DNA from: a virus
Reading direction: 5' to 3' (one strand)
DNA: 45,857 nucleotides
IMG/VR virus record: IMGVR_UViG_3300027796_000004
Span: 1 to 45,857 of that record
In this document: piece after piece, positions 1 to 45,857 of the stretch
How the letters are laid out: the number at the start of each line of letters is the position of its first letter
Position numbering within the stretch: position 1 is the stretch's first letter
The notes under the pieces: model-generated
The model's database searches: none
Seen by the model: only the letters and a program-made list of their open reading frames with translations
What the model was told of the DNA's origin: nothing
Position numbers and translations under genes: made by a program

Positions 1-127
1 AATGAATTATAATATTGGAGAATATGGATTAGGACAAGCACATATTAAAATAGATGATATTGTATTTGATTTATGGACTACTTGGATTGATGAGGATGGA
101 GATTTTAATTTATTTGATATGAATAAA
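1..127. repeat. Terminal direct repeat, left copy
   Basis: These 127 bases are identical to the last 127 bases of the window (45731-45857). The reading frame of the licD-like gene continues exactly through the join. This is what a circular contig looks like when the assembler leaves one k-mer of overlap; 127 is a common maximum k-mer length. A genuine short terminal redundancy of the virion DNA is less likely because the repeat lies inside a gene and has no special features. Confidence 0.95.
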
Positions 128-301
128 ATTTCCAATACAATATTACCGTTATCAGATTGTAGTTTATATGGTATTAATTTTAAAGCCCCAAAAAATGCTA
201 AAGAAATATTATCTAAAATATATGGTAATGACTGGATGATTCCAATAATAATGAAGCCGTCTAACGATGGGAAATATATACAATTAAAGGAGGTGGAGTA
301 A
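2..301 (+). CDS. LicD-like phosphotransferase, 3' part (continues from 45438)
   Basis: This is the C-terminal half of the gene that starts at 45438 and crosses the circle junction; position 2 is the same base as 45732 and is in frame. An ATG lies at position 2, but it has no ribosome binding site and is an internal methionine. The fragment supplies the C-terminal 99 residues of a 197-residue protein. It ends in KEVE, where GAG-GTG-GAG also serves as the Shine-Dalgarno of the next gene (ATG at 302, right after the TAA). See the 5' part for domain evidence. Confidence 0.8.
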   Translation: MNYNIGEYGLGQAHIKIDDIVFDLWTTWIDEDGDFNLFDMNKISNTILPLSDCSLYGINFKAPKNAKEILSKIYGNDWMIPIIMKPSNDGKYIQLKEVE

Positions 302-481
302 ATGAGAATGGTTGCTAAAAGTATGTCTAGCGAAGAAAAAAAGTGGAGATTAGAAGACGATGTTAGAACACTTCGTAATTATGCAGAGTTAAAATCTGAT
401 AAAAATAGATACGATGCTGCAGTAAAATCTTTAAAGGAAAGCGTTGCAGATGTTCAAAAAGTAATTGATAATACTAAATAG
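302..481 (+). CDS. Small conserved phage protein, 59 aa
   Basis: A 59-residue charged protein that starts directly after the licD-like stop, with GGAGGTGG as ribosome binding site. The N-terminal half reads SMSSEEKKWRLEDDVRTL, a pattern I have seen in short proteins near phage head genes (recollection, not a search). It is probably helical throughout and lacks membrane segments or cysteines. The function is unknown; the position between portal-linked genes and the scaffold suggests a head-assembly or DNA-associated role. A strong promoter begins 9 bases after its stop, so it ends one transcription unit. Confidence 0.75.
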   Translation: MRMVAKSMSSEEKKWRLEDDVRTLRNYAELKSDKNRYDAAVKSLKESVADVQKVIDNTK

Positions 482-489
482 GTTGTTTA

Positions 490-518
490 TTGACAATCTA
501 TTTTTTTAGTGTTATATT
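490..518 (+). promoter_or_regulatory. Sigma70-type promoter for the capsid genes
   Basis: TTGACA at 490-495 is a perfect -35 box. It is separated by 17 bp from TATATT at 513-518. Transcription would begin near 525, giving a roughly 90-nt leader ahead of the scaffold and capsid genes. Capsid protein is needed in large amounts, which fits an extra promoter here. Confidence 0.75.
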
Positions 519-525
519 ATTATTA

Positions 526-586
526 AGAGTAATAAATCACTCTCCATAATATCAAGGCTTCCATGTAGCCCGAATGAGAATACTCA
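526..586 (+). other. Structured 5' leader with three consecutive hairpins
   Basis: Immediately after the predicted start site the leader can form three hairpins: AGAGT/ACTCT (526-530 with 539-543), GGCT/AGCC (556-559 with 567-570, seven-base loop) and TGAG/CTCA (575-578 with 583-586). No U-run follows, so it is not a terminator. It may stabilise the capsid mRNA or control its translation. The pairings are by eye; no energy was computed. Confidence 0.45.
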
Positions 587-614
587 GGAAAAAATAAAGT
601 GAGGAGGATAGAGT

Positions 615-1463
615 ATGGAAAAAGATTTTGCAGAACTTTTTGCTGAAGAAGAAGCTAAAATCGTATCAGAACCGGAAAAAGTGGAAGAAGCGTCAGAAGA
701 TATTGATGAGTCGAAAGATGAGGATGTTGTAGATGACGTTGAAGAAACTACTGAAGAAAAGGAAACCGAAGAGGAATCTGAATCTGATGATAACGGCGAA
801 GATGGTTTGGCGGAAGAAGAAGAAAAAAGTGTAGATGATAAGTCTAAAAAGGCATTTAACGCAGCCGCAGAAATGAGGGTAAAGTTAAAAAAAGCCGAAG
901 AAGAAAAAGATAAAATGAAAACTTCTATGTCTGATATTGAATCTAAATTAAAGAAATTTGAAGAAATATCTAAGAAACTAGGTTTTGAAGATGTTGATGC
1001 GATGTTAAGTAAAACAGAAAAAAGGCTAATAGAACAAGAGGCTGAAAGTTCTGGGAGAACCGTCGAGGAAGTTCAAAAAGAAATTGATAGAGAAAAGAGA
1101 ATCAGAGATTTAGAAGATAAAATATCTAAAGCGGAATCAGATAAAAAAGAAGAAGTTTTTTCAAATACCATATTGGGATTTTATAACGATAATAAGTTAA
1201 GCCCAAGCGATACTGAAGAAATAGATAAAAAATTATCTGAAGATGGACTTACATTAGATGATTTAAAAGGAATGCAGCCTAAACCTTTAAAAAGATTGTT
1301 AGAATCTTATCTTCCAAAGAAGATAGATAAACAAAAAGAGTTAGAGGAAAAGGTAAAAGTAAAAAAGACAGTTCCGTTAGACCAAACCTCAGGAACTGCA
1401 GAAGCCGTTGATGAAGAAGTAGATAAACTATACAAAGAATTAACTAAAGAAAAAAGTTGGTAA
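615..1463 (+). CDS. Capsid scaffolding protein
   Basis: A 282-residue protein with an extremely acidic N-terminal third (runs of E and D up to about residue 75), then a long predicted coiled coil (about residues 90-190) and a basic C-terminal stretch. It sits immediately upstream of the major capsid gene, the standard place for a scaffold. The charge pattern (acidic N-terminus, helical middle, positively charged end that contacts capsid) matches scaffolds of tailed phages with a separate scaffolding gene. The ribosome binding site GAGGAGG is at 601-607. No protease motif is seen. The family cannot be named from sequence alone; the role is inferred from position and composition. Confidence 0.75.
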   Translation: MEKDFAELFAEEEAKIVSEPEKVEEASEDIDESKDEDVVDDVEETTEEKETEEESESDDNGEDGLAEEEEKSVDDKSKKAFNAAAEMRVKLKKAEEEKDKMKTSMSDIESKLKKFEEISKKLGFEDVDAMLSKTEKRLIEQEAESSGRTVEEVQKEIDREKRIRDLEDKISKAESDKKEEVFSNTILGFYNDNKLSPSDTEEIDKKLSEDGLTLDDLKGMQPKPLKRLLESYLPKKIDKQKELEEKVKVKKTVPLDQTSGTAEAVDEEVDKLYKELTKEKSW

Positions 1464-1490
1464 TAAGCCAATAAAGGAAGGAATGATATT

Positions 1491-2516
1491 ATGACAAACA
1501 CATTAACAAGTATCAGAGCTACAACACCTGCTTTCGATAGAGAAGCTATTGAAAATAAGGTATTGTTAAAGATGATCAATGATAAAGTAGAATATAATGT
1601 TTTACAAACATTAGGAATGAAACAAAGCGTTGCAAGAAACCAAGGAACAAATAAAGTAATGTGGAAAATGGTAAAACCATTACCTGTTGCTGCTAATAGA
1701 CACGTAATAGTTGAAGGAACTAATCCTGCAGGTATGAAAGTCGGTTATAGCACAGTTGAAGGTTCAATTTCAACTTACGGAGCATATGTCGAAGTTACTC
1801 GTCAAAACGAAACATACAATCTACAAAAAGTTTTAGAAGATTATACATCAATATTAGCAGAACATGCTGCTGCTACATTCGAATTAATAGTAAGAGATGC
1901 TATTGAAGAAGATGCTGGAGTTGCTTATGTTGTTGCATCTAATATTACCAGTCCAACAGTTAATAGCGTTGCAACTGGAAATGTATTATCTCTAGTTGCT
2001 TTAAGAAAAGCTACATCTGTTATGAAAGCTAATAGACGTAGTGGAATGAAAGCTGCTGGTAAGAACTATACAGTATTAACTGCAGTAGAAGGTATGGAAG
2101 ATTTAATTGATGATGACGATTTAGAGAATAAATTCTTAGTTCCAGGCAATACAAACAAACCTATTGTTAATGGCACATTAGAAGGTGTAGATATATATAA
2201 TATGAGAGTTAGAGTTTATGAGTACCCTGTAATAGAGGAAAATACTCAAAGCGTATTAGTATATCACACATATATAATTGCTGAAAACGCATACGCTGTT
2301 ATGAAATTAGAAGGTGCTGGTGTTGAAATGAAAAAGATGGACTTTGGTGCTAAAATTGGAGACAATTTGGGACAAAAAGCTTCATTAGGTTGGATTGCTA
2401 TGGGATTCGGAGCTAAGGTTCTTGATGAATTAGCAATAACAATATTACATCATGCTGTATCTAATCCAATAACACGTGAAGATTTCTACGCTAGTCAAAC
2501 TGAAGGCTCTGTTTAG
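1491..2516 (+). CDS. Major capsid protein, N4-gp56 type
   Basis: A 341-residue protein resembling the N4-gp56 family of major capsid proteins. The central block VEGTNPAGMKVGYSTVEG, followed by a STYGAYVEVTRQNE segment and then the AEHAAATFELIVRDAI helix, matches the order typical of that family: an E-G-x-x-P loop, then a Q/S-Y-G-x-Y-V-E strand, then a long helix ending in a T-x-D/V-R-D motif. It directly follows the scaffold gene, has ribosome binding site AAGGAAGG, and shows the alanine-rich composition of shell proteins. It will form the HK97-fold icosahedral shell. I am confident of the role and fairly confident of the family. Confidence 0.88.
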   Translation: MTNTLTSIRATTPAFDREAIENKVLLKMINDKVEYNVLQTLGMKQSVARNQGTNKVMWKMVKPLPVAANRHVIVEGTNPAGMKVGYSTVEGSISTYGAYVEVTRQNETYNLQKVLEDYTSILAEHAAATFELIVRDAIEEDAGVAYVVASNITSPTVNSVATGNVLSLVALRKATSVMKANRRSGMKAAGKNYTVLTAVEGMEDLIDDDDLENKFLVPGNTNKPIVNGTLEGVDIYNMRVRVYEYPVIEENTQSVLVYHTYIIAENAYAVMKLEGAGVEMKKMDFGAKIGDNLGQKASLGWIAMGFGAKVLDELAITILHHAVSNPITREDFYASQTEGSV

Positions 2517-2534
2517 TAGAAGGGAGGTAGTCTG

Positions 2535-2879
2535 ATGGCAACTATAAAACCGAAATTCAAAGATGGTAAGGAAACTGATGAAAAGATCGTAGCGGAAGCT
2601 AAGAAAGATTCATTAAAAGTTCTTGCGAAAAAAGAAAGCGATAAAGTTCCATTCAAAGCAGAAATAGCATATGCTGCATTATATCCAAACGGATTTAGAT
2701 GCTCATATCAATATGTTTCTGTAAACATAATATTTGATGGAAGAACCTATATGTTGTCTCCAGCCGTAGCTGATTTCATAAAATCAAAAATTGAGAAAAA
2801 AGCTATGAGTGAGATAAACAAAAGAAGAACTTTCGGAAATCCAAGTAATCCTAAAATCGGAGAATACGAAGCGAGTTAA
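2535..2879 (+). CDS. Small head protein, possible decoration protein
   Basis: A 114-residue protein just after the capsid gene, with ribosome binding site GGGAGG. The first 45 residues are lysine-rich and probably disordered. The middle (about 45-85) is hydrophobic with strand-like segments, including YQYVSVNIIFDGRTYMLSP. Genes of this size between capsid and connector often encode capsid cement or head-completion proteins, but I do not recognise a family. The gene ends one unit: a terminator lies 6 bases downstream. Confidence 0.6.
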   Translation: MATIKPKFKDGKETDEKIVAEAKKDSLKVLAKKESDKVPFKAEIAYAALYPNGFRCSYQYVSVNIIFDGRTYMLSPAVADFIKSKIEKKAMSEINKRRTFGNPSNPKIGEYEAS

Positions 2880-2885
2880 ATTAAG

Positions 2886-2909
2886 AGAACTAGAAATAGT
2901 TCTTTTTTT
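2886..2909 (+). terminator. Rho-independent terminator after the capsid unit
   Basis: Perfect 7-bp stem AGAACTA/TAGTTCT with GAAA tetraloop (2886-2903) followed by six T (2904-2909). The CTAGAAATAG core recurs in the terminator at 19441-19473. It separates the abundant capsid mRNA from the glycosyltransferase gene. Confidence 0.8.
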
Positions 2910-2910
2910 A

Positions 2911-2919
2911 TGTTATAAT
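2911..2919 (+). promoter_or_regulatory. Extended -10 promoter for the glycosyltransferase
   Basis: TGTTATAAT is a perfect extended -10 element (TG at 2911-2912, TATAAT at 2914-2919). It lies two bases after the terminator and 22 bp ahead of the start codon. No -35 box is evident, which extended -10 promoters tolerate. Confidence 0.6.
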
Positions 2920-2940
2920 GAAATCATAGAGGTGTTGAAG

Positions 2941-4128
2941 ATGGAAAAACTGTTATTGTATTCTGCTCAGCTTAACAATATTGGAGGAATTGAAAGATTC
3001 GATATTAATTTTTGTAAGAGAATGAGTAAGTATTTTGATATTACTTTTGTTTATGATACGGCGGATAAAGAAAGATTATCTGAAATAAAAAAATATGCTA
3101 GTGTAGAAGAAAATAAAGGGAAACCGTTTAGTACCGATATTTGTTTATATTCTACTGCGTGGGGAAAGATAGATGATTATCAGATAGACGCAAGAGATTA
3201 TAGAGCGTTAATACACGCTGATCTCACACAATATAAACATAGTATGTTTTTTAACTATATTAGAAGACCATTGGTTGCTAAACACGCATGTGTTGGTAAG
3301 AATGTTGCTAACTCATTAAAAATAGAATACGGTATAACTGGAACAGTAATATATAATTTATTAGATAATGATATAAAGTATGAAAAACATATTAAAAAGA
3401 GATCCAAAGACGTTCTAAATATAATTGTATTATCTAGAATAAGTGGAGAAAAAGGTTTTGAAAGATTAATAAAGTTTTTAACAACGGTTAAAAAGTCCGG
3501 AAGAAAAGTAAAAGTAACAGTCTATGGAGATTCATATGACGGGGATTATGAGAGAAGTATAAAAAGTCAAATGAAGATGTTTGGTAACTTCGTAGAGTTT
3601 AAGGGTGCTATATGGAATGTAACTCAAGCGTTACATGATGCTGATTATTTATTTCAATTAAGCGATACAGAAGGAATGCCATATTCTCCTAGAGAGGCTT
3701 TACAAGTTGGAACTCCAGTAGTATTAACTGATTTCCCAGCCGCTCATGAAATAGTAAAAGATGGAGTAAATGGATATATATTAGATATGAATTTAAAGAA
3801 TCTTGATTTAAATAAGTTATTTAATGAAATACCAATAGATTTTGAATATAAAGAAGAATCTACTGAGCAAGATTGGATAGATTTCTTGAAATATAATCCA
3901 AATGAAATGTTTAAAGTTAAAAATACAGCCTATTATACTGATTTAAGAAGAAATAAAGACTTTGATGTGAATGATCCTCCTAGATTAGAATCACTTTCCA
4001 GAGCTTTAGAGTTAATAAAGAGAAAATTCTGTAAATTTGTAATAGGAAATAAGGAAGAAACCAAAATAAAACAAGATTACGCCATAGATCAATCATTGCA
4101 GAACATACTTAGTGCTTTAAAGAAGTAG
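2941..4128 (+). CDS. Glycosyltransferase, GT4 family
   Basis: A 395-residue GT-B fold glycosyltransferase that transfers a sugar from a nucleotide-sugar donor. The N-terminal domain begins LYSAQLNNIGGIERF, the typical glycine-rich GT4 opening. The C-terminal Rossmann domain starts at IIVLSRISGEKGFERL and contains the EX7E-type motif EGMPYSPREAL, followed by GTPVVLTDFPAAHEIV and NGY, which bind the donor nucleotide. There are no membrane segments. I chose the ATG at 2941 because GAGGTG sits six bases upstream; the in-frame GTG at 2932 is inside that site. The gene has its own promoter and terminator, like a moron inserted between the capsid and connector genes. The acceptor (virion protein, wall glycan or DNA) is unknown. 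Confidence 0.88.
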   Translation: MEKLLLYSAQLNNIGGIERFDINFCKRMSKYFDITFVYDTADKERLSEIKKYASVEENKGKPFSTDICLYSTAWGKIDDYQIDARDYRALIHADLTQYKHSMFFNYIRRPLVAKHACVGKNVANSLKIEYGITGTVIYNLLDNDIKYEKHIKKRSKDVLNIIVLSRISGEKGFERLIKFLTTVKKSGRKVKVTVYGDSYDGDYERSIKSQMKMFGNFVEFKGAIWNVTQALHDADYLFQLSDTEGMPYSPREALQVGTPVVLTDFPAAHEIVKDGVNGYILDMNLKNLDLNKLFNEIPIDFEYKEESTEQDWIDFLKYNPNEMFKVKNTAYYTDLRRNKDFDVNDPPRLESLSRALELIKRKFCKFVIGNKEETKIKQDYAIDQSLQNILSALKK

Positions 4129-4146
4129 ATTTATCTACTCTTTTTT
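4124..4146 (+). terminator. Terminator after the glycosyltransferase
   Basis: Stem AGTAGA/TCTACT with loop TTTA (4124-4139), then C and six T (4141-4146). The left arm contains the glycosyltransferase stop codon (TAG at 4126-4128). Confidence 0.75.
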
Positions 4147-4160
4147 ATTTGCCACAAATG

Positions 4161-4169
4161 TGTTATAAT
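4161..4169 (+). promoter_or_regulatory. Extended -10 promoter for connector and tail genes
   Basis: TGTTATAAT (TG 4161-4162, TATAAT 4164-4169), the same nine bases as the element at 2911-2919. It lies 21 bp before the start codon at 4190. No clear -35 box is seen at the usual distance. Confidence 0.6.
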
Positions 4170-4189
4170 TATGATAAGGAGTGATATAT

Positions 4190-4618
4190 ATGGTTTTAAG
4201 AGATATTGCTGTTGTCAGCAACTATGTTGCTGCCGACGAGTCTATGAATACTAGTAATATAATTAGTTATGCTAATGGTTGTATATCAGAAATAAACACT
4301 AAAACTGGCACTAATTTACCATTTTTTGTTCAAGCAAATTATGATACTACTGAATATGACGCCGTAAGCGATAGTTGGTTGTTAAGATTAGTAGAGCCTT
4401 ATCTATCTTATATGATAATGTCTAACGACGATAACGCTGAGCAAAGAAATTTTCACTATAGAAGATTTCTAGATGCTGTAAGTGATTTTAAATCTAAAGG
4501 ATATAGTGCTATAAAACTTTTAACATCGCTTGGAGCTGCAACAGGATATGAAGGAAGTGCTGTTAGAAGCGTCGTAATAGGAACTAGTGATAGAACAGTA
4601 ACCTATCAGAGGTGGTAA
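4190..4618 (+). CDS. Head-tail connector (adaptor) protein
   Basis: A 142-residue, mostly helical protein between the head genes and the nozzle gene. The pattern (an N-terminal helix, SYANGCISEINTKTG, then a helix with WLLRLVEPYLSYMI and FHYRRFLDAVSDF) resembles the gp6/gp11-type adaptors that bind under the portal of podoviruses and siphoviruses. The ATG at 4190 is preceded by AAGGAG at proper spacing; a GTG at 4181 overlaps that site and is rejected. The stop is followed at once by the ATG of the nozzle gene. The family assignment is tentative and rests on size, helical pattern and position. Confidence 0.6.
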   Translation: MVLRDIAVVSNYVAADESMNTSNIISYANGCISEINTKTGTNLPFFVQANYDTTEYDAVSDSWLLRLVEPYLSYMIMSNDDNAEQRNFHYRRFLDAVSDFKSKGYSAIKLLTSLGAATGYEGSAVRSVVIGTSDRTVTYQRW

Positions 4619-4619
4619 T

Positions 4620-7130
4620 ATGGCTACAGAACAATATTTAAAAGGATTGCCTGGTAAAAGATACTCGGTAATAAATAATTTTAATAAGGGTTATAACACC
4701 TCAGTTTCTGACGGTGTTTTGTCAGATAACGTATTTAGAACACTAGTAAATTATGAGATGAAAGAAGAAGGAATAATAAGTAAAAGAAAAGGGTTGAAAG
4801 ACAACGGATTAGGGGATTTAGTTAAAATGTTCTATGATTTAGTAGCAGATCCTACTAGTTTTACTGATTTATTAAATCCTGGAGTAACATTTAGTACAGT
4901 TTTAACTGGAAAATTAAATGGAGCTACTAGTAATTCACAAAACGCTCATAATGAGATTTTTAAAATGCTAAAAGATACTATAACTTATACTGACGCTAAT
5001 ACTGCGTCTGAGAGTATAAATGTAATATATGATAAAGTTATACACTTAAATATTATAAATGATCAAATGATAAATGATTTTAATGAATTTGAAGAAAATA
5101 TGTTGTTATGGGATATAAAGAGTGAAGTTGAATTTGATATTATACTAGGCGGATATTATATGTTTAAATCAGATTTATCATCATATTTAAATCCAGTAAA
5201 AAAGAATGTATTTAAATATATTAAATGTAAGGTAAGTTTAGATAATGCTTCTAGTTTAATTGAATCTCCAGAAATAACATTAAGTTTAGATATAAAAGTT
5301 GATAAAACAACAGCTATAACTACCAGTACAGTAACAAGTAAAATAAACCTATTAGATAGTAGATTATATGATCAAAAATTTTTGAAGGTAATCACATATA
5401 ACGATAAGAGTTATTTTACTACTGGATATAACCTATACCAAATAAGTGCTGGATTATTAACTATAATTAGTGCTTCAAACGCATATAAACCAAATGCTAT
5501 AGAAATTTCTAATATAGGATTTAATATATTAGCAACTACTCCATTGGAGTATTTTGATAGTGGAACGGGAACTGTGGACGCTATTAAAGGTGTATTCTTA
5601 ACATTGAGCGGAGAGCCAGTTAAGTCTATACCTACAGTCTACACTACAACGGTAAATAAAGAGTTTAAAATAAATGTTATAGCAAAAGGCTCTACTGCAT
5701 TAGGAACTCCAAAATATAGACCTGATAATGGAGAAATAGATGAAACATTGAATCCATATAAAGATTTAACTGGATCTTACGGAGCTAGTCCTAATACTCA
5801 TATATTTACTTGTACAGATTTTAACTTGGAAGGTAAATTTGAAATTAAAATAACAAAAGGGGAAACAGCAATTCCTTATATAGGATATTTTACTGCAGAA
5901 CCTCAACAAATAAAAGAAATAGGAAAAGTATCGGATGTTGCAGCAATAGTAAATAGTTCATTATATTGTATGATAATGAATAATCAACTAGTATTATATG
6001 GCGGACACGGATATATATTCTTTAGTGAATATGATAATTTCTATTATTTTCCAAACTATAACTATATATATGCTATAGATGAAAGCGGAGAAGAAGTAAA
6101 TACAATAAAATATTTTAGACAATTTTATGCTGTATCATTAGGGAAGAAATGGAAAAGATTATCTGGAAGTTTCCCATTCTCCGGAGATACAGATGGATTA
6201 TTCCCATTAAATGACTTCGTTGGTTGTACTAATCCTAATAGTATAAGACAAATAGAGAATAACTTAGTATTCTTATCTAAAAACGGATTATATATGTTAA
6301 AACAAGGATATACAGGCGAAGGAACTGAAAATATTCAACAAATAGATTTAGGAATTTTAGGAGACTATCCTAAAGATGATGTTATGAATGCAGTAGTTAA
6401 AGGTAACACGTATGTATTAACTATGGGGAATATAGTATTGATATATAATTATGCACTTGGTGCGTATTATAAATATATATATAACGTTACAGAAGATACT
6501 GGATATACATCTGTTTTATCTGCTTTATTTAGTAAAGATTCTTTTGGAATAGATTATTATATATGTAAGATAATAAATAAAACATCAGACGATACAAAAC
6601 AATTAAAAATATTAGATTTTGAATCTGAAGATATTTATTCAGATGATGGCAAAGCATACAGTTCATATTTTGCATCATCAAAGATATTCTTAGGATATCC
6701 TACAAACAATAAGAAGTTCAAAAAGGTGTTTGTAAAGGGTTATAACGATGGGAATGGATTAATACCATTATACGTAGTAATAAAAGTTGATGGTGTGCCT
6801 GTAATGACACCAGAAACGTATTATATTAGAATAGATAGCGATACTAGTTATGTTTATTATGAAAAAGAAGTAAATACTAACGCTGCATTGAATTTAAAAA
6901 TTGGAGCAGTATTAGGAGAATTAGTATTAGGAGAAACTTTACTTGGAGCTATTAGAACTCAGAATATAGAGTTATCTTTATCAGAGACTGAGGCTAAAGG
7001 TAAAAGTATATCTATTGAATTGTACGATATATATCCTGGAGAAGAAGGAGATATTGGAAGCAATACTAAACCATTTTCTATATCAGACATTGGTATTGTT
7101 TATAAATTGAAGAAAGTTAAGGGGGATTAG
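4620..7130 (+). CDS. Tail nozzle / tail tubular protein B-like
   Basis: An 836-residue protein. The opening (VINNFNKGYNTSVSDGVLSD, then NYEMKEEGIISKRKGL) follows the pattern of T7 gp12-type nozzle proteins: a glycine-containing phrase, a list of positions, then a short R/K-R-x-G-L. Such proteins begin with residues that lie along the tube and continue as a beta-propeller. The rest is strand-rich with many aromatic repeats (YGGHGYIFFSEYDNFYYF, WKRLSGSFPFSGDTDG), consistent with a propeller. Ribosome binding site GAGGTGG overlaps the connector's last codons. It would form the hexameric tip of a short tail. No membrane segments or cysteine motifs stand out. Length is close to T7 gp12 (about 790). 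Confidence 0.7.
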   Translation: MATEQYLKGLPGKRYSVINNFNKGYNTSVSDGVLSDNVFRTLVNYEMKEEGIISKRKGLKDNGLGDLVKMFYDLVADPTSFTDLLNPGVTFSTVLTGKLNGATSNSQNAHNEIFKMLKDTITYTDANTASESINVIYDKVIHLNIINDQMINDFNEFEENMLLWDIKSEVEFDIILGGYYMFKSDLSSYLNPVKKNVFKYIKCKVSLDNASSLIESPEITLSLDIKVDKTTAITTSTVTSKINLLDSRLYDQKFLKVITYNDKSYFTTGYNLYQISAGLLTIISASNAYKPNAIEISNIGFNILATTPLEYFDSGTGTVDAIKGVFLTLSGEPVKSIPTVYTTTVNKEFKINVIAKGSTALGTPKYRPDNGEIDETLNPYKDLTGSYGASPNTHIFTCTDFNLEGKFEIKITKGETAIPYIGYFTAEPQQIKEIGKVSDVAAIVNSSLYCMIMNNQLVLYGGHGYIFFSEYDNFYYFPNYNYIYAIDESGEEVNTIKYFRQFYAVSLGKKWKRLSGSFPFSGDTDGLFPLNDFVGCTNPNSIRQIENNLVFLSKNGLYMLKQGYTGEGTENIQQIDLGILGDYPKDDVMNAVVKGNTYVLTMGNIVLIYNYALGAYYKYIYNVTEDTGYTSVLSALFSKDSFGIDYYICKIINKTSDDTKQLKILDFESEDIYSDDGKAYSSYFASSKIFLGYPTNNKKFKKVFVKGYNDGNGLIPLYVVIKVDGVPVMTPETYYIRIDSDTSYVYYEKEVNTNAALNLKIGAVLGELVLGETLLGAIRTQNIELSLSETEAKGKSISIELYDIYPGEEGDIGSNTKPFSISDIGIVYKLKKVKGD

Positions 7131-7131
7131 T

Positions 7132-9165
7132 ATGGCAAAGCTAACATTAAGAACTAACTTTTTAGACGGTCAAATCCTTTATGGAAACGATTTAAATTCT
7201 ACAAATGCTCAGGTAATGGCTGCTGTAAACGATCATCACGATTCTATAGAAGAAATAATAGCAGAGTTAAACACACTTCCAAACGAGATGAAAGAATACG
7301 TTGATGTTCAGATTGGATTAGCCGCTGAAGATTTTGCATTAACTGACGCATATAAAAGTGATATAGCAGATTTAGAAGGGGAAATTTCATCTGTAAGTGA
7401 AGTTGCAACTCAAAATCATGACGATTTAATATTATTTACAGACGAAACTTATGTTAATGATAAATCTGCGATTCAATCACAAATAGATGGTAAAATTGAA
7501 AGCTATTTTCAAGAAACAGATCCTAATGATTGGTTAGAAGCTGATAGAATTAAACATGATGGAGATATGTGGTATTGTACTGATACGGATATATTAAAAT
7601 TATATAGATATAATTCAACTTCAGATACGTGGGAAGAAATAACTGATAAAGCTGCTTTAGATGCTTATGAATTGGCGTCTAATGCTGCATCAACTGCCGA
7701 TGGAAAATGTGCTACATTTATGACGACTCCAATTCCTCCATATAATGTTGGAGATTTATGGGTTGGCGGAGGAAACTCTGATTTAAAAAGATGTATTGTT
7801 GCAAGGGCTACAGGAGATTATGATGCTGACGATTGGGAATTAGCAACTAAATACACCGATGATAGTGGATTAGATACTTTTGTAAATGGGAGTTATGCCG
7901 ATTTAGTTAATGCAGTAGATGGAATAGTTAGTTCATATTTTTCTTATGATGATCCATCTATATTATGGGATAACGATACTAAAAAGAATTTGCATGTTGG
8001 AGATTTATGGAGAGATAGAAATACAAATATAAGTTATAGATATGATAAGTCTACAGACGAAATTCCAGTATATAGTTGGCAAGAAGATGATATTCCATCT
8101 AGTATGTTTGATTTAATTGATGGAAAGAAATCCGTTCATACATTAAAACCTACGGAATATTCTGCTAACGATATGTTTATAGTTCCGCCAGGATTAGAAG
8201 ATCTTCCCGATAATATTAAAGTTGGGGATATATTAGTATCAAGTCAAGCAAATTTAACTTTTGATTGGGCTGACTGGAATAAATTAGTTGGATATGTTCA
8301 ACAAGATGTAATTGATGCAGCTTTAGCTCCTATTCAACAAAATCTTACTGACGTTATAAATGATTTAGATTTAAATAATTCAAGCAGTAAATTGAGCCAG
8401 ATTATTCAATCAATAAATGCGGTCACTACTAACTTTCAAATTAAGGGTGGAGCTAATTTAATAGTAAATAGTTTACAATTATTTAGTCAATTAAATAGTG
8501 ATACATTTGAAAAGGATGGAACTTGGGAAATTAGACAAAACCAAGATATTTCAAATAATACAGTATCAAATTTTATGAATTATTCTACAGAATCAGGATA
8601 TTTGAAATGGACTATAAGAGTCAATCCTAATACCGCTTATACTCTATCTATGATTTATAATAATCCTATAGGTGTAGTTTCTAAGTTAAAATTAACTAAC
8701 GGAACTTTAACCGAATTAATAGATACAGATGATGAAAAATTAAATGAAAATTTTGAATATGGTTTCGTAACTAATTCAAACGTAATAATTATAGAAATAA
8801 ATACAAACGGAGCAGAATTTGGATATAGTGATCTAATGTTAAACTATGGAGCATTGATAGAAAACGATGTAATAAGTGCTAATGCGTTAAAATGGCAACC
8901 AGCTCCAGGAGAAAACTTTGGAACAACAATAAAAATGTCTTACGAAGGTATAGAAGTAAGAATGAAAAGCGGGTTATTTAAACATATTATGGATAATACT
9001 GGAGATAGAATAGTATTATTAGATGAAAATGGAGCAGAGTTATCAACCGTAACTGAATTTGATGAAAATGGAATAACAACACCATCAGGAGTATTTAGTG
9101 ATAAAATATCAGTTGGGGTGTTTACCCAATTATCAGTAGATACAGAAAACGTTATAGAATTTTAG
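7132..9165 (+). CDS. Tail protein with repeated W-rich modules
   Basis: A 677-residue tail protein starting two bases after the nozzle stop. Residues 1-115 begin LTLRTNFLDGQILYGNDLN and are followed by a helical region, as in proteins that anchor fibres to the tail. About residues 120-340 hold three to four related modules with a GDxW core (DGDMWYCTD, VGDLWVGG, VGDLWRDR), each followed by a Y-R-Y or similar strand and a W-E/W-Q end. Such modules occur in tail and baseplate appendage proteins of Gram-positive phages and are thought to bind sugar. The C-terminus (about 440-600) resembles a jelly-roll carbohydrate-binding domain (ANLIVNSLQLFSQLN, then SGYLKWTIRVNPNTAYTLS). It probably links to the fibre and helps adsorb to host glycans. 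Confidence 0.65.
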   Translation: MAKLTLRTNFLDGQILYGNDLNSTNAQVMAAVNDHHDSIEEIIAELNTLPNEMKEYVDVQIGLAAEDFALTDAYKSDIADLEGEISSVSEVATQNHDDLILFTDETYVNDKSAIQSQIDGKIESYFQETDPNDWLEADRIKHDGDMWYCTDTDILKLYRYNSTSDTWEEITDKAALDAYELASNAASTADGKCATFMTTPIPPYNVGDLWVGGGNSDLKRCIVARATGDYDADDWELATKYTDDSGLDTFVNGSYADLVNAVDGIVSSYFSYDDPSILWDNDTKKNLHVGDLWRDRNTNISYRYDKSTDEIPVYSWQEDDIPSSMFDLIDGKKSVHTLKPTEYSANDMFIVPPGLEDLPDNIKVGDILVSSQANLTFDWADWNKLVGYVQQDVIDAALAPIQQNLTDVINDLDLNNSSSKLSQIIQSINAVTTNFQIKGGANLIVNSLQLFSQLNSDTFEKDGTWEIRQNQDISNNTVSNFMNYSTESGYLKWTIRVNPNTAYTLSMIYNNPIGVVSKLKLTNGTLTELIDTDDEKLNENFEYGFVTNSNVIIIEINTNGAEFGYSDLMLNYGALIENDVISANALKWQPAPGENFGTTIKMSYEGIEVRMKSGLFKHIMDNTGDRIVLLDENGAELSTVTEFDENGITTPSGVFSDKISVGVFTQLSVDTENVIEF

Positions 9166-9182
9166 AAAGGATGTGATTATAT

Positions 9183-11936
9183 ATGGCTACACTATTAAAT
9201 ACATATTATACATATTATAATGGTAGTGGGAACAATTCTCCGTTATCTGGTGGAGACTGGAGATGCTATTTTAAAGTATATTTAGATAGTCAGGATGTAG
9301 CGGGAAATTATTCTGCTATGCACGTAGATACATACATACAATTTGCTAATCAGCCTAGTGGTGCAACTAGCAGATCGTGGATTTACCAAAATACAATAGA
9401 TGGAACAATGCACGGTAATACTATGCCTACCGGATATAATCAAACACCAAATGATTGGTTAGTTTATGCCCCACCGGCTGGTAATAGTACGAAATATTTA
9501 GCTACAGAATATATGAATGTATATCACGGTTCAGACGGAACAAAAAATGTAAGTATGTATTTTAAAGGTGGACGTTGGGCTAACGTTTCGGGAATACCTA
9601 CATATTATGTAATGTCTTCTGGAACTTGGTATTATAATCTTCCTACTATACCACGTTATGCAGCTATAACTAGTTTTAATGCTAATGTTAATAGCCCTAC
9701 TAATGTAGCGTGTTCTTGGTCTACAGATAAAACGGTAAGTGCCGTTTACTATTCAACAGATGGAGGATCTAACTGGTCAGCTAGTGTTGGAAGTGGAACA
9801 TCTGGAACATTCAATATAAGTGGATTAGCTACTAATACTACATATAATATTATGTTAAAAGTAACTGCCGGAGATAGTGGATTACAAACTACATCTGGAA
9901 GTTTATATAGAACAACTTGGTATTTAAGCACATCTGCATTTAGTAATTTCAATCTAGGAACAAATTTTACTGCTAACGTTACTAGAGCAGATGGAAGTAT
10001 AACACATAATTTAGAGGTATATTGTAAAGATCCTAGTGCGGGAAGTTATACTTTAATAAAAACATATTATGATGTTACTACTTCGCAAGAGATATCGTTT
10101 ATTTCGGGGGAATTAGCTACAATATATGCACTAGTTCCTAATAGAAATGATGTGGCAATATCTATAACTACAGTTACTAAAATAGGCGGCACAGTATATG
10201 GATATACATATTCATATCAAACTTGCTATGTAGTTGATGCTAATCCTATATTTACTGATTTTGCTTTTGAAGACACTAACGCTGCGACGTTAGCTTTAAC
10301 TGGAGATTCTAGTAAATTTATAAGAGGATATAGTAACGCTCAAATGACTGTTTCTGCTGCTAATAAAGCAGTTGCTCAAAAAGGTGCTACTATGTCTACA
10401 TACTCGTTCGAGAATGCAGGATTAACAACTCCTACACCAAAAGCGTATAGTGCTGTTGCTTCTGTAGTTGAAACATTAAATGGAGTATTAAATGCTAACT
10501 TGGTAGTAAGAGCGACTGATAGTAGGGGTAACAATACTACTAAGACAAAAACAATAGGAACATTTATAAACTATACTGCTCCTGTTGTTTCTACTAGAAC
10601 TATATATAGAACGGATAATGTTGATGATGAAACTACACTAACATTTAGCGGAACTTATAATGATTGGTCTGGATTGTCAGTAGCTAATACCATATATAAC
10701 GCTAAATATAGATATAAAGAAGTTGGTGGTGCTTGGAGCGGATATACTAATTTAACTCTAGCGACTAACGCAAGTGGAGCATTCACATTTAATAATAAAA
10801 TAAATGGAGATTTAGGAGCATCTGGATTTACCACAACAAAGACTTTTGAAATAGAAATAACTATAACAGATAAATTAAGTAGCGTAGTATATAGCGGATT
10901 AATATTAAACTCTGCACAGCCATTATTATGGAAATTTAAGGGATTAGTTAGTGATACATTAAAAAGTATATTGGGAATAGGAAGAAAACCTGATACTTCA
11001 TTACCAAACGGAAGTATACATGTTGCTGGAGATATAAAAGCAGACGGGACAATATATGGAATAGTATCTGGGGATACATTTCCAATAGGTGGAATGATGC
11101 CTTGGACATCTGACACAATACCCGAAAATTGGTTGTTGTGTAATGGTCAAGCAATATCAAGAACTACATATAATTTACTTTATGCTGTAATAGGCACTAC
11201 ATACGGAGCAGGAGATGCTTCCACAACGTTCAATGTACCAGATATGAGAGATTATGTACCAGTTGGAAAAAGTTCAACTGATGCTAATATTAATGCACTT
11301 GGAGAAAAGTATGGTGCTCAAACAAATATATTAACACTAGACCACTTGCCTTATGATGTTGTTGTGTCTAATGGACCAGCAGTTTCAAATGGTTGGTGTA
11401 CAGGTATTTGGAATAATTTCACAGGTGCATATTCTACTAATGCAAGAGGTGCTTTAGGAACTCACGGTCAAGCCCACAATAATATGCAAAAATCTATTGC
11501 CACTAACTACATAATAAAAGCATTTCAAAGTTCAGGAGTAGTAGCAACAGTAGTTGATAACTTAACGAGTACATCTGCTACCAATGCTTTATCTGCTAAT
11601 CAGGGCAAAGTATTAAATGAAAAACACAATAACGAAAGTTGGACTGCACCAACACTTCAAAACAGTTGGATAAATTATGGTGGCGGATTTCAAACAGCAG
11701 GATATTATAAACATGATGGTAGAGTTTATTTAAGAGGACTTATAAAATCAGGAACAATGACACAATTAGCATTTACTTTACCTGCAGGATATAGACCAAC
11801 AGCAACTGAAATATTTGCAGTATTAAGTAATTCCGCTTTTGGATCAGTATATGTATATGCAGATGGTAATGTAACTCCGATTGTTGGAAATAATGCAGCC
11901 GTATGTCTTGATGGAATAAGCTTTAGAATAGATTAA
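9183..11936 (+). CDS. Tail fibre / receptor-binding protein with collar domain
   Basis: A 917-residue modular fibre. Residues 1-160 resemble the DUF859-type N-terminal beta-sandwich of streptococcal phage tail proteins, ending in a W-Y-Y-N-L-P-T-I-P-R linker. Residues about 160-245 look like a fibronectin type III domain (NSPTNVACSWSTDKTVSAVY). Further beta-rich repeats run to about 610. Residues about 632-780 are a phage tail collar domain: FPIGGMMPWTSDTIPENWLL, CNGQAISRTTYNLLYAVIG and the FNVPDMRDYVPVG segment. Then comes the widespread fibre motif DNLTSTSATNALSANQGKVL and a small C-terminal beta domain likely to be the receptor-binding tip. The collar and tip use a module known to be exchanged between phages. 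Confidence 0.8.
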   Translation: MATLLNTYYTYYNGSGNNSPLSGGDWRCYFKVYLDSQDVAGNYSAMHVDTYIQFANQPSGATSRSWIYQNTIDGTMHGNTMPTGYNQTPNDWLVYAPPAGNSTKYLATEYMNVYHGSDGTKNVSMYFKGGRWANVSGIPTYYVMSSGTWYYNLPTIPRYAAITSFNANVNSPTNVACSWSTDKTVSAVYYSTDGGSNWSASVGSGTSGTFNISGLATNTTYNIMLKVTAGDSGLQTTSGSLYRTTWYLSTSAFSNFNLGTNFTANVTRADGSITHNLEVYCKDPSAGSYTLIKTYYDVTTSQEISFISGELATIYALVPNRNDVAISITTVTKIGGTVYGYTYSYQTCYVVDANPIFTDFAFEDTNAATLALTGDSSKFIRGYSNAQMTVSAANKAVAQKGATMSTYSFENAGLTTPTPKAYSAVASVVETLNGVLNANLVVRATDSRGNNTTKTKTIGTFINYTAPVVSTRTIYRTDNVDDETTLTFSGTYNDWSGLSVANTIYNAKYRYKEVGGAWSGYTNLTLATNASGAFTFNNKINGDLGASGFTTTKTFEIEITITDKLSSVVYSGLILNSAQPLLWKFKGLVSDTLKSILGIGRKPDTSLPNGSIHVAGDIKADGTIYGIVSGDTFPIGGMMPWTSDTIPENWLLCNGQAISRTTYNLLYAVIGTTYGAGDASTTFNVPDMRDYVPVGKSSTDANINALGEKYGAQTNILTLDHLPYDVVVSNGPAVSNGWCTGIWNNFTGAYSTNARGALGTHGQAHNNMQKSIATNYIIKAFQSSGVVATVVDNLTSTSATNALSANQGKVLNEKHNNESWTAPTLQNSWINYGGGFQTAGYYKHDGRVYLRGLIKSGTMTQLAFTLPAGYRPTATEIFAVLSNSAFGSVYVYADGNVTPIVGNNAAVCLDGISFRID

Positions 11937-11937
11937 T

Positions 11938-12000
11938 TATATTATAAGTAAAATCTCTAATATTTACAAATTTTTCATTTAATAGTATACTTATAATATA
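11938..12000 (+). promoter_or_regulatory. Promoter inside a 13-bp perfect inverted repeat (lysis genes)
   Basis: TTTACA (11963-11968), 17 bp, TATACT (11986-11991) form a good promoter ahead of the lysis genes. The pair TATATTATAAGTA (11938-11950) and TACTTATAATATA (11988-12000) is a perfect inverted repeat flanking it, and its right arm overlaps the -10 and the start site. It may be an operator or an RNA/DNA hairpin timing lysis. No U-run follows, so it is not a standard terminator. Confidence 0.55.
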
Positions 12001-12017
12001 CGAAAGGGATAGATATT

Positions 12018-12443
12018 ATGGAATCAGGATATTGGATAGCTGGAGCAGCTACAACGCTAATTACATTATTAACTGTTATAGAAAAATCTCAAAAAATTAA
12101 GTGGAAACCTATCAGTTATTTTTTAGGCAAAAAAGAAACTGATGAGAAAATAGATAAACTAATTGAATCAATAAAAACGCTATCTGATAAGGTTGATGAG
12201 TCTAACGAGGAACAAACACAACACTATATAGAACAAGCTAAAATGTTCGTTTCCAATTTCGCTGCTGATATAAGATTTTGCGATGGAGATATAGATAAAA
12301 TACTAAAAGTTAAAACAACTAGACAATTCTGTGCGATTTCTAATCTTTGTACTGAATATTTAAGTAAAGGGTGGAATAGTGAAGTTAGACATGATGCAGC
12401 AACTATTTCTGAGATATGGGATAAGTTAAAAAATAAAATGTAA
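12018..12443 (+). CDS. Membrane-anchored protein of the lysis module
   Basis: A 141-residue protein with one N-terminal membrane segment (about residues 5-22, IAGAATTLITLLTVI), a basic patch, a coiled coil (about 45-75: KIDKLIESIKTLSDKVDE) and a helical C-terminus. Proteins of this plan lie just before the holin in many phages of low-GC Gram-positives. It might be a holin partner or an auxiliary membrane protein. I do not recognise a named family. Ribosome binding site GAAAGGG; it is followed by its own terminator. Confidence 0.6.
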   Translation: MESGYWIAGAATTLITLLTVIEKSQKIKWKPISYFLGKKETDEKIDKLIESIKTLSDKVDESNEEQTQHYIEQAKMFVSNFAADIRFCDGDIDKILKVKTTRQFCAISNLCTEYLSKGWNSEVRHDAATISEIWDKLKNKM

Positions 12444-12445
12444 TA

Positions 12446-12468
12446 GAAACTAGCGATAGTTTCTTTTT
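12446..12468 (+). terminator. Terminator before the holin gene
   Basis: Perfect 7-bp stem GAAACTA/TAGTTTC with GCGA tetraloop (12446-12463), then five T (12464-12468). It closely resembles the terminators at 2886 and 19441. Confidence 0.7.
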
Positions 12469-12477
12469 ATATTAAAA

Positions 12478-12488
12478 TGTAGTATAAT
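12478..12488 (+). promoter_or_regulatory. Possible -10 promoter element for holin and endolysin
   Basis: TATAAT at 12483-12488 with a TG three bases upstream (12478-12479), directly after a terminator, as at the other late modules. No convincing -35 box is seen. It lies 22 bp before the holin start codon. Confidence 0.4.
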
Positions 12489-12509
12489 AAAATAAAGGAG
12501 TGGTTTATA

Positions 12510-12866
12510 ATGATAAAAATAGTTTTAGGATTAATTGCCGTTATGGCTGCAAATGTTTTGGCTGGAAGTACATTAGCTAGTTTGAAGGATGAGTGGAATA
12601 CAGGTAAGTTTTTTAGCGGATTATATAAGGCTCTTACAATAATTGTATCAACAGGTCTTATATATTTGTGTGGTTACTTAAACCCAGATATTTTAGCTAT
12701 ATCAGTAGGTGGAACAGATCTAAATTTAATAGAAGCATTAAGAATATTGTTTATTTCTGGAATAGTAACTTATGGAGTTATGGATATTAAAAAAATAGCA
12801 GATATAATAAAAATAAAAGTAGCTATAACAGAATCTAAAACCGACGATGAAAAAGGGTTGGGATAA
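12510..12866 (+). CDS. Holin
   Basis: A 118-residue hydrophobic protein with three likely membrane segments (about residues 2-20, 38-58 and 78-98) and a short charged C-terminus rich in K, D and E, as in holins that end in the cytoplasm. It lies immediately before the endolysin gene (two bases between them). Holins form the membrane lesions that let the endolysin reach peptidoglycan. Ribosome binding site AAAGGAG. The holin class cannot be assigned without a search. Confidence 0.7.
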   Translation: MIKIVLGLIAVMAANVLAGSTLASLKDEWNTGKFFSGLYKALTIIVSTGLIYLCGYLNPDILAISVGGTDLNLIEALRILFISGIVTYGVMDIKKIADIIKIKVAITESKTDDEKGLG

Positions 12867-12868
12867 TT

Positions 12869-13684
12869 ATGAATACTATGAATATAGAAAATGCTAAAAA
12901 GTTGTTTCATACTTTAACAAATATATTTATATCAAGTTATTTTGGATATAGAGATGCTGTAAAAGATAGCAAGGGCAATATAATAGCGTTTGCAGGATTT
13001 CATACCGGAACAGATTATTCGGCTAATGGAAATAGTGTGCCAGTTTATGCTATTGAAGATGGAATAGTATTATCAGAAGGAAAAGATGGAAATGGTGCAA
13101 TATTCTGTTATATACACTATCCTAGATTAGGATATGTAGGTTTGTGTTATCACTTAACATGTACTTATATAAGCAAAGGTAATAAAGTTAATAAAGATAC
13201 TAAGTTAGGAATGACTGGTAAGACAGGATTAGCAAATGGAATACATTTAGACTTCAGTTGGTTCAAGTATTCTGATTATAGTAAAGCGTTTTCTAAAAGA
13301 ACTTATGAGGATTATAATGCGTTTATTTTTGATACTATAGTGCCGGTAGCAGATAAAAACGAAGATATAGCCCAAATTAAAGTATTAGCCGATAAATTAA
13401 ATGTAAGAACTAATCATAATACAAGCAATCAATCATTAGGTTATGCAGTAAAAAATGGCATTTATAACGATTTAGAAGTATATAACGATGGAAAACTTAC
13501 TTGGCATAGAATAGCCGACAATCAATGGGTGGCGGATAATGGTACTTGGCTAGAATTATATTCAGTAATGAATTATAAAAATTTATATGAAGATATTAAA
13601 AAAGAAAATGAAATTATCTTAATTGAAATAAATAAATATAAGGGATTGATAAACCAAATAAAAGATTTATCAACTCTAAGTTGA
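12869..13684 (+). CDS. Endolysin: M23 peptidase with SH3-like wall-binding domain
   Basis: A 271-residue lysin. Residues about 20-140 are an M23 (LytM-type) zinc peptidase: FHTGTDYS gives the first ligands (H45, D49), CYHLTC the mid-domain histidine (H95), and GKTGLANGIHLDFSW the last motif. The usual H-x-H is H126-L-D128, so the second histidine, normally a zinc ligand, is replaced by aspartate. Residues about 165-235 resemble an SH3b-like domain (LADKLNVRTNHNTSNQSLGY and WHRIADNQWV). A short coiled tail follows. There is no signal peptide, so export depends on the holin next door. It would cleave peptide cross-bridges in the host wall. Confidence 0.8.
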   Translation: MNTMNIENAKKLFHTLTNIFISSYFGYRDAVKDSKGNIIAFAGFHTGTDYSANGNSVPVYAIEDGIVLSEGKDGNGAIFCYIHYPRLGYVGLCYHLTCTYISKGNKVNKDTKLGMTGKTGLANGIHLDFSWFKYSDYSKAFSKRTYEDYNAFIFDTIVPVADKNEDIAQIKVLADKLNVRTNHNTSNQSLGYAVKNGIYNDLEVYNDGKLTWHRIADNQWVADNGTWLELYSVMNYKNLYEDIKKENEIILIEINKYKGLINQIKDLSTLS

Positions 13685-13697
13685 AAGGAGAATTAAT

Positions 13698-14717
13698 ATG
13701 GCTAATTATAGTATATACGATCCAAAGGCAATTAAATCGAGTTCGTCTTTGTATAAAGTTGGATCTTCAACTCCAACAGTAAAAACTAGCTCAAATAGTG
13801 CACAAGCTAAAGTATATAACGATAGAAGTATTTATGATATATCAAAATTTGGACCACAATTAACAAATGATTATGATAGCATAATTAATTCTGTTTTAGG
13901 ATCTGCTCCATCTAGTAGTGGTGGTTCTGGAGTTTCTTCAATAGATTTAAATCCTATGATTGGTGCTTATAATCAAAGTGCTAGTTCTCAAAAGGATATA
14001 ATAAAGAATGAGAGTACAACTAAAAGACAAACTTTGTTAGATACTATAAAGAGATTGCAAGAAGATACTATTGCTGGTAAAAAATCACAACAAAATGTTT
14101 ACCAACAAGGAAGAAGTGATTTAGAAGATACTGCTTATATGACAGATAGAGGAATTAGAGCATCTAGTGCAGCTAAAGGGTTAGGTGCATCTGGATTACA
14201 ATCTATAGATGCTATTAGAGCATATATTGAATCAGGAAATAAAATAAGTTCACTTGCTAATACTAATATGGATAAGCAAGGCGAACTAACTAAGAATTTA
14301 ACTAGAGGTACAGAAGACGCTAATAAGAGTATAACTCAAACAATATCAGAAGAAGCTTTAAAATTAGCTGGAATAGATGCAGATACCGCTCAAAAAGTAG
14401 TAGGATTACAAACATCAGAAGCTCAAAGATTGGCAGAGGCTAGAGCGTCAGCAGCAAATTCGGCTTCTAGTAATGCTTCTAATTATGCTTCTAATAAAAA
14501 CGCTTTAACTACATCTATAAAAGATGCTCAAGTAGCGGCTAAATCTTTAGCCAATGAATTTGTTAATCAATATGCTGCAGCAACAAATAAAAGTAAAAAA
14601 GCAGCAGCAAAAACTGAATATATAAGTCAATTAAATTCATTACAAGGAACACTAGGAAGCGTATTACCAACAAATGACGTTAAAACGCTAACAGATTTTA
14701 TTAAAAATTATAGCTAA
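13698..14717 (+). CDS. Internal virion (ejection) protein, smaller
   Basis: A 339-residue protein rich in S, A, N, Q and K. The N-terminal 100 residues are low in complexity, then long helices follow (about 105-330) with many alanines and glutamines, and there are no cysteines. It lies directly before the 1568-residue protein and after the lysis genes. Podoviruses place their ejection proteins as neighbouring genes of this kind (compare T7 gp14/15/16). I infer that it is ejected with DNA or lines the channel. No family is recognised. Ribosome binding site GAAAGGAG. Confidence 0.5.
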   Translation: MANYSIYDPKAIKSSSSLYKVGSSTPTVKTSSNSAQAKVYNDRSIYDISKFGPQLTNDYDSIINSVLGSAPSSSGGSGVSSIDLNPMIGAYNQSASSQKDIIKNESTTKRQTLLDTIKRLQEDTIAGKKSQQNVYQQGRSDLEDTAYMTDRGIRASSAAKGLGASGLQSIDAIRAYIESGNKISSLANTNMDKQGELTKNLTRGTEDANKSITQTISEEALKLAGIDADTAQKVVGLQTSEAQRLAEARASAANSASSNASNYASNKNALTTSIKDAQVAAKSLANEFVNQYAAATNKSKKAAAKTEYISQLNSLQGTLGSVLPTNDVKTLTDFIKNYS

Positions 14718-14731
14718 AGGAATGGTGTAAT

Positions 14732-17700
14732 ATGGCTACACAATCATTAAGTTCATATTTAAATAATATAAATAAGAAGAGGAAAGCAGCTTTCAAAGGT
14801 TTTGATAGTTCTTCCTCTAATTCTGTTTCTAAACAAAATGCCAATTATAAAAAAAGATTAGATAGCATAGGAGAAGACGCAGATAGTAGAAATATTATAG
14901 AAAAAGCCTTAAATCTACCAGAAGACCAAAATGTTTTGTTTGATGTTGTAGATATATTATCAAGACCACAACAAGCTGCGTTTGGTGCTATAAATAACGC
15001 TATCAATGGAGATAACGTTTTAACTGGTTTAAAAGAAGGAATAACTGGAGAAACTAAAACTAGTGGTGGAGAAATATTAAGAAATGTTGGCATAGGAAAC
15101 GATGATAATGGTTCTGCCGAATTGAAAGATCCATCTACATGGGGAATAGATGATATTTTAGGAACTGCTGCAGATATAGTTTTAGATCCTATGAATTTAG
15201 TAACTGCCGGAGCTGCTAAAGCTGTTTCTGGAGCTGGTAAACTAACAAAAGGTGCTGATGTAATATCAGACGCTGGAAAACTTATAGGTAAACTAGACGA
15301 TGCCGGTAAAGTAGTAAATACTAGTGGAAAAGCCATAGGATATTTAGATACTGCTAATGATGTATTTAAACCTATCGGTAAAGATTTGACTCAAAGAGCG
15401 TTTGAAGCTACTGGTAAATATGTAGTAAAACCACTAACGAAATTAGCTGATAAAGGAATATCTAAAGTTCTTCAAGGAGCAGACGCTATCAATGGAATAA
15501 AATATGCTAATTCTGGTGCTGATTTAGTGCAAGACTTAGGCAAAATACTTCCAGATGGTATAAAAGAAGGAACTAACGTAAAAGGTGCTTTAGAATTATA
15601 TAAAGAAGCTAAAACCGGAATAAAAGACGCATTTAATTTTTCTAAGTCATTACCAAGTAACGTTTGGAATAAAATGAAAAATTCTGAAGGAAAAGGTATT
15701 CTAACTCAATTAGAAGCCACTTCAATAGGAAAAAACATAGAAAAAACTATAAATGATTACGCTGCAGTTAAAAACATTGACGCATCAGTCTTAAATAGAC
15801 AATTAGCATTATTAACTGAAGATGGATTAGAAAAGACCACCAATGTAAGTAAAATTATTAATAATTTTAAAAATGGTGTTGAAAATGGTGTTGTAAGAGT
15901 AGCTGATGCCGATAAAATAGCATTAACTAGTTCTTTAGACCAATTAAAAAGCATAAAAGGATTAAATTATAAGATTATTGATGGTGGAGATATTAAAATA
16001 ACTAATGTAAATAATAATATATTAAAAAGTAATCCTGATTTAGTTAAAAATTTAGATAATATTACTTTTAATAAGAGAATTGATTTACCAGAAGAAGATT
16101 TAAAGTTATTAAATGCTGCTAAATCAGATCCAGAGTTATTAAAATTATATAAAGATAAGATACAACCTAGTTATAAACAAGTAGCAGACGTTATTAAGAA
16201 GAATACTGGCGTTGATTTTAATCCTGTAGTTGATAGAGAAGGATATCTACGTAGAACAGTTAATGACGATGCTCTTCAAAAATCAGAAATAATGAAAAAA
16301 TATGGTAGTGGAAAACCAAAGATGTCTAAAGAATTTGCTACTAGAAAATATGAAAATCAAGCAGCAACCAATTTAACCAAAGAAGACGTTCCACGTGAAA
16401 CGATAAAACACATTGAAAATACTATAAATAAAAAGACAAGTGAATTGTCATCTGTTAAATTAGGTTCTTTAGAATCTAAAAAGGTAAATCTTTTAAAGTC
16501 TATAGATGATACTAAAACAAAATTAACTACTAAACTTAATAATTTGGATGAAAAAAGTGCAAATGTATTAAAAAATACTGTTACCAAAGAACAACAAAAA
16601 ATATCAATTTTAAATGAATTAAATAAAAAAAATATAAAAAGTTATTCAAAAATAGCAGATGAAACTCAAATGGGGAATTTAATTAAGTATAGTAGTCAAT
16701 CAGAAAAGTATAGCGAAGAGATGTCATCAATATTAAAACAATTAGATGATGGAACAAGTGCTGGTTTAGGAAATAAAGTTGATAACTTAGGAAAATCTTT
16801 AACAGATAAAGAAATTTCTAAATTAAAAACTACGAAAACAGTTGATAAAAACGGGAACATAATAAGAATGTATCATGGGAGCGAAAATAATTTTAAAATA
16901 TTTGATGAAAGTAAAATAAGGTCTAATGAAACTGACGCTGTATTTAATGGATTTTGGTTTGACAGCGTTAAGGACAATGCCAATCCAGCACGTTCTAAAG
17001 CTAAATATGTTAAAGAATATTATTTAGATATTTCCAATCCTGCTAATAAAAGCGTTTATGATGCTGCATATAAAGAAAGTAGGTCTTTATCTTTAGAAGA
17101 ATTAAAAAAACTTGGAGCTGGTACAGATGCTGACGCAACCAGGATTATACTTAAAAATAAAGGATATGATGGAGTTTTATATAACCAACCAGATGTAATA
17201 GATGAAAAGTTACTAAAACAACAAGGATATTATGAATATAAAACATCAAGAGGATCTAAAATAAGACTAGATATAAATGAAGATGGAACTATAAACTATA
17301 ACTACGGAGAAGGAAATAATGAAACATATAACTCATTAGAAGATTTTTATAAAGATCCAATAATGAACCACACGACTGCAGTTTCGTTTTATCCGAATAA
17401 AATTTTTGAAGTAGATAACACTTTATCTAAAAAGTCCAATAATGTTTCTAGCCTTTCTAATAACAGAATGAAACAATTAATAGATAAGCTAGATTCTACT
17501 AATGTTAAGTTAGTTAAATCTGAAAATGATACATATAAGTTAATGGAAGAATTAGAAAACTTAAAAACTAAAGAAGGAATATCTTCTGTTAAAAGAACTG
17601 TAGAATCATTTAGTGAAAGTAATTCTCTAACAGCAAAAATAACTAAGAACAATGCTAAGTTAGGCGAAATTGCTAAAGCCAAAGAACTTACACAAGCAGC

Positions 17701-19438
17701 AGCAGATGATATGATAAAAATTAAGAATCAACAAGTAAATTTATTAAATAGTAAAATAAATGGAGTAGATCCAACTAAGGATGCAGTTATATTAAATCAA
17801 ATACAAAGAATGAAAAAAGATATAGAATATCTATCAAATAAAGATGTTAAAGAATTGTTTAATATAAATTATACTGAGAGTTTATTTGACTTTATAAATA
17901 CTTCTACTAAACAGTCCAATTCTATGATGCTTATGAATGACGTATTGTTTGATACAGCTATGAATGATGGTACATTAGTTAGAACTGCACTAGCGGGAGA
18001 AAAAGCTCCTCTAGGGTACGTTAAAATGAGTTCTAAAGCCATAGTAGATGAGATGGAGAAATGGGGAGACGTATTTAAAACTGATTCAGTTAAAAACTTT
18101 ATAGAGAATTTTAAAGGATCAGATATAATAATAGATAAAAAAATAGCGAATATGATAAATCCTATTGTAAATCCAACGACATCTAATACATTATTAAATG
18201 TAGTAGATAAAGTAAATAATACATTTAAGAAGTATAAGACTTTGAGTTTCGGATTCCAAGCTCGTAACTTAGTAGGTGGAAGTACAAATATGATGTTAGC
18301 AAATATTCCGATGAGTATAGCTACACCATTTAGTAAAGCTCAAACTAAATCATTGAGCATATTAAAGAATGCTCAAGATTTAATTGATAAGTCTGCAAAA
18401 GGATTATTAAAAGGAACTGAGATAAGTGATTATAAATTATTATCTCAATTCGTAGAGTCTGGTTTCTTTAATTCAACTTCTAAACTATATGATATAGAGG
18501 ATATATTAAGTAAATCTTCTAAAAACATAGTTGGTAAACAAGTTGATAAATTAGCAAAATTAAATAATAATTTAAACCAATATGTAGATGGAATGTATAA
18601 AATGACTCTTATGGATTATTTCAATAAGAATCCAGAAGCTTTAGTAAAGTCTGGATATAATAGTTCTACTGAGGCAGTAAAAGGAATATTATTCAGCCCA
18701 AGTGCAACGGATTTATCTCCGTTCGAAAGAAATACTATGAAAAGGATAATACCTTTCTATACATTTACTAAACAAAACCTAATGTTTCAATTAAGTAATT
18801 CATTAAAAAATCCTGCAAAGTATAAACAATTAATAAAAGCAACTAACAAAATATATGATAATGTATTTGATGAGGGCGAATATGCAGAGTGGGAAAAAGA
18901 AGGATTTTTATTACCTCTACCATTTGAGGATGCTAACGGGAATAACATAGTTATAAAACTAAATTTACCATTATCAGATTTAGGAGAATACATGAGTAAT
19001 CCTCTAGGAAGAATTGTATCTGCTACTTCTCCAATGATAAAAGCACCATTTGAATTAGTATCTGGTAAAGATATGTTTACTGGAGCTGATATCAAAAAAG
19101 AAACTGCAACGGATTTAGTAGATCTATTTGGAAAATATTCTGGATTAGATGTATTTACATCACAACCAAAAAAGATAAAGAATCTAGTAAGCGGAGAACA
19201 ATCTGGAATGCAGAATATGGCAAATTTATTTCCTTCATTAGCATTGTATAATGATAAAGAAAAGAATGTAACAAATAATGAATATAATCAACTAGAAAAA
19301 TATCAAGCTAAAGTAAAGGAACTAAAAAATCAAGGAGTTGAAGTTCCAACGGTTACGGAATTGAATAAAAAAAATTCTGCTACTACTAAAGCAAAATTAA
19401 TACTGAAACAACTAGAAAAAATTAGAAAGAATACATAA
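14732..19438 (+). CDS. Large internal virion / polyvalent protein with ADP-ribosyltransferase-like domain
   Basis: A 1568-residue protein, the largest here, and the last late gene. Residues about 40-260 are glycine/alanine-rich and partly hydrophobic (DIVLDPMNLVTAGAAKAVSG). Residues about 560-705 are coiled coil. Residues about 705-895 look like an ADP-ribosyltransferase domain of the phage polyvalent type: the MYHGSENNFKIFDE start (M713, H715), FNGFWFD, YLDISNPAN (Y764), GYDGVLYN (G811) and the closing SFYPNKIFEVD. The C-terminal third contains the FERNTMKRIIPFYTFTKQNL segment, common in large phage structural/polyvalent proteins. Such proteins are packaged in the head and enter the cell with DNA, so the ART-like domain could modify host proteins at once. 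Catalytic competence cannot be judged by eye. Confidence 0.7.
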   Translation: MATQSLSSYLNNINKKRKAAFKGFDSSSSNSVSKQNANYKKRLDSIGEDADSRNIIEKALNLPEDQNVLFDVVDILSRPQQAAFGAINNAINGDNVLTGLKEGITGETKTSGGEILRNVGIGNDDNGSAELKDPSTWGIDDILGTAADIVLDPMNLVTAGAAKAVSGAGKLTKGADVISDAGKLIGKLDDAGKVVNTSGKAIGYLDTANDVFKPIGKDLTQRAFEATGKYVVKPLTKLADKGISKVLQGADAINGIKYANSGADLVQDLGKILPDGIKEGTNVKGALELYKEAKTGIKDAFNFSKSLPSNVWNKMKNSEGKGILTQLEATSIGKNIEKTINDYAAVKNIDASVLNRQLALLTEDGLEKTTNVSKIINNFKNGVENGVVRVADADKIALTSSLDQLKSIKGLNYKIIDGGDIKITNVNNNILKSNPDLVKNLDNITFNKRIDLPEEDLKLLNAAKSDPELLKLYKDKIQPSYKQVADVIKKNTGVDFNPVVDREGYLRRTVNDDALQKSEIMKKYGSGKPKMSKEFATRKYENQAATNLTKEDVPRETIKHIENTINKKTSELSSVKLGSLESKKVNLLKSIDDTKTKLTTKLNNLDEKSANVLKNTVTKEQQKISILNELNKKNIKSYSKIADETQMGNLIKYSSQSEKYSEEMSSILKQLDDGTSAGLGNKVDNLGKSLTDKEISKLKTTKTVDKNGNIIRMYHGSENNFKIFDESKIRSNETDAVFNGFWFDSVKDNANPARSKAKYVKEYYLDISNPANKSVYDAAYKESRSLSLEELKKLGAGTDADATRIILKNKGYDGVLYNQPDVIDEKLLKQQGYYEYKTSRGSKIRLDINEDGTINYNYGEGNNETYNSLEDFYKDPIMNHTTAVSFYPNKIFEVDNTLSKKSNNVSSLSNNRMKQLIDKLDSTNVKLVKSENDTYKLMEELENLKTKEGISSVKRTVESFSESNSLTAKITKNNAKLGEIAKAKELTQAAADDMIKIKNQQVNLLNSKINGVDPTKDAVILNQIQRMKKDIEYLSNKDVKELFNINYTESLFDFINTSTKQSNSMMLMNDVLFDTAMNDGTLVRTALAGEKAPLGYVKMSSKAIVDEMEKWGDVFKTDSVKNFIENFKGSDIIIDKKIANMINPIVNPTTSNTLLNVVDKVNNTFKKYKTLSFGFQARNLVGGSTNMMLANIPMSIATPFSKAQTKSLSILKNAQDLIDKSAKGLLKGTEISDYKLLSQFVESGFFNSTSKLYDIEDILSKSSKNIVGKQVDKLAKLNNNLNQYVDGMYKMTLMDYFNKNPEALVKSGYNSSTEAVKGILFSPSATDLSPFERNTMKRIIPFYTFTKQNLMFQLSNSLKNPAKYKQLIKATNKIYDNVFDEGEYAEWEKEGFLLPLPFEDANGNNIVIKLNLPLSDLGEYMSNPLGRIVSATSPMIKAPFELVSGKDMFTGADIKKETATDLVDLFGKYSGLDVFTSQPKKIKNLVSGEQSGMQNMANLFPSLALYNDKEKNVTNNEYNQLEKYQAKVKELKNQGVEVPTVTELNKKNSATTKAKLILKQLEKIRKNT

Positions 19439-19440
19439 CG

Positions 19441-19473
19441 AAAAAAGATACTAGAAATAGTATCTCTTTTCTT
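19441..19473. terminator. Bidirectional terminator between late and early units
   Basis: Stem AGATACTA/TAGTATCT with GAAA loop (19446-19465). It is preceded by A-rich and followed by T-rich sequence, so it can stop transcripts from both strands. It begins three bases after the last late gene and shares the CTAGAAATAG core with the terminator at 2886. Confidence 0.8.
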
Positions 19474-19524
19474 AAAAGAATAAAAAGGGGTGAGGCTAAA
19501 GGCGGTGAACCAAATTGCCCCATA

Positions 19525-19611
19525 TGGTGTGTCGTATGGGAGTTGAACCCATATACTAAAATCTTCGTTTAGTGATCGATCTAAAATGCTCTACCATTGA
19601 GCTAACGACAC
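19525..19611 (-). tRNA. tRNA, anticodon not resolved
   Basis: Read on the minus strand, a 7-bp acceptor stem GTGTCGT/ACGACAC closes the molecule. It is followed by an A discriminator and an encoded CCA (19525-19527). The D arm is GCTC-AATGGTA-GAGC and the T arm is ATGGG-TTCAACT-CCCAT. The 35 bases between them are longer than in an ordinary tRNA. A CTAAA segment can pair either with TTTAG before it (eight-base loop ATCGATCA, possible CGA anticodon) or with TTTAG after it (loop CGAAGAT). The gene is therefore a type II-like, unusual or decayed tRNA, and I do not assign the amino acid. Confidence 0.65.
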
Positions 19612-19619
19612 ATATAAAA

Positions 19620-19885
19620 TACTATTTTTCTATACAATAACGACTTATTCCATTACGAATAGTTATATAGAATTACGACTAATAGTTTAGCGTATGCTGG
19701 TCATAACCAAGACAGCCCTCCGTTCGTCTGTCAGAACATGGAGTTAATTCACTCCTACTATAAGATATATCTATATATGAGAGTCGAACTCATATGTACC
19801 CTTTGCTGATAGAACAACAAACTTGCCAAACTTTTCAGAGAGGAATCGAACCATCTCGTACGCACCGTTCTATATCTTATAGTAG
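19620..19885 (-). ncRNA. Gene-free structured region with tRNA-like T arms
   Basis: There are no convincing ORFs over about 270 bases. On the minus strand two T-arm-like hairpins occur: one around 19840-19860 containing GGTTCGATTCC with a bulged stem, and one around 19778-19795, ATGAG-TTCGACT-CTCAT. A perfect 15-bp inverted repeat, CTACTATAAGATATA (19755-19769 and its complement at 19871-19885), encloses both. Inside it ATAGAAC pairs with GTTCTAT. Further hairpins are GGAGT/ACTCC and GACAG/CTGTC near 19710-19756. It could be decayed tRNAs or one folded RNA; clean acceptor stems were not found. Confidence 0.4.
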
Positions 19886-19892
19886 CAAAGAA

Positions 19893-20012
19893 CTAGATCC
19901 TTGCTTTTTTATTAGTTTTGTTTTTTCTTTTTAAATTTGCTTCTGTTCTAAAAAATTGCTTTTGATATTTAGCTTTTCTTTTAGGACTAGTTTTAACTGA
20001 TTGTTTTCCCAT
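19893..20012 (-). CDS. Small highly basic protein, 39 aa
   Basis: A 39-residue protein, MGKQSVKTSPKRKAKYQK followed by a QFFRTEANLKRKNKTNKKARI-like basic tail, with 16 lysines or arginines and no acidic residue except one E. Ribosome binding site GGGAGGTG lies 7 bases before the ATG. The composition resembles nucleic-acid-binding peptides. A hairpin followed by a T-run on the plus strand overlaps its 3' end. An alternative out-of-frame ORF of 35 codons starting at 20041 is less well supported. Confidence 0.55.
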   Translation of the reverse strand: MGKQSVKTSPKRKAKYQKQFFRTEANLKRKNKTNKKARI

Positions 20013-20068
20013 TTATAACACCTCCCGTTAGAAGATGTCATGTCTCCTGTTTTTTCTCATATATACTC

Positions 20069-20290
20069 CTATCTTCTTACTAACAAGTAATCTTCTATTT
20101 TAATTAGTTGATTACTTTTTAATTTTAGATCTTTATCATAAGCGGTATTTATATAATCTAACTTTTCTACTACATTATCGTTTACAATTATTTCTTTAGT
20201 TTTATCAGGCATAACTACAACCAATATTATTTTAGAAAACTTATCACAAACCGCTTTTTCATAATTACATCTTATGAGTTGTTCTTTCAT
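20069..20290 (-). CDS. Hypothetical protein, 73 aa
   Basis: Not recognised. A 73-residue soluble protein with two cysteines near the N-terminus (RCNYEKAVCDKF) and a strand-rich middle (IILVVVMPDKTKEIIVNDN). Its ATG overlaps the stop of the VRR-NUC gene (TAATG), so the two are translationally coupled. Confidence 0.6.
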   Translation of the reverse strand: MKEQLIRCNYEKAVCDKFSKIILVVVMPDKTKEIIVNDNVVEKLDYINTAYDKDLKLKSNQLIKIEDYLLVRR

Positions 20291-20613
20291 TATATCACTC
20301 CTAATAACCTCTTTGCATCTTCCAACCCTCTAACTACCCCTGCTATGTGTCCGGATTCGGTCATTTTAGCTATGAAGTTTAATTGTTCCTTAGTAGGTCT
20401 ACCAGTTGCAGTCTTAACCTCCAAAAATGCAACAGTAGGCGTTTTAAATACTTTTAAATCTCCAATAAATAATAAATCGCTAAATCCATCAACACCTATT
20501 TTAATTTTAGCACCATATTGAGTAAAAAACAAGCCCACATTTATTCTAAAACACATTCCATAATCGGATAATCCTACCATTATTTTTCTTTGTATTCTAG
20601 TTTCTTCATTCAT
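20290..20613 (-). CDS. VRR-NUC domain nuclease
   Basis: A 107-residue stand-alone VRR-NUC (PD-(D/E)XK superfamily) protein, a family common in phages and linked to structure-specific or Holliday-junction cleavage. Visible motifs are an early E and Q (EETRIQ), the FRINVG strand, GVDGFSDLLF with the metal-binding D, and AFLEVKTATGRPTKEQLNFI holding the E-x-K core and the typical G-R/K-x-T-K-E-Q-x-x-F signature. IAGVVRGLEDA closes the domain. It probably resolves branched intermediates produced by the ERF/YqaJ recombination genes in the same operon. Confidence 0.85.
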   Translation of the reverse strand: MNEETRIQRKIMVGLSDYGMCFRINVGLFFTQYGAKIKIGVDGFSDLLFIGDLKVFKTPTVAFLEVKTATGRPTKEQLNFIAKMTESGHIAGVVRGLEDAKRLLGVI

Positions 20614-20839
20614 TGTTTATTACGCTTACAACAGCACTAGATATAAATAACGGAATTAACCCTAATTCGCAGAATACTATCCTAAGAACTCCCAATGTAA
20701 TATCTGAAGCAGAATCCGCATTTCTAATCTGCATAATTCCACCATAACCCATTACGTATAAAGTTAAATATGCGGATAACACTATTCCTATAATAACTAT
20801 TATTACTGATATTTTATATCTTATTAACACGTTAATCAC
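20606..20839 (-). CDS. Small membrane protein, 77 aa
   Basis: Two strong membrane segments: about residues 10-32 (ISVIIVIIGIVLSAYLTLYV) and about 50-72 (GVLRIVFCELGLIPLFISSA). Between them is a short loop. Function unknown. Its start overlaps the preceding gene and its end overlaps the nuclease start, so it belongs to the same operon. Confidence 0.6.
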   Translation of the reverse strand: MINVLIRYKISVIIVIIGIVLSAYLTLYVMGYGGIMQIRNADSASDITLGVLRIVFCELGLIPLFISSAVVSVINNE

Positions 20840-21147
20840 TCCTTTGGCATTTCATAAACTTTAACCATCATTTCTAATACTTTGGCTTTTATTTTTAAAT
20901 CGGCATTTTCATAGTCTGTATTACAAATATTCATATTTAATATAGTCATACTTTGTATTTCATCTAATACTTCTAATGCTCTTTCTTCTGTTTTATAATC
21001 TCCTAAAGGCGTATAACCATTAGACTGTATTGCTCTTATTTCAAAATTTCCTTTTTTAGATATTGTTGCATCTATTTCTTCAATATACAATCCGTTATTT
21101 ATTGGTATAAAATTTTTTCTTTGTGAACTTCTAATCCATAAATCCAT
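20836..21147 (-). CDS. Hypothetical protein, 103 aa
   Basis: Not recognised. The first half is strand-rich (FIPINNGLYIEEIDATISKK, then GNFEIRAIQSNG) and the second half helical and acidic. The overall plan resembles small phage proteins with a single alpha/beta domain. It follows the SF2 helicase gene by three bases; its stop overlaps the next start. Confidence 0.6.
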   Translation of the reverse strand: MDLWIRSSQRKNFIPINNGLYIEEIDATISKKGNFEIRAIQSNGYTPLGDYKTEERALEVLDEIQSMTILNMNICNTDYENADLKIKAKVLEMMVKVYEMPKE

Positions 21148-21150
21148 AAA

Positions 21151-22485
21151 CTACCTCCCTCTACTTTTTAATATAGTTTTCGCCCAGAAAGCAGGATTTT
21201 TATAACCTCTCTGTTTCCCTAGAGCTACTAGATCTCCGAATGTTCTGCACATTCCTTGTTCCATTTTAAGACTTCTTTTTTTAACTTCCGCTAAACGCTC
21301 TAATTCAGCTTTAGTATCTTTTTCTATTTCTCTTCTTGTTTTACCATTATCATTTTCACAATATGGACACATTTTATTTGTTCCAGGATAACATTTATAG
21401 CAGCGTTTGCATTGTCTAATAAGTACATCTGGCTCTCCAGATTTATTTTTACATTTTACTTCTTTAGTTAAACTCCACTCTCTTGTTTCCGTAGGCATTC
21501 CGTGTCTGTATGCGTTTCCGACATAATCAATTATTACAGATTTTTTACCTTCTTTAGGTCTCAAACATCTTGTAGACTGCTGAATATATAATGCTAACGA
21601 CTGTGTAGGTCTTAATAATAATATACACTCACAATCCGGAACATCGAATCCTTCTCCGACTAAGTCTACATTAGTTAATATCTTTATTTTATTATTTCTA
21701 AAATCTTCAATTATTTGATCTCTTTCATTTTTAGGAGTATCTCCGTCAAAGTGTCTAGCACTATATCCGCTATCGTTAAATAGCTTTTCTATTTTTCTGC
21801 TATATTCTATTGACGAGCAATATATTATAGCCTTTTTATTATCTGCTAATTTTTTATAATTATCTATTATATCGCCGTATATTTTTGGTCTATCCATCAA
21901 TATATTTATATCTGATGGAGAATAATCTCCGGCTATTATCTTAGCTTTATTAAAATCTGCATCTATTTTAGGGGCATAATAATCATAATCACTTAGAAAT
22001 CCATCCCAAATTAACTCTGTTGCTGTGATTTTTTCAACCATACTTTCAAATATATCTCCCAAAGGTTTTCCGGACAACCTAGTTGGCGTTGCAGTCAATC
22101 CTATAACTGGTGTGTTAAGATATGTCTCTAGAACGTCTAAATACGTCTTGCTAGTTGAATGCTGACACTCATCTATAATTATTACGTCTGGACGCTCTTT
22201 GATTGAATTTAGCCTATTTCTGAGTGTCTGAATCATAAATATAGATATGTTATTCATATTTATTCCAAAACTCTTAAACGTTTCTTCTGCTTGATCTAAT
22301 AATTCTTTTCTATGTACTATAAACCACGCTTTATTATTACCCGAAGTTAGCCAATTTATAAGATGAGCAGATATTACCGTTTTACCGCTACCACACGGAG
22401 CTACAAGTATAATTCTTTTATGATACCATAAATCACTTTTTACAGCTTCAAATAAATCCTTTTGGTAATATCTTAACTCATACAT
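21151..22485 (-). CDS. Superfamily 2 DNA/RNA helicase with C-terminal zinc cluster
   Basis: A 444-residue SF2 helicase of the DEAD/DEAH phage type. Motifs in order: Q-like RYYQKDLFEAV, Walker A APCGSGKT (29-36), DECQH box (105-109), TATP (131-134), then the C-terminal RecA-like domain with AIIYCSSIEYS, FDGDTPKNERDQII, TNVDLVGEGFDVPDCECI and the motif VI segment QQSTRCLRP. After it comes a cysteine cluster (CKRCYKC, then CPYC) likely to bind zinc and DNA. Helicases of this kind in phages open recombination or replication intermediates, and its neighbours (VRR-NUC, MCM-like ATPase) fit that. It is probably soluble and cytoplasmic. The family is assigned with confidence; the specific substrate is not. 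Confidence 0.88.
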   Translation of the reverse strand: MYELRYYQKDLFEAVKSDLWYHKRIILVAPCGSGKTVISAHLINWLTSGNNKAWFIVHRKELLDQAEETFKSFGINMNNISIFMIQTLRNRLNSIKERPDVIIIDECQHSTSKTYLDVLETYLNTPVIGLTATPTRLSGKPLGDIFESMVEKITATELIWDGFLSDYDYYAPKIDADFNKAKIIAGDYSPSDINILMDRPKIYGDIIDNYKKLADNKKAIIYCSSIEYSRKIEKLFNDSGYSARHFDGDTPKNERDQIIEDFRNNKIKILTNVDLVGEGFDVPDCECILLLRPTQSLALYIQQSTRCLRPKEGKKSVIIDYVGNAYRHGMPTETREWSLTKEVKCKNKSGEPDVLIRQCKRCYKCYPGTNKMCPYCENDNGKTRREIEKDTKAELERLAEVKKRSLKMEQGMCRTFGDLVALGKQRGYKNPAFWAKTILKSRGR

Positions 22486-22488
22486 ATT

Positions 22489-22821
22489 TTATTTCCTTTC
22501 TTCGTTGATAGCGTTTACTAACTCATTTACTTTAGAATATACGCGGCTTAATGTTTTTGAAAGAATTATAACATTTCTTGCCATTTCCATCTTGTTATAT
22601 TCGTTAGAAAACTCGAAATCCACTTTACTATCTTCTAATTTTTTAATCTTACTAACATCTTTCATTTTGAAATCTGATTTAAAAGTTCTTAATATCTCAT
22701 CTATCATGTCGAAATATCCCATATTATAACTATTATCAGGAAGATGGTATGATTCTGCGTATATTTTTTGAGCATCTTTACGTCTTGCTTCTAAATATTT
22801 TATCATTTCTTCTCTGGTCAT
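22489..22821 (-). CDS. Hypothetical helical protein, 110 aa
   Basis: Not recognised. An all-helical protein with predicted coiled coils (YLEARRKDAQKIYAESYHL and IILSKTLSRVYSKVNELVNA). Its ATG overlaps the stop of the preceding gene (ATGA) and the gene runs into the SF2 helicase three bases later. Confidence 0.6.
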   Translation of the reverse strand: MTREEMIKYLEARRKDAQKIYAESYHLPDNSYNMGYFDMIDEILRTFKSDFKMKDVSKIKKLEDSKVDFEFSNEYNKMEMARNVIILSKTLSRVYSKVNELVNAINEERK

Positions 22822-23180
22822 GATTTACCTCCTCTCATTTTTGCAATATCCATAAGAGTTTCTCTAAATAGTTTTTTCATACTCTCATTAACGTGCAATA
22901 TTATTTGATTATTTAAATTTGGGGAAGCATCACAAATTCTTAGTATCTGTTTTATTACATCTTTTAACTCTTCATTTTCTACTTTTAGTTGATAATAAGA
23001 TTTTGTATCTTTATCTAAAGCCTCATATACCATGTGTCTATTAACATAACGTTGAAGTGTACTTACTTGCCAAGACATAAACCAGCCTTTATGATATAAT
23101 TTAGTGCCAACAAATATAAAATCTTTATTAAGTACATTTTCTATATTGGTTATTAAACTTCCTTCTATATATTTACCCAT
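22818..23180 (-). CDS. Hypothetical protein, 120 aa
   Basis: Not recognised. It opens with strand-like residues (FIFVGTKLYHKGWFMSWQVS), then long helices, and ends MRGGKS, where GGAGGTAAA is the ribosome binding site of the next gene and the stop overlaps its ATG. Confidence 0.6.
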   Translation of the reverse strand: MGKYIEGSLITNIENVLNKDFIFVGTKLYHKGWFMSWQVSTLQRYVNRHMVYEALDKDTKSYYQLKVENEELKDVIKQILRICDASPNLNNQIILHVNESMKKLFRETLMDIAKMRGGKS

Positions 23181-23182
23181 AT

Positions 23183-24097
23183 TTAAAACCTTCTTTCCAT
23201 TAGCTTAATAAATAAATTTATAAACTTAATGATTTCTTCTTCATTTATATATTTCCAATTCAATGTTGATTCGTAAGTAATTCCCATAGCATAATCATCA
23301 TTTAATATATTTTCGCTTATATCTGAATAATAATTTAAATATAACAAACTTCTTCTTCTTCCAAGTAAATTTTCTGATATAAAGCCTTTTTCCATACCAT
23401 ATATATAACCCATATTTATCATTTCTTTATAAAATTGGTGTTTTGACGGTACGCTAAATGGCATTGATCTGCTTATATATGATATATTTATTGATAATCC
23501 TGATATAGATGAGTAATCCATTTCAAACTTCTGACATATTTTAGTTAAAAAACTTATCATTTTTTCTTGATTTTGTAAAATATTATAGATTTTATTATAA
23601 ATTACCCAAAATTTTAATTCTAATGTTCTAGGATGAATGTTTTCTATTTTATTGTCGTTTTGAAATTTAAAATTATCAATAAACGATGCAATACTCCAAC
23701 AAATATTGTAATAATCCTTATTATGAGTATATCTAGGTATCAAGCTATCTAAATATTCTTCCTGTATATTTTTTGAATCATATTCTCTTGATATAGTATT
23801 ATAAAATGTACCATAATTTAATCCCATTTTATCAGCCCAAGTTTTTTTCTGGTCATAATATACCGCCAAAGTAGTATATATTTCTCTTTTAGACGCTCCA
23901 ATTAGAACATCATTTATACTATCTTTTAGCAATTCTGTGAATTTATCTCCAGAATTTGGGTATGCAGTTTCTATTAGTATTTTAAGAATCCATAGAAATG
24001 TTTTAGAATCTTCTCTGTTTCCAGACTTAGCTAAATTATTTAATATTATAGCTGCTCTAACTTCTACCAATCTAGGATTTAATTTAAAATCATTCAT
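23183..24097 (-). CDS. Hypothetical helical protein, about 304 aa
   Basis: Not recognised. A long, largely helical protein with many aromatic residues and a TPR-like feel (WILKILIETAYPNS, KFTELLKDSINDVLIGASKR), plus a segment KTWADKMGLNYGTFYNTISR that could be a helix-turn-helix (about residues 115-135). I prefer the ATG at 24097 (MNDFKLN): GAGG lies upstream and it overlaps the previous gene by eight bases, whereas the longer in-frame start at 24151 is deep in that gene. An HTH-containing protein in the replication block might be an initiator or regulator, but this is a guess. Confidence 0.6.
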   Translation of the reverse strand: MNDFKLNPRLVEVRAAIILNNLAKSGNREDSKTFLWILKILIETAYPNSGDKFTELLKDSINDVLIGASKREIYTTLAVYYDQKKTWADKMGLNYGTFYNTISREYDSKNIQEEYLDSLIPRYTHNKDYYNICWSIASFIDNFKFQNDNKIENIHPRTLELKFWVIYNKIYNILQNQEKMISFLTKICQKFEMDYSSISGLSINISYISRSMPFSVPSKHQFYKEMINMGYIYGMEKGFISENLLGRRRSLLYLNYYSDISENILNDDYAMGITYESTLNWKYINEEEIIKFINLFIKLMERRF

Positions 24098-24359
24098 AAA
24101 AATTAGCCTCCTCAAAGAACATACCTCTTGCTTTTCCAATATATATTTCATCTTTAGTCATAAATTTTACTATTCTACCATCAGTAAGTACAATTCTCCT
24201 TTTAGTATACTCTACTTTTCTTATAATATTTAGTTCGTTTAGTTCATTTAGTTTATCCGCATATTTTTTTATTAATGTAAAATTAGGGACTATTACTAAT
24301 ATTATATTTGATTTATCTTTGTTTATTCTATATTTTAATAAGTGATCCATCTCATTCAT
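24090..24359 (-). CDS. Hypothetical protein, 89 aa
   Basis: Not recognised. A mixed alpha/beta protein with a strand (NIILVIVPNFTLI), then a lysine-rich helix and a basic strand KRRIVLTDGRIVKF. The end GMFFEEANFYE carries the GAGG used by the next gene. It overlaps both neighbours by a few bases. Confidence 0.55.
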   Translation of the reverse strand: MNEMDHLLKYRINKDKSNIILVIVPNFTLIKKYADKLNELNELNIIRKVEYTKRRIVLTDGRIVKFMTKDEIYIGKARGMFFEEANFYE

Positions 24360-24561
24360 AAATAAACTCTCCTTTAAAGAATTGAGGGAATTGTGTTATT
24401 CCATATAAGAACCCTATATTATGTTTTTCATCATATAATACATAATAGAATTTTTTGCCATTTTCCAAAGTTAATTTTCTGTATAAATATGTTTGTCCTT
24501 TAAAAAACCTTCCTCTAGAATTTGTAATACATGTACATTCCTTATATATAAACTTTTTCAT
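24352..24561 (-). CDS. Hypothetical protein, 69 aa
   Basis: Not recognised. A strand-rich 69-residue protein (KKFYYVLYDEKHNIGFLYGI) with C10 and C12 near the start. I chose the ATG at 24561 (MKKFIYK): it overlaps the stop of the preceding gene as ATGA and has GAGGATG upstream. The longer start at 24585 would overlap more. Confidence 0.5.
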   Translation of the reverse strand: MKKFIYKECTCITNSRGRFFKGQTYLYRKLTLENGKKFYYVLYDEKHNIGFLYGITQFPQFFKGEFIYE

Positions 24562-24827
24562 TCTTGCATCCTCGCATCCTTCCAAGAGTTTAAATCTAAT
24601 AGTCCTTCTCTTTCCATTAAAAGTATTAAATCAAATTCTTTATGATATTCATTATTAACATTATGAAATGAAGTTACTATTCTGGTTTCCATAACTATCA
24701 TTATGTTATATTTTCTGTTTATTAAAATTTCTTCTCTTAATTTAGGAATTTTAGGGAAGTATTCAAAACCGTATTCTTTATAATTTGCTTTGAAATATCC
24801 CCATTTTTTCTTATTCATCTGTACCAT
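24558..24827 (-). CDS. Hypothetical protein, 89 aa
   Basis: Not recognised. A basic N-terminus (MNKKKWGYFKANYKE) is followed by a strand (YNIMIVMETRIVTSFHN) and an acidic C-terminal helix. It starts one base after the MCM-like gene stop; AAGGAG is the ribosome binding site. Confidence 0.55.
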   Translation of the reverse strand: MVQMNKKKWGYFKANYKEYGFEYFPKIPKLREEILINRKYNIMIVMETRIVTSFHNVNNEYHKEFDLILLMEREGLLDLNSWKDARMQE

Positions 24828-24828
24828 A

Positions 24829-26937
24829 TTATAACTCCTTCAAAGAGTTTCTAAATTTTATTGTTGGTGCTACTTGATCTTTATATATTCTAATAAACTT
24901 TCTAGAGGCTAATTTATTGAATACTATCGCAAATTCATCTCTATTCATACCAGATATACTCTGTAATTCATTTCTACTGGCTTTACTCGTCGTTGATAAG
25001 AAGTCTATTAAAGTTGTATTCATAGGGTATAATCCTTTTAACGCAGCTACATCTTCAGCGTTGTGCTTTATATATGATTTTTCTTCATCTGCATAATATC
25101 TTAATTTAAATAAACTATTATCATAATTATTAACTAGATAATTATATATATAATCAACGTGTTCTTTAGTAACTTTTACTTTATTATCATCGTCTATGCT
25201 ACATAGCATACAAGCTAACGATGCACTCATTCTGGCAAGTTTTTTATCCGTCTCACTACCAAATAGAGTAAAACTACATTCGAACATATCATTTAAAATC
25301 TCTGATTTCTCAAATATATAACTTCCAACTTCATCAGATATTATAATATCATTAGCAGTCAAAGTTTTTATCCAACTTATTTTAGTTTCATAGTTTTTCT
25401 TATTAATTTTATTTCTAATATCTAATTCTCCTTCAAAAGGATTAGATCTCTTCGTAACTTTTGGAACTAAAACGAAAGCATCATATCTAGCGACATCTTC
25501 TGGAGCTGGTATTAGTTCTAATATCGGTTCTACTCCGTTTGGAAAACTCGACATAGATACCGCTTCTATTGGATTAGATATTGTTATCATTCTTAATTTA
25601 CATGGAGCTTGTAATTCTGCTTTAACGCGGGATATTTTTACCATACAACTGGATCTTATCTCTGTTAAGGTCTTAATAAATCCCATTGGAGCTCCACTAA
25701 ATTCTTCTAGTATTACTAGTTCTTTATGTTTTCTTGGTAATAACCCTAATTTAACAGTTTTGGTAGCATCATCACTTCCGCCTACTAAAGCGGCTATTGT
25801 AGTGGTTTTTAAATTTACTATACTTCCAAATTCATAAAGATTTCTTAATAGTCTAGATGTTTCAGATTTTCCTGTCCTGGTATCTCCTAATACGAATATA
25901 TCTAATGCTCCTCTGATAACTTTTTGATATGTTATGTCTAGTGGAGAATTATAAACTAAATCTAATATAAACCATAAATTTTTATCTATATATGGTGCTA
26001 TATGATTTCTAGCACTCTGGAATAGTTGTTCTATTTTTTCTTCCACAGTATATTCGTTTTCTTTAAATATTTCTAGCATTTTTAAGTTTTCTTCATTAGA
26101 TTCAAACTTATCTTCTATTACATTTATTTTCTCTGTTATCATAACTATTTGTTGTTTATTTGTCGGATGTGGATATAAAACATAAGATACATCGTACATT
26201 CTGCCTACTTCTAGAGGCTGAAATGTATACATATCAATTACTGTCTCGTTATATTTATCATCCATTTCTGTAACTATATCGGTAACAGAAAATTTATAAA
26301 CTGTTTTTAGTTTTCCTTTTTTTAATTTATAGCTATTAAACCATTTTTTACCGGCATCACATATATCTGCTAAAATATCGTCTATATCTTCTTCTTTTAC
26401 GTTTCCTTCTATGAGCCTTAATACTCCGGAATTTCTACTTCCCATAACCCAAGATTTAGATTCTAGTATATCTGCATCAGATTTTGTTTTATTTATTAAT
26501 TCATTAGCCGTTGGTATTTTCTTATCTATAAATGTTGCACTCTCATACGTTGAGAAAGGAACTTGTGCTATTGCGACTATTTGTAATTTAGATTTTAACA
26601 CCGTCTTAAATTTACTGTTTTTTATATTATCTTCTAATTTAGAAAAAGTACAATTAATTTCTTCTTTTTCTTCCTCTTTAAATTGTTCTTTAAACTGATC
26701 TTCCTCTACGCTTTTACCACATATCGGGCAACGGAATGTTCTTAATTCCAAGTTTATCATAGCGTTTGGAGATTTTTCATAATATTCTTTAGTTATGGTG
26801 TTCCACTCATCATCTACACTTTCTATAGAATGAGGATAAGGACAGCAAACCATAACATTATCCATATCATTAGGTTCAATAGAATTTATCATTCCATTCT
26901 TATACTGTTTTTCAATATATTTTTCAAAGAACCCCAT
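24829..26937 (-). CDS. MCM-like AAA+ replicative helicase with N-terminal zinc ribbon
   Basis: A 702-residue protein, the most likely replicative helicase. N-terminus: cysteines C31/C32 with H36, and FRCPICG (C70, C73) form a zinc ribbon preceded by SPNAMINLELRTF, reminiscent of CHC2 zinc ribbons of primases. Residues about 205-275 look OB-fold-like. The AAA+ core is MCM-like: Walker A GDTRTGKS (351-358), ELVILEEFSG Walker B (406-415), sensor-1 ITISNP (N455) and ARYDAFVLV (493-501), which aligns with the S/A-R-F-D-L arginine-finger region of MCMs. Residues about 640-695 resemble the MCM C-terminal winged helix. No catalytic primase motif and no polymerase are seen. MCM-like helicases are known from mobile elements and some phages of bacteria but are uncommon. 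Confidence 0.8.
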   Translation of the reverse strand: MGFFEKYIEKQYKNGMINSIEPNDMDNVMVCCPYPHSIESVDDEWNTITKEYYEKSPNAMINLELRTFRCPICGKSVEEDQFKEQFKEEEKEEINCTFSKLEDNIKNSKFKTVLKSKLQIVAIAQVPFSTYESATFIDKKIPTANELINKTKSDADILESKSWVMGSRNSGVLRLIEGNVKEEDIDDILADICDAGKKWFNSYKLKKGKLKTVYKFSVTDIVTEMDDKYNETVIDMYTFQPLEVGRMYDVSYVLYPHPTNKQQIVMITEKINVIEDKFESNEENLKMLEIFKENEYTVEEKIEQLFQSARNHIAPYIDKNLWFILDLVYNSPLDITYQKVIRGALDIFVLGDTRTGKSETSRLLRNLYEFGSIVNLKTTTIAALVGGSDDATKTVKLGLLPRKHKELVILEEFSGAPMGFIKTLTEIRSSCMVKISRVKAELQAPCKLRMITISNPIEAVSMSSFPNGVEPILELIPAPEDVARYDAFVLVPKVTKRSNPFEGELDIRNKINKKNYETKISWIKTLTANDIIISDEVGSYIFEKSEILNDMFECSFTLFGSETDKKLARMSASLACMLCSIDDDNKVKVTKEHVDYIYNYLVNNYDNSLFKLRYYADEEKSYIKHNAEDVAALKGLYPMNTTLIDFLSTTSKASRNELQSISGMNRDEFAIVFNKLASRKFIRIYKDQVAPTIKFRNSLKEL

Positions 26938-26960
26938 TTTGCTGACCTCCTCTTAATCTT

Positions 26961-27602
26961 CTATTTAAGTAAAAACGTAGGAATTGCTATTTCTGGTAAG
27001 TCAAATACAAAATATTCTCCTTCATCAGTTTTCTCTTTTTTCTTAATAATTTCAAATAATCTGAAGAATATATAAACTCTTTCTTCACTTATTTTTTCTT
27101 CCTTGTACAAAGTTATATTTATTGTATTCCCGCCGTGTGGGATAATACTCTTGTTATCTCTAACATAAAGAGCTTTATAACCTTCGCCTAATAAACTGCT
27201 TATTTTATCTATGTCTAATAATTTTACCGGTATTTCAGTTCCGTACAAAGTATTCAATTTCTTAATTTCTTCTTCGTTGTCTGTCATACCATTTAAAGCG
27301 TTAGTTATTAAATCTTTTACAGATAAAAATCCATCTATTACGCTTTTTCTATTTTCTAGATACTTTAACATTAATAAATCTAATGTTTTTATAGAAGTTC
27401 CGGCTTCATATGTGTATTTAGGAAATAATCCTAATACCATTTTACCTCTTAATACCACTTCTGCAATATTAAAATTATTATCATCAAATTTATTTACGAA
27501 ATAAGCTCTATCAAAATCTGGGTGTAAATTTATAAATGTAAAATCTTTTAATTTTAAATTAGTAGGTCTTTTTTCTACTAAAAATATATCTTTAATTTCC
27601 AT
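26961..27602 (-). CDS. Hypothetical protein between SSB and helicase, 213 aa
   Basis: Not recognised. A 213-residue alpha/beta protein: IFLVEKRPTNLKLKDFTF at the start, then FNIAEVVLRGKMVLGLFP, a helical middle, and strand IPHGGNTINITLYK near the end. The ATG at 27602 directly follows the SSB stop (TAATATG); the longer in-frame start at 27662 lies inside SSB and is rejected. Its place between SSB and helicase suggests a replication accessory or helicase loader, without further support. Confidence 0.6.
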   Translation of the reverse strand: MEIKDIFLVEKRPTNLKLKDFTFINLHPDFDRAYFVNKFDDNNFNIAEVVLRGKMVLGLFPKYTYEAGTSIKTLDLLMLKYLENRKSVIDGFLSVKDLITNALNGMTDNEEEIKKLNTLYGTEIPVKLLDIDKISSLLGEGYKALYVRDNKSIIPHGGNTINITLYKEEKISEERVYIFFRLFEIIKKKEKTDEGEYFVFDLPEIAIPTFLLK

Positions 27603-27603
27603 A

Positions 27604-27978
27604 TTACCAACTTTGCTCCTCTTCTTCGGCGTTTTCTTCAGGTTCTTCTCTTTTAACGGCATCAGCTTTAATTAATATTCTTGCCATATTGCAAGATACT
27701 TTTAGATTAACATACTTTTTGCCTTCTTCATCTTTGGTGTCCTCTCTAGTTAGTGTTCCGTATATAAGTAATCTACTTCCCTTGTTAGCCTTTTCTGCTA
27801 TCAATTCAGCATCTTTTCTATATGCTACGAACTCGATAAACATTGATGGATTTACTTCTCCGTCTTTATCTTTTCCGTTGTAGCAACCTATTTTACCAAA
27901 ACAATAATTACTTCCGTCTTTTGATTTTTTTAAACTTACTGAATCTACTAGATTCCCTTCAAACATACAATAATTCAT
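27604..27978 (-). CDS. ssb: Single-stranded DNA-binding protein
   Basis: A 124-residue OB-fold SSB. MNYCMFEGNLVDSVSLKKSK matches the SSB opening, followed by MFIEFVAYRKDAELIAEKANKGSRLLIYGTL, which corresponds to the F-x-x-V-x-F/W-x-K-x-A-E-x-x-x-x-Y-x-x-K-G-x-x-x-x-V-x-G pattern. The C-terminus is very acidic (PEENAEEEEQSW) but ends in SW rather than the usual DDDIPF tip that recruits host partners. It coats single strands made by the exonuclease and works with ERF, whose gene precedes it. Confidence 0.88.
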   Translation of the reverse strand: MNYCMFEGNLVDSVSLKKSKDGSNYCFGKIGCYNGKDKDGEVNPSMFIEFVAYRKDAELIAEKANKGSRLLIYGTLTREDTKDEEGKKYVNLKVSCNMARILIKADAVKREEPEENAEEEEQSW

Positions 27979-27980
27979 AA

Positions 27981-28763
27981 TTAAGCTACCTCCTCTTTAG
28001 ACATATCATCTATTATTTCAATTAGTCCTTCTTTTTGCATTTCTTTTATGTAAGCTACATTAACACCAAGTTTTTCAGCAGCAATTTTAATCACTTCTGG
28101 AACTGGTTTAGTAAATCCTTTTTCCTTAATGTACTTACTTATTTCTGCTTTAGTTTTGTCAGTCATTGAAGTGTCTTCAGTTACTGGTTCTTCTTCTTTC
28201 TTCTCTGCTGTTTTAGGTGTGTCTTTCACGCTTTTTGGTTTGCCCTTAGCGTTAGGATCTGTCGGTTCGTCTCCATCTACTGCATCAGATTCAGCTATAT
28301 TTAAAGCATCAATATATAGGTATCTTCTGTAATATGTGTGTTTAGCACCGGCTGCTTGAATAGCAGAAGTTCCTTTTACATCAGCTTCAACAGTTCTGCA
28401 TGAAGATTCTATTGAATTTGTTGAATAAGCATCATATAAAACTAATTTAGCATACTCAACTGATTTATATTCATATTTAGGCATTTCATTTTCATCTTTT
28501 GGAACTGATTTTGTTATAAGGTCTGACTTCATTTCTAATGTAAACCAAGGCATAACTCCATATTTCTCAAATAATTCATCTGCTTTAGCACTAAAATCTT
28601 TCAATTCAAAATACTTATAATTAGAATATCCGTTTTTTCCAGATTTACTTAATTCGTTTTTACTTAATTCTGCTCTTACTTTTTGAATCCTAGCATAGAA
28701 AGGTATATCTTTAACTGATTTTACCTCTGCTATCGGTTTAGTTTCTTTTTTTATTTCTTCCAT
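27981..28763 (-). CDS. erf: ERF-family single-strand annealing recombinase
   Basis: A 260-residue ERF-like protein. The ERF hallmark lies near residue 45: KSGKNGYSNYKYFELKDF, followed by LFEKYGVMPWFTLEM. Later GTSAIQAAGAKHTYYRRYLY (about 130-150) corresponds to the conserved G-x-x-Q-x-x-G-S-x-x-T-Y-x-R-R-Y segment. The C-terminal third (from about residue 165) is lysine/glutamate-rich and probably a linker to a small helical domain. ERF anneals complementary strands and supports genome circularisation and recombination. It sits immediately before SSB; the YqaJ-type exonuclease is 3.5 kb upstream in the same operon. Ribosome binding site AAAGGAGG. Confidence 0.88.
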   Translation of the reverse strand: MEEIKKETKPIAEVKSVKDIPFYARIQKVRAELSKNELSKSGKNGYSNYKYFELKDFSAKADELFEKYGVMPWFTLEMKSDLITKSVPKDENEMPKYEYKSVEYAKLVLYDAYSTNSIESSCRTVEADVKGTSAIQAAGAKHTYYRRYLYIDALNIAESDAVDGDEPTDPNAKGKPKSVKDTPKTAEKKEEEPVTEDTSMTDKTKAEISKYIKEKGFTKPVPEVIKIAAEKLGVNVAYIKEMQKEGLIEIIDDMSKEEVA

Positions 28764-28764
28764 A

Positions 28765-29085
28765 TTATTCTAAATCCTCCTTTATTTTATCTATAATTTC
28801 TTGTAATCCATCAATTTTTTCTTGCAACTCTTTGCAACGTGTTTCATAAAAATATTCTTTAGTATTATAACATCTAACACAACCACATCTAGAATTTTCA
28901 TATATTTTTAATTGTGTCTTTAATATTCCAATTTCTCTTTCTAAGTTTTCTTTTTCAACCATTGTGCGAAAATTTCCTAGTGTGTGATACGAATCATAAT
29001 CCTCATAGCTTGGAGCGTTATAAGACGCAATACCAAACCCTATTACAAACGCAACAAATCCTACTATTACATATAACCACCACAT
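28765..29085 (-). CDS. Membrane-anchored coiled-coil protein, 106 aa
   Basis: One N-terminal membrane segment (WWLYVIVGFVAFVIGFGIAS, residues 2-21), then a coiled coil (about 40-105) that contains C-x-C-V-R-C, CGCVRC at about residue 68. Function unknown. Many phages have a small anchored coiled-coil protein of this kind among early genes. Confidence 0.55.
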   Translation of the reverse strand: MWWLYVIVGFVAFVIGFGIASYNAPSYEDYDSYHTLGNFRTMVEKENLEREIGILKTQLKIYENSRCGCVRCYNTKEYFYETRCKELQEKIDGLQEIIDKIKEDLE

Positions 29086-29086
29086 A

Positions 29087-29866
29087 TTATTCTACCTCCA
29101 TCCATAGTGTTTCTCTAGCATATTTTTTAAGCGATTCTATTTGGTCTTTAGTTCCATAGAAAGTATATCCATATGCCGTATTTTCTGCTGATAATTTAAC
29201 CGTAATACCATCGACAACTTGCTTTATTCCTTCTTTAATAGGCTCTATAGTTTTCTTATCTCTTTCTATGTCATCTAACACGCCGGTTAAATCTCTAGTA
29301 TGAATATATCTTTCAATATATTTTTCTTCAGAAGTCATTCTTTTTATTACATTAATTTCTTTTTCTATTGTTTTTTGATCTTCTTCATAAGCCATCACTT
29401 GAACTTCGATATCTTTGGATATTGTATCTAGAGTATAACCTTTATTTTTCCATTTGTCATCCCAAATTATGTCAATTTTTAAATCTGTTAATAACTTTTC
29501 GATTTCTTCTTTTTTAAGATTCCATTCTTTTTCCTCAAATATTTTTACTTGAGCATCTACAAAATCAGCTGTTTCATCTATCAACTTTTCAGTTTCTTTG
29601 CATTCTTTTTCGAAATCATCTATACCTAAAGCTACTTTTATTTCATCAATTTTACTTTTTCTTAAATCAGTAACTTTTCTTTTAAATGAATTTAACTTTG
29701 CTCTTTCATCTTTTGCAGATTTAGCATCTTCATCAGTAAATATTAAATTTGAATAAAACTCTTTTAATTTTATAGCAAACTCCTTTATATCAGCCATATT
29801 ATGAGTTATCTTCGTTGCTACTGGTAAATTTACTGAAATTTCTCTTTCTAATTCTGGTCTTACCAT
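29087..29866 (-). CDS. DUF1351-like phage protein
   Basis: A 259-residue helical protein resembling the DUF1351 family of Gram-positive phages, usually found beside recombination genes. The recognisable part is YSNLIFTDEDAKSAKDERAK followed by LNSFKRKVTDLRKS and long coiled coils (about residues 55-125). I chose the ATG at 29866 because GAGGTGG lies upstream and it overlaps the previous stop as TAATG; the longer start at 29908 lies inside the previous gene. The protein ends MEVE. Role unknown, presumably in recombination with ERF. Confidence 0.65.
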   Translation of the reverse strand: MVRPELEREISVNLPVATKITHNMADIKEFAIKLKEFYSNLIFTDEDAKSAKDERAKLNSFKRKVTDLRKSKIDEIKVALGIDDFEKECKETEKLIDETADFVDAQVKIFEEKEWNLKKEEIEKLLTDLKIDIIWDDKWKNKGYTLDTISKDIEVQVMAYEEDQKTIEKEINVIKRMTSEEKYIERYIHTRDLTGVLDDIERDKKTIEPIKEGIKQVVDGITVKLSAENTAYGYTFYGTKDQIESLKKYARETLWMEVE

Positions 29867-30303
29867 TATTCCACCTCTTCTATATTTTCTACTGGAGCTT
29901 GATGACATTTTGAAGTTGAATATAATCCAACTCTTGTGCCATAACCAATTTTAACTTTTTTATCAATTAATTCTTTTGCTTTTTCTATTATTTTATCATC
30001 TTCTGTGCAATAAGGTTCTTGTTCCGTCTCGCTAGTCTTTATATATATAGTGGTCGTTCCAAAGAAATTTTTATCAACGCTCGTTATCTTCCCAACCGTG
30101 ATTCCCTCGGATTTATCTATTGCTACAAACGGAGTTACGAAAGTTACCAATAAAACTAAGCCATATATTACTAACGCCAGTATCGTAAGACCAAACCCAT
30201 CCATAAAGCCATAAGCATCACTTATAACTCCGTAGACACAGATTATTGCTAATACAAGCAACACTATATTAAATATTATTAAAATTACATCTAACCAATT
30301 CAT
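29866..30303 (-). CDS. Membrane protein, 145 aa
   Basis: Two membrane segments: about residues 4-27 (DVILIIFNIVLLVLAIICVY) and about 37-62 (FGLTILALVIYGLVLLVTFV). A soluble strand-rich domain follows (GKITSVDKNFFGTTTIYIKT, then CTEDDKIIEKAKELIDKKVK). The plan resembles phage membrane proteins that carry an OB-like soluble domain. Function unknown. It ends EEVE. Confidence 0.6.
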   Translation of the reverse strand: MNWLDVILIIFNIVLLVLAIICVYGVISDAYGFMDGFGLTILALVIYGLVLLVTFVTPFVAIDKSEGITVGKITSVDKNFFGTTTIYIKTSETEQEPYCTEDDKIIEKAKELIDKKVKIGYGTRVGLYSTSKCHQAPVENIEEVE

Positions 30304-30509
30304 TATTTTCCTCCTTCTTTACTATTCGCATGTTTTAAAACTATCTCCGCTAAATCATCATAGGTAAAATATGCTCCAAACTTTTTATCAGTAGTTTTTA
30401 CAGCTATTCCTATTTTACTCCCTAGCGGATCTCCAACCTTCGTATCTAACTTTAATCCAGTTAAATACATTCTTAGATCTCCGTATCTGTATGTTTTTTT
30501 CTTTGCCAT
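30303..30509 (-). CDS. Hypothetical protein, 68 aa
   Basis: Not recognised. A basic N-terminus (MAKKKTYRYGD) and strand-rich middle (KIGIAVKTTDKKFGAYFTYD). It ends KEGGK, where GGAGGAAAA is the ribosome binding site of the next gene. Confidence 0.55.
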   Translation of the reverse strand: MAKKKTYRYGDLRMYLTGLKLDTKVGDPLGSKIGIAVKTTDKKFGAYFTYDDLAEIVLKHANSKEGGK

Positions 30510-30510
30510 T

Positions 30511-30717
30511 TTAATTTCCTCCTAAACTTTTAATTGATTCTACGACACCAGCATTTTTAACTATGTTATCGAATCTATCAGTCATTTTTTTATAGCCTTG
30601 AGCTACTAGATTATTTTTGCCGTGTTTTACGACAACATAGTAAATCATTATTGATGGCATATCTGCTATAACGTGTTCCTTCCATTCGCTATCAATATAG
30701 ATATCTTTTTCTTCCAT
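30511..30717 (-). CDS. Hypothetical protein, 68 aa
   Basis: Not recognised. Strand (PSIMIYYVVVKHGKNNLVAQ), helix (YKKMTDRFDNIV), end SLGGN, again embedding GGAGGAAA for the next start. It is the first gene after the promoter at 30747-30775. Confidence 0.55.
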   Translation of the reverse strand: MEEKDIYIDSEWKEHVIADMPSIMIYYVVVKHGKNNLVAQGYKKMTDRFDNIVKNAGVVESIKSLGGN

Positions 30718-30746
30718 TATTCCACCTCCCTTTTCCGATTATTTGG

Positions 30747-30775
30747 ATTATATCATAAAAAACAGCTTAAAGTTC
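30747..30775 (-). promoter_or_regulatory. Internal early promoter (GAACTT-17-TATAAT)
   Basis: On the minus strand GAACTT (30775-30770), 17 bp, then TATAAT (30752-30747), within the longer shared phrase TATGATATAAT. It drives the recombination and replication genes. The same boxes with the same spacing occur at 33963-33991. Confidence 0.7.
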
Positions 30776-30792
30776 TCGCCTTTTAATTTTTT

Positions 30793-30999
30793 TTAAAATA
30801 TTGCATTTACTTTTACTAACTCTAAAATCGCATTTAAAGTGGCAAAAGATAATTCTATCTGTTCTGTTGTGTTTTCGCTCGTATATGTTATTTTTCTTTT
30901 ATCAAAATCTAAACTTAAACTTTCGTCTTCTCTTTCATATACATTATAACTTTCATCACTTAACTCAACATTAATTTTCCAACCTAAATCATCTAACAT
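30793..30999 (-). CDS. Hypothetical protein, 68 aa
   Basis: Not recognised. An acidic protein with strands (VELSDESYNVYEREDESLSL) and a C-terminal helix. It ends the upstream sub-unit just before an internal promoter. Confidence 0.5.
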   Translation of the reverse strand: MLDDLGWKINVELSDESYNVYEREDESLSLDFDKRKITYTSENTTEQIELSFATLNAILELVKVNAIF

Positions 31000-31001
31000 A
31001 G

Positions 31002-31352
31002 CTATTTCTCGCTTTCTTTTAGTTTAGATAAAATTTGTTTATATACTTTAATATAAATATCATTATTTCTAAAGCCAAAGTCATATCCAAGCCCAATTAT
31101 TTCGTTTTCCAACCATTTTACTAACTCATCTATTCGTTGTTTTGTTTGTCTTCCTTCTTTTTTTAGATTTTCACACTTATTCCACCACATTTGTTCCCAA
31201 AATTCATTATTTTCTTTTATATCGTGGATTTGAGATTGTAAATTTATAATACAATCTATATGATACATTTTATATCCTCTATCGGGGAATATAACAAAAT
31301 TATTATCCCCAACATTGAATCTTTTACCACAAATACAACACTTTTCTAACAT
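31002..31352 (-). CDS. Putative zinc-finger protein, 116 aa
   Basis: The N-terminus has CCICGKRFNVGD and then HIDCI, a Cys-x-x-Cys...His-x-x-Cys pattern (C6, C9, H29, C32) typical of a small treble-clef or FCS-like zinc finger. The rest is helical with several tryptophans. It may bind DNA or protein. Its ATG overlaps the preceding stop. Confidence 0.55.
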   Translation of the reverse strand: MLEKCCICGKRFNVGDNNFVIFPDRGYKMYHIDCIINLQSQIHDIKENNEFWEQMWWNKCENLKKEGRQTKQRIDELVKWLENEIIGLGYDFGFRNNDIYIKVYKQILSKLKESEK

Positions 31353-31573
31353 TATTCCTCCTTCAACATGATTATAACGTCATATTCTTCCTTGAAAAAT
31401 AAAAAATCTTTGTATGGTAGACTAGCATAATCATCATCTCCGAATTTGCCCCACTCAAACTCTATTTCATCTTGTTCGAATATTAGCTTTCTTATTCCCA
31501 CCGGTTTTGATATTCTGCCAGTTTCTTTATCTTTAAGCTTAATAAATACTAAATCTTTAAATAGCTTATTCAT
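31352..31573 (-). CDS. Hypothetical protein, 73 aa
   Basis: Not recognised. Strand-rich (VFIKLKDKETGRISKPVGIR, then EIEFEWGKFGDDDYASLPY). Ribosome binding site AAAGGAGG. Confidence 0.55.
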   Translation of the reverse strand: MNKLFKDLVFIKLKDKETGRISKPVGIRKLIFEQDEIEFEWGKFGDDDYASLPYKDFLFFKEEYDVIIMLKEE

Positions 31574-31599
31574 ATACTTCCTCCTTTACTTTTCTAAAT

Positions 31600-31662
31600 C
31601 TAAATTATATCTTTGCTGGTACATTCAAAACCTAACTTTTTAAACATTTCTTCTTTATTCAT
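31600..31662 (-). CDS. Possible 20-residue mini-protein
   Basis: MNKEEMFKKLGFECTSKDII with ribosome binding site TAGGAG seven bases upstream. It fills an otherwise empty gap between two genes of the operon. It could be a real mini-protein or the remaining 5' end of a truncated gene. Confidence 0.3.
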   Translation of the reverse strand: MNKEEMFKKLGFECTSKDII

Positions 31663-31665
31663 ATA

Positions 31666-32217
31666 TTATTCTCCTATCTTATAACAATTTGCTTCGTATT
31701 GCTCGTGAGTTAAAACTTCTTCTATAGATTCTTTATCAATGTAATATGTTCCAAAATCTTCTTCATATTCTAATCTTTGACTTTTTAAATCTACTTTCGT
31801 AATTAAAACCTTATTTACCATATCATCTTCTTTTATTAACTCTATTATATTAAAACTTGATTTAACAATAAAACTTTCTGGTATTAAAATGTGTTTACCA
31901 CAGCTATCTATTCTATAACAAACTTCTTTAAATGAAACAATATCAATTTCTTTAATTTTACCAATTTTACTAGGTTCATAAACATCTCCTGCTGTTCTAA
32001 CATATTGTCCTACTTTTAGTTCCGTATTTTTAATAAAACTATTCAATGCCTTATTTGCAGAATCTTCATTATCAAATATCAATTTTTCTCCGTTTTCATC
32101 TTTCAAAAAGTCTTCCTGTATGTAATCATATTCATCAAAATCTTGCATACATACTACCCTTAATACGTCATCTTTACATTTATATATTCTATAATATATT
32201 TCGCTATCCATACTCAT
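31666..32217 (-). CDS. Hypothetical protein, 183 aa
   Basis: A mostly strand-rich acidic protein. About residues 70-130 (ELKVGQYVRTAGDVYEPSKI and IKEIDIVSFKEVCYRID) resemble the K-V-G-D/Q-Y-V-R-T...I-x-x-I pattern of small SH3/KOW-like domains common in phage early proteins. Function unknown. Ribosome binding site AGGAGG. Confidence 0.55.
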   Translation of the reverse strand: MSMDSEIYYRIYKCKDDVLRVVCMQDFDEYDYIQEDFLKDENGEKLIFDNEDSANKALNSFIKNTELKVGQYVRTAGDVYEPSKIGKIKEIDIVSFKEVCYRIDSCGKHILIPESFIVKSSFNIIELIKEDDMVNKVLITKVDLKSQRLEYEEDFGTYYIDKESIEEVLTHEQYEANCYKIGE

Positions 32218-32228
32218 ACTTCCTCCTT

Positions 32229-32927
32229 TTAATTAAAACTTAACATATCTTTTGGCTTTATGTTCTTTTCTACATAATTCATCCAAAAGTCTATGCACTT
32301 ATCTTTTACCTTATTCATGTAATCTATTAGATCTCTCTTGTAGATAACTCTTGGAGCTAGTAATTTCATACTTATATCCCCAAAATCAGTTCTATAATTG
32401 ATTAGTGTTATAAATACTACAAACTCTGCGTTCGTTGTATTAAAGTAGTGTATTGCCTGATCTAGATAGTATTTAGGTATAGTAGGATTCTTATCTTCAT
32501 CGTACCAGCCATCAACCTTATCTTGTTTAGTCTTAACTTCCAATACTCCAACACTATTATCTCTTTTATCTACTAATCCTCCGTCTAGACTTGCTTGGAA
32601 GAAAGGTATAAAAAAATTTCTAAACATAATATTTTTGAAATCTAATACTGCATAAATATTCCCATACTTTAATTTAAAAAGCTCTACAATTATACTCTCG
32701 GCTTTTCTACCAAAATTTATTGCGTCGCCCCCTAGTTGTTCTTGCTCTTCTTTTTTGCTATTATATATGTCTATTGCAGTCTTCCAAGGGCTATGCCCCA
32801 TAATTGAAGCTACGTCAGATCCTCCTATGCCCAGTTGTCTCATTTTTAACCATTCTTCTTCATCTTTGAACGTTATTAACTCACACGTTTCAGAAAATTT
32901 ATCAATAGCCATTTTATAGTAATCCAT
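32229..32927 (-). CDS. YqaJ-type viral exonuclease (recombination)
   Basis: A 232-residue PD-(D/E)XK exonuclease of the YqaJ/lambda-exonuclease group. EWLKMRQLGIGGSDVASIMG (about 22-41) is the characteristic W-x-x-x-R...G-I-G-x-S-D motif, followed by PWKTAIDIY, FGRKAESIIVELF (the E of motif I), QASLDGGLVD (catalytic D) and VGVLEVKTK (E-x-K). QAIHYFNTT is the conserved Q-x-x-H/Y helix. It degrades one strand of double-stranded DNA so that ERF and SSB can anneal the exposed strand. Here it is some 3.5 kb upstream of erf rather than adjacent. Confidence 0.85.
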   Translation of the reverse strand: MDYYKMAIDKFSETCELITFKDEEEWLKMRQLGIGGSDVASIMGHSPWKTAIDIYNSKKEEQEQLGGDAINFGRKAESIIVELFKLKYGNIYAVLDFKNIMFRNFFIPFFQASLDGGLVDKRDNSVGVLEVKTKQDKVDGWYDEDKNPTIPKYYLDQAIHYFNTTNAEFVVFITLINYRTDFGDISMKLLAPRVIYKRDLIDYMNKVKDKCIDFWMNYVEKNIKPKDMLSFN

Positions 32928-32928
32928 A

Positions 32929-33090
32929 TTACCACCTTATTAAATAAACTATTGCAGCGATTAACATTATACTTAAAACGTAATAAAATATGCTGTACGC
33001 TAATAGTTTCTTTTCCCTTTTTTTAACCACAAATCCACAAATAATATCTACAATTAAGACAACAGCAATTATTATCGCTACTTTTATCAT
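32929..33090 (-). CDS. Small two-span membrane protein, 53 aa
   Basis: Too short for usual thresholds. Two membrane segments (KVAIIIAVVLIVDIICGFVV and YYVLSIMLIAAIVYLI) around a K-K-R-E-K-K loop. Its ATG overlaps the preceding stop (ATGA) and its stop sits just before the ribosome binding site of the YqaJ gene. It could be a membrane-acting early peptide. Confidence 0.5.
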   Translation of the reverse strand: MIKVAIIIAVVLIVDIICGFVVKKREKKLLAYSIFYYVLSIMLIAAIVYLIRW

Positions 33091-33494
33091 TTTTTAATCA
33101 ACTTAATTACAAGATTTTTAGATATTTGAAATTGTTCTGATAGTCTTCTTATAGATACTTTGTCTTCAATGTGAAGTTTTTTAACTAACTTTTCTTGTTC
33201 TGGATTCAATTTATGTTCTCTTAATGTTGTTCTCCCAACAGTTATTAAATTATCCTTATGTGGATTCAAACCGTTTCCGTCTTTAAATCCAATAAGCTCT
33301 TTTGAGTTTATATCCCACTCCGGATTATAATAGTCGTATACTATTCTAGCAACGGAATATGTCTTTATTTTGCCGTAAGCATTAAAAGAAACCACATACT
33401 TTCCGTCTCTGATTCTATACTTTAATTTATTACCAGCGTGAGAAATTATTGACATTCCGTCTTCTGATACTATATATTTCTTTCTTTCTTGCAT
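33087..33494 (-). CDS. HNH-like / AP2-like DNA-binding protein with C-terminal HTH
   Basis: A 135-residue protein. YSVARIVYDYYNPEWD and LIGFKDGNGLNPHKDNLITV follow the layout of HNH homing endonucleases of phages (R-L-V-x-x-A-F-x-x-N-P, then N-H-x-D-G-N-x-x-N-N-x-x-x-N-L). The first catalytic histidine position reads G-F-K instead of N-H-x, so nuclease activity is doubtful. The C-terminus (VSIRRLSEQFQISKNLVIKL) is a good helix-turn-helix. It may be a domesticated, inactive homing endonuclease acting as a regulator. Confidence 0.6.
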   Translation of the reverse strand: MQERKKYIVSEDGMSIISHAGNKLKYRIRDGKYVVSFNAYGKIKTYSVARIVYDYYNPEWDINSKELIGFKDGNGLNPHKDNLITVGRTTLREHKLNPEQEKLVKKLHIEDKVSIRRLSEQFQISKNLVIKLIKK

Positions 33495-33511
33495 TCTCTC
33501 TCCTCCTTGTA

Positions 33512-33940
33512 CTATTTTAAACCTAGTTCTTCCAATGTATATTCTTTATCTTGTTCCATATTTTTATACATGTAATTATTTTTAAAATATGGCAAATTAA
33601 TTTCCTCTCTGCTCTTTAATACGATATCTATATATTGTTCCTTATCTATTATGTTTCCTAGCTTGACTATATGTTTCACATCGTCTTTAAATGGTCTAAT
33701 CACTTGTGATAGATATTTCTTTTCAGACTGATCTAAAATATCATTTACTGCAATTATATAACATCCACCACATAATCCATATTTCATATTAAGCATATTC
33801 ACTACTATGCGGCTTAAACTATTTTTAGGTGCATAACTATAATAATCTGCGTCTTGCCACTCGTAAATTATGCCCCAAACCTTAACTTTCTTTGGATTCT
33901 TACCTTTTTTTACTAATTCTAATAATTCTAAATAATTCAT
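33512..33940 (-). CDS. Hypothetical protein, 142 aa
   Basis: Not recognised. Starts MNYLELLELVKKGKNPKKVK and continues with a strand-rich middle containing CGGCYIIAVNDI. The ATG at 33940 has AGAGGAGG upstream; the longer in-frame start at 33964 lies within the promoter -10 and is rejected. It is the first gene after the internal promoter. Confidence 0.6.
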   Translation of the reverse strand: MNYLELLELVKKGKNPKKVKVWGIIYEWQDADYYSYAPKNSLSRIVVNMLNMKYGLCGGCYIIAVNDILDQSEKKYLSQVIRPFKDDVKHIVKLGNIIDKEQYIDIVLKSREEINLPYFKNNYMYKNMEQDKEYTLEELGLK

Positions 33941-33962
33941 ATTTCCTCCTCTTATTATTAAC

Positions 33963-33991
33963 ATTATATCATACCAAAACCCCCAAAGTTC
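33963..33991 (-). promoter_or_regulatory. Internal early promoter (GAACTT-17-TATAAT)
   Basis: On the minus strand GAACTT (33991-33986), 17 bp, TATAAT (33968-33963), within TATGATATAAT. It is identical in boxes and spacing to 30747-30775 but with a different spacer, so it looks like a second use of one promoter type. Confidence 0.7.
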
Positions 33992-33995
33992 CCGA

Positions 33996-34202
33996 CTAGT
34001 CTAAAAATCTAAATACTAAATATTGTTCTTTTATTATATAGCTTTTTTGTACAGCTTTATTTATAGCTCTACTAGATATTTTAATTCCGTCTTTGAAAAA
34101 CTTTTCAGCTAGATCTGTCGCACTTTTAAATTCCCCAACGCAGACCTCGTCATTTTTCCCCTCGCCGTATTCGTCTTTTAGTATCTTATATAATGTAATC
34201 AT
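33996..34202 (-). CDS. Hypothetical protein, 68 aa
   Basis: Not recognised. Residues about 25-50 (FKSATDLAEKFFKDGIKISS and the following RAINKAVQKS) resemble a helix-turn-helix, so it may bind DNA. I chose the ATG at 34202 (MITLYKIL) because AAGGAGG lies seven bases upstream, covering the first codons of the longer reading. Confidence 0.5.
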   Translation of the reverse strand: MITLYKILKDEYGEGKNDEVCVGEFKSATDLAEKFFKDGIKISSRAINKAVQKSYIIKEQYLVFRFLD

Positions 34203-34212
34203 TTCTTCCTCC

Positions 34213-34410
34213 TTATATTGTTTCTTTGCCAAATAAATTTATCTCGTCTACTTTATAAAAATGTGTTTCTTTGTTGCCATATATATCATTTAATCTTGCA
34301 CACTCGTTTAAAGCCATATCATAATCCTCATAAGCTTCATACGCATACTCTTTATAACCGGCGTTTTCTTGTGTTTGTCTTATAACATAAATTATAGTTC
34401 TTTTATTCAT
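34213..34410 (-). CDS. Hypothetical protein, 65 aa
   Basis: Opens with RTIIYVIRQTQENAGYKEYA, then YEDYDMALNECARLND and a closing strand. This is the alpha/beta plan of short phage proteins in which a strand is followed by 'D-x-A-x-x-E-x-x-R-L' (compare 35703-36206). Function unknown. Ribosome binding site AAAGGAGGG. Confidence 0.5.
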   Translation of the reverse strand: MNKRTIIYVIRQTQENAGYKEYAYEAYEDYDMALNECARLNDIYGNKETHFYKVDEINLFGKETI

Positions 34411-34424
34411 CTCTTTTCCCTCCT

Positions 34425-34568
34425 TTAATATAATTTAACCTTTCCTAATATTTCTAATGATTTTCCGTGTATTATTTTATTTACCCTTTTTCTTAATAAA
34501 AATATATTTTCTATCTCTTCTTCAAATATAACTCCGTCGTCTTTTCTTCTAAGTATCAATTTATACAT
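34425..34568 (-). CDS. Hypothetical protein, 47 aa
   Basis: A short basic protein, MYKLILRRKDDGVIFEEEI followed by a helix with LLRKRVNKII. TAGGTG precedes the ATG. Too short to be in usual gene calls, but it fills the space between two genes exactly. Confidence 0.45.
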   Translation of the reverse strand: MYKLILRRKDDGVIFEEEIENIFLLRKRVNKIIHGKSLEILGKVKLY

Positions 34569-34578
34569 ATTATAACAC

Positions 34579-34716
34579 CTACCAATAAATCTTCAATACT
34601 TTTTTATCACTTTGAATAAGTATTAAATGTTTGTGTTTAGTCTCGTTATATTCTTTGCCTATCTGTCTAATTTTATTTTTAGATCCTGGCATAAATTTAT
34701 TTATATATATTCCCAT
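34579..34716 (-). CDS. Hypothetical protein, 45 aa
   Basis: A short basic protein, MGIYINKFMPGSKNKIRQIG and then KHKHLILIQSDKKVLKIYW. AGAGGAGG is the ribosome binding site and the ATG overlaps the stop of the gene before it (TAATG). Confidence 0.5.
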   Translation of the reverse strand: MGIYINKFMPGSKNKIRQIGKEYNETKHKHLILIQSDKKVLKIYW

Positions 34717-34847
34717 TACTTTACCTCCTCTTTGTACGACGTAACGTACGTGTTTGCTCCATATTCATTAGCTTCTTTTACCAACCAAGCAAATAATATC
34801 AATGCTATTAAAATTGCTATTACAATAGATATAACAAACTCTTTCAT
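34716..34847 (-). CDS. Small membrane protein, 43 aa
   Basis: One membrane segment (FVISIVIAILIALILFAWLV, residues 4-23) and a short polar tail ending KEEVK, which embeds the GAGGAGG of the next gene. Its start overlaps the previous stop. Confidence 0.5.
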   Translation of the reverse strand: MKEFVISIVIAILIALILFAWLVKEANEYGANTYVTSYKEEVK

Positions 34848-35266
34848 TATTTCTTCATCTCCTTTTTACATATTTTCTTAATAATTTTATACGCTCTTTG
34901 CAACGTTTCATAATCAAACCAACCAAAATGGCATCGTTTAATATCAATTCTTAAAGCAAGAGCTAGTTTCTTATATACTTGTGTTCTTTGATTACTATCG
35001 TGCCATAACTCATCAAATAAATCATGGCATTTCTTTTTCATTTCCCTTTCTTCTTTGTTTGCTAATATTCCTAACGGAACTTTTGTTCCAGTATGAACTC
35101 CAACATAACTATCGCATTTAGTACACTTATAACACCTACCATTACCATATTCACGCCCGTATATTTCTGCGTTTGAAGTAAATATTACCTCTGCTCCACA
35201 ATTTTTACATACCTTTGGAATAGGATAATAATCTATTATGTCCTTAATCTTTGTATTACTTTTCAT
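34847..35266 (-). CDS. Zinc-ribbon protein, DUF3268-like
   Basis: A 139-residue protein. CKNCGAEVIFTSNAEIYGRE (C20, C23) and GRCYKCTKCDSYVGVHTGT (C45, C48) form a Cys4 zinc ribbon; the R-E-Y-G-N-G...C-D-S-Y-V-G-x-H phrase matches the DUF3268 zinc-ribbon family. The helical C-terminus (LFDELWHDSNQRTQVYKKLA) resembles a small all-helical domain also seen in that family. It probably binds DNA or RNA. Function unknown. Confidence 0.65.
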   Translation of the reverse strand: MKSNTKIKDIIDYYPIPKVCKNCGAEVIFTSNAEIYGREYGNGRCYKCTKCDSYVGVHTGTKVPLGILANKEEREMKKKCHDLFDELWHDSNQRTQVYKKLALALRIDIKRCHFGWFDYETLQRAYKIIKKICKKEMKK

Positions 35267-35435
35267 AATATCCCTTTGATTCTAGTTCTTCAATAAAACT
35301 ATTCATTTTAATCTTATTACTAAATATTCTTATATCATAGAAATTGCTCCCGTCATTATGTTTCTTTATCCCGTCGTGATAATTAACCACGTATTTAGCT
35401 TTACCTACATTATACATAATATTATAATTTTTCAC
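35256..35435 (-). CDS. Hypothetical protein, 59 aa, GTG start
   Basis: Begins with GTG at 35435 directly after the previous stop (GAGGTGGTATAA-GTG). An internal ATG six codons later has no ribosome binding site. The protein (KAKYVVNYHDGIKKHNDGSN, then FYDIRIFSNKIKMNSFIEEL) matches the strand-strand-helix plan of short phage proteins; function unknown. It overlaps the next gene by 11 bases. Confidence 0.5.
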   Translation of the reverse strand: MKNYNIMYNVGKAKYVVNYHDGIKKHNDGSNFYDIRIFSNKIKMNSFIEELESKGYYEK

Positions 35436-35702
35436 TTATACCACCTCATTTATTATTCCGTCTAATTGATCTACTATGTAATTTGCATTATATTTCATTT
35501 CATTTGGAATTATTTTTCCTAAATCATAGAGAAAACTAACCAATTTATTATATGCTTTTGCTCCTTTATCGGTTTCATATTGATAATCAGCGCCTTCTTT
35601 ATAACCATAGCCACAGGCATAATAGCCTATAACTTTTGGCTTTTTAAGATATAAATTTCCTTTTAGTCCAAAATGTTTTTGTAATAATTCTTCTAAACTC
35701 AT
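35436..35702 (-). CDS. Hypothetical protein, 88 aa
   Basis: Not recognised. The middle PKVIGYYACGYGYKEGADYQ is glycine/tyrosine-rich, the remainder helical. It ends NEVV, embedding GAGGTGG for the GTG-start gene. Confidence 0.5.
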   Translation of the reverse strand: MSLEELLQKHFGLKGNLYLKKPKVIGYYACGYGYKEGADYQYETDKGAKAYNKLVSFLYDLGKIIPNEMKYNANYIVDQLDGIINEVV

Positions 35703-36206
35703 TTATTTACCTCCTAATTTCTTTTTATTTATGCTTACCCAGTTTTGAACTAAATTGTTTACGTCATCAAAACTATCAGTAAAAGGATAATCGTCGTTAT
35801 CTAACAACTCATTAAAGCTTTCGCCCTCCCAAGTTAGAGCGTCTAACTCTTTGAAAGCTAAACCTAATTTAGTTAGAGCGTCGCAATATTTTTTTTTCTT
35901 TTCAATTAGTTTTTGAAATTCGTCTTCTTGATTTATATCTCTTTCGTCTAATATGATTCTACTTTCTCCATAACCATAATCTTGTTCTAATAATAGATAT
36001 CCGTCTTGTTCTATTTCTTCCTTATAATCTTCCGGTTTAAAACTATTACCTTTATAAACCATACCCATATCAAGATTCTCTTCTAATACGAATTTTATCC
36101 TTTCTAACGCTTTTTCTTTTGTCGTATAAATTCCTCTTATTTCACTATAATTATTATCTTCGTCTTCAAAATTAGTATATTCTACTAAAACACTATATAT
36201 TTTCAT
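35703..36206 (-). CDS. Hypothetical protein, 167 aa
   Basis: An acidic protein. The N-terminus (MKIYSVLVEYTNFEDEDNNY, then GIYTTKEKALERI) has the 'strand, then x-F/Y-T/S-T-K-E-K-A' pattern of small phage proteins with one alpha/beta domain. Function unknown. It ends KLGGK with GGAGG embedded. Confidence 0.55.
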   Translation of the reverse strand: MKIYSVLVEYTNFEDEDNNYSEIRGIYTTKEKALERIKFVLEENLDMGMVYKGNSFKPEDYKEEIEQDGYLLLEQDYGYGESRIILDERDINQEDEFQKLIEKKKKYCDALTKLGLAFKELDALTWEGESFNELLDNDDYPFTDSFDDVNNLVQNWVSINKKKLGGK

Positions 36207-36405
36207 TTTCTCCTCCTAATAGTTTGATTCTATATTCTAATTCTTTACCACTATAATTATCTAAATAACTCTCATACATTACATTAGATAGTTCTTCTAT
36301 GTTCTCTACTTTATACCATTTAAAATGTTCTTTTAACTCTTCTATGCTTGAATAACGTATACAAGATTCTATCGCCTTTTCTAATTTCTTATTTACCCTT
36401 AACAT
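36193..36405 (-). CDS. Hypothetical protein, 70 aa
   Basis: Not recognised. An acidic helical protein (KKLEKAIESCIRYSSIEELK). The ATG at 36405 overlaps the end of the preceding gene and has AGGAGAT upstream; the longer start at 36429 lies inside that gene. Confidence 0.5.
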   Translation of the reverse strand: MLRVNKKLEKAIESCIRYSSIEELKEHFKWYKVENIEELSNVMYESYLDNYSGKELEYRIKLLGGENENI

Positions 36406-36593
36406 AATTCTATATCTCCTAACAACCAAGCTACAGCTTTATCAAAACTTTTAAACTCCTCAACCCACCAATGTCCAGTTGAATTATCTATCGCAATGTA
36501 AATCTTACCCTCTTTGGTTAAATATCTTCCAAAACCCAAGCAGTCTTTATCAGATAATTTTTTCCATAATTCTTTCGTATAAAATGTTATCAT
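36399..36593 (-). CDS. Hypothetical protein, 64 aa
   Basis: Not recognised. KIYIAIDNSTGHWWVEEFKS followed by FDKAVAWLLGD: a strand, then W-W-V-E-x-F, then a helix. Its ATG directly follows the EVE-ending previous gene. Confidence 0.5.
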   Translation of the reverse strand: MITFYTKELWKKLSDKDCLGFGRYLTKEGKIYIAIDNSTGHWWVEEFKSFDKAVAWLLGDIELC

Positions 36594-36911
36594 TTATTCC
36601 ACCTCCTTTTTTAGTTTATTAACAACGTCTTTTACATATTCTAACCATTGATTAAAATCGTTTAAACTTTCAGTTATTGTAAATGCGTCCTTATAATCTT
36701 TTGCTTGTCTATACATATCTATTTCTTCGTCAATATTAAAATCTTCAACATACTTTTCTAATTGTTCTACTAGATTCATATCGCTTTTCTTATCAATACT
36801 TATAAACATATCAACACCACCATTAGTCCATTGTTCCAATGAAAAATCTGAATCATTATAAATACCAAAATATTTATCTAATATTTTTAGCTCCCTTTTA
36901 GTTATTTTCAT
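36594..36911 (-). CDS. Hypothetical protein, 105 aa
   Basis: Not recognised. A basic opening (MKITKRELKILDKYFGIYND) then an acidic helical body (NLVEQLEKYVEDFNIDEEID). Ends KKEVE. Confidence 0.5.
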   Translation of the reverse strand: MKITKRELKILDKYFGIYNDSDFSLEQWTNGGVDMFISIDKKSDMNLVEQLEKYVEDFNIDEEIDMYRQAKDYKDAFTITESLNDFNQWLEYVKDVVNKLKKEVE

Positions 36912-37130
36912 TTATTCCACCTCCTTATTATTTTTTATAAATTCCCTTAAAGCCTCGTATGAACTCCATTTATAATTTTTAATCTCTTCACTAACATAAA
37001 ACTTATCAATTATCTCAATACACTTTTCAAACACTAAATCACATTCAGATTCTTCACTATTTTTTAATTGCTCTTGCATTAAATCATAACCTAACACAAA
37101 CACTAAATAATAGTATTCTTTTTTATCCAT
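36912..37130 (-). CDS. Hypothetical protein, 72 aa
   Basis: Not recognised. An acidic helical protein (MDKKEYYYLVFVLGYDLMQE). I use the ATG at 37130, within reach of the GGAGGTGG carried by the end of the preceding gene; the longer start at 37160 overlaps that gene. Ends NKEVE. Confidence 0.5.
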   Translation of the reverse strand: MDKKEYYYLVFVLGYDLMQEQLKNSEESECDLVFEKCIEIIDKFYVSEEIKNYKWSSYEALREFIKNNKEVE

Positions 37131-37137
37131 AAACACT

Positions 37138-37410
37138 TTATTCCACCTCCCAACTATCATTGTCTTTATTATAATTGATTCCTAACTCTTTAAATAATCT
37201 AACTTTACTATTGATATATATTTGTTGATTAAAATCTATTATTTTTCCACACTCATAATCATTATTTATAAAATTTAACTCTAAAACAATATCATAAAAC
37301 CAACACAACCTTTTAGGAATAAATTTCCCTATATATTTAAGCCCTAACATATCCCCGTTATTTATATATTCATTAAACAACACAATATCAAAATTCTTCT
37401 TATTTTTCAT
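37138..37410 (-). CDS. Hypothetical protein, 90 aa
   Basis: Not recognised. FDIVLFNEYINNGDMLGLKY, then GKFIPKRLCWFYDIVLELN, with one C-terminal helix. Ends SWEVE. Confidence 0.5.
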   Translation of the reverse strand: MKNKKNFDIVLFNEYINNGDMLGLKYIGKFIPKRLCWFYDIVLELNFINNDYECGKIIDFNQQIYINSKVRLFKELGINYNKDNDSWEVE

Positions 37411-37413
37411 AAT

Positions 37414-37812
37414 TTATTCCACCCCCTTTATTTTCTTATACTCGTCTAAATCGTCTAAATTACAATACGATTCGAAATCTAAACTTTCAAATAAATCTTT
37501 AAACTCTTCTTCCGTTTCGTATTTATATTCGTATACCTTTACATTATTATATTCTATAAACAACGTCATATCTTTAAAATTAACATATACCTGGATACTA
37601 ATATCTTCGTCAAGTTCTTCCTCGTCCTCGGCGTAGTATTCAGTCCACATAATAGGAACTCTTTTAATATCGTCAATATCACACGCTTTTAGACTTTCGC
37701 CAAATTCTTCGTCCATAAAATCATTTAATAATTTTAAATTATCAAGATTCTTTAATAAAATATCTTCTTTTTCTCTTCTTTCTTTTAGTTCTTTACCTTT
37801 TAATTCTATCAT
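37414..37812 (-). CDS. Hypothetical acidic protein, 132 aa
   Basis: Very acidic, especially AEDEEELDEDISIQVYVNF and the last third (YKYETEEEFKDLFESLDFES). Strongly acidic small early proteins are typical of DNA mimics that block host nucleases, though this is only a resemblance. Ends KGVE. Confidence 0.5.
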   Translation of the reverse strand: MIELKGKELKERREKEDILLKNLDNLKLLNDFMDEEFGESLKACDIDDIKRVPIMWTEYYAEDEEELDEDISIQVYVNFKDMTLFIEYNNVKVYEYKYETEEEFKDLFESLDFESYCNLDDLDEYKKIKGVE

Positions 37813-37813
37813 T

Positions 37814-38053
37814 TTATTCCACCTCCTTAAATAATTCGTCCATTAAATCGGCGTTTAATAACCCAGTTATTCCGTCGTTTTCCATATACTTATTATAAAT
37901 CTCTTCTAGACGTTCTAAATCAGATCCGTTTAAATCTTCGAGCTCGTCCAAATAGTCCAACTTTTCATTTACACATAACGCCATAAATAAAACTTTATAA
38001 TCAGTATTTTTAAATAATCTAACTAACTTTTTAATCTCTTTTAATTCTTTCAT
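37814..38053 (-). CDS. Hypothetical acidic protein, 79 aa
   Basis: Helical and acidic (ELKEIKKLVRLFKNTDYKVL, then KLDYLDELEDLNGSDLERL). Not recognised. Ends FKEVE. Confidence 0.5.
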   Translation of the reverse strand: MKELKEIKKLVRLFKNTDYKVLFMALCVNEKLDYLDELEDLNGSDLERLEEIYNKYMENDGITGLLNADLMDELFKEVE

Positions 38054-38055
38054 AA

Positions 38056-38340
38056 TTACCTCCCAATTTTTATAGATAGATATTGTTTATCTTCCATAAC
38101 CTTTTTAATTTCTTCACTAGACGGCACTTTCTCCGTGTCTCTAATAATTCCGTCAATTTCCCTACATAAATCTTTTATAATAGAAAACTCCCAATCACTT
38201 TTAGAATCTACGCCCATTTTACGCAAATCTAATTCGACACTTAACCCATTAACATATTTATCATTTTTCCATATTTCAATATCAAATTCTTTTTTATTTT
38301 TAGTAATATCATATATATCATTAACAAAACTTTTTAACAT
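38056..38340 (-). CDS. Hypothetical protein, 94 aa
   Basis: Not recognised. A strand near the middle (VNGLSVELDLRKMGVDSKSD) and a C-terminal helix. A hairpin that can fold in two ways lies just upstream (38357-38386). Confidence 0.5.
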   Translation of the reverse strand: MLKSFVNDIYDITKNKKEFDIEIWKNDKYVNGLSVELDLRKMGVDSKSDWEFSIIKDLCREIDGIIRDTEKVPSSEEIKKVMEDKQYLSIKIGR

Positions 38341-38356
38341 AACTTTCTCCTTTTTT

Positions 38357-38386
38357 GGGGCGTTTATCTATGCGAACGCCCAAACG
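38357..38386 (-). other. Hairpin with two alternative foldings before 38340
   Basis: On the minus strand GGGCGTT can pair with AACGCCC, a perfect 7-bp stem. The overlapping ATGCG can pair with CGCAT instead. Both use the same bases, so they exclude each other. The stem ends six bases before the AAGGAG of the next gene and could control its translation. Confidence 0.4.
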
Positions 38387-38398
38387 CATATTTTTATA

Positions 38399-38944
38399 TT
38401 ATCTTATTTCTATTTTATCGTATTTATTCTTTGAAATTTCGTTTATTGCTTTTAATAAATCTTTACTATTATATAAATAATCTTTATTTATAACATCGGT
38501 GTTATATCTCCAAGTATTCCCCCTTTCGTCCTCAAATTGTAAATCAAACCATAATTTAAACATATGGACGCTTTTACCATTTATATTTTTAGAACCTCTA
38601 AAAGCGTCGCCACAAATAACTTTTCCGTCTTTTGTTTCTATTCCCTCAAAAAATAACCTATAATTTTTTAAATCACTAATATTATTTATTTCGTCTTCTT
38701 TCCAAAAATCGCAACCTCTTTTTTCTAAATATAATATATTCATTTTTTTCCCTCTTTCATTAAATTCTTCATATGCAATATTTGTTGTGTCCGTTCCAAA
38801 CCTTTCAATAAATTCATTATCAATTAAATGCGACTGAATCCTAACTATTTTATTATCAGTAAATTCACAAACAAAACAATTATTTCCCAAGTCTTTTTTA
38901 AACGCCAACAATTCAAAACCTTTCAAATCTTCAAATCTTTTCAT
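38399..38944 (-). CDS. Hypothetical protein, 181 aa
   Basis: Not recognised. A strand-rich alpha/beta protein (FVCEFTDNKIVRIQSHLIDN, then NINGKSVHMFKLWFDLQFED). It is the second gene of the early operon, so it is expressed early. Ribosome binding site GAAAGGAAG. Confidence 0.55.
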   Translation of the reverse strand: MKRFEDLKGFELLAFKKDLGNNCFVCEFTDNKIVRIQSHLIDNEFIERFGTDTTNIAYEEFNERGKKMNILYLEKRGCDFWKEDEINNISDLKNYRLFFEGIETKDGKVICGDAFRGSKNINGKSVHMFKLWFDLQFEDERGNTWRYNTDVINKDYLYNSKDLLKAINEISKNKYDKIEIR

Positions 38945-38980
38945 TTTTCTTCCTTTCCTCTTTCCTGTCTATCTCCTCAG

Positions 38981-39017
38981 AGTGGGTAGACAAACTCCCA
39001 CTGACGGGCGAACCCGT
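38981..39017 (-). other. Two adjacent GC-rich hairpins in the early leader
   Basis: On the minus strand ACGGG-TTCG-CCCGT (39017-39004) is followed by AGTGGG/CCCACT with a 10-base loop (39002-38981). No U-run follows. They lie between the first two early genes and might stabilise mRNA or be a protein-binding site. They are GC-rich in an AT-rich region. Confidence 0.5.
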
Positions 39018-39023
39018 TTCGAA

Positions 39024-39170
39024 TTATTTAACCTCCTTATATTTAACATTATTCATATAATCATTCTCACGTTCTACCTTATTACCCATGAATATCATAA
39101 ACCCTACCACGCATATTAGGAATAATATTAACCCCCAATTCTTACCAACAATATTGTAAACTAATTTCAT
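39024..39170 (-). CDS. Leader membrane peptide, 48 aa (first early gene)
   Basis: A 48-residue protein with one membrane segment (WGLILFLICVVGFMIFMG, about 12-29), a polar tail and a KYKEVK end. GAGAGGAG lies upstream. As the first gene after the main early promoter it will be among the earliest products. Function unknown. Confidence 0.55.
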   Translation of the reverse strand: MKLVYNIVGKNWGLILFLICVVGFMIFMGNKVERENDYMNNVKYKEVK

Positions 39171-39204
39171 TTTTTTAAATCTCCTCTCTTCATAATCTAC
39201 CCAT

Positions 39205-39233
39205 ATAATAAATCATATAGATAAGTATGTCAA
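39205..39233 (-). promoter_or_regulatory. Main early promoter (minus strand)
   Basis: TTGACA (39233-39228), 17 bp, TATTAT (39210-39205) on the minus strand. It lies 35 bp ahead of the first early gene. A second TTGACA (39255-39250) lies 22 bp upstream without a -10 partner. Confidence 0.75.
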
Positions 39234-39716
39234 GCATTTTAGCAAAATTTGTCAAAAAAGTTTTACGAATGTATGTTTGTAGGCTATTGAAACCATACAA
39301 GACAAGGCTTGTGATATATCGTATATACTGAATTTTTTGTAAAAAAAAACTGTGCCCCCCTAAAAAAACTATACCAAATTAAATATAATATATACTTACA
39401 ATATATGATACTTAAAAAATAAGGGAAGGCAGATTTAAAAAAAGAAAAAAAATCAGTATATATAAAATATAACGTTTTCTTGTCTATATCAAGAGAGATA
39501 GAGACAGATTGCTAGTGTAAAGTATGCACACACACGTACACGCATACACACACGCACGTACGCACGTGAGAGGCTTGAAGTAAACTCTTTGATTCTAATC
39601 ACATAATAATATAATAATTATGGTGGCAAGTTCGGAGGTGGGGGGTGGCTTTTAAGATCGATTTTCTGGTGGACGGGGCTTGGTGTGTGTATGTGTTTAA
39701 GCCATCTCTCCTAACA
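39234..39716. other. Long non-coding region, candidate origin and packaging site
   Basis: Together with the flanking promoters this is the largest gene-free stretch (39171-39782) and lies between divergent units. It contains TATATACTGA (39322-39331) and its inverted copy TCAGTATATA (39453-39462), several AT-rich tracts, a 47-bp alternating purine-pyrimidine tract (39522-39568), and a G-rich, T-rich stretch (about 39620-39705). The combination of AT-rich repeats and proximity to terminase genes suggests an origin and/or packaging start. No gene is supported inside it. Confidence 0.5.
39522..39568. repeat. 47-bp alternating purine-pyrimidine tract
   Basis: Every base alternates purine and pyrimidine from 39522 to 39568 (mostly CA/CG/TA steps, e.g. 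GCACACACACGTACACGCAT). Such tracts favour left-handed Z-DNA under negative supercoiling. Confidence 0.85.
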
Positions 39717-39745
39717 TTGATTTTAAAATAAAATAATACTATAAT
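39717..39745 (+). promoter_or_regulatory. Late promoter (plus strand)
   Basis: TTGATT (39717-39722), 17 bp, TATAAT (39740-39745). Transcription would start near 39752, which argues against the ATG at 39750 and for 39783 as the start of the HNH gene. Confidence 0.7.
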
Positions 39746-39782
39746 ATAGATGACGGACGCTGAAAATGGAGATGCTGAGTAT

Positions 39783-40148
39783 ATGGACAATAGCGGTATT
39801 AGAAATTTAACGGTCTATAACTATGGGAGGAACTGTTGGTTGGGCGGAAAGATCACAAGGGAAAATCCTCTTACATACCATCATATAAAGCCGGTGCGTG
39901 AGGGCGGTAGGGGTACGATTGAAAATGGGGCGTTATTAACTGACGAAAAACATAGGTTGTTTAATGAGTTGGAAAGGAAGTTTCCGGAATTGGCTGATGA
40001 GATTAATAAGTATTTCTTGGCGTATCATGGAGATTATCCAGAAGATGTTTGGTGTAGAATACAGTATCTGTTAAGTATGGCAGCAGCTAAAGAGGTTTAT
40101 CATAGTAAAGGTAAATGTAAGAAGAAGAAACATAGACATAGAAGATGA
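39783..40148 (+). CDS. HNH-type packaging-associated protein
   Basis: A 121-residue protein, located next to the terminase genes. ENPLTYHHIKPVREGG gives the first H-H pair, IENGALL the N, and TDEKHRLFNEL the last H, in HNH order without zinc-binding CxxC pairs. HNH proteins encoded beside terminase genes are known to help terminase cut DNA in many phages (established for HK97-like systems). GGAG lies upstream of the ATG at 39783; the longer ATG at 39750 would lie at the predicted start of transcription. The C-terminus is very basic (KCKKKKHRHRR). Confidence 0.7.
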   Translation: MDNSGIRNLTVYNYGRNCWLGGKITRENPLTYHHIKPVREGGRGTIENGALLTDEKHRLFNELERKFPELADEINKYFLAYHGDYPEDVWCRIQYLLSMAAAKEVYHSKGKCKKKKHRHRR

Positions 40149-40162
40149 TTTGGTGTTATAAT
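40133..40162 (+). promoter_or_regulatory. Promoter for the structured RNA and terminase genes
   Basis: TAGACA (40133-40138), 18 bp, TATAAT (40157-40162) with TG just upstream (TGT-TATAAT). The -35 box lies inside the end of the HNH gene. The same extended -10 occurs at 2911 and 4161. Confidence 0.65.
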
Positions 40163-40168
40163 ATAATT

Positions 40169-40271
40169 GATGGCAACGAAACGTAGTGGGGATTACCTCA
40201 CATATATGGGTATTTGTTTTTGAGTACCCGCCGTTTGGCGTATGCGATGCCGTCCGTGTACGCCTTTTTTT
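40169..40271 (+). ncRNA. Candidate attenuator or small RNA ahead of terS
   Basis: From the predicted start near 40169 to the T-run (40265-40271) is about 103 nt without a convincing ORF. Hairpins: GTGGGG/CCTCAC with ATTA loop (40186-40201), GGGTA/TACCC (40208-40229), CGCC-GTTT-GGCG (40229-40240) and GGCGTA/TACGCC (40237-40264) followed by seven T. The last two share GGCG (40237-40240), so only one can form; the last is a terminator. It may be a switchable attenuator or a discrete small RNA. Confidence 0.5.
40237..40271 (+). terminator. Rho-independent terminator ahead of terS
   Basis: Stem GGCGTA/TACGCC (40237-40242 with 40259-40264, long loop) and seven T. The small terminase gene begins 17 bases later, so transcripts must read through for terminase to be made from this promoter. 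Confidence 0.65.
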
Positions 40272-40288
40272 ATAGGGAGATGGAATAG

Positions 40289-40753
40289 ATGGACGAGGTT
40301 AGGGATGAAATTGATAGTATTTTAGATACTGAAGTTATTGATGATAATAGAAAGATCTTAAATAATGCGATTAGAGATAGAGAGGTTACGGATTTAATTG
40401 AGAATATTAAATTTGCGAACCACATAAACGAAAATAAGAGAGGTCTGTTTTTAAGATTGGCTGAATTGTTTTTGAAAGATTTATCTGCTAATTTGTTTTT
40501 AAACCAGTTTAAGTTATCTGCGAAGTATGAAGATACTACGGCTGATGAGTGGACGACGTTTTTAATGGATAATATGGTCGCTAAATATATTGGAAGACAT
40601 AAAAATATATATATGAAAACGGCAGCTGAAGAAAATATTACATCGGTTGCTGGTAAAGGTAAGAAAGATAGTTTAAGTTTAATAGATAAAATAGAATCTG
40701 AAATTAAAGAAGATTCGAAACAGAATATAATTATTATGCGTATACCAGGATAA
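40289..40753 (+). CDS. Terminase small subunit (putative)
   Basis: A 154-residue helical protein with an acidic N-terminus. The central part has the order of helices (IKFANHINENKRGLFLRLAE, then KYEDTTADEWTTFLMD) and the C-terminal basic loop expected of oligomeric small terminases, and it precedes the large subunit gene with one gene between. No sequence family is recognisable; the call is by position and size. It would bind the packaging start site. Ribosome binding site GGGAGATGG. Confidence 0.6.
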   Translation: MDEVRDEIDSILDTEVIDDNRKILNNAIRDREVTDLIENIKFANHINENKRGLFLRLAELFLKDLSANLFLNQFKLSAKYEDTTADEWTTFLMDNMVAKYIGRHKNIYMKTAAEENITSVAGKGKKDSLSLIDKIESEIKEDSKQNIIIMRIPG

Positions 40754-40769
40754 GGGGAGGCGTAAGCGT

Positions 40770-41090
40770 ATGAAGTTTAAAATGAATGATCACGAATGGG
40801 AAATATTGGAAATGTCCAATGATGAAATAAATAAAAGAATTAATGATGATAGCGGAGAATATGTTTATGGTTCTACTGAATATAGTGGGATGATAATTTA
40901 TTTAAATAAAGATATTAAAAATAAAAGATCTACGTTGTATCATGAATTGTGTCATTGTTTTTTATACGAGTATGGTCATAATCAATGGAAGAGTAAGTTT
41001 AATTATGAAGATGTATGTGAAATAGTTGGAAGTTCACACGATATTATTCATAAGATATCTGATGATTATTTTAAGGATAGTGGTAAATAA
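40770..41090 (+). CDS. Zincin-like metalloprotein, HExxH
   Basis: A 106-residue protein. Residues 52-70 include STLYHELCHCFLYEYGH with the zinc motif HELCH and a third possible ligand further on. The preceding strand (YGSTEYSGMIIYLNKD) fits the short ImmA/IrrE- or SprT-like zincins found in phages. It has no signal peptide. The location between small and large terminase genes is unusual. Overlaps the large terminase start (TAATG). Substrate unknown. Confidence 0.65.
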   Translation: MKFKMNDHEWEILEMSNDEINKRINDDSGEYVYGSTEYSGMIIYLNKDIKNKRSTLYHELCHCFLYEYGHNQWKSKFNYEDVCEIVGSSHDIIHKISDDYFKDSGK

Positions 41091-42649
41091 TGTTTAATGA
41101 TATTGAGTTGATTGAAGAAAGTAAAACGGAGCGTATTTTTAGATGCCCCGTTTGTAATAATGGAACGATAACTATAAATAAACAGAGTAAGAAGTTCTAT
41201 GGTTATTGTAATGTGTGTAATGCGTGTTATATAGATTATGTTCCGTTGCCCCACCAGATGGACGTGCATAAAAGCGATTCGAAATTGAAATTATTAATTG
41301 GTGGTAAAGGTTCGGCTAAATCTAGAGCTGGAGTTTTAGAAATAATAGATCACGGTTTATCTGTTCCGAATGGGAGAACGTTACTAATGGCTCAGACGTT
41401 ACAACAGTTGTCGAGAGCGGTTATACCAGTATTTAAAGAATACTTACCGATGAAGTTTGTAACTGAGTGGCACGATACGAAACAGAATATTTCTATTAAG
41501 TTAAGTAATGGTCATGAGTTTATTGGATATTCGAGTAAAGATGATGAGACGTTTAGGTCTATGGAAATAACTGCGTTTTTATTAGAAGAAATGTCTGGTA
41601 TTAATCCAGATACATGGTTTGAGTTGATACAGCGTTTGAGAAATCCAGCCGCATCGTATTTGAATATGCCTGATAGTAAGGATCATTTTTTGGGTATAGG
41701 TATATCGAATCCGTCTCAAGGATTTATAAGAGATTTATTGTTTACTGCATCGAAGATTACTGGTAGCCCTAGTATTAAAGATACGGTTGCTATGTATATC
41801 GATAGAGTAACAGAACCGAATCCGGATTTAGAAGCGTTTTTAAGTAGTAGTAGAGATAATACGTTTTTAGCTCCAGGTGTTTTAAATACGATTATAAATA
41901 GTTTAAGCCCATCACAGGTAAGATTAAATGTAGATTGTATTATTGAATATGCCGAAGGTGCTGTTTATCCTGATTTTTTAAAGTATGTATGTGATGATAT
42001 GAAACCAGATCCTAACTGGAAATATTTTCTAGCACACGATCCAGGTATAAGAGATCCGTCTGCTGTATTGTTGTGTGGGTTTAATGAAGATAGTGGCGAT
42101 TTATATTTAATAAATGAGTTTTATAAAACTGATAAGGTATTAACGGAAGTTGCGAATGCGATTAAAGATATTATAAAACCGATTCCAACGGGTATGTTGA
42201 ATCAGCCGTTAATAGATCCATCAGCAGCAAAAAGAAGCCAGATAAACGCTAGAACGTATAAACAGCAGATGCAGTTGGAGCATAATTTGATATTTAAATT
42301 AGCGAATAATAATATAGTTGATGGTATAGCTAAAACTAGAGATATGATGTATAAAGGTAAGATACATATTTTTAGAAGCTGTAAGAATACTATAATGGAA
42401 GGATGCGAATATAGATATCCTACTCCAGAAGAGAGAAAGTCTAATAAGAATATTGGAGATAAGCCGATAGATAAGTTTAACCATTTAATGGACTGTCTAA
42501 GATATATTGTACAGGACATACCCTATAATCTTGTTTTTAAAGAAAGATTAGTATATAATAAGGATATGGGAATGATGGGTAATATAATGATGAATGATGC
42601 GTTTAAATCTAAGAAAAATAAAAATTCTGTAGGAGGTTATAGAATATGA
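41090..42649 (+). CDS. terL: Terminase large subunit
   Basis: A 519-residue DNA-packaging motor. It opens with a Cys4 zinc ribbon (FRCPVCNNG, C19/C22, and YCNVCNAC, C40/C43), then the ATPase: Walker A GGKGSAKS (71-78), Walker B TAFLLEEMSG (161-170), and GISNP (204-208, likely coupling motif). The RNase H-like nuclease follows: HDPGIRDPSAVLL (D317), LIDPSAAKR (D376) and DKFNHLMDCLRY (D468). It pumps DNA through the portal and cuts it. Its ATG overlaps the zincin stop, and the portal gene follows one small gene downstream. Confidence 0.92.
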   Translation: MFNDIELIEESKTERIFRCPVCNNGTITINKQSKKFYGYCNVCNACYIDYVPLPHQMDVHKSDSKLKLLIGGKGSAKSRAGVLEIIDHGLSVPNGRTLLMAQTLQQLSRAVIPVFKEYLPMKFVTEWHDTKQNISIKLSNGHEFIGYSSKDDETFRSMEITAFLLEEMSGINPDTWFELIQRLRNPAASYLNMPDSKDHFLGIGISNPSQGFIRDLLFTASKITGSPSIKDTVAMYIDRVTEPNPDLEAFLSSSRDNTFLAPGVLNTIINSLSPSQVRLNVDCIIEYAEGAVYPDFLKYVCDDMKPDPNWKYFLAHDPGIRDPSAVLLCGFNEDSGDLYLINEFYKTDKVLTEVANAIKDIIKPIPTGMLNQPLIDPSAAKRSQINARTYKQQMQLEHNLIFKLANNNIVDGIAKTRDMMYKGKIHIFRSCKNTIMEGCEYRYPTPEERKSNKNIGDKPIDKFNHLMDCLRYIVQDIPYNLVFKERLVYNKDMGMMGNIMMNDAFKSKKNKNSVGGYRI

Positions 42650-42885
42650 AATTACTTAAAATGATTAAGAGTATTAAAGATATTGAAAGCATAAAGGTGG
42701 AATTTGAAATGTTTAAAAAATATCATGATAGTAAGATTGAAGAGTTAGAAAAAAGTATTGAAGAGTTAAATAGGAAAATTGAAATAAACGCCGCTAATAA
42801 AAAAGAAGAAAAAAAAGTATCATTATTAAATGTTCCTAAAGTTCAATTAGATGTACTAGAAAAATCAGATAAAGAAAGGAGTTAG
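42646..42885 (+). CDS. Small coiled-coil protein, 79 aa
   Basis: A 79-residue coiled-coil protein (MIKSIKDIESIKVEFEMFKK and the following KIEELEKSIEELNRKIE). Starts inside the last codons of terL, ends just before the portal gene. Possibly a packaging or portal accessory. Not recognised. Confidence 0.6.
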   Translation: MKLLKMIKSIKDIESIKVEFEMFKKYHDSKIEELEKSIEELNRKIEINAANKKEEKKVSLLNVPKVQLDVLEKSDKERS

Positions 42886-42890
42886 AGTTT

Positions 42891-44726
42891 ATGGATGCAG
42901 ATAAAGAATTGATTGGTAAATTAAATAAGTTAATTACTTCTGCGGTTAATTATAGAAAATCGCAGAGAGATGAAGAGTATATAAATAACCAAGCACACTA
43001 CGAAGGTGTATATTGGAATTTAGCGTCATATAATTCTGATTCTCCATTTATTTTAAAGAGTGATATTAACCACGTTAAAAATGCGATAGATTTAAGACTA
43101 GCGTCTATTTATGCTAACGATTATTGCGGAGATTTATTACCAATGTCTCCAGATGATACTGATACAGTAGATGTTTTAGAAACGTTATATAAATATGAGT
43201 GGAAACGTTTAGGAATGAATAGTTTTATAAAAAAGATAATAAAAGATGCCGTAGTTTTAGGCGATGGATATTTACAAATATCATACGATCCAGATAAGAT
43301 TATAGGTGGAACTAAAACCAGAATGGAAGGTTTAATTAAAGTAAATTATATTCATGCGACTACTGTGTATATAGATCCTAGTGCTACTAGCGAAGAAGAT
43401 GCAGATTATATAGTATATAAAACCAGAAGAAGTAAAGATTGGGTTGAAAGAGAGAGACCGTCTTGGATGAGTAAGTTGAAAGAAGCGTCAGCAGATTCTA
43501 CTACGTATTCTGGAGGACAGGAAGATGGAGAATTGTATTCTTCTAGTAGAGATTATACTAACGAGCAAGATAATTTATTTATATTAAATACTATATGTTT
43601 AAAAGAAAAGTTTGAGAACAAGACTAAAGATGGAGAAAAAGTAATAGGAACTAAAGTTAATATCTATTATATTATAAATAATACTATAGTAGAAAGTAAT
43701 ATTGAGTTTCCGTTTGATTTCTTCGATATTGCTAAAATATCATGTGAAGATATTCCTCAAACGCCATACGGATTACCATTGATGAGAGGATTAACTGTTC
43801 CTTGTAAAGTAGCTAATTTAATAGAGAGTGCTATAAATAATGTTGCGATGCACTATACTGTTCCATCTTGGATGATATCTGAAGAAAGTGGAATAGATAT
43901 AGATGAATTTGCTAAGTTACAAGCGGCTTTAGGAGTTGTATTTAAAGTAAGCGGAGATGTAAAAACCGCAATAGCACAAGTTCCATATCCAATAATTGAT
44001 GATAAGTTAGTACAATATGGAAAAGAGTTCGTAAATTATATTAGAATGTATGCTGGAGTTAATGATCAGTATATGGGAAATATAGGAAGTGCCGGAAATA
44101 CATCTGGAGGAACTAATGCAGCAATAGCGAGAGCTACTGCAATAGATGTGTTATTAATAGAACAAATAGAAAAGTTTGTAGAAAACTTCTCTAGAAAATT
44201 AATAAAGTATATGATAAAGTATTATGCTGATAAAGAAATATTTATTAGAGATAAAAATAATAAAAAGTATACATTTAAAAGTTATACAATAAAACAAGAG
44301 TTTGATGATATAGATTTTGACTTCAGTATAGATTTAACTTATAAGACTAGAAACGACAAGGATAGACAATATTCAGAGTTAAAGAATATATATCAATTAC
44401 AAAATCAATATAAAGACTCTAAACCATTAATAAGATCATTAGATTTAGTTAAAGCTGCTCAATTAGATGAATTCTCAGAATTATTTAAGAGAAACTTGAA
44501 TTTAACCGAAGAAGCTTGGGCTGAGAAAATTGAGTTAGCATTACAAATAATGCCATCACTTGGATTAACCGACGCCAACGGAGTTGCCTTAGTAACGCCA
44601 GAAGAGTTCCAAAAAGGTATGATAGATATATTTAATGACGATAACGATTTAGAAGTAGTTACCGGAATAATAAAGAAAATGGAAATGGCTCAAGAACAAA
44701 GCGTTGAGCCTACTCCTACGGTTTAA
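42891..44726 (+). CDS. Portal protein
   Basis: A 611-residue portal protein, forming the ring through which DNA passes. Features: N-terminal helices with YRKSQRDEEYINNQAHYEGV and NHVKNAIDLRLASIYAND, a central VLGDGYLQISYDPDKI, PYGLPLMRGLTVPCKVANLI, and the late helix NTSGGTNAAIARATAIDVLL, arranged as in podovirus portals. The length fits. It is immediately downstream of terL and upstream of the scaffold, as usual except for the two glycan genes in between. Its last bases (TAATAATG) lead directly into the cytidylyltransferase gene. Confidence 0.85.
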   Translation: MDADKELIGKLNKLITSAVNYRKSQRDEEYINNQAHYEGVYWNLASYNSDSPFILKSDINHVKNAIDLRLASIYANDYCGDLLPMSPDDTDTVDVLETLYKYEWKRLGMNSFIKKIIKDAVVLGDGYLQISYDPDKIIGGTKTRMEGLIKVNYIHATTVYIDPSATSEEDADYIVYKTRRSKDWVERERPSWMSKLKEASADSTTYSGGQEDGELYSSSRDYTNEQDNLFILNTICLKEKFENKTKDGEKVIGTKVNIYYIINNTIVESNIEFPFDFFDIAKISCEDIPQTPYGLPLMRGLTVPCKVANLIESAINNVAMHYTVPSWMISEESGIDIDEFAKLQAALGVVFKVSGDVKTAIAQVPYPIIDDKLVQYGKEFVNYIRMYAGVNDQYMGNIGSAGNTSGGTNAAIARATAIDVLLIEQIEKFVENFSRKLIKYMIKYYADKEIFIRDKNNKKYTFKSYTIKQEFDDIDFDFSIDLTYKTRNDKDRQYSELKNIYQLQNQYKDSKPLIRSLDLVKAAQLDEFSELFKRNLNLTEEAWAEKIELALQIMPSLGLTDANGVALVTPEEFQKGMIDIFNDDNDLEVVTGIIKKMEMAQEQSVEPTPTV

Positions 44727-44728
44727 TA

Positions 44729-45463
44729 ATGAAAACTGTCTTTACAACAGGCAGTTTTGATCTTCTACATACCGGGCATATAAATTTATTAAGGAGGGCT
44801 AAAGAAGATAATAATTTTGTTATAGTTGGGCTTAATAGCGATGAATTAATAGCAAGTAAAAATCCTATATATACTTATGAACAAAGACGAAATCTGTTAG
44901 AAGCAATAAAATATGTCGATGCTGTAGTTCCAATTAGAGTTCAAGAAGATAAATTTATGTATATTACGGAATTAAAAGTTGATGAATTTGTAATCGGAGA
45001 TGATTATAAAAATCATCCTGATTTAGATATTATAAGAAATATGTGTTCTGTTAGAATATTGGAGAGAACTCCAGATGTTTCAACTACTAGAGCAAAAGAA
45101 ATGATACACAATACATTTGTAATAGATATAGATGATACTATATCAATAACCCACGATAGAGATTTTGAAAATTCAGAACCTATTCAAGCGGTTATAGATA
45201 AAATAAATGAATTGCATAATCAAGGATTTAGAATAATATTATTTACAGCAAGAGGTATGAAAAGTACGGGAGATCCAGAGTTAGCCAAGAAGAAATATTT
45301 TGATATTACTTCAAAGTGGCTGATCAGCCATAACGTTATTTATGATGAGTTGATATTTGGAAAACCCAATGCTGATTATTATGTAGACGATAAATCATTA
45401 CCAATAAGTGAGTTTTTGAAATTTGGAGGCGGAATAGATGAATCAAAGGAAAAAGTTGTTTAA
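44729..45463 (+). CDS. Cytidylyltransferase-HAD phosphatase fusion
   Basis: A 244-residue two-domain enzyme. Residues 1-125 are a TagD/TarD-type nucleotidyltransferase: TVFTTGSFDLLHTGHINLL with the HTGH catalytic motif (14-17) and the RTPDVSTTRAKEM end (113-125) equivalent to R-T-x-G-I-S-T-T. It would make a CDP-activated polyol or choline. Residues 128-244 are a HAD hydrolase: FVIDIDDTISI (DIDDT, 133-137), IILFTARG (169-176), FGKPNADYYVDDKS (K212, D220-D221). The HAD half would act on a phosphorylated sugar or polyol, perhaps preparing or removing the substrate. The gene starts two bases after the portal stop and overlaps the licD-like gene by 26 bases. Confidence 0.85.
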   Translation: MKTVFTTGSFDLLHTGHINLLRRAKEDNNFVIVGLNSDELIASKNPIYTYEQRRNLLEAIKYVDAVVPIRVQEDKFMYITELKVDEFVIGDDYKNHPDLDIIRNMCSVRILERTPDVSTTRAKEMIHNTFVIDIDDTISITHDRDFENSEPIQAVIDKINELHNQGFRIILFTARGMKSTGDPELAKKKYFDITSKWLISHNVIYDELIFGKPNADYYVDDKSLPISEFLKFGGGIDESKEKVV

Positions 45464-45857
45464 TGAATTTACTAGAGAAAGAAAAATTGATATGGTAAAA
45501 ACTCTTCAAAAGTTTAGTCTACCAAATAATTTAACTTTTCTTCATTGTGGAACGTTACTAGGATCTATACGAGATGGAATATTGATAGAACATGATGATG
45601 ATTTTGATATAGCGTATTTATCTAATTATCATACCAAAGAAGAAATAAGAAATGAAATGCTTGATATTTATAGATATCTAAATTCAGAGGGAATGTTACT
45701 AAAATACTTTGATTTGAATTATAAGGATGTAATGAATTATAATATTGGAGAATATGGATTAGGACAAGCACATATTAAAATAGATGATATTGTATTTGAT
45801 TTATGGACTACTTGGATTGATGAGGATGGAGATTTTAATTTATTTGATATGAATAAA
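45438..45857 (+). CDS. LicD-like phosphotransferase, 5' part (continues at 1-301)
   Basis: Starts at ATG 45438 after GGAGGCGG and overlaps the previous gene; continues through the circle junction to 301 as one 197-residue protein. Residues about 33-60 carry the LicD/fukutin signature: FLHCGTLLGSIRDGILIEHD and DDFDIAYLS, matching the family's G-T-x-L-G-x-x-R...I-x-x-D-D-D-x-D-I. LicD transfers phosphocholine (relatives transfer phosphoribitol) from a CDP donor to a glycan. A CDP-forming enzyme lies directly upstream, so the two probably work in sequence. No signal peptide; a cytoplasmic enzyme. Confidence 0.8.
   Translation, partial: MNQRKKLFNEFTRERKIDMVKTLQKFSLPNNLTFLHCGTLLGSIRDGILIEHDDDFDIAYLSNYHTKEEIRNEMLDIYRYLNSEGMLLKYFDLNYKDVMNYNIGEYGLGQAHIKIDDIVFDLWTTWIDEDGDFNLFDMNK
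45731..45857. repeat. Terminal direct repeat, right copy
   Basis: Exact copy of positions 1-127. Joining the two copies gives a circle of about 45,730 bp and restores one complete gene (45438 through 301). Confidence 0.95.

What the first reader, a model, noticed from the sequence alone, without database searches (positions are those of the whole stretch)
44729..45857. CDP-donor enzyme, HAD domain and LicD transferase embedded in the head operon
A cytidylyltransferase fused to a HAD phosphatase starts two bases after the portal gene and overlaps a LicD-like gene by 26 bases. TagD-type enzymes make CDP-polyols and LicD-type enzymes transfer phospho-groups from CDP donors to glycans. Translational coupling to portal suggests production during head assembly. 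The phage may add phosphocholine or a polyol phosphate to its own virion or modify host teichoic acid, perhaps blocking superinfection. I do not know of a described phage pathway with this layout, but I cannot exclude one.
Basis: partly seen in the sequence, partly recalled or inferred. Interest (0 to 1): 0.78.

Follow-up and report, generated by a model that had tools for sequence, protein, structure and literature searches.

The report
Phage kit for phosphate-decorated sugars
This uncultivated phage carries, among the genes that build its particle, a three-enzyme kit (a glycosyltransferase, an enzyme predicted to make a CDP-activated small molecule, and a LicD-type transferase) that probably puts phosphate-bearing sugars on its own particle or on its host's surface; the parts are known one by one, but I found no description of this combination kept among head genes.

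Summary
A 244-aa TagD-like cytidylyltransferase fused to an EcbF/BcbF-type HAD phosphatase starts 2 nt after the portal stop without a Shine-Dalgarno, and overlaps a LicD gene by 26 nt. The window is one complete genome with a 127-bp terminal repeat, so the 'cut' LicD is whole (45438-45730 + 1-301, 197 aa); a second contig spans the junction. LicD is supported by Pfam, four invariant Asp matching FKRP's essential Asp, and a fold search returning FKRP. In the only divergent relative found (TerL 73%, MCP 73%), GT4, a HAD-less cytidylyltransferase and LicD are contiguous after the capsid genes, bounded by terminators and extended -10 promoters; the portal-scaffold gap is empty. A Paenibacillus podophage has neither. 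So GT4 + cytidylyltransferase + LicD is one accessory module kept among late structural genes; the HAD is optional. Best reading: a CDP-donor/LicD pathway decorating a sugar placed by GT4, probably on a virion protein, less surely on host glycan. Donor and acceptor are unproven. Precedents: IspD+LicD in Flandersviridae, lone TagD in marine phages, glycosylated mycobacteriophage capsids. A new variant of a known kind.

The parts
44729..45463 (+). Fused TagD-like cytidylyltransferase (aa 1-126) and EcbF/BcbF-type HAD phosphatase (aa ~128-232); no Shine-Dalgarno, starts 2 nt after the portal stop
45438..45857 (+). LicD-family transferase, 5' part (45731-45857 is the terminal repeat)
1..301 (+). 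LicD-family transferase, 3' part across the circular junction (1-127 repeats 45731-45857); whole protein 197 aa, seen intact in L002:3738-4331
2941..4128 (+). GT4 glycosyltransferase, third enzyme of the module (longest ORF starts at 2932; ATG 2941 follows AGAGGTG)
42891..44726 (+). P22-like portal gene to which CTP/HAD is probably translationally coupled (context)
480..518 (+). Terminator stem 480-499 plus T-run, overlapping a TTGACA-17-TATATT promoter-like site 490-518: ends the portal/CTP-HAD/LicD unit and starts scaffold-MCP
2882..2919 (+). Terminator and extended -10 promoter-like TGTTATAAT (2911) directly upstream of GT4
4122..4169 (+). Weaker terminator (z -1.8) and extended -10 promoter-like site (4161) directly after GT4
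302..481 (+). 59-aa ORF of unknown function after LicD, no counterpart detected in L047
1491..2516 (+). Major capsid protein (PF25209), context

Best explanation
An accessory glycan-phosphorylation module of a probably virulent podovirus. GT4 adds a sugar to an acceptor present late in infection; the TagD-like domain makes a CDP-activated small molecule (glycerol first choice; ribitol, choline or another alcohol possible); LicD transfers the phospho-alcohol from that donor to the sugar. The HAD domain removes a phosphate from a precursor or from the decorated product and is dispensable, since L047 lacks it. The likeliest acceptor is a virion protein, giving a phosphodiester-decorated particle. 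Shown: gene anatomy, families, catalytic residues, co-retention in two diverged phages. Inferred: activities, donor, acceptor, virion location.
For: Families and motifs. LicD residues D53/D55/D57/D121 invariant in 8 diverse LicDs, the pattern of FKRP Asp360/362/364/416, all essential (PMC6965139); all ten PDB fold hits at E<1e-3 are FKRP, which uses CDP-ribitol. L047 keeps GT4, cytidylyltransferase and LicD as one block bounded by terminators and promoter-like sites, while the window splits the same three genes over two sites in the late block. Podophage API480 has neither site filled. Cytidylyltransferase near or next to LicD recurs: L102, L104 and IspD-LicD overlapping by 8 nt in MT121964. 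No integrase or resolvase found, which speaks against lysogenic conversion; no membrane segments in the three enzymes.
Against: No biochemical or mass-spectrometric evidence. The GT4 best PDB hits include PglA (lipid-linked acceptor) before SdgB, and an unrelated phage GT hits GtfA too, so homology does not identify a protein acceptor. In phages L003/L004/L005 the TagD-HAD cassette persists while the MCP type changes, which weakens 'the MCP is the acceptor'. Late expression also fits host-surface modification. TagD and EcbF/BcbF curated cut-offs are not reached. Only one divergent relative with the module was found.
Confidence: 0.5

Rival explanations
1. Same enzymology, but the acceptor is a host surface polymer or its cytoplasmic precursor (teichoic acid, capsule); decoration late in infection blocks superinfection or re-adsorption of progeny to debris.
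For: Known LicD enzymes act on host-type glycans and glycolipids; bacterial-looking clusters combine GT, Wzy_C, LicD and TagD (L108); GT4 resembles PglA/EPS transferases as much as protein transferases; Benler et al. proposed this for Flandersviridae LicD.
Against: No lysogeny genes found by the two families tested; no flippase or membrane component in the module; the genes are held among structural genes in both phages; late expression leaves little time for remodelling.
Confidence: 0.35
2. Mobile morons only: the cassettes insert at the transcription-unit borders of the head region because those sites tolerate insertion, and their function is unrelated to heads.
For: Terminator/promoter borders flank GT4 and the L047 cassette; empty in API480; TagD-HAD in TGA-recoded phages lies in a replication region fused to Stealth.
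Against: In the window CTP/HAD has no Shine-Dalgarno and probably depends on the portal for translation, and LicD overlaps it; the three genes are kept together in diverged phages.
Confidence: 0.1
3. DNA modification pathway (sugar or phospho-alcohol placed on phage DNA).
For: Phages glycosylate DNA with GT-B enzymes (general knowledge); IspD-LicD in MT121964 lies between thymidylate synthase and DNA polymerase.
Against: No thymidylate-synthase-type base-modifying gene in this genome; genes sit in the head block; LicD enzymes are known to act on glycans and glycolipids.
Confidence: 0.04

Closest known systems
IspD + LicD gene pair of Flandersviridae phages (PMC8008677); such a pair seen here in MT121964
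   Same: CTP-dependent cytidylyltransferase gene adjoining a LicD gene in a tailed phage
   Different: Non-homologous cytidylyltransferase (PF01128), no HAD, no GT, in the replication module
Bacterial TagD-LicD pairs in polysaccharide clusters (e.g. L108 with Wzy_C)
   Same: TagD-like enzyme next to LicD and a GT
   Different: Host polymer with polymerase; the phage LicD is shorter (197 aa against 245-290)
FKRP / Mf1 (LicD-fold CDP-alcohol phosphotransferases)
   Same: Catalytic Asp pattern and fold; CDP donor expected
   Different: Under 25% identity; donor and acceptor unknown here; Mf1 cut-off not met
Mycobacteriophage capsid glycosylation (Che8, Rita; cited in PMC11256854)
   Same: Phage-encoded glycosyltransferases, virion decoration
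   Different: No CDP donor or LicD mentioned there; here a virion glycan is untested
Lone TagD auxiliary genes in marine phages (PMC11515562, PMC6918029)
   Same: Phage TagD-like gene
   Different: No HAD fusion or LicD/GT module described in the passages read

Membership tests
TagD glycerol-3-phosphate cytidylyltransferase | HxGH and RTxxxST nucleotidyltransferase motifs | tested here: met
   HTGH 14-17, RTPDVST 113-119
TagD glycerol-3-phosphate cytidylyltransferase | Curated equivalog cut-off of TIGR01518 (165.4 bits) | tested here: not met
   106.2 bits; 'TagD-like' only, substrate open
TagD glycerol-3-phosphate cytidylyltransferase | Makes CDP-glycerol | not testable with these tools
   Needs an enzyme assay
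EcbF/BcbF capsule phosphatase (HAD) | HAD catalytic motifs I-IV | tested here: met
   D133xD135xT137, T173, K212, D220D221
EcbF/BcbF capsule phosphatase (HAD) | TIGR01689 cut-off (162 bits) | tested here: not met
   70.6 bits
LicD family (PF04991) | Pfam gathering score | tested here: met
   25.4 and 39.5 bits against 22.6 for window and L047
LicD family (PF04991) | Catalytic Asp residues and FKRP-like NTase fold | tested here: met
   model only moderately confident (pLDDT 61)
Mf1 cholinephosphotransferase | NF045866 cut-off (225 bits) | tested here: not met
   46.2 bits
Phage virion-glycosylation system | Glycosyltransferase among structural genes | tested here: met
   GT4 2941-4128 between capsid and head-tail genes in both phages
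Phage virion-glycosylation system | Glycan on virion protein | not testable with these tools
   Needs mass spectrometry of virions
GtrABC-type seroconversion | Temperate phage with integrase | tested here: not met
   No PF00589 or PF00239
GtrABC-type seroconversion | Membrane flippase/transferase genes in the cassette | tested here: not met
   No hydrophobic segment in the three enzymes

The most novel reading that the evidence does not exclude
The phage carries its own route to a phosphodiester-linked polyol or choline (teichoic-acid-like) glycan and puts it on its own capsid or connector during assembly, with donor synthesis translationally coupled to the portal gene.
Probability: 0.3. Interest if true: 0.78.

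Novelty: new variant of a known kind. Interest (0 to 1): 0.52.

Why it matters
If true, it would be a phage able to decorate particles with phosphate-bearing sugars, which could change adsorption, stability or immune recognition, and a compact enzyme set for adding phosphodiesters to glycans. Even if the acceptor is host glycan, the recurrence of cytidylyltransferase + LicD in unrelated phages makes a testable class of phage glycan modifiers.

Tried and rejected
LicD structure from two sequences: useless (pLDDT 34); repeated with eight. GT4 PDB profile hits to GtfA/SdgB looked like evidence for a protein acceptor, but the single-sequence search puts PglA first and an unrelated phage GT also hits GtfA: dropped as evidence. 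LicD against annotated phage records: no match. 'Listeria phage' and 'Bacteriophage sp.' hits with TagD+LicD are unverified short contigs that look like bacterial polysaccharide clusters, so not counted as phage precedents. Phosphoheptose-type reading (PHROG names) rejected: the TagD and EcbF/BcbF models fit better than the heptose adenylyltransferase model. Freeman et al. 2023 is not held, so it is cited second-hand. The host was not identified.

Full report
What is there. The window is a whole phage genome: its first and last 127 bases are identical, giving about 45,730 bp, 29.7% GC. The late block runs TerL 41090-42649, a 79-aa ORF, P22-like portal 42891-44726, CTP/HAD 44729-45463, LicD 45438 across the junction to 301, a 59-aa ORF, scaffold 615-1463, MCP 1491-2516, a 114-aa ORF, GT4 2941-4128, then head-tail and tail genes. 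Contig L002, nearly identical, shows LicD uninterrupted at 3738-4331.

Identity of the proteins. The 244-aa protein matches TagD-like cytidylyltransferases over residues 1-126 (PF01467 E 4e-19; TIGR01518 E 1e-30; PDB 2b7l/1coz E about 1e-26) and EcbF/BcbF capsule phosphatases over the rest (TIGR01689 E 1e-19; PDB 1xpj, 9iqw). Neither curated cut-off is reached, so substrate names should not be copied. Both domains keep their catalytic motifs. LicD scores 25.4 bits (cut-off 22.6) when complete. In an alignment of eight LicDs from this phage, L047, other viral contigs and bacteria, the only invariant residues are G38, L40, G42, R45, D53, D55, D57 and D121, matching Asp360/362/364/416 of FKRP, which are essential (PMC6965139). 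An AlphaFold2 model (pLDDT 61) finds FKRP in all ten PDB hits below 1e-3.

The missing partner. In L047 (TerL 73%, portal 55%, MCP 73% identity) the portal is followed directly by scaffold, and after the capsid genes come GT4 (54%), a 126-aa cytidylyltransferase without HAD (31%) and LicD (38%), then the head-tail gene. GT4/CTP overlap by 4 nt and CTP/LicD are 3 nt apart. A terminator and a TGnTATAAT promoter-like site lie just before GT4 and just after LicD in L047, and before and after GT4 in the window; the number of such words per genome is near my rough chance estimate, but their positions are shared. The distant podophage API480, homologous at TerL, portal, scaffold, MCP and two following genes, has no such genes. 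The module is therefore accessory, holds together functionally, and has moved or split within the late block. In the window CTP/HAD lacks a Shine-Dalgarno, so its translation probably depends on ribosomes finishing portal.

Recurrence elsewhere. TagD-HAD at 48-54% identity occurs in phages with unrelated heads: L005 (minor capsid - UDP-galactopyranose mutase - GT2 - TagD/HAD - NTP_transf_3 - scaffold - MCP), L003 and L004, and in TGA-recoded phages L018/L021/L022, where it is part of a longer protein of 568-576 aa; in L018, the one scanned, the rest is a Stealth phosphotransferase. Cytidylyltransferase and LicD genes occur side by side in L102 (the cytidylyltransferase fused to an oxidoreductase) and one gene apart in L104, and in MT121964 IspD overlaps LicD by 8 nt next to DNA polymerase, the arrangement described for Flandersviridae. 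A transferase expected to need a CDP donor is repeatedly packaged with an enzyme that can make one.

Mechanism. Established knowledge of LicD/FKRP (CDP-ribitol, CDP-choline, CDP-ethanolamine) and TagD enzymes gives: phospho-alcohol + CTP to CDP-alcohol; LicD moves the phospho-alcohol to a sugar; GT4 supplies that sugar. The HAD is optional; a functional precedent is Cj1435, which removes phosphate from a decorated capsule saccharide (PMC11800397; its sequence kinship to this HAD was not tested). Position among structural genes, coupling to portal, absence of integrase and soluble enzymes favour a virion acceptor, but nothing proves it, and GT4 homology is neutral. I give about 0.85 to the enzymatic module itself, 0.5 to virion decoration and 0.35 to host glycan.

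Novelty. LicD with a cytidylyltransferase in phages, TagD in phages and capsid glycosylation by phages are each published. I found no description of GT4 + TagD(-HAD) + LicD as a head-region module in the papers searched, which is a limited library.

Noticed in passing
L018:10001-11731, L021:10001-11707, L022:10001-11731: In phages whose genes read TGA as a residue, TagD-HAD is part of a 568-576-aa protein; in L018 (the one scanned) the C-terminal part is a Stealth-family phosphotransferase (PF11380 E 3e-32). Homing endonucleases and a UvrD helicase are nearby.
   Followed up: partly
L003, L004, L005 head regions: Three phages share tail-side genes and the TagD-HAD/NTP-transferase cassette but carry three different major capsid protein families; L005 also has a UDP-galactopyranose mutase between minor capsid and GT2.
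   Followed up: partly
window 1-127 and 45731-45857: Exact 127-bp terminal direct repeat: the record is a complete circularly closed assembly.
   Followed up: yes
L109 (MT121964) 4169-9188: IspD overlapping LicD directly upstream of a DNA polymerase A gene that contains an intein and HNH domain.
   Followed up: no
L107 (MT836586), L108 (OR847250): Records deposited as phage are short unverified contigs that look like bacterial polysaccharide clusters.
   Followed up: partly
window 40770-41090: 106-aa protein with an HExxH motif (HELCH), a possible small metallopeptidase, just upstream of TerL.
   Followed up: no
window 19525-19611: ARAGORN calls an odd tRNA with a four-base anticodon (cgat), minus strand.
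   Followed up: no
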